Virus record (IMG/VR): IMGVR_UViG_3300044630_001933
Location: 1-32,302 of that record
Direction: 5' to 3' (one strand)
DNA from: a virus
Length of the DNA: 32,302 nucleotides
Positions 1 through 32,302 of the stretch are shown in pieces. Each line of letters opens with the position of its first letter. Position 1 is the stretch's first letter. The position numbers and the translations under genes are program-made. The notes beneath the pieces were generated by a model. The model had not been told where the DNA came from, did not search any database, and was given only the letters and a program-made list of their open reading frames with translations.

Positions 1-33
1 GTGGTATCAGACCCAGAAGCCGAAACATTATAG
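1..33 (+). CDS. terS: Small terminase subunit, 3' end only (partial)
   Basis: The first 33 bases encode the last ten residues (VVSDPEAETL) and the TAG stop of the small terminase gene. The full gene is at 31189-31617, near the other end of the window. The fragment is cut by the window edge, not broken. terL is already open in another frame here, so the two terminase genes overlap. Confidence 0.85.
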   Translation: MVSDPEAETL

Positions 34-718
34 TTACCCCCGTCACGTTGAGTACTTGTGCGAGATCGTAGACAAGACCATAAAAGGCGAGTACCAGAAT
101 GTGGCTATAAGCCTTCCACCGGGTCACGGTAAGAGCCAGACGATTACCACGAGGCTTCCTATTTATTGGGGGATGAGGAACCCACAAGATGCGATTGTGT
201 TCACGGGATACTCTCAAGACTTCGCCGACCGCAACCTCAGCAGACCCGCTAGAGAGCTTGCCAAGGAGTTAAACATTCTTGATGAGTCCTCTAATGCGAT
301 GAGTGAATGGAGGTTAACCAACGGTGCGAGACTGGTTGCCCGTGGCGTTGGCTCGGCTCCTACTGGTATTAACCCCATCTCTCTCTTAGTCTGCGATGAC
401 CCCATCAAGGATAGGATGCAAGCGGAGAGCGAGACGGAGCGGAATAATATCTGGGACTGGTGGACTGGAAGCGTGGTACAACGCTTCTTCCCTCGAACGA
501 AGGCGTTTGTGATTGCTACCCGCTGGCATCATGACGACCTCATTGGACGGCTCAAGGCTCAAGGCGATGATAGCTGGACATTTATCAACCTTCCCGCCAT
601 TGCAGAGGAGGGCGACCCGCTCGGAAGGGCTGAGGGTGAAGCGTTGTGGCCGGAGGTCAAGCCCCTTAACTTTCTTGAGGCCGTCAGAAGGCAGATGGGA
701 GAGTACAACTTTCAAGCC
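1..718. repeat. Left copy of imperfect terminal repeat
   Basis: These bases align without gaps to 31585-32302. Positions 1-99 and 593-718 are identical in both copies. Between 100 and 592 I count about 52 substitutions, nearly all at third codon positions of terL. The match shows that the sequence closes on itself with a unit of about 31,584 bp. The divergence means the two copies come from different strain alleles rather than from one redundant end. Confidence 0.95.
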
Positions 719-1294
719 CTCTTCCAAGGTAACCCCAGTCTCAGAGATGGAGCGATATTCAAGGTAGACCGAGCGAGCTTCATAGATGAGCGGGAACTAC
801 CGCCGATGGTGGAGCGGGTGCGAAAGTGGGACGTGGCAGCGAGTAGCGGAAAGGGTGACTATACGGCGGGGGTACTGGTAGGCAAGGATGCGAACGGGCG
901 GTATTATGTCCTCGACGTTCAACGTTTTCAAGAGGGAACGGATGCGAGAAATCAACGGATGTTAGCCACCGCAAGGCAAGACGGTACGGCGGTGAGGGTG
1001 GTGGTCCCCGAAGACCCGGGCTCAGCGGGTAAAGACCAAGCCCTCGCTTACCTTCGGCTCTTGAGTGGGTTTAACGCCAAGGCGGTAAGGGAGACGGGGA
1101 GCAAGGAGACGAGAGCGGATGGTATTGCATCACAATTCAACGGTGGTAACGTCTCTCTTATTAGGGCTAACTGGAACACCGCCTTTATAGAAGAGCTTAG
1201 GCAATTCCCCACGGGCAAGCATGATGACCAAGTGGACGCTTTGGCGGGAGCCTTTAATGAATTGGTGAGTAGCAATAATGTTTGGAATTGGTAA
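2..1294 (+). CDS. terL: Terminase large subunit (5' end outside window)
   Basis: ATPase-nuclease motor that packages phage DNA into the prohead. The reading frame is open from position 2, so the TTG at 56 is not the real start; the 5' end is readable in the right-hand copy. Counting from that TTG, the sequence shows a Walker A motif (PPGHGKS, residues 21-27), a Walker B-like LLVCDDP (about 110-116), a coupling-type ATRW (154-157), and RNase H-like nuclease acidic residues in KWDVAAS (D259), PEDPG (E319, D320) and HDDQVDA (D390-D394). Joined across the repeat, the protein would be about 483 residues, a normal length for the family. The stop is four bases before the portal start. Confidence 0.95.
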   Translation, partial: WYQTQKPKHYSYPRHVEYLCEIVDKTIKGEYQNVAISLPPGHGKSQTITTRLPIYWGMRNPQDAIVFTGYSQDFADRNLSRPARELAKELNILDESSNAMSEWRLTNGARLVARGVGSAPTGINPISLLVCDDPIKDRMQAESETERNNIWDWWTGSVVQRFFPRTKAFVIATRWHHDDLIGRLKAQGDDSWTFINLPAIAEEGDPLGRAEGEALWPEVKPLNFLEAVRRQMGEYNFQALFQGNPSLRDGAIFKVDRASFIDERELPPMVERVRKWDVAASSGKGDYTAGVLVGKDANGRYYVLDVQRFQEGTDARNQRMLATARQDGTAVRVVVPEDPGSAGKDQALAYLRLLSGFNAKAVRETGSKETRADGIASQFNGGNVSLIRANWNTAFIEELRQFPTGKHDDQVDALAGAFNELVSSNNVWNW

Positions 1295-1297
1295 CGC

Positions 1298-2653
1298 ATG
1301 AAGATTTTTGGAATAGAAATTAGAGCAGTCGGGCGGGAGCCACGGAACCGAGACCAACAATTTACGGGCATACCTTTTGTGGGTGGAACCTCAACAATGG
1401 GTGGCTACCTCAGATATGGGGCAACAGATAGGAATTGGCGAACCGAGGCGGGGCAGATTGAAAGCAATTCGACGGTAGCTATCGGACTTGGTAAGATTGC
1501 TCAGAAAGTGGCTCAAGCCAAACTCACCGTTAAGACCATTAACCCCGATGGAAGTTACTACTACAAGCCAGACGCACGTTTATTCTCCTTTACCGCACCG
1601 ATGCCGGGGATCGATGAGGCAACCATACTCAAGGCGATTGCTTGCCCTCTCAAGGTATACGGCAATGCCTACCTCCTCAAGAGGAGAAGCAAGACGGGCT
1701 TCTTGATTGGCTTGGCTCCGCTCATGCCTTGGCAAGTTGTACCGAAGTCTGATATACATATTGACGGGACGCCGAACAATGGGAACGAGTTAATCACCCG
1801 ATACCAAATAACTCCCTACGGAGGCGGTGCGATGTTCTACGCCGCTCCTTCTGAGATTATCCATTTTCGAGACGGCATGGTAGACGTGGCAAACCCGGCT
1901 TTGGGAATGTCTCCATTAATGGCCGCCCTTCGTCAAGTAGTGACCGATAACGAGGCGAGCAACTACGCCGCTACCTTGATGACCAATATGGGTATCCCCG
2001 GCGTCATATTCTCGCCGAAAGACCCTAACGCAATGGAGCCAACGCAAGAGCAAAGAAAGTCTATGCGTGATCGTTGGCAATCCTTCTCAAGAGACCGAAG
2101 AGGGCAAGCGATGGACTTGCCGGGAGCCTTCGAGATTACACGGGTTGCGATGTCACCAACCGACATCAAAGCCATTGAGCAAAAGGTGCATACTATGACC
2201 GAGCTTCTTGCCTCGCTCGGTGTTGACCCTATGATTGTTGGACTTCCTAGCGACTCCAAGACATATAACAACATCTCAGAGGCGAGAGAGATATTCATTG
2301 AGGACACAATTTTATCCTTGCTCTCCGTTATCTCGGCGACCCTTGATAAGGCGTTTGCCGATGAGGGGTTAGGGCTTAAACCGAATGAGTTTCTCGCCTT
2401 CGACCCAAGTGTTTACCGTGAACTTGATGAGGACATAAGTGCCAAGTACACAAGGGCAGAATTGGCGTTCAAGGCTGGAGCCTCTACCCGTGGAGAGTTT
2501 AGAAAAGCTCTCGGCTTCCAAGACGACTTGGCAGACCCTCGAACGTGGTTCGATATGAACGCACTAGCCTCACCGCTCCCAACCACCCGAAGCATTAAGA
2601 AGTACGATAAGAGCCAGTTTAGACGGCTCGAAGATATTCAACTTGAAAGCTGA
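1298..2653 (+). CDS. Portal protein, HK97 type
   Basis: Dodecameric ring at the unique capsid vertex through which DNA enters and leaves. At 451 residues it has the usual size of HK97-type portals. It contains family-like stretches such as the EIIHFRDG region followed by GMSPLMAA, then a helical segment rich in A, N and M (about residues 190-230) and a C-terminal region with EAREIFIEDTI. It lies directly between terL and the minor head gene, the standard order. Its TGA overlaps the next ATG (TGATG), implying translational coupling. No unusual residues were noticed. Confidence 0.93.
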   Translation: MKIFGIEIRAVGREPRNRDQQFTGIPFVGGTSTMGGYLRYGATDRNWRTEAGQIESNSTVAIGLGKIAQKVAQAKLTVKTINPDGSYYYKPDARLFSFTAPMPGIDEATILKAIACPLKVYGNAYLLKRRSKTGFLIGLAPLMPWQVVPKSDIHIDGTPNNGNELITRYQITPYGGGAMFYAAPSEIIHFRDGMVDVANPALGMSPLMAALRQVVTDNEASNYAATLMTNMGIPGVIFSPKDPNAMEPTQEQRKSMRDRWQSFSRDRRGQAMDLPGAFEITRVAMSPTDIKAIEQKVHTMTELLASLGVDPMIVGLPSDSKTYNNISEAREIFIEDTILSLLSVISATLDKAFADEGLGLKPNEFLAFDPSVYRELDEDISAKYTRAELAFKAGASTRGEFRKALGFQDDLADPRTWFDMNALASPLPTTRSIKKYDKSQFRRLEDIQLES

Positions 2654-3366
2654 TGCCTTGTAACCATATCACCGAAAGCACCGCAAGGAAGCTCACCTTT
2701 ATACCCAAGGTGGTAGAAATTCGTGCGATGCCAGCCGCCTTTGATAAGCCCGGTCGGAGCTATCAGAAATGGTATGAGGATATGCTGAACTTCAACTGGA
2801 ACACCGCTAAGAACGCAAGCAAGCGATTGGTAAACGGTGGCAACGTTGAGGCATGGGCAGACAACTTCTTCGATGCTATCCTACAAGCGAACGCCAACTC
2901 TCATTGGATAGGGCGGGACTTGGTGAGCCTTGACCCGACAACCTTTGAGGAACTGGACATTCTAGCCGCCAGAGCGATTGCAGACGATGACGCCGAATAC
3001 CTTCAAGGGTTTATCGATGACATCCTCGACGGGCGTTACACGGATGAGGACGGCGAGTTAATGCTTGACCAAATCTTGAACCGCCAAAAGCTATACATGG
3101 GCAGAGCCAGAGGGATAAGTGCTCAAGCCTCGGTAGACGCTCTTGATCTCGAAACAGAAATAACTTGGGTGCTTGGTGGAACTGAAAAGCATTGCTCAGA
3201 TTGTCCACGGCTGGCAAGCATCTCGCCGTACTTCAAGGATGACCTCTTTACAACGCCGGGAGCTTGTGACACCCCTTGCCTTGGCAACTGCAAGTGTCAC
3301 CTTGAATTCGAGGTTGGCGGCAAGAAGGTGCAGACAATAAAACCCGTAACATTGGAGAATGATTGA
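2653..3366 (+). CDS. Minor head protein, SPP1 gp7 / Mu gpF-like
   Basis: Likely a few-copy internal head morphogenesis protein associated with the portal. The C-terminal 60 residues have the cysteine and histidine pattern of the phage Mu F-like head domain: HCSDCPRLA (H180, C181, C184), then TPGACDTPCLGNCKCHLE (C205, C209, C213, C215). This may bind a metal. The N-terminal half is helical and acidic. The length of 237 residues is short for the family, so only the core may be kept. It is coupled to portal by TGATG and is followed by the prohead protease, which fits the assignment. An internal ATG at residue 26 is a possible alternative start. Confidence 0.82.
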   Translation: MPCNHITESTARKLTFIPKVVEIRAMPAAFDKPGRSYQKWYEDMLNFNWNTAKNASKRLVNGGNVEAWADNFFDAILQANANSHWIGRDLVSLDPTTFEELDILAARAIADDDAEYLQGFIDDILDGRYTDEDGELMLDQILNRQKLYMGRARGISAQASVDALDLETEITWVLGGTEKHCSDCPRLASISPYFKDDLFTTPGACDTPCLGNCKCHLEFEVGGKKVQTIKPVTLEND

Positions 3367-3368
3367 AG

Positions 3369-4517
3369 ATGGCAGAGAATATAATGGTTCCACCCGTAGG
3401 AGTGCAGAGAGCGTGTAAGCGTGGGCTTCAGATGTTTGAGGAAGGCAAAGGTGGAGATGGACTTGAGCCAGCCACAATCAAGGAGGCCCGCTCGATGGCA
3501 CGAGGTGAGGAACAGAGCGAGGCAAAGATACGCAAGGGTAACCGATGGTGGGGAAGAAATGCCCGCTTCTTGGATGAGCCAGAGGACAGCCCCGCAATGG
3601 TTGCCGCCCTTCTTTGGGGAGGCGAGCCGGGTATGCGATGGTTCAAAAGGGCTTATGAATCCGTCATAAAAGAAGAGAAGTCTTTACAAATGAATTTCAA
3701 TACAAGACAAGAAAGACAATTTGAACTCCGCATGGAAGGGGCAGAAGCCTCTAACGGTGGACTCAAGGGCATGGCACTTAAGTACGGGGAACTTGATTCT
3801 TATTGTTCCGTATTCGCTCCCGGCTCAGCTACCGCCGCCCTTCCCGACTTCGTAGCGAACGGTTCCTTCCTTGAATCTCATGATGCTGACGATCTCGCCA
3901 TTGGCTATATCAAGTCCGCAACAGATAACGGCGTTGGCGTTGAGGTTGAGGTGGAGTATCATTCAACCCCAGCCGCTAAGGATGCCCGAACCGTGGCTCT
4001 TGAGAGATTGGCTGCTGGTAAGAAGGTTGGCTTGAGCATCGGCTTTACGATTGGCGATTACCTCGAGTTTGAAGATGGTGAGTCAATGCTCCGAATGATT
4101 GAGAGCATGGGGATGGACAAGAACCTATTCAATGTTGAGTCCATCCGAAAGTGTAACCGTGAGTGCTATCTTATCATGAGGCTTGCGAAAATCTACGAGG
4201 TCTCACAAGTCAACTTCCCGGCCGTTCCAGAATCGGAAGCCTCGGAAGTAAGAAACAGTTTGAAGGGTGCTCATGCTGGCTCCTCCTTCGCAGACGAACT
4301 TTGTACGGTTCTTGATGCCGTCGAAGGGGTAACAACCAGAGCGACCGAAGTACTCGTACTTCGTGAAGCTCAAGACAAGACACTAGGCAAATCGACCCTT
4401 GAGCGGTTGGAAGCAATTCGGAGCAATCTTGATGAGCTACTGACCCGAGCAAATGAGCCAACGGTTCAAGAGCTTCAAGCGGTGAAGTTTGCCCAGTTGG
4501 AGAAATTACTAAAATGA
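3369..4517 (+). CDS. Prohead protease with extra N-terminal domain
   Basis: Serine protease of the HK97 prohead (S78-like) family that processes capsid and scaffold during maturation. The catalytic histidine is probably in FLESHDADD (about residue 171) and the serine in KVGLSIGF (about 223), separated as usual. The first 100 residues form a separate basic helical domain (ACKRGLQ, SEAKIRKGNRWWGRN, LLWGGEPGMRW) like one found in other phage head proteins. I chose ATG 3369; a TTG at 3363 and an ATG at 3384 are alternatives, with GGAG at 3354-3357. An internal ATG near 3690, behind a purine-rich stretch, could also yield the protease domain alone. The gene overlaps the capsid gene by ATGA. Confidence 0.87.
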   Translation: MAENIMVPPVGVQRACKRGLQMFEEGKGGDGLEPATIKEARSMARGEEQSEAKIRKGNRWWGRNARFLDEPEDSPAMVAALLWGGEPGMRWFKRAYESVIKEEKSLQMNFNTRQERQFELRMEGAEASNGGLKGMALKYGELDSYCSVFAPGSATAALPDFVANGSFLESHDADDLAIGYIKSATDNGVGVEVEVEYHSTPAAKDARTVALERLAAGKKVGLSIGFTIGDYLEFEDGESMLRMIESMGMDKNLFNVESIRKCNRECYLIMRLAKIYEVSQVNFPAVPESEASEVRNSLKGAHAGSSFADELCTVLDAVEGVTTRATEVLVLREAQDKTLGKSTLERLEAIRSNLDELLTRANEPTVQELQAVKFAQLEKLLK

Positions 4518-5725
4518 AATCTAACCAAGAACTCAACCAACAGTTGAGCGAAGCGGTGGCTTTTGTTGATGCGACTCGAAGCGAATATGCTGGCAAGAAA
4601 GTTATGCCCGCTGACGTGGAAGCCCGCTTTGACAAGGCAGTTGCCGATATGCTCGACGCAAAAAAGGAGCTTGAACTACGCTCCCAAATCGACAACGCAC
4701 GATCCTTCCAAATGGCAGAAGGTAACAACCCTTCCATCATGGGTGGAGTGGCACAAGACAGCAAGCAAGAAGACTCACTCATCCGAGCTTGGAGAGGTTA
4801 CCTTCGAGGTGACAACAGCCAACTCGCACAAATCCGAGCGGCTCAACAAGTCAACCCTAACGTGGCTGGTGGCTTCCTTGTTCCTAATGCGATTGCTCAA
4901 GAGATTATCAAACCAGTCGATAACCCAATCTTCATGCGACAAATCTCTAATGTTCAGCAAATCAATGCGAACGTTGCGATTCCTCGACAGAATACAAGGT
5001 TGACGGCTTACTGGCAAGGCGAGACAGAAACCGCTCTTACCTCTTCGGTGCAAGTGGGTCAACGAGACTTTAAGCCTCACCGGGTAACGGTGCGAACTTC
5101 GGCATCTCGATTGCTTATTGACCAGTCAGTTATCAATGTTGAGCAATGGCTCGGCGGCGAACTTGACTACGCCTCTCGACTCAAGGAAGAAGATGCGGCA
5201 ATGCAAGGTAATGGCGTTGGTCAATGGCTTGGTATCTTTACAGCATCCGCTGACGGTATCCCAACTTCTCGAGACGTTGAAACTGCTGGCGTTGGAACCA
5301 TTGCGGCTGATGACATCATCTCAACGATCATGAACGTCAAGGCAACTGTACGAAACCTCGGTAGCTGGGTTGGCTCACGCCAGTTTGTTACCGCCGTTAT
5401 GAAGCTCAAAGACTCCGCAAACCAGTACATCTTCACAGAGTCCGCTGGTATCGGTAACGTTCTCGCAGTTGGTACACCGATGTTCCTCAAGGGGCGACCT
5501 TTGTATGAATCGGAGTCCGCTCCAACCGCTCTTACCACTGGAACTTATGCGGCCGTATTCGGAGACTTCAACTTCTACCGAATTTACGACTTCATGAACC
5601 TCTCGGTGCAAGTGCTTGACCAAGACCCATACGCATCAAACGGTGAGTACGGTTATGTCATGCATAAGTTCTCTGATGGTGCTCCAGTCCTTGACGAAGC
5701 GTTCAGCCGCTTGAAGGTGAAATAA
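4514..5725 (+). CDS. Major capsid protein, HK97 fold
   Basis: Main shell protein of the head. At 403 residues it has the HK97 gp5 layout: an N-terminal charged helical delta/scaffold segment of about 100 residues (ELNQQLSEAV through ELELRSQIDN), then the mature domain starting near GGFLVPNAIAQEI, with RQNTRLTAYWQGE and DFKPHRVTV in the E-loop and P-domain part and MKLKDSANQYIF and GRPLYESES near the A-domain. The delta segment would be removed by the protease encoded just upstream, with which the gene overlaps by ATGA. The following gene starts one base after the stop. Confidence 0.94.
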   Translation: MKSNQELNQQLSEAVAFVDATRSEYAGKKVMPADVEARFDKAVADMLDAKKELELRSQIDNARSFQMAEGNNPSIMGGVAQDSKQEDSLIRAWRGYLRGDNSQLAQIRAAQQVNPNVAGGFLVPNAIAQEIIKPVDNPIFMRQISNVQQINANVAIPRQNTRLTAYWQGETETALTSSVQVGQRDFKPHRVTVRTSASRLLIDQSVINVEQWLGGELDYASRLKEEDAAMQGNGVGQWLGIFTASADGIPTSRDVETAGVGTIAADDIISTIMNVKATVRNLGSWVGSRQFVTAVMKLKDSANQYIFTESAGIGNVLAVGTPMFLKGRPLYESESAPTALTTGTYAAVFGDFNFYRIYDFMNLSVQVLDQDPYASNGEYGYVMHKFSDGAPVLDEAFSRLKVK

Positions 5726-5726
5726 C

Positions 5727-6182
5727 ATGGCAACATTCAACGAATACCAAATCGTCACAGTTTTCCCAGATGCAACAGCAGCGACAACTAAAAATCTCGC
5801 CGCTGGTACTACTGACGTTAACTCTTCGACAATCGACTGCTTGGGTTGCTATGCTCTCAACGTGGTTATCGACCTCGGTGCAATCACTTCTACTGGCGTT
5901 GGAACTTTCCAGCTACAGCGAAGCGATAACAACTCTTCGTGGGCAAACATCACCGGAGCGTCTTACGCTTGGACTGATGCAGATACCAATAAAACGGTAA
6001 CCATTGCTCTCTCTGAGTTGACAAATCGGTACATCCGTATTGTCACCGACCGAGGAACCGCCAATACCGTTATCAGCGGTATCAAGGCGTACATCGCTCC
6101 ACGAGCAGTTGCGGTCACTCAAGCAACTGGTGCCAACCAAAACGCCGCTCAACCAGTAGTGGTTGCTGGCTCCTACCTCTAA
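5727..6182 (+). CDS. Putative capsid decoration or virion surface protein
   Basis: A 151-residue beta-rich protein with TFQLQRSDNNSSWANI followed by RYIRIVTDRG. This pattern is seen in small beta-sandwich proteins that coat phage heads or sit on virions. No enzyme motif, signal peptide or membrane segment is visible. It lies directly after the capsid gene, the usual place for a decoration or stabilising protein, with an AAGGTG ribosome site before the ATG. The role is inferred from position and fold-like composition only; a head fibre or another virion protein is possible. Confidence 0.6.
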   Translation: MATFNEYQIVTVFPDATAATTKNLAAGTTDVNSSTIDCLGCYALNVVIDLGAITSTGVGTFQLQRSDNNSSWANITGASYAWTDADTNKTVTIALSELTNRYIRIVTDRGTANTVISGIKAYIAPRAVAVTQATGANQNAAQPVVVAGSYL

Positions 6183-6188
6183 GAACGA

Positions 6189-6791
6189 ATGGCATATATC
6201 ACTACCACCGACTTAAACTCATACCTTGTGGCTAAGGGCTTTGTAGATGACGATCTCGAATCGGCAGACCTTACACGGCTCCTAAATACAGCTATCGGGG
6301 AATGGGAGAAGTTGGTGGGGGTGACGCCATTCCAAGCCGTCTCAAGCACCAAGACCTTTGATGTTCGAGACATTCAAGCGGATAGGCGGGGTTACATTCT
6401 TGACCTCGCCGTTCCCTTGTCAGCCGCTCCAACCTTAGTTAAGAGTGGCGTGGAGACGGGCAACGTCGGGCAGACGATGAACCAGTACGATGACTGGCTC
6501 CTACCCGACTATTCAGCCCCGTACAATCAACTCATCTTCAGAACCAAGCCCTCCTTTCGACTTGAGGTAACCGCACCGTGGGGGTATATGGCTTCTGGCT
6601 CTATTGGCGATCCAATCAATGACGCCATTCTATACCTCGTATCTGCGAGAGTCATGGAGGAGAATGACGGTAAGCAAGGGCGGGTCTCACGTCTCAAAAC
6701 GGGTCTTGTTGAAATGTCCATGCCCGATGATTCAAGCGAAATCTTCCGCAAGAGGGCTAGAGGCATTGCCAAGGGCTATAGACTTTCATGA
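6189..6791 (+). CDS. Head-tail connector (adaptor) protein
   Basis: Likely the adaptor ring docking under the portal, similar to HK97 gp6 or SPP1 gp15. The 200-residue protein begins with the short helix pattern typical of these proteins (YITTTDLNSYLVAKG), has a helix with LTRLLNTAIGEWEKL, a central beta region, and ends with helices where DPINDAILYLVSARVMEE is followed by a basic tail. It is the first gene after the capsid and decoration genes and is followed by the head-closure and terminator-type genes, as in other siphoviruses. It overlaps the next gene by four bases. Confidence 0.72.
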   Translation: MAYITTTDLNSYLVAKGFVDDDLESADLTRLLNTAIGEWEKLVGVTPFQAVSSTKTFDVRDIQADRRGYILDLAVPLSAAPTLVKSGVETGNVGQTMNQYDDWLLPDYSAPYNQLIFRTKPSFRLEVTAPWGYMASGSIGDPINDAILYLVSARVMEENDGKQGRVSRLKTGLVEMSMPDDSSEIFRKRARGIAKGYRLS

Positions 6792-7132
6792 GCGTACCTT
6801 TCAAACCTCATACCTTCCGAATCTTCCTCCAAGAGGCTCGCATTGTTGCCAACCAAGTTATCCAAGGCTACGACCCTTTGGAGCCGGGGCAATCGGTGCG
6901 GGGATGTGCTCAACACCTCTCACCGTCTGCTTCTTATGATGCCTTCGCACGAGAGGTTAACAACGGCTTCGCCTTTTACCTTGACCCAACCGATATGAAT
7001 AAAAGCGTTACTCAAGTGGGCGGGACGATTGAGTATAACGGCGACCTCTACGCCATCGAGAAAGTTCAGACCAACGAGCAAGGAATTGCCACCGACCATA
7101 TAGCGGTCTACGCCGTTCAAGTGAGACATTAA
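6788..7132 (+). CDS. Head closure (stopper) protein
   Basis: A 114-residue beta-rich protein that probably closes the head exit after packaging, like HK97 gp7 or SPP1 gp16. The central part (NGFAFYLDPTDMNKSV, then GGTIEYNGDLYAIEKVQ) resembles the small barrel typical of stoppers, where a YNGxxYxIxxV strand is common. It sits between the connector and a terminator-like gene. It starts within an ATGA overlap and its stop overlaps the next start (TAATG), so all the neck genes are probably translated together. The assignment rests on position, size and the strand pattern. Confidence 0.66.
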   Translation: MSVPFKPHTFRIFLQEARIVANQVIQGYDPLEPGQSVRGCAQHLSPSASYDAFAREVNNGFAFYLDPTDMNKSVTQVGGTIEYNGDLYAIEKVQTNEQGIATDHIAVYAVQVRH

Positions 7133-7569
7133 TGCCGCATTACACTTCCCTCTTTAATGCTATCGCCGCTCACATAAAGACGGCGTGGGACGTTGAAACC
7201 ACGTCAGCGGGTAGAGCAGCCAAACCAACGCCTCAACTTCCGAGGGCGGTAGTTACGCTTGAGAGTTGTGATCGTAACCAAGCCGGAAGAAGCGTCGAGC
7301 AAACATGGACGTTCACGATTGGCGGTGAGTTCGCCTTACCTCTAACTCCCGACCCTCAGCAGTTTATAGCAAATCAAGCCGAGGCACTCATTGACCTCTT
7401 AACTCCGTTCTCAGAGAACTCTGGAAGTATTCCCACGGTTCCGGCCGCCTTCGGTGGTGTTGGCTACCAGCCCTTTGTGAGTACTTGGACGCCTATACCA
7501 ATGGATGACGCCGATAACTCTTGTGGCGTCTTGATTACCTTTACGGTGAGGACGACGGTATGGCAGTAA
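7132..7569 (+). CDS. Putative tail terminator / tail completion protein
   Basis: The 145-residue protein starts with a helix (SLFNAIAAHIKTAWDVE), followed by beta strands (AVVTLESCD, TWTFTIGGEF), a second helix (QQFIANQAEALIDLL), and a last strand ending TVRTTVW. This alternating layout matches tail terminator ring proteins (lambda gpU, SPP1 gp17) that cap the tail tube at the neck. The order connector, stopper, then this gene is consistent. No catalytic motif is visible. The next gene starts inside its 3' end, a 10-base overlap when ATG 7560 is used. Confidence 0.58.
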   Translation: MPHYTSLFNAIAAHIKTAWDVETTSAGRAAKPTPQLPRAVVTLESCDRNQAGRSVEQTWTFTIGGEFALPLTPDPQQFIANQAEALIDLLTPFSENSGSIPTVPAAFGGVGYQPFVSTWTPIPMDDADNSCGVLITFTVRTTVWQ

Positions 7570-8093
7570 AGCGGACACCGACCCAAAGCTACTTTGCGAC
7601 CGTTGACAAGTTCAAGCAAATCAATGCGAACATGGAACAAGGTGCAAAGGAGATACGGAAGCAGATTGAGCGTGACCTCGATGAATTTACAACTGGAGCC
7701 AGCCCAAGCGGTAAAGCCCGTCTTAAGTGGTTACGGCAAACTGGACACCCTTACGCTCGAGGCAATTCAGCTCCCAAATCAACCCCGACGGGCAGAAAGC
7801 GTGGAGGAGGACGAAAGGGAGTTGCTCCAAAATTACCAATGGGACAAATTACTGGCGGGCTTCGGCGGGCAAGGTTCGCAAGACTTGAGATGCCATCGGG
7901 ACGGCATATTATTACCGCTGGATTCAATAGAAGTGCCAAAGGTGCTTTGTATGCCGTCTCTATAAGTGGTACTAACAAAATGGTGAGCAGAGGTCTCTTT
8001 GGAAAAGGAGACGCTGGAGCCTTGGGTCAAAGAGTCAAGCAGTACCGAAAAGCCTTTAGAGACACTTTTCAAAAGAGAAACAGACAGCCATGA
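7560..8093 (+). CDS. Basic neck or tail-joining protein, possibly HK97 gp10-like
   Basis: A strongly basic 177-residue protein, with an N-terminal helix (TVDKFKQINANMEQGAKEIRK), a glycine- and arginine-rich middle (GRKRGGGRKGVAPK) and a C-terminal helix. I start it at ATG 7560, which has a GTGAGG ribosome site; the longer frame begins at TTG 7521 without one. The place between terminator-like and tail tube genes suggests a head-tail joining or tail completion role, as for HK97 gp10, but sequence evidence for that family is weak. The basic stretch could contact DNA or tail-tube lumen. It overlaps the next gene by ATGA. Confidence 0.5.
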   Translation: MAVKRTPTQSYFATVDKFKQINANMEQGAKEIRKQIERDLDEFTTGASPSGKARLKWLRQTGHPYARGNSAPKSTPTGRKRGGGRKGVAPKLPMGQITGGLRRARFARLEMPSGRHIITAGFNRSAKGALYAVSISGTNKMVSRGLFGKGDAGALGQRVKQYRKAFRDTFQKRNRQP

Positions 8094-8854
8094 AATACGC
8101 CGCCGGAGACTTAACAGCCTACACCCTCGGAGGGACATCGTACCTTGCCGACTTTACCAACGTCAGCTTTAAGGTTGGCGTCAAGACTGAGGAGGGCAAA
8201 GCGGGAGCCGCTCGCCATGCTCAAAGCACCCCAGTCAAGCGAATGTTTGAAGCTAAGACCGAAGTGATGCGAACGGTAACAAGCACTCGCCAAACATCTC
8301 TTACCGTTACCGTTGCCTCTATCGTTGCAAGCATTACTGCCAAACTTCGCTCATGCACGATCAACGTAACCACCGCCTCTCAAGAGTGCTCAGCACTTGC
8401 GGACGGCTTCGAGACCTATCAAGCCACGGGAACCAAGTTCACGGGCTCGGGTGTCCTTCAAATCTTGGACGCTGACACAACTACGCTGATGGAGACGGTA
8501 AACAATGCCACTCTCTCAAGCGTTGAAACTTCGCTCTCTTTGAGCGTTGGTGGCGTGGTGCTAGTCCTTCCAATCACCTTGACCTCTGCCGAGATTGCGA
8601 CTGAGCGAGACGGGCTTATTCTTGTTAATATTGAGTTCGAGCAAAGAGGAACCCCGACCACCGTTAGCGGTTCAACCCTTCTTACCTCGGTTCTCACGGG
8701 TACAACCTTGATTGCGTTTGTAGCGACCATTACCACCATTGGAACTTACACGGGCTCCACGCTGATTGACTCGGCAACATTCACCATTCCAGAGCAAGGC
8801 ATTATCACGGAGCAGTACAACTTCAAGGGACTTGGTACTCTCGTTAAGTCGTAA
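8090..8854 (+). CDS. Major tail (tube) protein, putative
   Basis: A 254-residue protein rich in threonine, serine and valine with many predicted beta strands, preceding the tail-chaperone genes. That is where the tail tube gene lies in siphoviruses. The early part resembles tube proteins (TNVSFKVGVKTEEGKAGAARH), and the C-terminal half (TFTIPEQGIITEQYNFKGLGT) could be the closing strands. No enzyme motif is seen. A 34-base non-coding gap follows before the next small gene; it contains an AGGAG ribosome site. Function is inferred from order, size and composition. Confidence 0.7.
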   Translation: MKYAAGDLTAYTLGGTSYLADFTNVSFKVGVKTEEGKAGAARHAQSTPVKRMFEAKTEVMRTVTSTRQTSLTVTVASIVASITAKLRSCTINVTTASQECSALADGFETYQATGTKFTGSGVLQILDADTTTLMETVNNATLSSVETSLSLSVGGVVLVLPITLTSAEIATERDGLILVNIEFEQRGTPTTVSGSTLLTSVLTGTTLIAFVATITTIGTYTGSTLIDSATFTIPEQGIITEQYNFKGLGTLVKS

Positions 8855-8888
8855 GGTAACCTTACAATAATTGTTAGGAGAACGAACA

Positions 8889-9005
8889 ATGGCAAAAGAA
8901 GAAAAGGTACAAGAACTCGGTGGAGGCTTTAAGCCCGTGAACTGCGAACCAGAAGTTAAGGAAGAAGTGAAGCCCGCCAAGGATGAGGCGAAAGAAGACG
9001 TATGA
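8889..9005 (+). CDS. Small charged protein between tail tube and chaperone genes (38 aa)
   Basis: A very short gene with a clear AGGAG ribosome site eight bases before its ATG and an ATGA overlap with the chaperone gene that follows. The product is highly charged: it opens MAKEEKVQELGGGFKP, has one cysteine, and ends in an acidic and lysine-rich tail (KPAKDEAKEDV). It probably has no fixed fold. I do not recognise a family. Good translation signals and coupling make it a likely real gene, perhaps acting in tail assembly. Confidence 0.65.
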   Translation: MAKEEKVQELGGGFKPVNCEPEVKEEVKPAKDEAKEDV

Positions 9006-9496
9006 TGAAACCCAAGTCACCCGATGACTTGGTATCTAAATATGCCAAGCCCATCGAGGCTGAAACGTTTGAGGTTTATCTGCCGGACGGTGAACCGATT
9101 GTGTGCAAGGTTCCCGACCGTTTGGGGTTCATCGAGGACTTCAAAGCGGAGATGGCAAAGTTCTGGAAGCTGGCAAACTCGGAAAGGGTTCCCGATGCGT
9201 GGAAAGAGTATTTACCATTGACATGGGAAGAGGCAGTTGGAGTGGTAGGTCTTTACTACAACTCGGTTGAGCCTACTAAGTTCAACCAGTACCAAGCCTT
9301 GCAGATGACTAAAGCTGGTGGAGGATACGTTCTCAACTCGCTCATCAATCAAATTGAGACGCACCACCAATCCATTGGCTATAACCAATTCGTCTCTAAG
9401 GTGGAAGAAGAAAAAAAAGACTTGAGTCCAATGACGTCCGAAGATGGCAACTCAGAATTGCCGCCAGAGTCTACGGAAAGCATTGTGACGAACTAA
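9002..9496 (+). CDS. Tail assembly chaperone, short (G-like) form
   Basis: A 164-residue, mostly helical and acidic protein located between tail tube and tape measure genes, the standard place for the lambda gpG-like chaperone that coats the tape measure protein. Motifs include DWK-type helical segments (DFKAEMAKFWKLANSERVPD, LPLTWEEAVGVVGLYYNSV). Near its end it carries a run of eight adenines (9411-9418) giving a slippery A AAA AAA site in frame (9412-9418). A Shine-Dalgarno-like AAGGTGG lies just upstream at 9398-9404, as in known -1 frameshift sites. Read without slipping, the protein ends at 9496. Confidence 0.78.
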   Translation: MMKPKSPDDLVSKYAKPIEAETFEVYLPDGEPIVCKVPDRLGFIEDFKAEMAKFWKLANSERVPDAWKEYLPLTWEEAVGVVGLYYNSVEPTKFNQYQALQMTKAGGGYVLNSLINQIETHHQSIGYNQFVSKVEEEKKDLSPMTSEDGNSELPPESTESIVTN

Positions 9497-9609
9497 GCAA
9501 AACAGAGAGCGAGCACTTGGCAGAATTGGTGGCGAGCCATATCTTAGATATGGAAGAAGCCGAGCCAGCAGTGGCAATGCTCATGCAAGCAATGGCTTTT
9601 ATAGGATGA
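9418..9609 (+). CDS. Frameshifted T-domain of the tail assembly chaperone (GT form)
   Basis: After a -1 slip at 9412-9418, the frame continues through the apparent gap up to TGA at 9607-9609, four bases before the tape measure start. It adds about 63 residues (starting RLESNDVRRW, then YGKHCDELSKTESEHLAELV, ending AMAFIG) with no start codon of its own that would explain it. The fused form would have about 202 residues. This is the G/GT arrangement known in lambda and many siphoviruses. Here it is inferred from the slippery run, the upstream Shine-Dalgarno-like element and the open frame that exactly fills the gap. Confidence 0.78.
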   Translation, partial: RLESNDVRRWQLRIAARVYGKHCDELSKTESEHLAELVASHILDMEEAEPAVAMLMQAMAFIG

Positions 9610-9613
9610 TGAT

Positions 9614-11125
9614 ATGGCAACAGTTGTAGAGGAAATAGTAAGTAAGTACATTCTCGATTCTTCGGGATACAAGAAGGGTGCTCAAGACGTTCAAAATGCC
9701 TCTCAGAAGCTATCTAAAGATAACTCCCAAACAACTTCATCATTCAGTTCAATGTTTAGCAAAGTAAACGTTGGAGCAGTGGCATTGAAAGCCGTTCTTG
9801 CGGCAGTTGCGGCGGGAGGTGCAATATTAGCAGCCGAAGTGAACTTTCTTGGTGGAGCCATGCAGAAGGCGGCGGCGTTTGAATCTCTCACTTCATCACT
9901 TGAGGCCGTTGAGGGTGGTGCAGATAAAGCTCGACGTTCAATTACCAGACTCAAGGAAATTGCCAAGGCTCCCGGGCTTGGGCTTCAAGAAGCGGCTACG
10001 GGCTACCTTCGATTGAGAAGGGCTGACATGGGACGAGAGGAAGCGTTCAGAACGGTTGCGGCGGCTGGTAAGGCTAATGCTCTTAGTGGTGGCACTAAAG
10101 AGAATCTTGATCGTGTACTTCTCGCCATTGCCCAGATTGCGTCAAAGGCAAATGTCAGCCAAGAAGAAATTCTCCAACTCACCGAAGCGGGAGTTAATGC
10201 TGGCAAGGCACTCAAGGACGCCTTCGGAACAGCTGACACCGAGCAACTCAAGAGAATGGGCATTACCTCAAAGGAGGCTCTTGCCGCCATCGTTGCCTCT
10301 TTTGAAGCGTTGCCAGATAAGGCTGGAGGTGCTCAAAATGCTTTTGATAACTTGAGTGATGCCGTTGACTTTGCCACCATTGCGATTGGTGGGGCATTTA
10401 ACGCCGCTCTCCTTGGACAGATAAACGAATTCGCCAACAACATTGGTGAATTGACAGACCGAGGCGTTTTCAAAGGTGCGGCTGAGATGGTTGCCAATTC
10501 GTTTGCAGATATGACTGGCAGACTTGGTGGAACTCGTGAAACAATTCTCAAAGTAACAGCTGGATTCGTCGTATTCAATGAGTATCTAATTGGATTGTTT
10601 AACTCTATTATTGGTATTGCAAATAGACTTAAGAATCTACTTCCTCCACCGTTAAGAGGCTTTGCAGATTATTCTCCAGCCGCTGGGTTTAGCTTTGGCG
10701 AGCGATTCGACCAGATTCTTTCTGAGCTTAGGCTATTAGACCAAGCTGGAAAGATTCAATTAGAGAAGCAAGCAAAGCAAGACAAGATAACTGAGGCTCA
10801 AGACAAGGCAAAAGAAGGTCAAGATTCACTGGGTGGATTGAAGGGCAAGAACCCCGTTCTTGATGAATTGACAAAAAACTCAAAACGAACAGCGGACAAT
10901 ACCGAGAAGATGGCAAACCTTCAAGACCGGGTTCTTGGTGGTGGTTCACTCGGTGGTCGTGGATTATCCCGCCAAGAGTTGAGCGACATCCAGACGGGCA
11001 GAGGTGCAAGTGGTACAAGGGAAATTAAGACTATTCTTGTTGAGCTTGGTGTAGCGATTGAGCGGGGCATGAGCAGAACAGCGGCGAGAGCGATTGGTAA
11101 CAACGTAAGCCGAAGGGAGGTTTAA
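9614..11125 (+). CDS. Tape measure protein
   Basis: Sets tail length and is later ejected, perhaps to help DNA cross the membrane. The 503-residue protein has the usual N-terminal coiled region (SSGYKKGAQDVQNASQKLSK), a hydrophobic segment (about 55-82), and the tape measure domain with SLEAVEGGADKARRSITRL, GLGLQEAATGYLRL, SQEEILQLTEAGVNAGKAL and MGITSKEALAAI. A helical, glutamine- and lysine-rich segment follows (380-440). At about 0.15 nm per residue, a known rule of thumb, the tail would be about 75 nm long. AGGA at 9602-9606 serves as ribosome site. The stop overlaps the next gene (TAATG). Confidence 0.88.
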   Translation: MATVVEEIVSKYILDSSGYKKGAQDVQNASQKLSKDNSQTTSSFSSMFSKVNVGAVALKAVLAAVAAGGAILAAEVNFLGGAMQKAAAFESLTSSLEAVEGGADKARRSITRLKEIAKAPGLGLQEAATGYLRLRRADMGREEAFRTVAAAGKANALSGGTKENLDRVLLAIAQIASKANVSQEEILQLTEAGVNAGKALKDAFGTADTEQLKRMGITSKEALAAIVASFEALPDKAGGAQNAFDNLSDAVDFATIAIGGAFNAALLGQINEFANNIGELTDRGVFKGAAEMVANSFADMTGRLGGTRETILKVTAGFVVFNEYLIGLFNSIIGIANRLKNLLPPPLRGFADYSPAAGFSFGERFDQILSELRLLDQAGKIQLEKQAKQDKITEAQDKAKEGQDSLGGLKGKNPVLDELTKNSKRTADNTEKMANLQDRVLGGGSLGGRGLSRQELSDIQTGRGASGTREIKTILVELGVAIERGMSRTAARAIGNNVSRREV

Positions 11126-13458
11126 TGCCTAGACCAGAGTTTGATGTCACCATTGATGGAGCACAAGCAAGGCAAGCGAGAGATCGTATCGGCTTCTCTG
11201 CGGGTGGGGACGACTTCAACACGGGTTCATTCTTCAGCGATACATACATTGACCCGCTCACCTCAACCTTGATGCTTCGACCTCGACCGCTCTACACGGC
11301 GTTCTACACGAGCAACACCGCACCCTATGACAAGTTAGGGTTGGCAGATTTTGGACTCGGTGCGACTTGGAAGGTGGCAGACCTCACGGGGGTCGGTGGC
11401 TCCAAGTTCTTGCAAGGGCCGACCTCAGCACTAGGAACGGCGGTAGTAACCTCAGCAACCCTTGCCAAGAACACGGGGTTCTACCTTGGCTTCTTTGCCT
11501 ACTCGGACGGCTCCGACTACATTCTCGCAGAGTTCGGGTATGCCAACAGCGGAAGTTTAACGAGTGAGACGGCTTTCAGATTGTATTCAAGCGGGCTTCT
11601 TGAGGTCTGGAGAGCGGGTGTGAAGATTGCAGAGGGCGAGGTGTCGGGTGCATCGAGCGGGAACAACGTTCAGAACAAGCTCATACACTTAATGATAATT
11701 CCGTGTAGACGGCGGGAGATTCTTGTCATCTCTTCAGAGGGTCAAGGGGTGCGGGCGGTGATGCCAGATATTCTCGAGAGCGATACGAACCCCACAATCA
11801 CCCCGGCTACCTCTTTCTGGGTGCGGATGTATAAGAACTTTGTGTTTCAAGCGGCTCCGCTCAAGTACGCTACCTCTGGCTACGCTTGCTCCCAACCTTA
11901 TAATCTCGCTCAAGCACCGCCAACGGGTGCGAGCCTTGAGACTTATACAAATCCCGCATGGGCTTCTGGGGTCGGTCGAGTGTACGGTGACCAAAGCTAC
12001 CGAACTGGTAACACCGATGCGGTGGTATCAAGCATCACCCAGACAGACGGAACAACGGCTTTCGTAGCGAACGGAACATTAAATACCTTGAGAATGAAGG
12101 CGGCTCTCACGGGTGACGGCTTATCTTCTCCCGTGGTGTACGGCATCAATGGCGGGTATGAAAGAACCACCGCCAACACCGATGCAACCGAGTCGGCAAC
12201 CCTTAATGACAAGTGGCAGAGAATAAGTTTTGAATGTCCAGAGACGGGCGGCGGGTCGGTTAGCTTTGATGTAGTCAACCCAGCGAATACTGCTATTGTC
12301 GGCGTGTACAGCCATGCCAACAAGCCAAGCCTTGTTCTCCTTGGCACAACTTACGTTCATGAGGGGATGACTGAGCCAGTCGAGTTCTCAAGAGGAAGCG
12401 TAGCAGCCAACGATAGAATTACAATTAAAAGCAACAGCCGTATAACTCAACTCCTCAAAGACTATATGTTCAGAGAGCGAATGATCTTCGACGGGTTGCC
12501 AATCTCCCACGCCTCGAATGATTGCGTGATTCGGAGGCTGGTGGACTTGGTGGGCGGTGGCACTCTTGATCTTGAAACAGCCACGGTAACGGCCGGAGAG
12601 ATTGCACCCGCTAAGTGCGGCGAGTTCTCAGAGATTGCGGACATCGGTGAGAACGCTTGGTCTTATCTTTCACGGGTGATGCAAGACTACTTAGGCGGTT
12701 GGTGGTACGGCGAATACCCGGGAGCCTCGGGTGTAGCGTTCACGACCAAAAGCCCAACCACTATAAACGCCGCCGCCTCTAAATACACCTATTACCAGAC
12801 CATTGCGGACGCTATCTCTATTGGAGGCAAGAGTACTGATGACGCTTGGAGATATGTCTACCGTCAACTTCGGTGGCATTATATCAACCCAGAAGCCAAT
12901 GAGATTGTGGTTACTGGCTTTGACCCTAGAATTCAGCAACCAGTACAAGCGGTGAAGCGAGCCTCTACTTCTATTGACCCAACCGTTAAACCTTCCTTAC
13001 GCCCTACTAACTGGGTCGGTGGCACTACTCGATTGGGGCTAATCAACAAGGGCATTGCAAGTCAGACCATTGCCAATGACGCCGCCTCTCTTTTGTATGA
13101 TAGATGCTCACCCTCTCGAACGGTGACAGAGATTACCGTAGAGCTTCCGGTTCGTTCGGATGCAACGGGCTTCCCTATTTGGGTGAGTGACAAAATAACC
13201 TTGTACGGGGATCAAGATTACATCGTGACTTCTATCAATGGCGAGGTGGTTAAAGACCCCGATGGAGCGGGCGATCAATGGATGTGGCGACCCGTCACTC
13301 TCATTCTTTCAAACATCGTAGGCTACTCCAACAGTTCGGACTTTGATGACATCGTTCAATTCCAAACCATGAACGGTTATCGCTCAGCTATCGCAAGACG
13401 TGGCTTTATTGATGGAAGCATGACACGAGTGCCGATTGTCACAAGGGATATTCTCTAA
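11125..13458 (+). CDS. Large tail protein, possible tail-tip hub
   Basis: A 777-residue tail protein directly after the tape measure. The first 450 residues are beta-rich with lectin-like features (GFYLGFFAYSDGSDYILAEF, KWQRISFEC). The C-terminal 300 residues include ITQLLKDYMFRERMIFDG, YLSRVMQDYLGGWWYGEYPG and SDKITLYGDQDYIVTSING, resembling hub or baseplate proteins that hold a late-control-type domain. The placement fits a distal tail or hub protein. It is coupled on both sides by TAATG overlaps. No hydrolase motif was identified. The exact role is uncertain. Confidence 0.6.
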   Translation: MPRPEFDVTIDGAQARQARDRIGFSAGGDDFNTGSFFSDTYIDPLTSTLMLRPRPLYTAFYTSNTAPYDKLGLADFGLGATWKVADLTGVGGSKFLQGPTSALGTAVVTSATLAKNTGFYLGFFAYSDGSDYILAEFGYANSGSLTSETAFRLYSSGLLEVWRAGVKIAEGEVSGASSGNNVQNKLIHLMIIPCRRREILVISSEGQGVRAVMPDILESDTNPTITPATSFWVRMYKNFVFQAAPLKYATSGYACSQPYNLAQAPPTGASLETYTNPAWASGVGRVYGDQSYRTGNTDAVVSSITQTDGTTAFVANGTLNTLRMKAALTGDGLSSPVVYGINGGYERTTANTDATESATLNDKWQRISFECPETGGGSVSFDVVNPANTAIVGVYSHANKPSLVLLGTTYVHEGMTEPVEFSRGSVAANDRITIKSNSRITQLLKDYMFRERMIFDGLPISHASNDCVIRRLVDLVGGGTLDLETATVTAGEIAPAKCGEFSEIADIGENAWSYLSRVMQDYLGGWWYGEYPGASGVAFTTKSPTTINAAASKYTYYQTIADAISIGGKSTDDAWRYVYRQLRWHYINPEANEIVVTGFDPRIQQPVQAVKRASTSIDPTVKPSLRPTNWVGGTTRLGLINKGIASQTIANDAASLLYDRCSPSRTVTEITVELPVRSDATGFPIWVSDKITLYGDQDYIVTSINGEVVKDPDGAGDQWMWRPVTLILSNIVGYSNSSDFDDIVQFQTMNGYRSAIARRGFIDGSMTRVPIVTRDIL

Positions 13459-16400
13459 TGCTCAGAGGGCGAATCATTACCCTCAACAAGTGGGAAGCGT
13501 TCTTCGATGCTAACGCCACCTTTACGACTATTGGAACGGGTGACCTAAAGAATTGGGGAGCACAGATATACAACTATTACAGCGACTCCTACATCTCAAC
13601 CGCCGTAGGCTTCCAGATGACCATGAGCGGGGTGGAGGCAACCCCAGCACTTAACGCTACCCTTGACATTCCAGCCCTTGGCATCTCGGAGAATCAAGCC
13701 TATGCTTACGCCAACGGTGGAGATTGTCGGCTACTCTTCGAGAATATCACCATCTACACAGACACCACCGGAACTTGGAAGATGACCATTGGCTCGGTGA
13801 CGTGGACGGTAAACGGAACGGTTGAATTCTTTGATAATACACTTCCGACCATTACTACGGGCATTGCGATTGCTCAACCTACCTTGCCCATCTTCGGGAC
13901 ACCGCCGGGAATGACTGGCTCCATTCAAAACAGCGTTATCCCGCCAACCATCGGGTGCAACACCTCTAGCTTTGGGACGGGTTGGACAGCTGACGGCTAC
14001 ATTATCGTCGAGGGCGGTTACCGCTTCGATGAGACCGGAACATGGGAGAACTTGCCCGTTGCTTGGAACCATGCAGACCAGAACCCCGATGCCTACGTTC
14101 AAGGAACTACCACCGATGCGATAGAGCTTAGAAGTGCCTTCTCGACCTCGGCTACTGGCTATGACTCAGAGGTGATAACTTGGCAGTCTGATGCGTTCAT
14201 GATCGTGCCATCAATGACCAAGAAGGTCACAAGGATTCAGAGCGATTATGAGGAGTTGATTTATCGGTTTGGCTTCCAAGGAGTAAGACGTTGGGATTTC
14301 TCTTTCACGGGTGAGGAGCTTGATTGTACATCCGAGCCAATAGACCCCGGCACTACCTCAAGCGTATACACAAACACTTACCCAAGCAAGAACCAACTTA
14401 TCGCCAACGTGAGGGACGCAACCCACGCTCTAGAGGATGTATTCGGCGTTACTACTTACAGCCCAGCGGGAGTCAGCTATCAACGCTCATGGGCGGGGCA
14501 ATTCTCTTATGGCTCTGATGGAGCAAACTCCCGCTTTGGAGTTGACCAGTACGATACGGGCAACCTACCACCGTATCATTCGTTCGGAGGTGCTCAAGGG
14601 TGGAGAAGCAACTTCATGGCGTGGACTTCTCCGGGTTGGCTAATGTGTCCTTGGTTCCCGCCTAACACCGCTTCTTCTTCTATTCGGTGGGACTTACTTG
14701 GAGCCGATTCCGACATTGACTATTGGTTTAAGATTCGCCAGCAGTACGGTTACCACCCATCCTTGCCAAGCGGTGAGAACACTTTGCACCGAATAAACAT
14801 CGAGAGCGACTTAATCAATCAGAACGCCTTGAACGGGGTGACGCTCGCCGCCTTCGACCTTCCTTGTTGGTGGGGTTTGTCGAGAACCAATATCTTGAAT
14901 CAGAGCGATTGGTTGACATCGGTTACCACGAACGCAAGTACCTCTTCTCGCTGGTCTTTCTGGGACGGAACCTCAGCGGGTGTCGGCTCGGTGACGGCAA
15001 CGGATGTCACCTTAACAACGGGTGATGCTATTGAGTTCGCAATGGCTTCATACACGGTTTACCCTTTCATGTACCCGACCGTCTGCGATCGTATCGCTAT
15101 CAACTGGACAGATACAAACATTGCGACCGTGAATTGCTATGCGGTGGGATATGATAACGAGAAGGTGCTTATTGGCTCAACGGTGGCAACTCATCGAATC
15201 CCAGCGGGAAGGGCTTCTAAGTGGGCAACAAGTGGCGGTCAAGACTTCGGGGCGGGATACCTTACCGATGAGTACCAGAGGGTAAAGAATCCAAGCAGTA
15301 AGGACATCTCAGCGACCGTGGCGAGTGATATAAACCTCATCACCAACTATGCCCTTCTACCGGGCTTTGCTTGCTCGAAGATTCGCTTTGAGATAACAAG
15401 GGTGAACCCAGCAAACCCCGTCAGCATTAAGCACCCGACCTTCTACCTCGCACCGATTGAGGATGCGAAGGTTTTCTACGAGACGGGGAGAATATCAACG
15501 CTTCTCTTCGCTGATGGGAACGCTATAAGGTTTGGAACTCTGAGCTTCTTCAACTACACCACCAAGGCGGCCATCTCTACACCTCTCCCCGCTGACATTA
15601 AGTACGCTCCAACCATTGGTGATTGTTGGGCGTTCGAGAACTGCTTCTTTAGAGCAAGAGACGCTCTCACCGACCTCTCAACAAGGCTCGCTGCCGAGTT
15701 TGTCTTAAACGAGGAGTACACGATTGTTAAGCACCTTTGGACAAATCCAGATGATGAGATTACGAGTATAAGCGGGGTTTGGTATGGCGACAATTCCCCG
15801 GCCTTTTGGTACGGCAATACTTACCGTTCAATCCCACCAATGAACCTCTTCCCAGAAAAGGAAAGAACCAAGGCCGCCGACTGGCAACCAACGGGTACTC
15901 GAATGAGCCAGATGGTCAGCTACGCAACGGGCAAGCACCCGTTCATTGTTCCCTCGACGACCACCGCTCCAGAACTTAAGCTTGGAACGGGAGCCAACTT
16001 ATTAACGCCCGTAACCTCGGTAAATGGTTGGAAGGTATCAAGCTGGTCACCCACGCCGAATAACAATGAAGGCTATGACTACTCGCTTTGGTGGTCTGGC
16101 GTTGAGTGGATTAAGGTACGACCGTGGCGAGGGTTCTTTAATGTCCTCGACTTCCTTTCTCACGGTTGCAGACTCTCGGCAGATATAGACTTTGCAAGCA
16201 ATGTCCATGTACGAGCGTTCGCTGACAACTCCGGGAACGTCCTCATATACAAGGCCGATAACTCACTCAGCTTTGCTCTGGTGAACACGCTGGCATTAAA
16301 TGCCACTTCGGCCTCTATTCGCATTGATCGTCAATCCAACGACCAGAAACTTTACCTTGTGGTTGAGGATGAACCAGATATTAAGCTCTATGTCGGCGAC

Positions 16401-16709
16401 TCAGCCGAAGGAACCTTTACACTTATGAGAACTATTGCAACGGGCAAGAAACCCATCATCGTTATTGGGCGGGATGGGAACCGCTATATCTATTGGCTCG
16501 ACGGTACTTCAATCAAAGGTGAGAAGACAGACCGGGCAGATACTATTCTCGCCACGGGCTTCACGGTGGTTGCGTCCGGCGTAGATGATGAGTGCATGGC
16601 GGTGGATGAGGACGTATATGATGGCGGGAAGCGGCGGTTAGTGCTCTTTGATGTTGAGGGTGGGAGCGTAGTGCAACGAACCTCAGAAGACGGCGAGACC
16701 TTCGTATAA
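13458..16709 (+). CDS. Large tail-tip protein, possible host-contact protein
   Basis: The longest gene (1083 residues), beta-rich and unusually rich in tryptophan, tyrosine and glycine in its middle (FMAWTSPGWLMCPWFPPN, DIDYWFKIRQQYGYHP). The C-terminal 200 residues contain short repeated hairpin-like units (RAFADNSGNVLIYKADN, KLYLVVEDEPDIKLYVGDS, VIGRDGNRYIYWLDG, VVQRTSEDGETF) that resemble beta-propeller or sialidase-like blades. It is probably a structural tail protein exposed at the tip. I do not recognise a defined family. It is coupled to the previous gene by TAATG; its stop lies within a TATAAT sequence (16705-16710). Confidence 0.6.
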   Translation: MLRGRIITLNKWEAFFDANATFTTIGTGDLKNWGAQIYNYYSDSYISTAVGFQMTMSGVEATPALNATLDIPALGISENQAYAYANGGDCRLLFENITIYTDTTGTWKMTIGSVTWTVNGTVEFFDNTLPTITTGIAIAQPTLPIFGTPPGMTGSIQNSVIPPTIGCNTSSFGTGWTADGYIIVEGGYRFDETGTWENLPVAWNHADQNPDAYVQGTTTDAIELRSAFSTSATGYDSEVITWQSDAFMIVPSMTKKVTRIQSDYEELIYRFGFQGVRRWDFSFTGEELDCTSEPIDPGTTSSVYTNTYPSKNQLIANVRDATHALEDVFGVTTYSPAGVSYQRSWAGQFSYGSDGANSRFGVDQYDTGNLPPYHSFGGAQGWRSNFMAWTSPGWLMCPWFPPNTASSSIRWDLLGADSDIDYWFKIRQQYGYHPSLPSGENTLHRINIESDLINQNALNGVTLAAFDLPCWWGLSRTNILNQSDWLTSVTTNASTSSRWSFWDGTSAGVGSVTATDVTLTTGDAIEFAMASYTVYPFMYPTVCDRIAINWTDTNIATVNCYAVGYDNEKVLIGSTVATHRIPAGRASKWATSGGQDFGAGYLTDEYQRVKNPSSKDISATVASDINLITNYALLPGFACSKIRFEITRVNPANPVSIKHPTFYLAPIEDAKVFYETGRISTLLFADGNAIRFGTLSFFNYTTKAAISTPLPADIKYAPTIGDCWAFENCFFRARDALTDLSTRLAAEFVLNEEYTIVKHLWTNPDDEITSISGVWYGDNSPAFWYGNTYRSIPPMNLFPEKERTKAADWQPTGTRMSQMVSYATGKHPFIVPSTTTAPELKLGTGANLLTPVTSVNGWKVSSWSPTPNNNEGYDYSLWWSGVEWIKVRPWRGFFNVLDFLSHGCRLSADIDFASNVHVRAFADNSGNVLIYKADNSLSFALVNTLALNATSASIRIDRQSNDQKLYLVVEDEPDIKLYVGDSAEGTFTLMRTIATGKKPIIVIGRDGNRYIYWLDGTSIKGEKTDRADTILATGFTVVASGVDDECMAVDEDVYDGGKRRLVLFDVEGGSVVQRTSEDGETFV

Positions 16710-16732
16710 TCAATCAATTCAACTCTTTAGAA

Positions 16733-16746
16733 CGTCTTAATGGTAA
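16733..16746 (+). promoter_or_regulatory. CGTCTTAA leader motif, copy 1
   Basis: CGTCTTAA followed by TGGTAA just upstream of the ATG at 16751, preceded by TTTAGAA. Similar motifs occur before the genes at 17244, 30789 and 31189. This could be a promoter-proximal or translation-leader element; its function is inferred only from recurrence. Confidence 0.4.
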
Positions 16747-16750
16747 AGAT

Positions 16751-17209
16751 ATGGCAAGTGTAAATAAAATAATTGATGGTGGCTTTAGTAACATCATTCA
16801 GACAAGAGCACCTTTCGAGAGTATTGAGGGAGCGTGGAACCCCGTGATGACCTCGCCCGGTGGCACTCTTGACTTTGATAGTTCGACCTCGACTGGCTAT
16901 TACCAAAAGGTGGGCAACCTTGTGCATATCTCATTTGCCTTCAGCGGGGTTAACTTTAATTCTAACGGCGAGAGCGGCAACTTGCAAGTGGGTGGGCTTC
17001 CCTTCCCTATTGGCTCGGTTAGTGGTGGTCCTCCATCTCTTGGCGTGGCTTATTCAACTACCGATTCTATCGACTCTTGTGCAGCGTGGGCAAACGGCTC
17101 GGTTCTCAACCTCATTCACAACGTCACCTTTGTCAATGTCTCAGTCATTAACAATGGCTCAAACTTCACCGTGTACGGCTCATGCTCGTACTGGGTGGCA
17201 ACAATATAA
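16751..17209 (+). CDS. Small fibre-like protein with receptor-binding-type domain (1)
   Basis: A 152-residue beta-rich protein holding the short domain common at the ends of phage tail fibres: EGAWNPVMTSPGGTLDF, then GYYQKVGNLVHISFAFSG, and LQVGGLPFPIG. The same pattern is present in the gene at 17567, so the phage has two divergent copies of this module. Such domains often bind host surface sugars or cap fibres; the role here is inferred. The gene stands apart from its neighbours by short gaps, each with a CGTCTT motif, and its ribosome site is weak (GGTAAAG). The N-terminus (ASVNKIIDGGFSNII) may attach to the virion. Confidence 0.66.
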   Translation: MASVNKIIDGGFSNIIQTRAPFESIEGAWNPVMTSPGGTLDFDSSTSTGYYQKVGNLVHISFAFSGVNFNSNGESGNLQVGGLPFPIGSVSGGPPSLGVAYSTTDSIDSCAAWANGSVLNLIHNVTFVNVSVINNGSNFTVYGSCSYWVATI

Positions 17210-17218
17210 GTTCTCTCA

Positions 17219-17235
17219 CGTCTTTTAAGTAAAGG
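17219..17235 (+). promoter_or_regulatory. CGTCTT leader motif, copy 2
   Basis: CGTCTTTTAAGTAAAGG precedes ATG 17244. The AAAGG portion serves as ribosome binding site. The CGTCTT portion matches copies upstream of 16751, 30789 and 31189, although two extra T bases separate it from AA here. Confidence 0.38.
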
Positions 17236-17243
17236 TCTCAAAC

Positions 17244-17567
17244 ATGGCATATAACAACGTAGCAAAGCGAAACTCCGTCACCGTCGATTCGACAACTCCT
17301 ATCAAGATTTTTGATACCAATACCGCTACCCGAATTGGCTGGCGAGTGGTCTTGCCAACTACGATTACGGCGGGAGTGGGTGTTCGCTTCCAAGTACAAA
17401 CCGCTGGCTCAACTGCCCCAACAAAAGCTGATATGCTTCTTGGTTGTTCGGCTCGAGGCGAGGCGGGTGCGTTGGTGGTAGATGGAGCGGCTTCTTCTCT
17501 TGACATCTGGGCCGTTCTTGAGAGCGGTGCATCTATCACGCTCAAGGGCGAGGAAATCTTAAGTTAA
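17244..17567 (+). CDS. Small beta-rich virion-associated protein (107 aa)
   Basis: A 107-residue protein with an alternating strand pattern (VTVDSTTPIKIFDTNT, RIGWRVVLPTTI, GVRFQVQTAG, LDIWAVLESGASITLKGEE) resembling the small jelly-roll-like proteins found near phage fibres and decoration genes. No catalytic motif. It lies between the two fibre-domain genes and overlaps the second by TAATG, which suggests a shared role on the tail fibre or as an adaptor. AAAGG eight bases before the ATG is a reasonable ribosome site. Function not recognised. Confidence 0.58.
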   Translation: MAYNNVAKRNSVTVDSTTPIKIFDTNTATRIGWRVVLPTTITAGVGVRFQVQTAGSTAPTKADMLLGCSARGEAGALVVDGAASSLDIWAVLESGASITLKGEEILS

Positions 17568-18088
17568 TGTTTCAACCCGATTTAACGCAAGTTGAGTATA
17601 CGTGGCAACCAGCGGGAGTCACTAAGGCTAACACATTCTCCTCGCTTCAGACGTTCTCGGCGGGGGTACAGTTTGGCGGCGGTACTACCGTTCTCAACTA
17701 TTATGAGGAGGGGCCGTGGACACCAGCGTTTACGGGTTCTGGAGTGACGGTCACGTACACTTCAAGAACTGGAAGCTATCAAAGAATTGGAAACTATGTG
17801 TTTCTCAATGCGACACTTGTTATTGCGACCTCGACTACAACGGGTGCAAAGGTCACAGTTACGGGTCTGCCCTTTACGCCAGCGGCGGGAGAAGTCTTTA
17901 GCGGGAGCGGGTTTTTAGGCGGAACTGGTAACACAAGAGGGACGTTAACAACGGGCTATAACAATGCTTTTCGAGTTTCGCTTATTGCGAACACTACTTC
18001 GGATGGTGAGTTCACAGATACTATCTTGAACACCATTGCCTCGAACACTTACACAATCAGCATCAATCTGAGCTATAAGGTGGCATAA
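17567..18088 (+). CDS. Small fibre-like protein with receptor-binding-type domain (2)
   Basis: A 173-residue protein that starts with an unusual mixed segment (FQPDLTQVEYTWQPAG, then TFSSLQTFSAGVQFGGG, the latter like a fibre shaft or phage-attachment repeat). It continues with the same terminal domain as 16751-17209: EEGPWTPAFTGSGVTVTY, GSYQRIGNYVFLNATLV and VTVTGLPFTPAAG. The two copies differ widely, consistent with different binding targets. It is coupled to the small beta protein by TAATG. Binding function is known for this kind of domain and inferred here. Confidence 0.68.
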   Translation: MFQPDLTQVEYTWQPAGVTKANTFSSLQTFSAGVQFGGGTTVLNYYEEGPWTPAFTGSGVTVTYTSRTGSYQRIGNYVFLNATLVIATSTTTGAKVTVTGLPFTPAAGEVFSGSGFLGGTGNTRGTLTTGYNNAFRVSLIANTTSDGEFTDTILNTIASNTYTISINLSYKVA

Positions 18089-18089
18089 C

Positions 18090-18491
18090 ATGGAGATTAA
18101 AAAGAAAGTACTCGAAATCATTTTTAACCTTGCCACCGAGCAAGTTATTAGCCGAACGAAGGAAGTCATTCTTGACAATGGAATTGAGATTGGAACCTCC
18201 GAAATAGGGCAACAAGTCGAAGTGCTACCCGTTGATGAGAAGGAGCGAGAACTTATCAACAAGATTGTCAAGCTCGAAAAGAATGAGAAGCTCCTTGCAT
18301 TGAACTTTGCCGAGGACAATAATAATATCGGGGTAAGCATCGCAACCTATAAGGAAATTCTTGACGGCTCGAAGGTCATTGGTGCAACGCCAATCCACCG
18401 CCGCTTTGTTGATCTAACCGCTACCAATCAAAAGCTCGTAAATGCCTACTGTAACTTTGTGCCAGCGAAGTTGCCGCCAGCCGAAGCTTAA
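18090..18491 (+). CDS. Hypothetical protein closing the structural operon (133 aa)
   Basis: A helical, lysine- and glutamate-rich protein with no clear family. It begins MEIKKKVLEIIFNLATEQV, has a middle coiled-coil-like part (DEKERELINKIVKLEKNEKL) and a C-terminal half that looks globular. It starts one base after the second fibre gene and is followed by the operon terminator, so it is the last gene of the late transcript. It may be a fibre chaperone or tail-associated protein, which are common after fibre genes, but that is only positional. Confidence 0.6.
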   Translation: MEIKKKVLEIIFNLATEQVISRTKEVILDNGIEIGTSEIGQQVEVLPVDEKERELINKIVKLEKNEKLLALNFAEDNNNIGVSIATYKEILDGSKVIGATPIHRRFVDLTATNQKLVNAYCNFVPAKLPPAEA

Positions 18492-18516
18492 CAACTTCTC
18501 TCTAATCCTCTACCCC

Positions 18517-18543
18517 AGCCCTCTTCGGAGGGCTTTCTATTTT
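18517..18543 (+). terminator. Intrinsic terminator of the late operon
   Basis: Perfect 7-bp stem AGCCCTC / GAGGGCT with a TTCG tetraloop, followed by TTCTATTTT. It lies 26 bases after the last structural gene, so it most likely ends rightward late transcription. Confidence 0.88.
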
Positions 18544-18564
18544 ACGAGGCTCAGATAAACGGAA

Positions 18565-18586
18565 CCCCACCTTTTAAGGGGTGGGG
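18565..18586 (-). terminator. Terminator-like hairpin at end of minus-strand operon
   Basis: CCCCACC (18565-18571) pairs with GGTGGGG (18580-18586), with further partial pairing in the loop. Read on the minus strand, the hairpin is followed by TTCCGTTT, a weak T tract. It sits downstream of the minus-strand operon that ends at 18642 and next to the plus-strand terminator, as expected between converging operons. Confidence 0.65.
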
Positions 18587-18641
18587 CAATGACCAACACA
18601 AACAAACGCTTTCAACACGTTCAAAGATAGTATACGATACT

Positions 18642-19106
18642 TTAGAGCATATCGACTTCCATATCCCGAACATCTATGTAAGCATTGTTGCGAAGAATTC
18701 TCTCGACCTTCTTTGAGTCCTTCCAAGTCAAGCTCTCACGGTACTCAACGTGGGGCAGAATATCCCCGTAGTGGTTGCTCACCTTGAGGATGCAATCCGC
18801 ATCTTCAAACCCTATGAGAATAGAAAAGCCAACGCCAAGAGCCTTGCCAGTGGCAACCCCTTGCCTCATCTTCTCCTCGGTGATGATATAGCTTCCGTAC
18901 TTTTGCAACTTCGCTAACTCCATCTCTCGGCACTTCGCCTCAAATACCGTTTTAATGACCCCTTTCTTAGTGAGTATCCCGTCGAGCGGTGCATACTCAA
19001 AAGAAGAGGTAGCGGCCTCCATTCCGTACCTCTTTGCCACTCGCTCAATCATCTCATTCTGCCTCTTGATGTTGGCGACTTGGAGCGGGCTATCGCCTCT
19101 TATCAC
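18642..19106 (-). CDS. PD-(D/E)XK-type nuclease, putative
   Basis: A 154-residue protein with a nuclease-like core: EYAPLDG followed about 15 residues later by VFEAKCREM, giving the D...ExK signature of the PD-(D/E)XK fold, then a helix and GVGFSILIGFEDAD, a strand that usually follows in this fold. It may cut DNA or resolve junctions; the target is unknown. I start it at GTG 19106, which has AGGAG seven bases upstream; the longer frame begins at TTG 19130. It is last in the minus-strand operon and overlaps the preceding microprotein gene by 17 bases. Its position away from the replication genes hints at host takeover or defence against competitors. Confidence 0.66.
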   Translation of the reverse strand: MIRGDSPLQVANIKRQNEMIERVAKRYGMEAATSSFEYAPLDGILTKKGVIKTVFEAKCREMELAKLQKYGSYIITEEKMRQGVATGKALGVGFSILIGFEDADCILKVSNHYGDILPHVEYRESLTWKDSKKVERILRNNAYIDVRDMEVDML

Positions 19107-19233
19107 GCTTCCTCTCCTTGTAGGTGGCAATGCCTAGATAGAAGACGATCACAAACACAAGGCACTCAATGGCGAGGGAGCCAAACAGCAAGGTTAACTT
19201 TTCGGCTTGTGTCCACGCTTGTTCTTCATTCAT
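19090..19233 (-). CDS. Small single-pass membrane protein (47 aa)
   Basis: Starts MNEEQAWTQAEKL, has one hydrophobic segment (LFGSLAIECLVFVIVFYLG) and ends in a strongly basic tail (ATYKERKRDKRR), typical of a one-span inner-membrane protein with its C-terminus inside. It overlaps the upstream gene by 8 bases (ATGAATGA) and the nuclease start by 17. No family was recognised. Coupling to both neighbours supports it as a true gene despite its length. Confidence 0.66.
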   Translation of the reverse strand: MNEEQAWTQAEKLTLLFGSLAIECLVFVIVFYLGIATYKERKRDKRR

Positions 19234-19444
19234 ACTCCCAACCCTCTCTCATTGCTACCGCTACCAAGTCATTACCAGTGATAATATCAAGGCTCTCTTT
19301 GGTGCTGAACTTCGATAAGCCAAACATCCCGCCAACGTGAGTTTTATAACTTTGAGGGTAGTCCCCGCTGATATTATTAGCTCGGTAGTCGGTGTTGATG
19401 TTGAGCCAACCAAGGGCTTTCAATGCCCTCAAGTAATCACTCAT
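19226..19444 (-). CDS. Hypothetical protein (72 aa)
   Basis: A small soluble protein (starts MSDYLRALKALGWLNINTD, ends LVAVAMREGWEYE) with no recognised domain. A GGGGA sequence lies four bases upstream of the ATG. Its ATGA start overlaps the stop of the 31-residue membrane protein gene, and its end overlaps the 47-residue membrane protein gene by eight bases. Part of the minus-strand small-gene operon. Confidence 0.62.
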   Translation of the reverse strand: MSDYLRALKALGWLNINTDYRANNISGDYPQSYKTHVGGMFGLSKFSTKESLDIITGNDLVAVAMREGWEYE

Positions 19445-19536
19445 TCTTCCCCAAACTCCTCTGCCGAAAGAAAGGCAAAGCTGATGATGAAGAACACCAC
19501 TAGGACAAAGACTGCAATGCCAAGAACAATCTTCAT
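19441..19536 (-). CDS. Membrane microprotein (31 aa)
   Basis: MKIVLGIAVFVLVVFFIISF followed by AFLSAEEFGEE: almost the whole protein is one membrane span with a short acidic tail. An AGGAG site lies six bases before the ATG, and ATGA overlaps join it to both neighbours (61- and 72-residue genes). It resembles short phage membrane peptides of unknown use, possibly involved in membrane stress, superinfection exclusion or lysis control. That range is inference. Confidence 0.68.
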   Translation of the reverse strand: MKIVLGIAVFVLVVFFIISFAFLSAEEFGEE

Positions 19537-19718
19537 TTCTTCTCCTCTTTCAGATACGCTAACAGATCAGTATAGGTAATTTCCACTCCAAGATTTTTAC
19601 TGTATTCAACGGAAGTGATGCATCCGTTTGGATGCAGTTCCAAACAAGCAAACTCAATCGCTTGCTTTAGAGCATTTAACAACCGTTCATTCTCAATCAA
19701 TGCTTCCTCTAGTGTCAT
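19533..19718 (-). CDS. Hypothetical helical protein (61 aa)
   Basis: Starts MTLEEALIENERLLNALKQA, a clear amphipathic helix, and ends DLLAYLKEEKK. The longer frame that reaches 19925 is only the shadow of the gene upstream. ATG 19718 has GGAGGAGAAGAA directly before it and forms an ATGA overlap with the 26-residue gene, so this start is well supported. No family recognised. Confidence 0.66.
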   Translation of the reverse strand: MTLEEALIENERLLNALKQAIEFACLELHPNGCITSVEYSKNLGVEITYTDLLAYLKEEKK

Positions 19719-19795
19719 TTCTTCTCCTCCGCTGGTGGTTCTGGCTCCCATACCCAACCATTGTCGGTAGGTCGGAGTATTCCTAGAATCTTCAT
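19715..19795 (-). CDS. Microprotein (26 aa)
   Basis: MKILGILRPTDNGWVWEPEP followed by PAEEKK. The ribosome site GGAGGATGAGGA lies inside the 3' end of the upstream gene, and ATGA overlaps link it on both sides. It is proline-rich with no likely stable fold. It is far below usual gene-calling size limits; the precise coupling on both sides is the reason to keep it. Confidence 0.6.
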   Translation of the reverse strand: MKILGILRPTDNGWVWEPEPPAEEKK

Positions 19796-20154
19796 TCCTC
19801 ATCCTCCAAGATTTCGATGCAACGGAACTTTGCCTTCTTGTTATTCTGGTAAGCAAACCCATCGTCTGAGCAATACAACGGTTGCCAACCACCATCGCAC
19901 TTTGCAAACGTTGCTTCAAACTCAATCGGCGTTGGCTTTACTTTCCGAAGGCATCTGATGCCAAGGAGTGGGAACGCTTCTTGGGGAATGTTTGCCCAAT
20001 CATTCATTCCGACTAAGATGTCAATGCTATGAAAACCACCAATAGACACACCGCCAGACTTTTCAACTTTGCCACCTACCTTCAGTTCATGCACCACACC
20101 GTTTATCTCGATGTGGGTTGCGTCATTAATGCTACATTCTTCCCATTGAATCAT
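19792..20154 (-). CDS. Hypothetical protein (120 aa)
   Basis: A soluble acidic protein (MIQWEECSINDATHIEINGV, ending RCIEILEDEE) rich in beta strands in its first half. GGAGGT seven bases before the ATG and ATGA overlaps on both sides mark it as a real gene. Near its end it reads GGWQPLYCSDDGFAYQNNKK. No motif was recognised. Small early operons of this type often encode host-takeover proteins, but nothing here shows a target. Confidence 0.65.
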   Translation of the reverse strand: MIQWEECSINDATHIEINGVVHELKVGGKVEKSGGVSIGGFHSIDILVGMNDWANIPQEAFPLLGIRCLRKVKPTPIEFEATFAKCDGGWQPLYCSDDGFAYQNNKKAKFRCIEILEDEE

Positions 20155-20258
20155 CTAAACCACCTCCGCAATGCCTTCCAAAAGCTCGTTCTAGGCGTCT
20201 CAACCGCCTCCCCCTTATCGGAAGAGGGAGTGCCGAAGAGAACGTCAGAGAGGCTCAT
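20151..20258 (-). CDS. Basic microprotein (35 aa)
   Basis: MSLSDVLFGTPSSDKGEAVE, then a basic amphipathic end TPRTSFWKALRRWFR that could bind membrane or nucleic acid. A GGGGA ribosome site precedes the ATG by about four bases, and both ends have four-base ATGA overlaps with neighbours. No family is recognised. Confidence 0.6.
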   Translation of the reverse strand: MSLSDVLFGTPSSDKGEAVETPRTSFWKALRRWFR

Positions 20259-20599
20259 ATCTTCCCCGCCCTCCAAAGATTGTCAACGTGTGTATAGAAT
20301 TCACTCTTGAACAGCTTGAGTGTATCTGATAACTCCTTCTTATATCCAACGCCCTCTTGATGACAAGAGATGAGCCACGCCTTGAGCTTGCAGTAGTCAG
20401 CGGTAGCAAGGGCAAAATCCTCATCATCATGGCTACAGTTGAAGACCACCCAGTACCGCAAGAAGCCTTCTACCACTTCGGGCGAGATCGTGATAACCTC
20501 GGTGTTCTCGATGGCCCCCGAATCTCGGAGGCTAACGAATGTCGAGGTGTCTGTATAATCTATCTCGGTATACCGCTCAACGTGGAAGAAGAAGCTCAT
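20255..20599 (-). CDS. Hypothetical protein (114 aa)
   Basis: A mixed alpha/beta soluble protein (MSFFFHVERYTEIDYTDTST, then FLRYWVVFNCSHDDEDFALA) with no recognised domain. A GAGGTGG site lies eight bases before the ATG. Four-base overlaps with the 135-residue gene upstream and the 35-residue gene downstream place it in the same transcript. No function can be given. Confidence 0.62.
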   Translation of the reverse strand: MSFFFHVERYTEIDYTDTSTFVSLRDSGAIENTEVITISPEVVEGFLRYWVVFNCSHDDEDFALATADYCKLKAWLISCHQEGVGYKKELSDTLKLFKSEFYTHVDNLWRAGKI

Positions 20600-21003
20600 A
20601 GTGATACCACCTCAAAGTTCTTGCCAGTAGCGACCTCAAAGAAGTCACGGGCGAAGGCTTGAACTACGAAGACTCTGTACTCTGTATTAAGGTGAGTCGT
20701 GGCGTATGTCACCGAAAGATTTTGAATTCTTAACCACTGCTCGTAAGCTGGCTTTACCAGTTCGGGCATCTGCTCAATGTAATCCCAATCAAACATGGCA
20801 AGCGAATCTTTTAAGAATTCCTCCCATTCCTTAAGCTCTTCCTCAGCGGCCAAACCTTCTCCGGTGTATGGTGGTTCACCGCATCCGCTCTCTGGATTAA
20901 AGTACCCGGAATGGCTTGAGTGGTCACCATGCTTGGCGGTGTGGTCTGTCTCTTTGAGAAGTTCGTCGAAATACTCCTTCAGTTTAATTTGTGTTTGTGT
21001 CAT
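20596..21003 (-). CDS. First gene of the minus-strand operon, hypothetical (135 aa)
   Basis: An acidic helical protein: MTQTQIKLKEYFDELLKETD, a histidine- and glycine-rich loop (KHGDHSSHSGYFNPESGCGE), then helices including YEQWLRIQNLSVTYATTHL. I start it at ATG 21003, with AAGG eight bases upstream. A longer start at 21033 (MSASADKV) would begin almost exactly at the predicted transcription start and would be leaderless, so it cannot be excluded. It is the promoter-proximal gene and may therefore be the most expressed of the operon. Family not recognised. Confidence 0.62.
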   Translation of the reverse strand: MTQTQIKLKEYFDELLKETDHTAKHGDHSSHSGYFNPESGCGEPPYTGEGLAAEEELKEWEEFLKDSLAMFDWDYIEQMPELVKPAYEQWLRIQNLSVTYATTHLNTEYRVFVVQAFARDFFEVATGKNFEVVSL

Positions 21004-21037
21004 TTTTGAAACCTTGTCAGCCGATGCCGACATGAAT

Positions 21038-21066
21038 AGTATATCAGCAATTATTCCACTTTGCAC
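21038..21066 (-). promoter_or_regulatory. Leftward promoter of the small-gene operon
   Basis: On the minus strand a TATACT -10 (21043-21038) is preceded by TGA, an extended -10, with TTGTGC about 19 bases upstream as a weak -35. It points into the minus-strand operon. The predicted start of transcription falls close to the ATG at 21033. Confidence 0.6.
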
Positions 21067-21092
21067 AAAATTATTCAAAATTGTATAAAATT
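21067..21092. promoter_or_regulatory. Phased AAAATT tracts between divergent promoters
   Basis: AAAATT occurs at 21067, 21077 and 21087, exactly one helical turn apart. Phased A/T tracts bend DNA, and three equally spaced sites could also be operators bound cooperatively. They fill the space between the two divergent promoters. Confidence 0.5.
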
Positions 21093-21101
21093 GTGTATAC
21101 T
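21073..21101 (+). promoter_or_regulatory. Rightward early promoter
   Basis: TATACT (21096-21101) as -10 with TTCAAA 17 bases upstream as -35 (four of six matches to TTGACA). The -10 ends six bases before ATG 21108, so the transcript would begin at or next to the start codon. Confidence 0.6.
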
Positions 21102-21107
21102 AGGCTC

Positions 21108-21278
21108 ATGGTTAGAAAAGACCAGATAACAGAAGAGGTGCTGAGGCTAAGGGCGTTGGGTGTTCCCGCCGTCCGAATAGCTAACGATCTCGGCATACAC
21201 AGAAACACGGTGGGGAACATCGTTAAACGAACCGCCGAGCAAGAGCAAACCGAAGAGCAATCTTCACCGACCAATTAA
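21108..21278 (+). CDS. Small helix-turn-helix DNA-binding protein (56 aa)
   Basis: First gene of the early operon. The product holds one HTH of the type in resolvases and transposases: ITEEVLRLRALGVPAVRIAN followed by DLGIHRNTVGNIVKR, then an acidic, glutamate- and glutamine-rich tail. The promoter -10 is only six bases before the ATG and no good ribosome site exists, so the messenger is probably leaderless, like the cI message of lambda made from its maintenance promoter. It probably binds the adjacent divergent promoter region and regulates both operons. The upstream TTG frame from 21081 lies inside the promoter and was rejected. Confidence 0.72.
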   Translation: MVRKDQITEEVLRLRALGVPAVRIANDLGIHRNTVGNIVKRTAEQEQTEEQSSPTN

Positions 21279-21284
21279 ACAAAC

Positions 21285-21830
21285 ATGAGCCAATACAACA
21301 TCATTGACAACCTCGTAGTAGACACCGAGACCGGAGAAGTCTTAGGTAACGCCATCTCTGACGCTGGAGAAATCAGCAGCCAAACCGCCCTTGAAGCCAT
21401 CCTTGAGAAGATTGCAGACGTTGAGGGACGCTTGACCGCTCAACAGCTAAGACATCAAGCCATCTTGGAGAATTGCCGAAAGCTCGAAGTAAGAACGGCC
21501 TCATACCTTGCCTACCTCAAAGCCCAGTATGAACCGCATATCCAAGAGTATGCCAAGAACCGCTTAGAGGGTCAGAAGTCCAAGACACTCACAACTCCTT
21601 ACGGTCAAGTAAGTTTTAGAACCGTGAAAGGTGGGCTAAGGGTAGCTAACAATGATTTGGCGGCTTCGTATGCTTTCAATACTGGCTTAAGTCATGCGGT
21701 CAAGTTGACTTTTAATTTCCAAATTAGCAAGTTGACGGATGAGCAACGAGACGCCATTGCAACCACGCTCCCAGAGGGCTTCGAGATGGTAGCTGACAAG
21801 GAAACCATGAGCATCAAGGTGATGGCATGA
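21285..21830 (+). CDS. Gam-like host-nuclease inhibitor or Gp157-like protein
   Basis: A 181-residue protein with a long coiled coil (about 30-90, with LEAILEKIADVEGRL and AQQLRHQAILENCRKLEV) followed by GQKSKTLTTPYGQVSFRT. That ending resembles the transition seen in Mu Gam-like and siphovirus Gp157-like proteins, where a helical arm precedes a small beta unit. Gam protects DNA ends from RecBCD; such genes usually lie next to annealing proteins, as here with ERF. The ribosome site is poor. The last bases overlap the ERF start by ATGA. The choice between the two families is not settled from sequence alone. Confidence 0.62.
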   Translation: MSQYNIIDNLVVDTETGEVLGNAISDAGEISSQTALEAILEKIADVEGRLTAQQLRHQAILENCRKLEVRTASYLAYLKAQYEPHIQEYAKNRLEGQKSKTLTTPYGQVSFRTVKGGLRVANNDLAASYAFNTGLSHAVKLTFNFQISKLTDEQRDAIATTLPEGFEMVADKETMSIKVMA

Positions 21831-22498
21831 AATTGGCTCAAAAGGTACTCAAGGTCTCGCAAGCTATTGGTTGCGTCGAGAAGAACGGGCTTAATGCCCA
21901 CTTCAAATTCAAGTATCAAGCGTGGGATGATGTCCTCCCAGCCGTTCGCAACGCTTGCATTGAGCATGGAGTTCAGATTACGCCGACCGTCTTAGATGCT
22001 CGAAGTGATAACGGCCACGTCATTGTTCATATGATGTTCTTGGTGAAGGATGTTGACTCAGACCAAGTGGATGAGTTCGCATGGTTCGGTGAGGCAAAAG
22101 GGAACGATGATAAGGGAATTCAAAAGGCTATCACCTCTTGCACCAAGTACGCCCTTCTAAAGTACTTCATGATCCCGATTGTTGATGACACCGATCCAGA
22201 CGGCGATGTCCCCAAGAAAGCCAAGGAGGAACCAACCAAGGTAGACCTTCCTTCCGCTCGCTCGGTCTTTACTCGCAAAGTGTATAACGACTGGATAAGC
22301 ATCGGAGGGACATTGAGCCAGTTTGAGCAACTCAAGACCAAGCTGGCAAGTATCAAGTTCCCAACGAAGGCAACAGACCTCATAAACCATGCGATGGCAG
22401 AAGAGGGATGCACCACCGTCGAGGAAGTCCATCGATGGATTGCCAGTACTCATAAAGAGTTAACCCACCCGTTCAAACTTGAAGATAACGCTAGTTGA
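21827..22498 (+). CDS. erf: ERF-family single-strand annealing protein
   Basis: Anneals complementary single strands during phage recombination and genome circularisation. The 223-residue protein shows the ERF core: FKFKYQAWDDVLPAVRNACI, EHGVQITPTV, the WFGEAKGNDDKGIQKAITSC region, and TKYALLKYFMIPIVDDTDPD. The C-terminal part (from about residue 140) is variable and helical. It follows the Gam-like gene by an ATGA overlap and precedes SWIM and SSB genes, forming a recombination group with SSB, which such proteins commonly work with. Confidence 0.86.
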   Translation: MKLAQKVLKVSQAIGCVEKNGLNAHFKFKYQAWDDVLPAVRNACIEHGVQITPTVLDARSDNGHVIVHMMFLVKDVDSDQVDEFAWFGEAKGNDDKGIQKAITSCTKYALLKYFMIPIVDDTDPDGDVPKKAKEEPTKVDLPSARSVFTRKVYNDWISIGGTLSQFEQLKTKLASIKFPTKATDLINHAMAEEGCTTVEEVHRWIASTHKELTHPFKLEDNAS

Positions 22499-22724
22499 TA
22501 TAGTAGACGGGGAAGCCCTCTTTATTGTAAGCTCCCAGACCTTCTGGGGGCTCTCTTACGAAGTCTTCATAAACCAACACGGGCAGACCACTTGCGAATG
22601 TATGGACGCAAGCTGCCGAAAGAAATCACCTCACTTCGTTGACCTCATACAAGGCAACAATAACCACGCTTGCAAACATATGCGAGCAATCGTAAAGGAA
22701 CTAAGAAGCAATGAGCCTCAATAG
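22479..22724 (+). CDS. SWIM-type zinc-finger protein (81 aa)
   Basis: Contains TCECMDASCRKKSP and later NHACKHMRAIVKEL, matching the CxC...CxH pattern of SWIM zinc fingers, which bind DNA or proteins and accompany recombination factors in other systems. The only in-frame start is TTG 22479, without a visible ribosome site, inside the end of erf; there is no ATG in the first half. Its last bases overlap ssb by 14. The start and thus the first 20 residues are uncertain. The position between ERF and SSB suggests a recombination helper. Confidence 0.62.
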   Translation: MKITLVDIVDGEALFIVSSQTFWGLSYEVFINQHGQTTCECMDASCRKKSPHFVDLIQGNNNHACKHMRAIVKELRSNEPQ

Positions 22725-23115
22725 AATAACACTCGTAGGACGTCTTACCCGAGACCCAGAACTCAGAACCACCTCGACCGGAAAGGATGTCGTGGAGTTC
22801 TCTATCGCCGTCAACAAAAGAATCAAAACTCAAGATGGAGCGGACGCCGACTTCTTCCGGGTCAAGGCTTGGGGGCAGACCGCCAGCTACGTTGGGGAGT
22901 ACATCGGTCGGGGACGGTTGGTGGCAGTAGACGGCCGTCTCGAATCTCGCAAGTACACCGACAAGGACGGTAACAACCGTGAAATCGTGGAGATCGTGGC
23001 AGATAATGTAAACGCCCTCGACCGACCAAGAGAGGACGCCGAGCCAAGGCAAGAATCAAAAGGTAAGGCACGAACTGAGCCAGAAGCCTATAACCCCTTT
23101 GAGGATGAGGAATGA
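22711..23115 (+). CDS. ssb: Single-stranded DNA-binding protein
   Basis: OB-fold protein that coats single strands in replication and recombination. It has the standard opening (MSLNRITLVGRLTRDPELR), GKDVVEFSIAVNKR, ADFFRVKAWGQTASYVGEYI and RLVAVDGRLESRKYTDKDG. It ends in an acidic tip, YNPFEDEE, which normally recruits partner proteins. AAGGA precedes the ATG. The final bases (GAGGATGAGGA, 23101-23111) recur at the end of the HNH gene that follows, suggesting that gene was inserted here. Overlaps it by ATGA. Confidence 0.94.
   Translation: MSLNRITLVGRLTRDPELRTTSTGKDVVEFSIAVNKRIKTQDGADADFFRVKAWGQTASYVGEYIGRGRLVAVDGRLESRKYTDKDGNNREIVEIVADNVNALDRPREDAEPRQESKGKARTEPEAYNPFEDEE
23101..23111 (+). 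repeat. Junction repeat, left copy (ssb end)
   Basis: GAGGATGAGGA directly before the ATGA junction between ssb and the HNH gene. An exact copy lies at 23604-23614 at the HNH gene's own end, giving a 503-base period. The two copies bound the HNH cassette. Confidence 0.85.
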
Positions 23116-23618
23116 GACAGTTAGACACCGTTGTCATAAGGTCAAGCAAGAAAACCTTGCCATTCATTATTGATGCTGAGGATTACGACAGAGTTGCTGG
23201 GTTGTGTTGGCATCATAAAGGGCATCATAAAGAGCGAGAACAGTTACATCTTGAAACCAGTGTCAAACAATCTGATGGGTCTTTCAAAAAGGTTTACTTG
23301 CATCGACTTTTAGTCGGTGCAAAGCCGAATGACATTGTGGATCATATAAACGGCAATCCTCTTGATAATCGCAAATGCAATTTGCGGATTGTTGATGCGT
23401 CAACGAATTCGGCATCTGCAAGGAAACTAAACAGCAACAACAAGTCATCCGGTGTTCGAGGCATCAAAAAATCAAAGTATGGAACTTATGAGGTGCGATA
23501 CATAAACAAGTACTATGGCACGTATAAAAACATTGCTGATGCTTATCAACGTTGGCTTGATGTTGTTTCAATCGTTAATCCAATTTTGGCAAAAACTTTG
23601 AAAGAGGATGAGGATTGA
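23112..23618 (+). CDS. HNH homing-type endonuclease with AP2-like DNA-binding domain
   Basis: Free-standing endonuclease. The HNH part is HRLLVGAKPNDIVDHINGNP (H64, D77, H78, N80) and DNRKCNLRIVDASTN. An AP2/NUMOD-like DNA-binding module follows (SGVRGIKKSKYGTYEVRY, then GTYKNIADAYQRW). These genes move by cutting alleles that lack them. It looks more AT-rich than ssb and the genes around it, and it is flanked by the 11-base repeat GAGGATGAGGA, so it is probably a recent arrival. The insertion keeps an ATGA junction with ssb, leaving ssb complete. Confidence 0.86.
   Translation: MRQLDTVVIRSSKKTLPFIIDAEDYDRVAGLCWHHKGHHKEREQLHLETSVKQSDGSFKKVYLHRLLVGAKPNDIVDHINGNPLDNRKCNLRIVDASTNSASARKLNSNNKSSGVRGIKKSKYGTYEVRYINKYYGTYKNIADAYQRWLDVVSIVNPILAKTLKEDED
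23604..23614 (+). repeat. Junction repeat, right copy (HNH end)
   Basis: Exact copy of the 23101-23111 sequence, ending the HNH gene and preceding TTGATG at the next gene's start. Removing the 503 bases between copies would rejoin ssb to the downstream gene with ssb ending in EDED and a TGATG junction. Confidence 0.85.
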
Positions 23619-23893
23619 TGATGCCTTATTTACTTGAAGATGTGGGACAAACAATGGACGATAAAAGCATACTAACCGAGAAGGTTCAAGAGCTTGAAAT
23701 TGCCATGAAAAATTCAACGGGGGTAGAAGCTATGCAGATGGCGGGAGTGCTGACGGCGACTAAGAAGAAGCTGGCTGGCACTACCACGGGCATCAACATT
23801 AACCCCGCCAGATTATCACCACAAGACCGCAAAGTCGAGAGTTTGCGGATGAAGGAGCATTGGCATGGATGTATCAGCATTGATGACCTCTGA
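23618..23893 (+). CDS. Hypothetical protein before rusA (91 aa)
   Basis: A helical protein: MMPYLLEDVGQTMDDKS, then a coiled-coil-like stretch (ILTEKVQELEIAMKN) and a basic end (QDRKVESLRMKEHWHGCISI). ATG 23618 is preceded by GAGGAT; an internal ATG at 23654 is another possible start. Its end overlaps rusA by 29 bases. In replication operons such small coiled-coil proteins may be helicase or resolvase partners, but no family match can be seen here. Confidence 0.6.
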   Translation: MMPYLLEDVGQTMDDKSILTEKVQELEIAMKNSTGVEAMQMAGVLTATKKKLAGTTTGININPARLSPQDRKVESLRMKEHWHGCISIDDL

Positions 23894-24251
23894 GCAATCC
23901 GTGGTGGTTCCCATGCCACCAAGCACTAACACCCTCTTTATCAACATTCCCGGACGGGGACGGGTGAAGAACGGTAAGTACCGAACGTGGCAACTTGAAG
24001 CGATACCGATACTCAAGACGAACCTTGAGCCAGTCCAAGGTGCGGTTCGGATGCACTACCACCTCACGCTCGGAACCTCCTTCAGAGGCGACATAAGTAA
24101 CCGCATAAAAGCTCTTGAGGATGCGGTGGTTGAGGCGGGAATCATCGAGGGTGATACTCATCGGATCGTGAGCGAAATCTTGATAACGAGAGATTATATC
24201 AGCGGAAAGAATTCGTACATCATCCTCAGAATTGCGAAAGCTGGGATATAA
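23865..24251 (+). CDS. rusA: RusA-type Holliday junction resolvase
   Basis: Cuts four-way DNA junctions formed by recombination. The 128-residue protein has the RusA pattern: MPPSTNTLFIN near the start, VKNGKYRTWQLEA, and the metal-binding core RGDISNRIKALEDAVVEAGI with D76, N79, K82 and D86, followed by GDTHRIVSEI. RusA proteins are usually about 120 residues, so it is full length. The start lies 29 bases inside the previous gene. It fits with ERF and SSB as a complete recombination set. After its stop comes a 107-base gap with strong RNA folding potential. Confidence 0.88.
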   Translation: MDVSALMTSEQSVVVPMPPSTNTLFINIPGRGRVKNGKYRTWQLEAIPILKTNLEPVQGAVRMHYHLTLGTSFRGDISNRIKALEDAVVEAGIIEGDTHRIVSEILITRDYISGKNSYIILRIAKAGI

Positions 24252-24254
24252 TAA

Positions 24255-24367
24255 GGGTGGCTCCTTGGGGCGGCGGTTTATCCTTCGACCAATGCCCCGA
24301 ATCTAGCCAAAAAACTCAAGGGTGGAAGCTCGAAGTAGCTCCGAGCGGAAGCCCTTAAGTGAGCTAC
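24255..24367 (+). ncRNA. Candidate structured RNA with pseudoknot before the initiator gene
   Basis: The gap between rusA and the initiator can fold into two domains. First: TGGCT (24258-24262) with AGCCA (24305-24309), enclosing GGGGC (24267-24271) with GCCCC (24294-24298) and an inner GGT/ACC. Second: AAGGG (24318-24322) with CCCTT (24352-24356), enclosing GCTCG (24328-24332) with CGAGC (24342-24346). The nine-base loop of the second contains GTAGCTC (24335-24341), exactly complementary to GAGCTAC (24361-24367), four bases before ATG 24371. This could control translation of the initiator or act as an independent RNA. Confidence 0.55.
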
Positions 24368-24370
24368 ATC

Positions 24371-25297
24371 ATGAGAAAAGATAACCTAGACGCCAATGCG
24401 TCATTAAAAACATCTACTCCTATTGGCTGGTACAAATGGTACAGCCGTGACTTCTGGGCATCTATGACCGTTCGGTCAATGTCACCAATAGCCCGAAGCA
24501 TTTACCGTGACCTCCTAGACGTTCAGTTTGAGCATGGTTGCCTTCCACCCAAAGAAAGATTCATGCGGGCTTTGGGATGGTCTGAAACAGACTGGCAAGA
24601 GTTCGAGCCATATCTTGAAGAGTGCTTCCCTAATGGCATGAATCCAAAGATGGATGAGATTCGCCAACAAGCTATTGAGGATCGTGAGAAGCAAATACGA
24701 GCCGGAAAGAAATCGGGTGAAGCACGTTCAATCGTGGGAAAATCTGAACCTAAAACGAACACCCGTTCAACGGATGTTCAACGCACGTTCAACGGATGTT
24801 CAACGGATGTTCAACAAGTGTTGAACCAAACAGAAACAGAAACAGAAACAGAAACAGAAACAGAAACAACTAAAGTTAAGAAGGATGCTGACGCACCTTC
24901 CTCTCGAAAGGGAAAGGTGGATTTTCTCTCTTTGGCTCAAGAGGCGGGATTCGAGGATGATATGTTCCTCAAGGCTTGGAGCGAGTTTGTCGAGCATCGA
25001 AGGGAGATTAAACACCCCATGAGCGAGAGGGCCGCCAACTTAATTCTTGCCAAGCTCAAGAAGTTCTCGGTGGAGGTTGGGGTGGAAGCTATGAACCGCT
25101 CAATCTCTAGCGGGTGGCGGGATGTATTCCCAGAGAAGGCAAACCAGCGGGTAGGAGTGAAAGGTAGACCATCAAGGATGGGTTCAGCCCTTGAGTACAT
25201 GGCGAGCAATAGGGATAATGTCCAAGAGCCAGAGTACTTCAACGCTGAGTTTAAGGAGATAATATTAAAGCGACAGAAGGCTCTGGAGGGCAAATAA
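24371..25297 (+). CDS. Replication initiator-like protein (DUF1376 type) with internal origin
   Basis: Probably binds the phage origin and starts replication. The first 110 residues are of DUF1376 type: YKWYSRDFWASMTVRSMSPI, ARSIYRDLLDVQFEHGCLPP. A low-complexity linker follows that encodes the 11-bp DNA repeats (two STDVQ segments) and a run of ET pairs. The C-terminal 130 residues (FLSLAQEAGFEDDMFLKAW) are like those of phage replication organisers. As in lambda O, the origin repeats lie in the linker between DNA-binding and partner-binding parts. ATG 24371 is chosen; a GTG at 24359 is in frame but lies in the candidate pseudoknot. The gene overlaps the next by one base. Confidence 0.8.
   Translation: MRKDNLDANASLKTSTPIGWYKWYSRDFWASMTVRSMSPIARSIYRDLLDVQFEHGCLPPKERFMRALGWSETDWQEFEPYLEECFPNGMNPKMDEIRQQAIEDREKQIRAGKKSGEARSIVGKSEPKTNTRSTDVQRTFNGCSTDVQQVLNQTETETETETETETTKVKKDADAPSSRKGKVDFLSLAQEAGFEDDMFLKAWSEFVEHRREIKHPMSERAANLILAKLKKFSVEVGVEAMNRSISSGWRDVFPEKANQRVGVKGRPSRMGSALEYMASNRDNVQEPEYFNAEFKEIILKRQKALEGK
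24765..24826 (+). repeat. Five 11-bp iterons plus inverted copy: candidate replication origin
   Basis: GTTCAAC occurs at 24765, 24776, 24787, 24798 and 24809, spaced exactly 11 bp; three units read GTTCAACGGAT in full. The fifth is followed by AAGT and the inverted GTTGAAC (24820-24826), making a perfect dyad. An isolated GTTCAA also occurs at 24726. Because 11 is not a multiple of three, the repeats are not a protein repeat but are conserved as DNA, as expected of initiator binding sites. Confidence 0.82.
24831..24866 (+). repeat. Six CAGAAA hexamers beside the iterons, possible unwinding element
   Basis: Six tandem CAGAAA units directly downstream of the iterons, encoding alternating E and T. 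One strand is almost all purine with only C as interruption. The place beside the iterons fits a region that melts first at an origin, but it could also be a simple linker repeat. Confidence 0.6.
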
Positions 25298-25839
25298 TGA
25301 AAGGCGGTCGACTAAAAGAAGAAGTTCTATACGCTATGTGCTTAATGATTGATGGCGGGTTTAATACCTACGGTGGCTTTACCGAGACCCAGTTAGAAAA
25401 CAAGGCACTTGTTTATTCAATCGTGGTATCAGAGGATGAGTCCATTGATGATGAGATTGTGGTGTTAACGGGCATGAGGTACTTGAGGGGTGAGGTCACG
25501 GTCTATAATGACGGAGCACAGATACCCGCCTCCCACGACTTCCCAACAGCCCCAGAGTTCTACAACGCTTGTAAGCAAACCTACCACGCCTTGTACCGAA
25601 TGATTGAGGTGGGAGAGACCGAGCGGGATGGCATCGTTTATTCGCACACTCTCAAGGTTCGGCGGGACATTAACAAGCACCAACTGGATGAGATGGTGAC
25701 CGAGGAACGTAGGCGGTTGGGCTTGCCAGTAGCAGAACCGCATAAGCCACTTTCTCACGATCAAGAACGCAAGGCGAGCGAGATTATCCGGCGAGTGTTC
25801 GGGGACGCTCCGAAGCTCAATAAGGATGGGCAAGAATGA
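25297..25839 (+). CDS. Hypothetical replication-operon protein (180 aa)
   Basis: Directly follows the initiator (TAATG overlap), where many phages encode a helicase loader. It lacks a Walker A motif, so a classic DnaC-like loader is not supported. The N-terminal half is acidic (SEDESIDDEIVVLTGMRYL), and the C-terminal third is helical and basic (EERRRLGLPV, ERKASEIIRRVFGDAPK). It could be a replication partner with another mechanism. Its last codons (KDGQE) are nearly repeated at the end of the Mom-like gene that follows, suggesting that gene was inserted after it. Confidence 0.62.
   Translation: MKGGRLKEEVLYAMCLMIDGGFNTYGGFTETQLENKALVYSIVVSEDESIDDEIVVLTGMRYLRGEVTVYNDGAQIPASHDFPTAPEFYNACKQTYHALYRMIEVGETERDGIVYSHTLKVRRDINKHQLDEMVTEERRRLGLPVAEPHKPLSHDQERKASEIIRRVFGDAPKLNKDGQE
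25825..25839 (+). repeat. Junction repeat, left copy (before Mom-like gene)
   Basis: GATGGGCAAGAATGA, covering the end of the 180-residue gene and its ATGA junction. A copy differing by one base is at 26448-26462. The two copies bound the Mom-like gene with a 623-base period. Confidence 0.83.
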
Positions 25840-26462
25840 ACTTTGATGTGATAACCATTGACAGAAGTGAGTGGAAGCAATTTATCCTAAACCGTCACTA
25901 CCTAAAAAGAATTCCAGTAGTTTCTATGGCTTTTGGTTTAAGAAATAAAGATAATAACTTGATTGAGGGAGTTTGTCTTTTTGGTGCTCCAGCTTCGCCA
26001 TATCCATGTATTGGAGTTTGTGGCAAGGAAAGAGCTGGAGACGTTTTAGAACTGAACCGAATAGCCTTAAATGATGGCTTGCCAAAGAATACTGGCAGCT
26101 GGTTTGTTTCTCGTTGCTTGAAGTTGCTTCCAAAAAATAGCATTGTCATAAGTTGGGCTGATACTGGAGTTGGTCACGTTGGTTATATTTATCAAGCGTT
26201 GAACTTTATCTATACTGGTTGCTCAAAAGCAAGAACTGATATGGGGTCTAGCGGTCATTCAAGACACGGAAGCCACGAACTGCCAAGGCAAGAAAGGACG
26301 CCCAAGCATAGATACGTCTGGTTCTCAAATAAAAAAGATGCCAATCTCCTAAAATGGGAGCGGTTAAAATATCCAAAAGGCGATACCAAAAAAACAGAAG
26401 GAGCTAACGTTAGACAAGAAAATTATTCTCGGCAAGAATCATTGTGGGACGGGCAAGAATGA
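25836..26462 (+). CDS. Mom-like DNA modification protein (GNAT fold)
   Basis: Related to Mu Mom, which changes adenine in phage DNA to resist restriction enzymes. The 208-residue protein has the family signature: DVLELNRIALNDGLPKNTGS, WFVSRCLKLLPKNSIVISWA and DTGVGHVGYIYQALNFIYTG, with a basic tail (ERTPKHRYVWFSNKKD). It appears more AT-rich than its neighbours and is bounded by the 15-base repeat GATGGGCAAGAATGA / GACGGGCAAGAATGA, so it is probably an acquired cassette. With the Dam-type methylase at 29767, the phage has two DNA-modifying enzymes. Overlaps both neighbours by ATGA. Confidence 0.84.
   Translation: MNFDVITIDRSEWKQFILNRHYLKRIPVVSMAFGLRNKDNNLIEGVCLFGAPASPYPCIGVCGKERAGDVLELNRIALNDGLPKNTGSWFVSRCLKLLPKNSIVISWADTGVGHVGYIYQALNFIYTGCSKARTDMGSSGHSRHGSHELPRQERTPKHRYVWFSNKKDANLLKWERLKYPKGDTKKTEGANVRQENYSRQESLWDGQE
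26448..26462 (+). repeat. Junction repeat, right copy (Mom-like gene end)
   Basis: GACGGGCAAGAATGA, 14 of 15 bases as in 25825-25839. It ends the Mom-like gene and starts the next gene within ATGA. Both the 180-residue gene and the Mom-like gene thus end in DGQE. Confidence 0.83.
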
Positions 26463-26647
26463 GCTTTGAGGAGGCGGTAAAGGTGCTTGAGAGCAAGGGC
26501 TACCGAGTCCATGCCACGGTAACCGAGCCAAGCGGGTTGCGGTCTATTCTCTTCACCCGTAAGGGCAAGATGAAGCAAGCCTCGGAACTTACGGTTATTG
26601 CCCTTGCTCAAAGCTATGAGCAACCGTCGATGGAGCTTGATGGGTGA
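26459..26647 (+). CDS. Hypothetical protein (62 aa)
   Basis: A small mixed alpha/beta protein: MSFEEAVKVLESKGYRVHAT, then LRSILFTRKGKMKQAS and a C-terminal helix. ATG 26459 overlaps the Mom-like stop by ATGA; a GTG at 26444 would extend it but lies within the repeated junction. Before the presumed insertion it would have followed the 180-residue gene directly. No family was recognised. Confidence 0.62.
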   Translation: MSFEEAVKVLESKGYRVHATVTEPSGLRSILFTRKGKMKQASELTVIALAQSYEQPSMELDG

Positions 26648-26858
26648 CTACCTCCGAGAAGATGCGGGGTGCTTTCATGAGCAACGCACCGGGAGTACTC
26701 CCAATCCAGATAGAAAGAGCAACGGGGCGAAGCGTAGAGCGAGAATGATTGTTATTGGCTCAGAGACTCATGAGCGTTGGTGGTTGGATGTCGAGGCGGG
26801 AATGTTACGGCTTGAGGTTATCCAAGAGGTTCTGAGAGTTCGCTACGGTCGTAAATAG
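26640..26858 (+). CDS. Last gene of the early operon, hypothetical (72 aa)
   Basis: Starts MGDYLREDAGCFHEQRTGST, has a basic centre (RKSNGAKRRARM), and ends in a helix (DVEAGMLRLEVIQEVLRVRY). The frame is open further up to 26598, but ATG 26640 has GGAG just before it and gives an 8-base overlap with the previous gene. The gene is followed at once by a strong terminator. No family was recognised; the basic centre could bind nucleic acid. Confidence 0.6.
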   Translation: MGDYLREDAGCFHEQRTGSTPNPDRKSNGAKRRARMIVIGSETHERWWLDVEAGMLRLEVIQEVLRVRYGRK

Positions 26859-26860
26859 AA

Positions 26861-26884
26861 AAGCCCTCCAAGTGCGGAGGGCTT
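26861..26884. terminator. Bidirectional terminator between early and minus-strand operons
   Basis: Nine-bp stem AAGCCCTCC (26861-26869) / GGAGGGCTT (26876-26884) with loop AAGTGC. Read on the minus strand it is followed by TTCTATTT, a good T tract; on the plus strand the tail (GAGTCTTTAT) is weaker. It lies between converging operons. The core stem AGCCCTC / GAGGGCT is shared with the terminator at 18517. Confidence 0.83.
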
Positions 26885-26903
26885 GAGTCTTTATGAGATG
26901 GTC

Positions 26904-27038
26904 TTAGTCATACATGGCGTTCTCGATGAGCTTAATGATGGTACCTCTGATGGAGCCTTGTTCCTTAAGCCACTTGACCATGTGGACGGGAAGCCAGAAG
27001 CAAATCTGGCGGGCGTCTTCTGAGATTGGAGCGGGCAT
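26904..27038 (-). CDS. Small ribbon-helix-helix-like protein (44 aa)
   Basis: Starts MPAPISEDARQICFWLPVHM, then VKWLKEQGSIRGTIIKLIEN and AMYD. A beta strand, then two helices, with a hydrophobic pattern like the Arc/MetJ ribbon-helix-helix DNA-binding fold. It is last in the second minus-strand operon and its start overlaps the previous stop (TAATG). It may regulate phage or host transcription. The fold is inferred from pattern only. Confidence 0.56.
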   Translation of the reverse strand: MPAPISEDARQICFWLPVHMVKWLKEQGSIRGTIIKLIENAMYD

Positions 27039-27274
27039 TATTTGACACCTCCCACGAAGAGCCAGAAAATGAAGAGGGCAACGGTGAAGATACCGAAGGC
27101 GAAGCTGGCTACCTTGTCCCAGTCGGTTACCCGTCTGTATCGCTTTGGCTCGGCTTGGAGCTGGCGGGATTCAATGATTCGCTCCATAACCTCATGTCGG
27201 AAGCGGTCTTGATCGTGTAGGTTCTCACCCTTCTTTGGGGTGCGAAGGTCAGCGAAGAAGTTCTTGTCGCTCAC
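27038..27274 (-). CDS. Single-pass membrane protein (78 aa)
   Basis: The first 55 residues are polar and charged (MSDKNFFADLRTPKKGE, HDQDRFRHEVMERIIESRQL), followed by a C-terminal membrane span (VASFAFGIFTVALFIFWLFV). It is anchored by its C-terminus. It starts with GTG 27274, with GAGGT six bases upstream, and overlaps the previous gene by GTGA. Function not recognised; the layout is like small anchored regulatory proteins. Confidence 0.62.
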   Translation of the reverse strand: MSDKNFFADLRTPKKGENLHDQDRFRHEVMERIIESRQLQAEPKRYRRVTDWDKVASFAFGIFTVALFIFWLFVGGVK

Positions 27275-27465
27275 TTGCTCACCTCAACTTCTACCACTTT
27301 AACGCCGCCGACCTTTTGAGCCACGACGCAAGCATCTTCAAAGGATGCAAAGGTTCTTGCCCAGTTTGCTGAGCGGGTGAATTGATGACGGCCTCCCGGC
27401 ATGAGGTAGGCGGTGACGCCTTGAGCGGCTGAGTGTCGATGTTCGAGTGCGTATGTTTTATTCAT
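27271..27465 (-). CDS. Hypothetical protein (64 aa)
   Basis: A small protein with several strands (GVTAYLMPGGRHQFTRSANW, ARTFASFEDACVVAQKVGGV, ending KVVEVEVSK). AAGGA lies seven bases before the ATG. It overlaps the following gene by four bases and the 21-codon reading frame before it by eight. No family recognised. Confidence 0.6.
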   Translation of the reverse strand: MNKTYALEHRHSAAQGVTAYLMPGGRHQFTRSANWARTFASFEDACVVAQKVGGVKVVEVEVSK

Positions 27466-27523
27466 TGTTTGTTCCTTGTTGGTTGGTGGGGAGGTTGCTG
27501 AATTGTTTTGTTTGTTGTTTCAT
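27458..27523 (-). CDS. Possible microORF left at a cassette junction (21 aa)
   Basis: MKQQTKQFSNLPTNQQGTNN ending in E. Its ATG overlaps the stop of the zinc-protein gene (ATGA), and its first codons (MKQQ) copy the start of that gene. It may be a leader that was first in this operon before the zinc-protein gene arrived, or only an untranslated remnant. Its overlap with the next gene allows coupling. Low certainty that a product is made. Confidence 0.42.
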   Translation of the reverse strand: MKQQTKQFSNLPTNQQGTNNE

Positions 27524-27525
27524 TT
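27511..27525 (-). repeat. Junction repeat, downstream copy (zinc-protein cassette)
   Basis: TTTGTTGTTTCATTT (plus strand) is identical to 27894-27908, at a 383-base spacing. On the minus strand both copies read AAATGAAACAACAAA and include a start codon: here that of the 21-residue frame. Confidence 0.82.
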
Positions 27526-27906
27526 TAGGCTTTGGATTTGTTCCCAAGAATATTGTCGCCTAGGCAAAGTAGCCTCAATGCCAGCCGCTTTGTTGTATTT
27601 CTCAGCAGCCTCGTATATATGATTTTCTAGTAAATACAGTTCGTATAAACCGTTTTGCCAATGCCTTCCAGATTTAGCCAAAATCTCTTTGTACTTTCGC
27701 TCAATTCGTTCAAACTTAGCAAATTCAAAGTGAGTGAAAAATGCTTTCTTAATGCACCCCGCCATTGCACCACGCTCTACTCCGTCACTGCACAAAACAT
27801 ATGTTATATGCATTCCTGAGCAACCGCAATGAGGACAGCTTGCTCCTTCCATTGAAGTCGTATGGGTCGTTCTGAGTATCATATGTCTTCGTTTTTGTTG
27901 TTTCAT
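27520..27906 (-). CDS. Small zinc-binding protein (128 aa), accessory cassette
   Basis: The N-terminal half has ASCPHCGCSGMHITYVLCSD followed by RGAMAGC: C24, C27, C29, C39 and C51 could hold zinc. The rest is helical and basic (KFERIERKYKEILAKSGRHW, ENHIYEAAEKYNKAAGIEA). Its opening codons MKQQ are repeated in the frame just after its stop, and a 15-base direct repeat bounds the gene, like the HNH and Mom-like cassettes. It looks more AT-rich than the operon it heads. No family could be named. Confidence 0.62.
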   Translation of the reverse strand: MKQQKRRHMILRTTHTTSMEGASCPHCGCSGMHITYVLCSDGVERGAMAGCIKKAFFTHFEFAKFERIERKYKEILAKSGRHWQNGLYELYLLENHIYEAAEKYNKAAGIEATLPRRQYSWEQIQSLK

Positions 27907-27908
27907 TT
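27894..27908 (-). repeat. Junction repeat, upstream copy (zinc-protein start)
   Basis: Identical to 27511-27525; here it covers the ATG of the zinc-protein gene and the bases just before it. Confidence 0.82.
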
Positions 27909-27920
27909 CGTAGTGTTCCG

Positions 27921-27940
27921 TATAACCTCATTTGGTTATA
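27921..27940. promoter_or_regulatory. Perfect inverted repeat in minus-strand leader
   Basis: TATAACC / GGTTATA, seven base pairs with a six-base loop. It lies just downstream of the likely minus-strand -10 (AGTATA at 27946-27951, read as TATACT). It may be an operator or a leader hairpin. Confidence 0.52.
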
Positions 27941-27945
27941 AATAT

Positions 27946-27978
27946 AGTATATACCGATTGATTAAGATTGTATATACT
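27946..27978. promoter_or_regulatory. Divergent -10 boxes in inverted GTATATAC repeat
   Basis: AGTATATAC (27946-27954) and GTATATACT (27970-27978) are exact inverted copies 15 bases apart. Each holds a TATACT -10, one pointing left and one right. They could be two promoters, an operator pair, or both. Confidence 0.55.
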
Positions 27979-27983
27979 TTTTG

Positions 27984-27995
27984 CAAAATATTTTG
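27984..27995. promoter_or_regulatory. Perfect 12-bp palindrome, operator candidate
   Basis: CAAAATATTTTG is a full palindrome in the divergent control region between the zinc-protein gene and the lysis genes. Confidence 0.45.
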
Positions 27996-28034
27996 AGAAA
28001 AAGTAAAAATGGCGTAAAATCTGAATATCGCCTT

Positions 28035-28075
28035 GCTATCGGCTACTCAAAATAGCTCGTCCAGACCGTGATAGC
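28035..28075 (+). promoter_or_regulatory. Stem-loop in leader of the lysis operon
   Basis: GCTATC (28035-28040) pairs with GATAGC (28070-28075), enclosing a smaller GCTA (28042-28045) / TAGC (28053-28056) hairpin. It lies between the two possible rightward promoters, so a message from the upstream one would carry it. Confidence 0.42.
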
Positions 28076-28105
28076 GAATCCCTTTATATAAGTTTCTCAG
28101 TCTTT

Positions 28106-28111
28106 TATAGT
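28106..28111 (+). promoter_or_regulatory. Likely -10 of the lysin promoter
   Basis: TATAGT ends seven bases before ATG 28119, and no ribosome site precedes that ATG. The -35 is poor. If used, the transcript would start at the start codon and be leaderless. Confidence 0.45.
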
Positions 28112-28118
28112 GGTTCCC

Positions 28119-28655
28119 ATGAATAACGCCCAAGCAATTACCGAGGTTCGAGCCATCTTGAATCGGCGTTATCAGAATTACAACCAGCTTCCCAACCCAG
28201 AGCGGGTACTTTTAGCCGCCGCCGTTCTTGCTGATGACATCCAAGTTAGAGAGGTTGGCGGGAATAATAAGGGAGAATGGGTTGAGGCGATTTTAGAGGG
28301 TGTCAAGCTCGGAGAAGGTTATCCTTGGTGTGCCGCCTTCATTGAGTTTTGTTGCGATATAGCTGGCTTTACTGCTGGCCCCACCGACCGAGCCTCTGCC
28401 GCCGTTGATTCATGGCTGACGTGGGCAAGGATGGAAGGGCGGGTAACAAGCAATCCCAAGCGTGGAGACTTATGCCTCTGGAAGCGTTCAACGGGTAACC
28501 ATATTGGTATAGTCACCGATTTGACGATCACGAGCGTGATGAGCATTGAGGGCAACACCACGCCGGGGGCTACGGGCAACCAGCGAGACGGTGGAGGGTG
28601 CTATCGACGTACACGCCTCAGAAACTCTTGGACGCATTATATTTCACTAGGATAA
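28119..28655 (+). CDS. Endolysin, CHAP-like peptidoglycan peptidase
   Basis: Cuts the host wall at lysis. The 178-residue protein has a CHAP-type core: GEGYPWCAAFIEFCCDIAGF with the likely catalytic C71, PKRGDLCLWKRSTGNHIGIV with H128, then VMSIEGNTTPG, where the third residue of the triad lies. No signal peptide is visible, so a holin is needed for release; the next gene is a candidate. ATG 28119 is favoured over GTG 28110 because TATAGT would place the transcript start there. First gene of the operon after the divergent control region. Confidence 0.84.
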   Translation: MNNAQAITEVRAILNRRYQNYNQLPNPERVLLAAAVLADDIQVREVGGNNKGEWVEAILEGVKLGEGYPWCAAFIEFCCDIAGFTAGPTDRASAAVDSWLTWARMEGRVTSNPKRGDLCLWKRSTGNHIGIVTDLTITSVMSIEGNTTPGATGNQRDGGGCYRRTRLRNSWTHYISLG

Positions 28656-28659
28656 TCTT

Positions 28660-28890
28660 ATGGCAACCGAACCACCAAGTAACGACTTTTTTACCGGCTT
28701 ATCTGGCTTTCTCTCAAGCACCTTCGGCTGGTTATCAACCGTTATTCTAGGCATCTTCGGGGGTGGCAAATTGCACCAAAGAATAGTACAGCTTGAGAAG
28801 GATTCGGAGGGGTTAAGCGGTCTCGCCGTTCAAGTTGCAAAGATAGAGGCGAAGATTGACATTCTCCTCGACGACCGTAAACGGGGGTAA
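28660..28890 (+). CDS. Holin-like small membrane protein (76 aa)
   Basis: An N-terminal membrane span (TGLSGFLSSTFGWLSTVILG) is followed by a glycine turn and a coiled coil (LHQRIVQLEKDSEGLSGLAV, IEAKIDILLDDRK). This is the reverse order of XhlA-like proteins. Its place after the endolysin suggests a holin or another lysis protein. AGGA stands seven bases before the ATG. The TAA stop is followed in the same frame by the open metallophosphoesterase frame, so stop-codon readthrough would fuse the two. Confidence 0.6.
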   Translation: MATEPPSNDFFTGLSGFLSSTFGWLSTVILGIFGGGKLHQRIVQLEKDSEGLSGLAVQVAKIEAKIDILLDDRKRG

Positions 28891-28893
28891 CCC

Positions 28894-29757
28894 ATTAACA
28901 ATATCAAGACCACTCTTGAGATAAACGCAAACCAGCCAAAAGCTCGACTAGGGTTACTATCAGACCTTCACTTTGGAGCCTCTTGCATGGTCAAGCCAGC
29001 ACTCAAGTACGACCTCGAGAGAATGGCTGCTAGCAACTGCCGAATCGGGATAAACGGGGATGTATTCGACTTCATTCTACCGAGCGACCTTAAACGCTTT
29101 GACCTCGACGCTCTTGATCGTGAACTACTCCAAGGAGGACTTAAGCCGATTGATGCGGCAATCGAGATGGCTTACGAGTTCTTGAAGCCCTATGCCCACC
29201 TCATCGAGTTTATAGGCATCGGCAATCACGAAGCCCACGTCTCCAAGAGGCATCATATAGACGTGATGTCTATCCTTCTCTACCGTCTCAACCAGCTACC
29301 TAATGTCGATATTAAGGCGGGCGGTTGGTGCGGGTACTGGAACGTGACACTCAAGAGGCAAACCCGCTTAACGAACTTCTTGATGTACAGACACCACGGG
29401 GCGGGCGGGGCGGCTCCAGTTACTAAGGGAATCATTGACTTTCAACGTATGTTAGCTTGGCAAGGAGACATAGACGCCCTCTGGATTGGACACAAGCATA
29501 ATAAATTCGTTGATCTCGCCACCAAGATGGAATACCGCACCAAGAGGAACGAGGCGAGAACCAAGCAAGTCACTTGTATTATGACTGGCTCATACCTCAG
29601 CACCTACGGAACCGAGGCGGGTACGAATCCAAGCTATGCCCAAGCGTGGAATCTTGCCCCTCAACAGTTTGGAGGGGTTATACTTGAATTGTCACAGAGA
29701 GAGTTTTATGTCGGCAAAGAGCAAACAGTTACCGTACAATGTACGGCTATCTTGTAG
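28894..29757 (+). CDS. Calcineurin-like metallophosphoesterase (start uncertain)
   Basis: Two-metal phosphoesterase with all family motifs: SDLHFGAS (D-x-H, at 28963-28971), INGDVFDF, IGIGNHEAH, YRHHGAGG and WIGHKHNKF. The first ATG in the frame, 28987, would lose the D-x-H motif that binds the first metal. The frame is open back to the TAA of the previous gene and has no ATG, GTG or TTG before the motif. I therefore place the start provisionally at ATT 28894; readthrough of the TAA at 28888 is the alternative. The substrate is unknown; roles could include DNA, RNA or nucleotide cleavage. Confidence 0.76.
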   Translation: MNNIKTTLEINANQPKARLGLLSDLHFGASCMVKPALKYDLERMAASNCRIGINGDVFDFILPSDLKRFDLDALDRELLQGGLKPIDAAIEMAYEFLKPYAHLIEFIGIGNHEAHVSKRHHIDVMSILLYRLNQLPNVDIKAGGWCGYWNVTLKRQTRLTNFLMYRHHGAGGAAPVTKGIIDFQRMLAWQGDIDALWIGHKHNKFVDLATKMEYRTKRNEARTKQVTCIMTGSYLSTYGTEAGTNPSYAQAWNLAPQQFGGVILELSQREFYVGKEQTVTVQCTAIL

Positions 29758-29766
29758 AATTATTTT

Positions 29767-30759
29767 ATGGAGTTAATAAGAGCACCGTTTCCGTGGTTCG
29801 GAGGCAAGGCGAGGGTGGCAAGTTTGATATGGGATAGGCTAGGGTGGGATATTGGAACCTACGTTGAGCCGTTTGCGGGGTCGTGTGCGGTTGCACTAAA
29901 TCGACCCGATAAATTTAAGGGGTGGATTACTCTTAATGATATTGATGGGAATATCTCTAACTTTTGGCGAGCAATGGAGCAAGCACCCGAAGAGGTAGCT
30001 ATTCACGCCTCAAGCCCAGTCAATGAGTGCGACTTACACGCTCGGCATTTATGGTTAGTTAACAACGCTCAAAAGCTAACATCACGGCTTATGGCTGACC
30101 CCGACTACTTCGAGCCTAAAACTGCGGGCTGGTGGGCGTGGGGCTTATGCCTTTGGATTGGTGGCGGTTGGTGTAGTGGTCAAGGTGGCTGGATGGCTCA
30201 AGAGGATGAGGAAGGTATTCATGCATTGGTTGCTTTAGGCAATGGTGGGCAAGGAGTAGCTAGGCAGTTACCGCACTTAGGCGATGGTGGGCAAGGAGTA
30301 GCTAGAAAGTTACCGCACTTAGGCGATGGTGGGAAAGAGGCTCAAAGACTTGAGTTTCTTAATACATGGTTCGCTAAACTCTCAGACTTGCTTCACGATT
30401 CCCGTACTTGTTGCGGAAGCTGGGAGCGAGTTTTATCAATTGGAACAATTACACGGAACGGAATAGCGGGGGTACTTCTTGACCCGCCGTACAGCTTGAC
30501 CGATGCAGTTTACACTCATGATTCCAAAAGCATCTCTGGAGAAGTTCGGGAGTGGGCGTTAGCCAATGGAGAAAACCCACTTCTTAGAATTGCTCTTTGT
30601 GGGCATACGGCAGAAGGGCATGAGATACTTGAGTCTCACGGGTGGAAAGTTGCAAAGTGGAATTCAAGCGGGTATCAAGGTGGAGACGACCGAGAACGTA
30701 TCTGGTTTAGCCCTCATTGCATCTCTCCAGAGATGGGTGGACTATTCCAAGATGTATAA
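29767..30759 (+). CDS. dam: DNA adenine methylase, Dam (D12) type
   Basis: Adds methyl groups to adenine in DNA, probably to protect phage DNA. It has PFPWFGGKAR near the start, EPFAGS (34-39) for the methyl donor, and the catalytic DPPYS (239-243). Residues 157-189 hold a tandem repeat of a 14-residue unit (LGNGGQGVARQLPH, LGDGGQGVARKLPH, LGDGG) inserted between the binding and catalytic motifs. At 330 residues it is longer than the usual 270-280. A TAGAAT -10-like box lies six bases before the ATG with no ribosome site, another possible leaderless start. It may act with the Mom-like protein. Confidence 0.88.
   Translation: MELIRAPFPWFGGKARVASLIWDRLGWDIGTYVEPFAGSCAVALNRPDKFKGWITLNDIDGNISNFWRAMEQAPEEVAIHASSPVNECDLHARHLWLVNNAQKLTSRLMADPDYFEPKTAGWWAWGLCLWIGGGWCSGQGGWMAQEDEEGIHALVALGNGGQGVARQLPHLGDGGQGVARKLPHLGDGGKEAQRLEFLNTWFAKLSDLLHDSRTCCGSWERVLSIGTITRNGIAGVLLDPPYSLTDAVYTHDSKSISGEVREWALANGENPLLRIALCGHTAEGHEILESHGWKVAKWNSSGYQGGDDRERIWFSPHCISPEMGGLFQDV
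30235..30333 (+). repeat. 42-bp tandem repeats inside the methylase gene
   Basis: Two full 42-bp units (30235-30276 and 30277-30318) plus a partial third, encoding the glycine-rich 14-residue unit. They are in frame, so changes in copy number would lengthen or shorten the loop without breaking the gene. Confidence 0.85.
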
Positions 30760-30760
30760 T

Positions 30761-30768
30761 CGTCTTAA
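30761..30768 (+). promoter_or_regulatory. CGTCTTAA motif, copy 3, after TATAAT
   Basis: TATAAT (30755-30760) is directly followed by CGTCTTAA. Nearly the same join (TAAAAT then CGTCTTAA) occurs at 31171-31184. Looks like a promoter -10 with a shared start region. Confidence 0.48.
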
Positions 30769-30788
30769 TTGTAAGGGAACCTAACAAA

Positions 30789-30977
30789 ATGAATGAACTA
30801 TTAAAGAAAATAATTGCCGGGGCTTTGTCCGGCTTCGTCTCGGCGTTTCTCGTTGACCTCAACGCTTGGAAGAGCAATGAGGCGATGGAGCACTTCAACT
30901 ATGCCTTAGCCGTCAAAAGATGGTTAGCGGGTGCGGTGAGCGGAGCCTTGACGGGGCTTGGGTTCGGTCAACTATGA
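30789..30977 (+). CDS. Small membrane protein (62 aa), possible second holin
   Basis: MNELLKKIIAGALSGFVSAF begins with a hydrophobic helix; a second one is at the end (WLAGAVSGALTGLGFG). The middle (LVDLNAWKSNEAMEHFNYAL) is polar. Two spans and short length fit a class II holin, yet its distance from the endolysin leaves this open. The frame extends to 30717, but ATG 30789 has AAGGGA upstream, so I use it. It overlaps the next gene by ATGA. Confidence 0.62.
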   Translation: MNELLKKIIAGALSGFVSAFLVDLNAWKSNEAMEHFNYALAVKRWLAGAVSGALTGLGFGQL

Positions 30978-31162
30978 ACGCCAACTTCCGCATCGGATTT
31001 AACCTCGGCGGCTTACTAAAGAACGTTGGGGTGTTTGTGGTCAAGGTTAGCCAAGAGGACGGTGAACGCATCTTGGTTTGCGTTGATCAACTGAGACTGG
31101 CGTTGATTCTAGCGGGTCAAGGTGTGCTTGCGGATAGGCTGGTTGCTGAGTGGCGAAAATAG
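30974..31162 (+). CDS. Hypothetical protein before terminase (62 aa)
   Basis: MNANFRIGFNLGGLLKNVGV, then strands and a C-terminal helix (VDQLRLALILAGQGVLADRL). No family was recognised. ATG 30974 overlaps the stop of the membrane protein gene by ATGA; the longer frame from 30920 is a shadow of that gene. A CGTCTTAA motif separates it from terS. Confidence 0.6.
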   Translation: MNANFRIGFNLGGLLKNVGVFVVKVSQEDGERILVCVDQLRLALILAGQGVLADRLVAEWRK

Positions 31163-31176
31163 TAGGCGGGTAAAAT

Positions 31177-31184
31177 CGTCTTAA
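31177..31184 (+). promoter_or_regulatory. CGTCTTAA motif, copy 4, after TAAAAT
   Basis: TAAAAT (31171-31176) directly joined to CGTCTTAA, four bases before the terS ATG at 31189. No ribosome site is seen. The element is likely the late promoter or start region for the packaging and structural genes. Confidence 0.48.
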
Positions 31185-31188
31185 GTTT

Positions 31189-31617
31189 ATGAGCCAAGAA
31201 AACCACGGTGAAAACCACGGTCAAGAAAATGAGATGATTCCTCAGCCTCACGGAGGAGCATTGAGGAACGGTGGAACCAATAGAGGCGGGACGGGCAGAC
31301 CCAAGAGCGAGATTCGCAAGGCTTGTGCCGAGGCGTTCGACAGCCGAATACCTCGCCTTCTACAGATAATGGATGAGGCAAGCACCCCAGCCGAGTACAT
31401 GAAGGCTCTTGACCTCTTAGGAAAGTATGGAGGACTCCAACAAATTGACGCAACCAGCGGAGACAACCCACTCCAAGGGCTTACCGAATCCGAGCGAATT
31501 GAGAGAATTGCTTCGCTCATTAACCTTGCAAGAGCAAGAGGAACTACTGAACCACCTCCAAGCAATGCCCTTGACGTTCAGTCAGTGGTATCAGACCCAG
31601 AAGCCGAAACATTATAG
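31189..31617 (+). CDS. terS: Small terminase subunit
   Basis: Recognises phage DNA and brings it to TerL. The 142-residue protein has a polar start (with the family-like GGALRNGGTNRGGTGRPKSE), a helical middle (KACAEAFDSRIPRLLQIMDE, AEYMKALDLLGKYGG), and a C-terminal part ending at ETL. It precedes terL and overlaps its 5' end by up to 191 bases depending on the terL start. No usual ribosome site is seen before its ATG; the CGTCTTAA motif is directly upstream. The last 33 bases are also at positions 1-33. Confidence 0.8.
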   Translation: MSQENHGENHGQENEMIPQPHGGALRNGGTNRGGTGRPKSEIRKACAEAFDSRIPRLLQIMDEASTPAEYMKALDLLGKYGGLQQIDATSGDNPLQGLTESERIERIASLINLARARGTTEPPPSNALDVQSVVSDPEAETL

Positions 31618-32302
31618 TTACCCCCGTCACGTTGAGTACTTGTGCGAGATCGTAGACAAGACCATAAAAGGCGAGTACCAGAACGTAGCTATTAGCCTTC
31701 CACCGGGTCACGGCAAGAGCCAGACCATTACCACGAGGCTTCCTATTTACTGGGGCATGAGGAACCCGCAAGATGCGATTGTCTTTACTGGATACTCTCA
31801 AGACTTCGCCGACCGTAACCTCTCAAGACCCGCAAGAGAGCTTGCCAAGGAGTTAAACATTCTTGACGAGTCCTCTAATGCGATGAGTGAGTGGAGGTTG
31901 ACCAACGGTGCGAGATTGGTTGCCCGAGGTGTTGGTTCGGCTCCAACGGGGATAAACCCAATTAGCCTCTTAGTTTGCGATGACCCGATAAAGGATAGGA
32001 TGCAAGCCGAGAGCGAGACAGAGCGGAATAACATCTGGGACTGGTGGACTGGGAGCGTTGTTCAACGGTTCTTCCCTCGAACGAAGGCGTTTGTGATTGC
32101 TACCCGCTGGCATCATGATGACTTGATTGGACGGCTCAAGACTCAAGGTGATGATAGTTGGACGTTCATTAACCTACCCGCCATTGCAGAGGAGGGCGAC
32201 CCGCTCGGAAGGGCTGAGGGTGAAGCGTTGTGGCCGGAGGTCAAGCCCCTTAACTTTCTTGAGGCCGTCAGAAGGCAGATGGGAGAGTACAACTTTCAAG
32301 CC
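31427..32302 (+). CDS. terL: Terminase large subunit, 5' part (second allele, 3' end outside window)
   Basis: Shows the start that is missing at the left end. ATG 31427 has AGGAAAG just before it and lies inside terS in another frame; later starts at TTG 31499 or ATG 31565 are possible. The N-terminal part includes ELRELLRSLTLQEQEELLNH and FSQWYQTQKPKHYSYPRHVE, then the same ATPase motifs as the left copy. Compared with that copy, positions 31684-32176 differ at about 52 sites with only one amino-acid change (A168T in the 412-residue numbering from the TTG at 56). The sequence is cut by the end of the window. Confidence 0.9.
   Translation, partial: MEDSNKLTQPAETTHSKGLPNPSELRELLRSLTLQEQEELLNHLQAMPLTFSQWYQTQKPKHYSYPRHVEYLCEIVDKTIKGEYQNVAISLPPGHGKSQTITTRLPIYWGMRNPQDAIVFTGYSQDFADRNLSRPARELAKELNILDESSNAMSEWRLTNGARLVARGVGSAPTGINPISLLVCDDPIKDRMQAESETERNNIWDWWTGSVVQRFFPRTKAFVIATRWHHDDLIGRLKTQGDDSWTFINLPAIAEEGDPLGRAEGEALWPEVKPLNFLEAVRRQMGEYNFQA
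31585..32302. repeat. Right copy of imperfect terminal repeat
   Basis: Matches 1-718 with a constant offset of 31,584. The final 126 bases are exactly identical to 593-718, a length that could match the overlap of a large-k de Bruijn assembly. Confidence 0.95.

Follow-up and report, generated by a model that had tools for sequence, protein, structure and literature searches.

The window analysed here is the whole stretch of 32,302 bases of a virus record (IMG/VR IMGVR_UViG_3300044630_001933, positions 1-32,302). The upstream gene of its lysis cassette encodes a CHAP-domain endolysin on the plus strand (28110-28655; Pfam CHAP, E = 5e-8; PHROG endolysin, E = 1.7e-18). A small open reading frame follows on the same strand (28660-28890), whose 76-amino-acid product has one apparent membrane segment and no match in Pfam or PHROG; "holin-like" is an unproven label for it, given by position only. 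Its TAA stop (28888-28890) is overlapped by a G-rich, Shine-Dalgarno-like core, GGGGGT (28883-28888, plus strand), and is followed by CCC (28891-28893) and by ATT (28894-28896), the putative start codon of a calcineurin-like metallophosphoesterase gene (28894-29757, plus strand; 287 amino acids if started at ATT). The codons after the TAA read CCC ATT AAC AAT ATC AAG ACC ACT CTT GAG ATA ... GAC CTT CAC, the last three being the first metal-binding motif D-L-H (28963-28971; D at 28963-28965, H at 28969-28971), residues 25-27 counted from CCC. As the earlier note had stated, the phosphoesterase frame is open back to the TAA, is the same as that of the small gene, and contains no ATG, GTG or TTG before this motif; the first canonical start in the open reading frame is an internal ATG (28987-28989), which lies beyond the motif. 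In relatives, too, the small open reading frame adjoins the phosphoesterase. The next gene (29767-30759) encodes a D12-type DNA methyltransferase and contains a 42-bp tandem repeat of 2.5 copies (30235-30337) that encodes repeated GDGGQGVARKLPHL units.

Elsewhere in the window, the large terminase (2-1294) had as nearest phage records the Microcystis phages Mae-JY24 and Mwe-Yong1318-1, at 48 % identity, and at the DNA level positions 8000-32302 matched none of the phage records in the collection searched. Two adjacent tandem arrays, of an 11/22-bp unit GTTCAACGGAT and of the 6-bp unit AAACAG, occupy 24764-24868 in the gene 24359-25297 and give a linker of the TETETETETE type. The two contig ends (1-718 and 31585-32302) both carry the 5' part of the large terminase gene; the copies share 93 % identity, being exact at both edges and having 52 mostly synonymous mismatches in the middle. 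A genuine terminal repeat seems less likely here than a circular map on which the assembly has joined variants of different strains.

The window protein matched PHROG 7339, "DNA repair exonuclease" (E = 2.7e-16), and alone gave no Pfam match; 31 of the 47 family members matched Metallophos (PF00149). All five metal-site motifs (D-x-H, GD, GNH, H, GHxH) are present in it, and D25, H27, G56-D57, G111-N112-H113, H169, G200-H201 and H203 are invariant in the 47 sequences. An AlphaFold model of the 288 codons based on these sequences was confident (pLDDT 89.2, pTM 0.89) and was used instead of an earlier, poor model built on 11 sequences (pLDDT 65.8). The predicted first two strands, residues 5-10 and 17-23, lead into D25-L-H27. 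The best solved fold was DP1, the exonuclease subunit of archaeal PolD: from residue 4 of the modelled protein onwards, 217 residues align with a Z of 17.6, an rmsd of 3.0 and 18 % identity. LpxH and Mre11 came next with Z about 14, the three together ranging over Z 13-18. By its motifs and predicted fold, the protein is a calcineurin-like metallophosphoesterase. The 3'-5' exonuclease subunit DP1 is its closest solved fold, but DP1 is the proofreading subunit of an archaeal replicase and has extra domains, and the same fold does not mean the same function.

Searches of IMG/VR yielded 19 loci with the protein and 75 with a profile. Fourteen related junctions, on 13 viral contigs in which the region is complete, share the layout of the window: G-rich Shine-Dalgarno sequence, small-gene stop codon, CCC and ATT/ATC, in this order. 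One sister contig (G002) accounts for two of these junctions with two different phosphoesterase copies near its ends (L009 and L012), comparable to the differing terminase copies at the ends of the window. The 14 junctions comprise 12 distinct sequences besides the window, with 75-99 % protein identity; at the DNA level they are about 66-91 % identical to the window (66 % in L014). ATT or ATC stands at the start codon in 15 of 15 clade junctions, window included. Among the 13 distinct sequences, which amount to about three lineages (the window group, L013, and L014/L016) because the ten closest are of recent common ancestry, the start codon is ATT in five and ATC in eight, while the stop of the small gene, present in every clade member, is TAA in eight, TAG in two and TGA in three. 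At least five changes between ATT and ATC occurred within the clade and none to ATG, GTG or TTG, and a scan of IMG/VR for the junction with one of these three codons in place of ATT/ATC found none. The sole canonical start before D-x-H in the clade is a GTG seven codons ahead of the motif in L014; it is not conserved, the sister L016 having GTA there. ATA was seen in some sequence at 15 of 16 other conserved isoleucine codons and never at the start codon, a difference within chance. The trees place L018 uncertainly and leave one or two origins for the ATT/ATC start; the CAGGGGTGACCCATC shared by L013 and L014/L016 favours a single one.

With the codon usage of this phage, 24 codons would be free of ATG, GTG and TTG in about 30 % of cases; the absence alone is therefore weak evidence, and comparison must decide. 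That each of the 14 related junctions also lacks these codons, apart from the GTG of L014, and has ATT or ATC in this place is more than chance. Among about 75 relatives examined, the ones outside the clade that could be aligned here carry a normal start at the same distance from D-x-H, namely TTG in L018, L037, L038, L039 and L042 (66-77 % identity) and ATG in L019, L040 and L041 (about 51-59 %). L040 has the clade layout with an ordinary start, GGGG-TAG-TGC-ATG. By homology to these codons 28894 is the start site, and the start at ATT that had been suggested from the window alone is strongly supported by the alignment. The note had also held that a normal ATG at this position in relatives would speak against ATT; such relatives exist, outside the clade only, and they confirm the position of the start rather than refute ATT. 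As far as sequence comparison reaches, the start site and its conservation are established.

The junction pattern with ATH returned only phosphoesterase loci and two chance matches in unrelated genes (L031, L033), scans using the small upstream protein added no junctions of the clade, and a scan of genome contigs gave one distant match only (L093). A genome-wide search for genes with a conserved part well before the first canonical start revealed no second clear case among the matches listed; this search is noisy, as close relatives match in all frames, and was judged on genes with distant relatives. A distant phosphoesterase on a single contig (L092:2934-3010, 28 % identity) has no ATG, GTG or TTG before its D-F-H motif; an AAGGAG seven bases ahead of an ACG points to an ACG start there, or to an error in the sequence.

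The duplex of GGGGGU with the 16S rRNA 3' end has a calculated energy of -9.9 kcal/mol, which among random 20-mers from the window lies near the 1st percentile, and leaves five bases to the ATT; a normal anti-Shine-Dalgarno sequence and a normal IF3 were assumed for the host. In L013, L014 and L016 the sequence is AGGGGU (-6.6 kcal/mol), and GGGGT is conserved in 13 of 13 distinct sequences. With the upstream stop three bases before ATT and the Shine-Dalgarno sequence overlapping the end of the small gene, the junction layout would be typical of translational coupling. None of the 13 distinct sequences departs from CCC in the spacer, whereas the seven conserved proline codons of the gene all vary and, of its 58 conserved four-fold codons, only 4 keep the same three bases throughout this set. 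That GGG and CCC are fixed on either side of the stop is suggestive of an RNA-level role, either in spacing or through a small hairpin whose loop holds the stop; the chance for the invariance of CCC alone is about 7 %. The predicted RNA fold of 28850-28960 did not stand out (z -1.3), its long helix pairing non-conserved bases, and neither Rfam families nor tRNA/tmRNA were found in the window. A more elaborate design appears unlikely, in which GGG-stop-CCC-AUY is a dedicated switch and timing device, the hairpin hiding the Shine-Dalgarno sequence until upstream termination and AUY tying output to host IF3 or to the translation state of the lysis genes.

Were the true product to start at the internal ATG 28987, it would lack D-x-H and be an inactive or regulatory form. 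All 13 distinct sequences of the clade keep that ATG, and it comes with a modest Shine-Dalgarno sequence, TGGAGC (-5.6 kcal/mol); as a minor start it could yield some short form without the first metal motif. Against it as the main start, the codons upstream are under purifying selection across the clade: for codons 2-31 of window and L006, dN was 0.07 and dS 0.87, synonymous sites are saturated towards L013 and L014 with the protein still similar, and Asn-Asn-Ile or Lys-Asn-Ile and the following strand are kept among relatives. Such selection ahead of the first ATG indicates that this region is translated, and on codon comparison it is coding. In the predicted structure a start at 28987 would remove two core beta strands and the first metal ligands, among them D25 and H27, neither of which varies in the 47 sequences, and L019 has Leu instead of Met at that position. 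We regard this start as very improbable, and still less can be said for initiation in another frame with a programmed shift ahead of D-x-H: no support for a shift was found, both other frames are broken by stops in the stretch, and L018, L019 and L040 need none.

Readthrough of the small gene's stop, by which a membrane-anchored phosphoesterase fusion would be made alongside the short protein, is improbable as well. Throughout the clade and in L040 the two genes share one frame with a single codon between the stop and ATY, the Pro-Ile after the stop is conserved, and ATT and ATC are synonymous isoleucine codons, as elongation through the stop would also predict, a point that counts against an AUU/AUC start. 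On the other hand, every clade member retains a stop, each of the three stop codons being used by some of them, the proline codon is frozen in its nucleotides, and a strong Shine-Dalgarno sequence stands exactly where an independent start needs one. A fusion would keep the genes in frame wherever the pair occurs; in L018 and L019 the frames differ, and the phosphoesterase begins at a TTG or ATG of its own. The earlier note's fusion protein is thus disfavoured. Its third proposal, a base change disrupting one longer gene, and its concern about a read error at the TAA are excluded by conservation of the junction in 13 other contigs. Although the imperfect repeats at the contig ends point to strain mixing in the assembly, these contigs carry both ATT and ATC variants at about 66-91 % DNA identity, and the loss of an ordinary start or a fused gene through faulty sequencing or assembly, or through recent mutation, has a negligible probability.

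The reading we prefer, with a probability of roughly 0.86 on sequence evidence, is that translation of the phosphoesterase starts at ATT 28894 (ATC in sister phages), placed by the Shine-Dalgarno sequence and probably coupled to the upstream stop, and that expression is limited in this way. The gene has no canonical start before an essential part; a rare codon stands where its homologues have their normal start, and that codon is conserved together with a properly spaced Shine-Dalgarno sequence. The initiator fMet-tRNA would read AUU or AUC at 28894, and the strong G-rich Shine-Dalgarno sequence at the end of the small gene would position the ribosome. A ribosome that has just stopped at the TAA three bases upstream would probably help by coupled reinitiation. 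The weak start codon may hold down the amount of enzyme, as such codons do for infC, pcnB and S. aureus cvfC1, with low yield and control by IF3 as the presumed consequences; a possible reason for scarcity is harm by a nuclease-like phosphoesterase. At least five ATT/ATC changes, never to ATG, at DNA identities down to 66 % suggest either that the phages retain a weak start or that a stronger one would do harm.

Starts of this kind are uncommon but already known in bacteria for keeping a protein scarce, and the case of this family of uncultured phages appears to be a conserved one. The infC gene starts with ATT in E. coli and ATC in Streptomyces (PMC5472188). It resembles the phage gene in its conserved AUU/AUC start, for which an efficiency below that of AUG is expected and against which IF3 discriminates, as it would in the phage gene too (a 3-15 fold rise is cited in PMC5472188 for E. 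coli infC fidelity mutants); it differs in that infC encodes IF3 and autoregulates, while the phage phosphoesterase is without a known feedback on IF3. In E. coli, pcnB starts at AUU as does infC (PMC1780047), a finding credited to Binns and Masters 2002 where it is cited in PMC1780047 and PMC13009471; as described there, its AUU start limits the expression of an enzyme, as the phage start would, but pcnB is chromosomal and the phosphoesterase phage-borne. In S. aureus, cvfC1 (AUU) and ccpN (AUA) have starts that are conserved among relatives and combined with a strong Shine-Dalgarno sequence, and reporters gave about 10 % of the AUG yield in poor medium (PMC13009471). The pairing of a conserved non-canonical start with a strong Shine-Dalgarno sequence is common to these genes and the phage gene, but the former are bacterial and known by experiment and cvfC1 is first in its operon, whereas the phage gene lies downstream of another and its start is deduced. 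Streptomyces sigR starts at GTC (PMC5472188), a rare start also kept for a low protein level, with another codon and a regulatory ratio to the anti-sigma factor. The mycobacteriophage A10ZJ24 metallophosphoesterase Gp48 damages host DNA and is toxic to the host (PMC12287305). It is likened to the present enzyme by description, and its toxicity is a possible reason for rationing such phage metallophosphoesterases. A literature search of partial coverage brought up no description of an AUU/AUC start in a phage gene, and no priority is claimed.

Few starts besides AUG, GUG and UUG are well characterised in bacteria. Standard gene finders would trim the phosphoesterase to a shortened, inactive form without the first metal site. 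The AUU/AUC codon is kept through saturated synonymous divergence, with the TTG and ATG cousins as natural controls, and such starts can be found by comparing metagenomic viruses, without experiments. The phage lineage is a compact system in which to study the retention of weak starts and their interplay with a strong Shine-Dalgarno sequence near an upstream stop.
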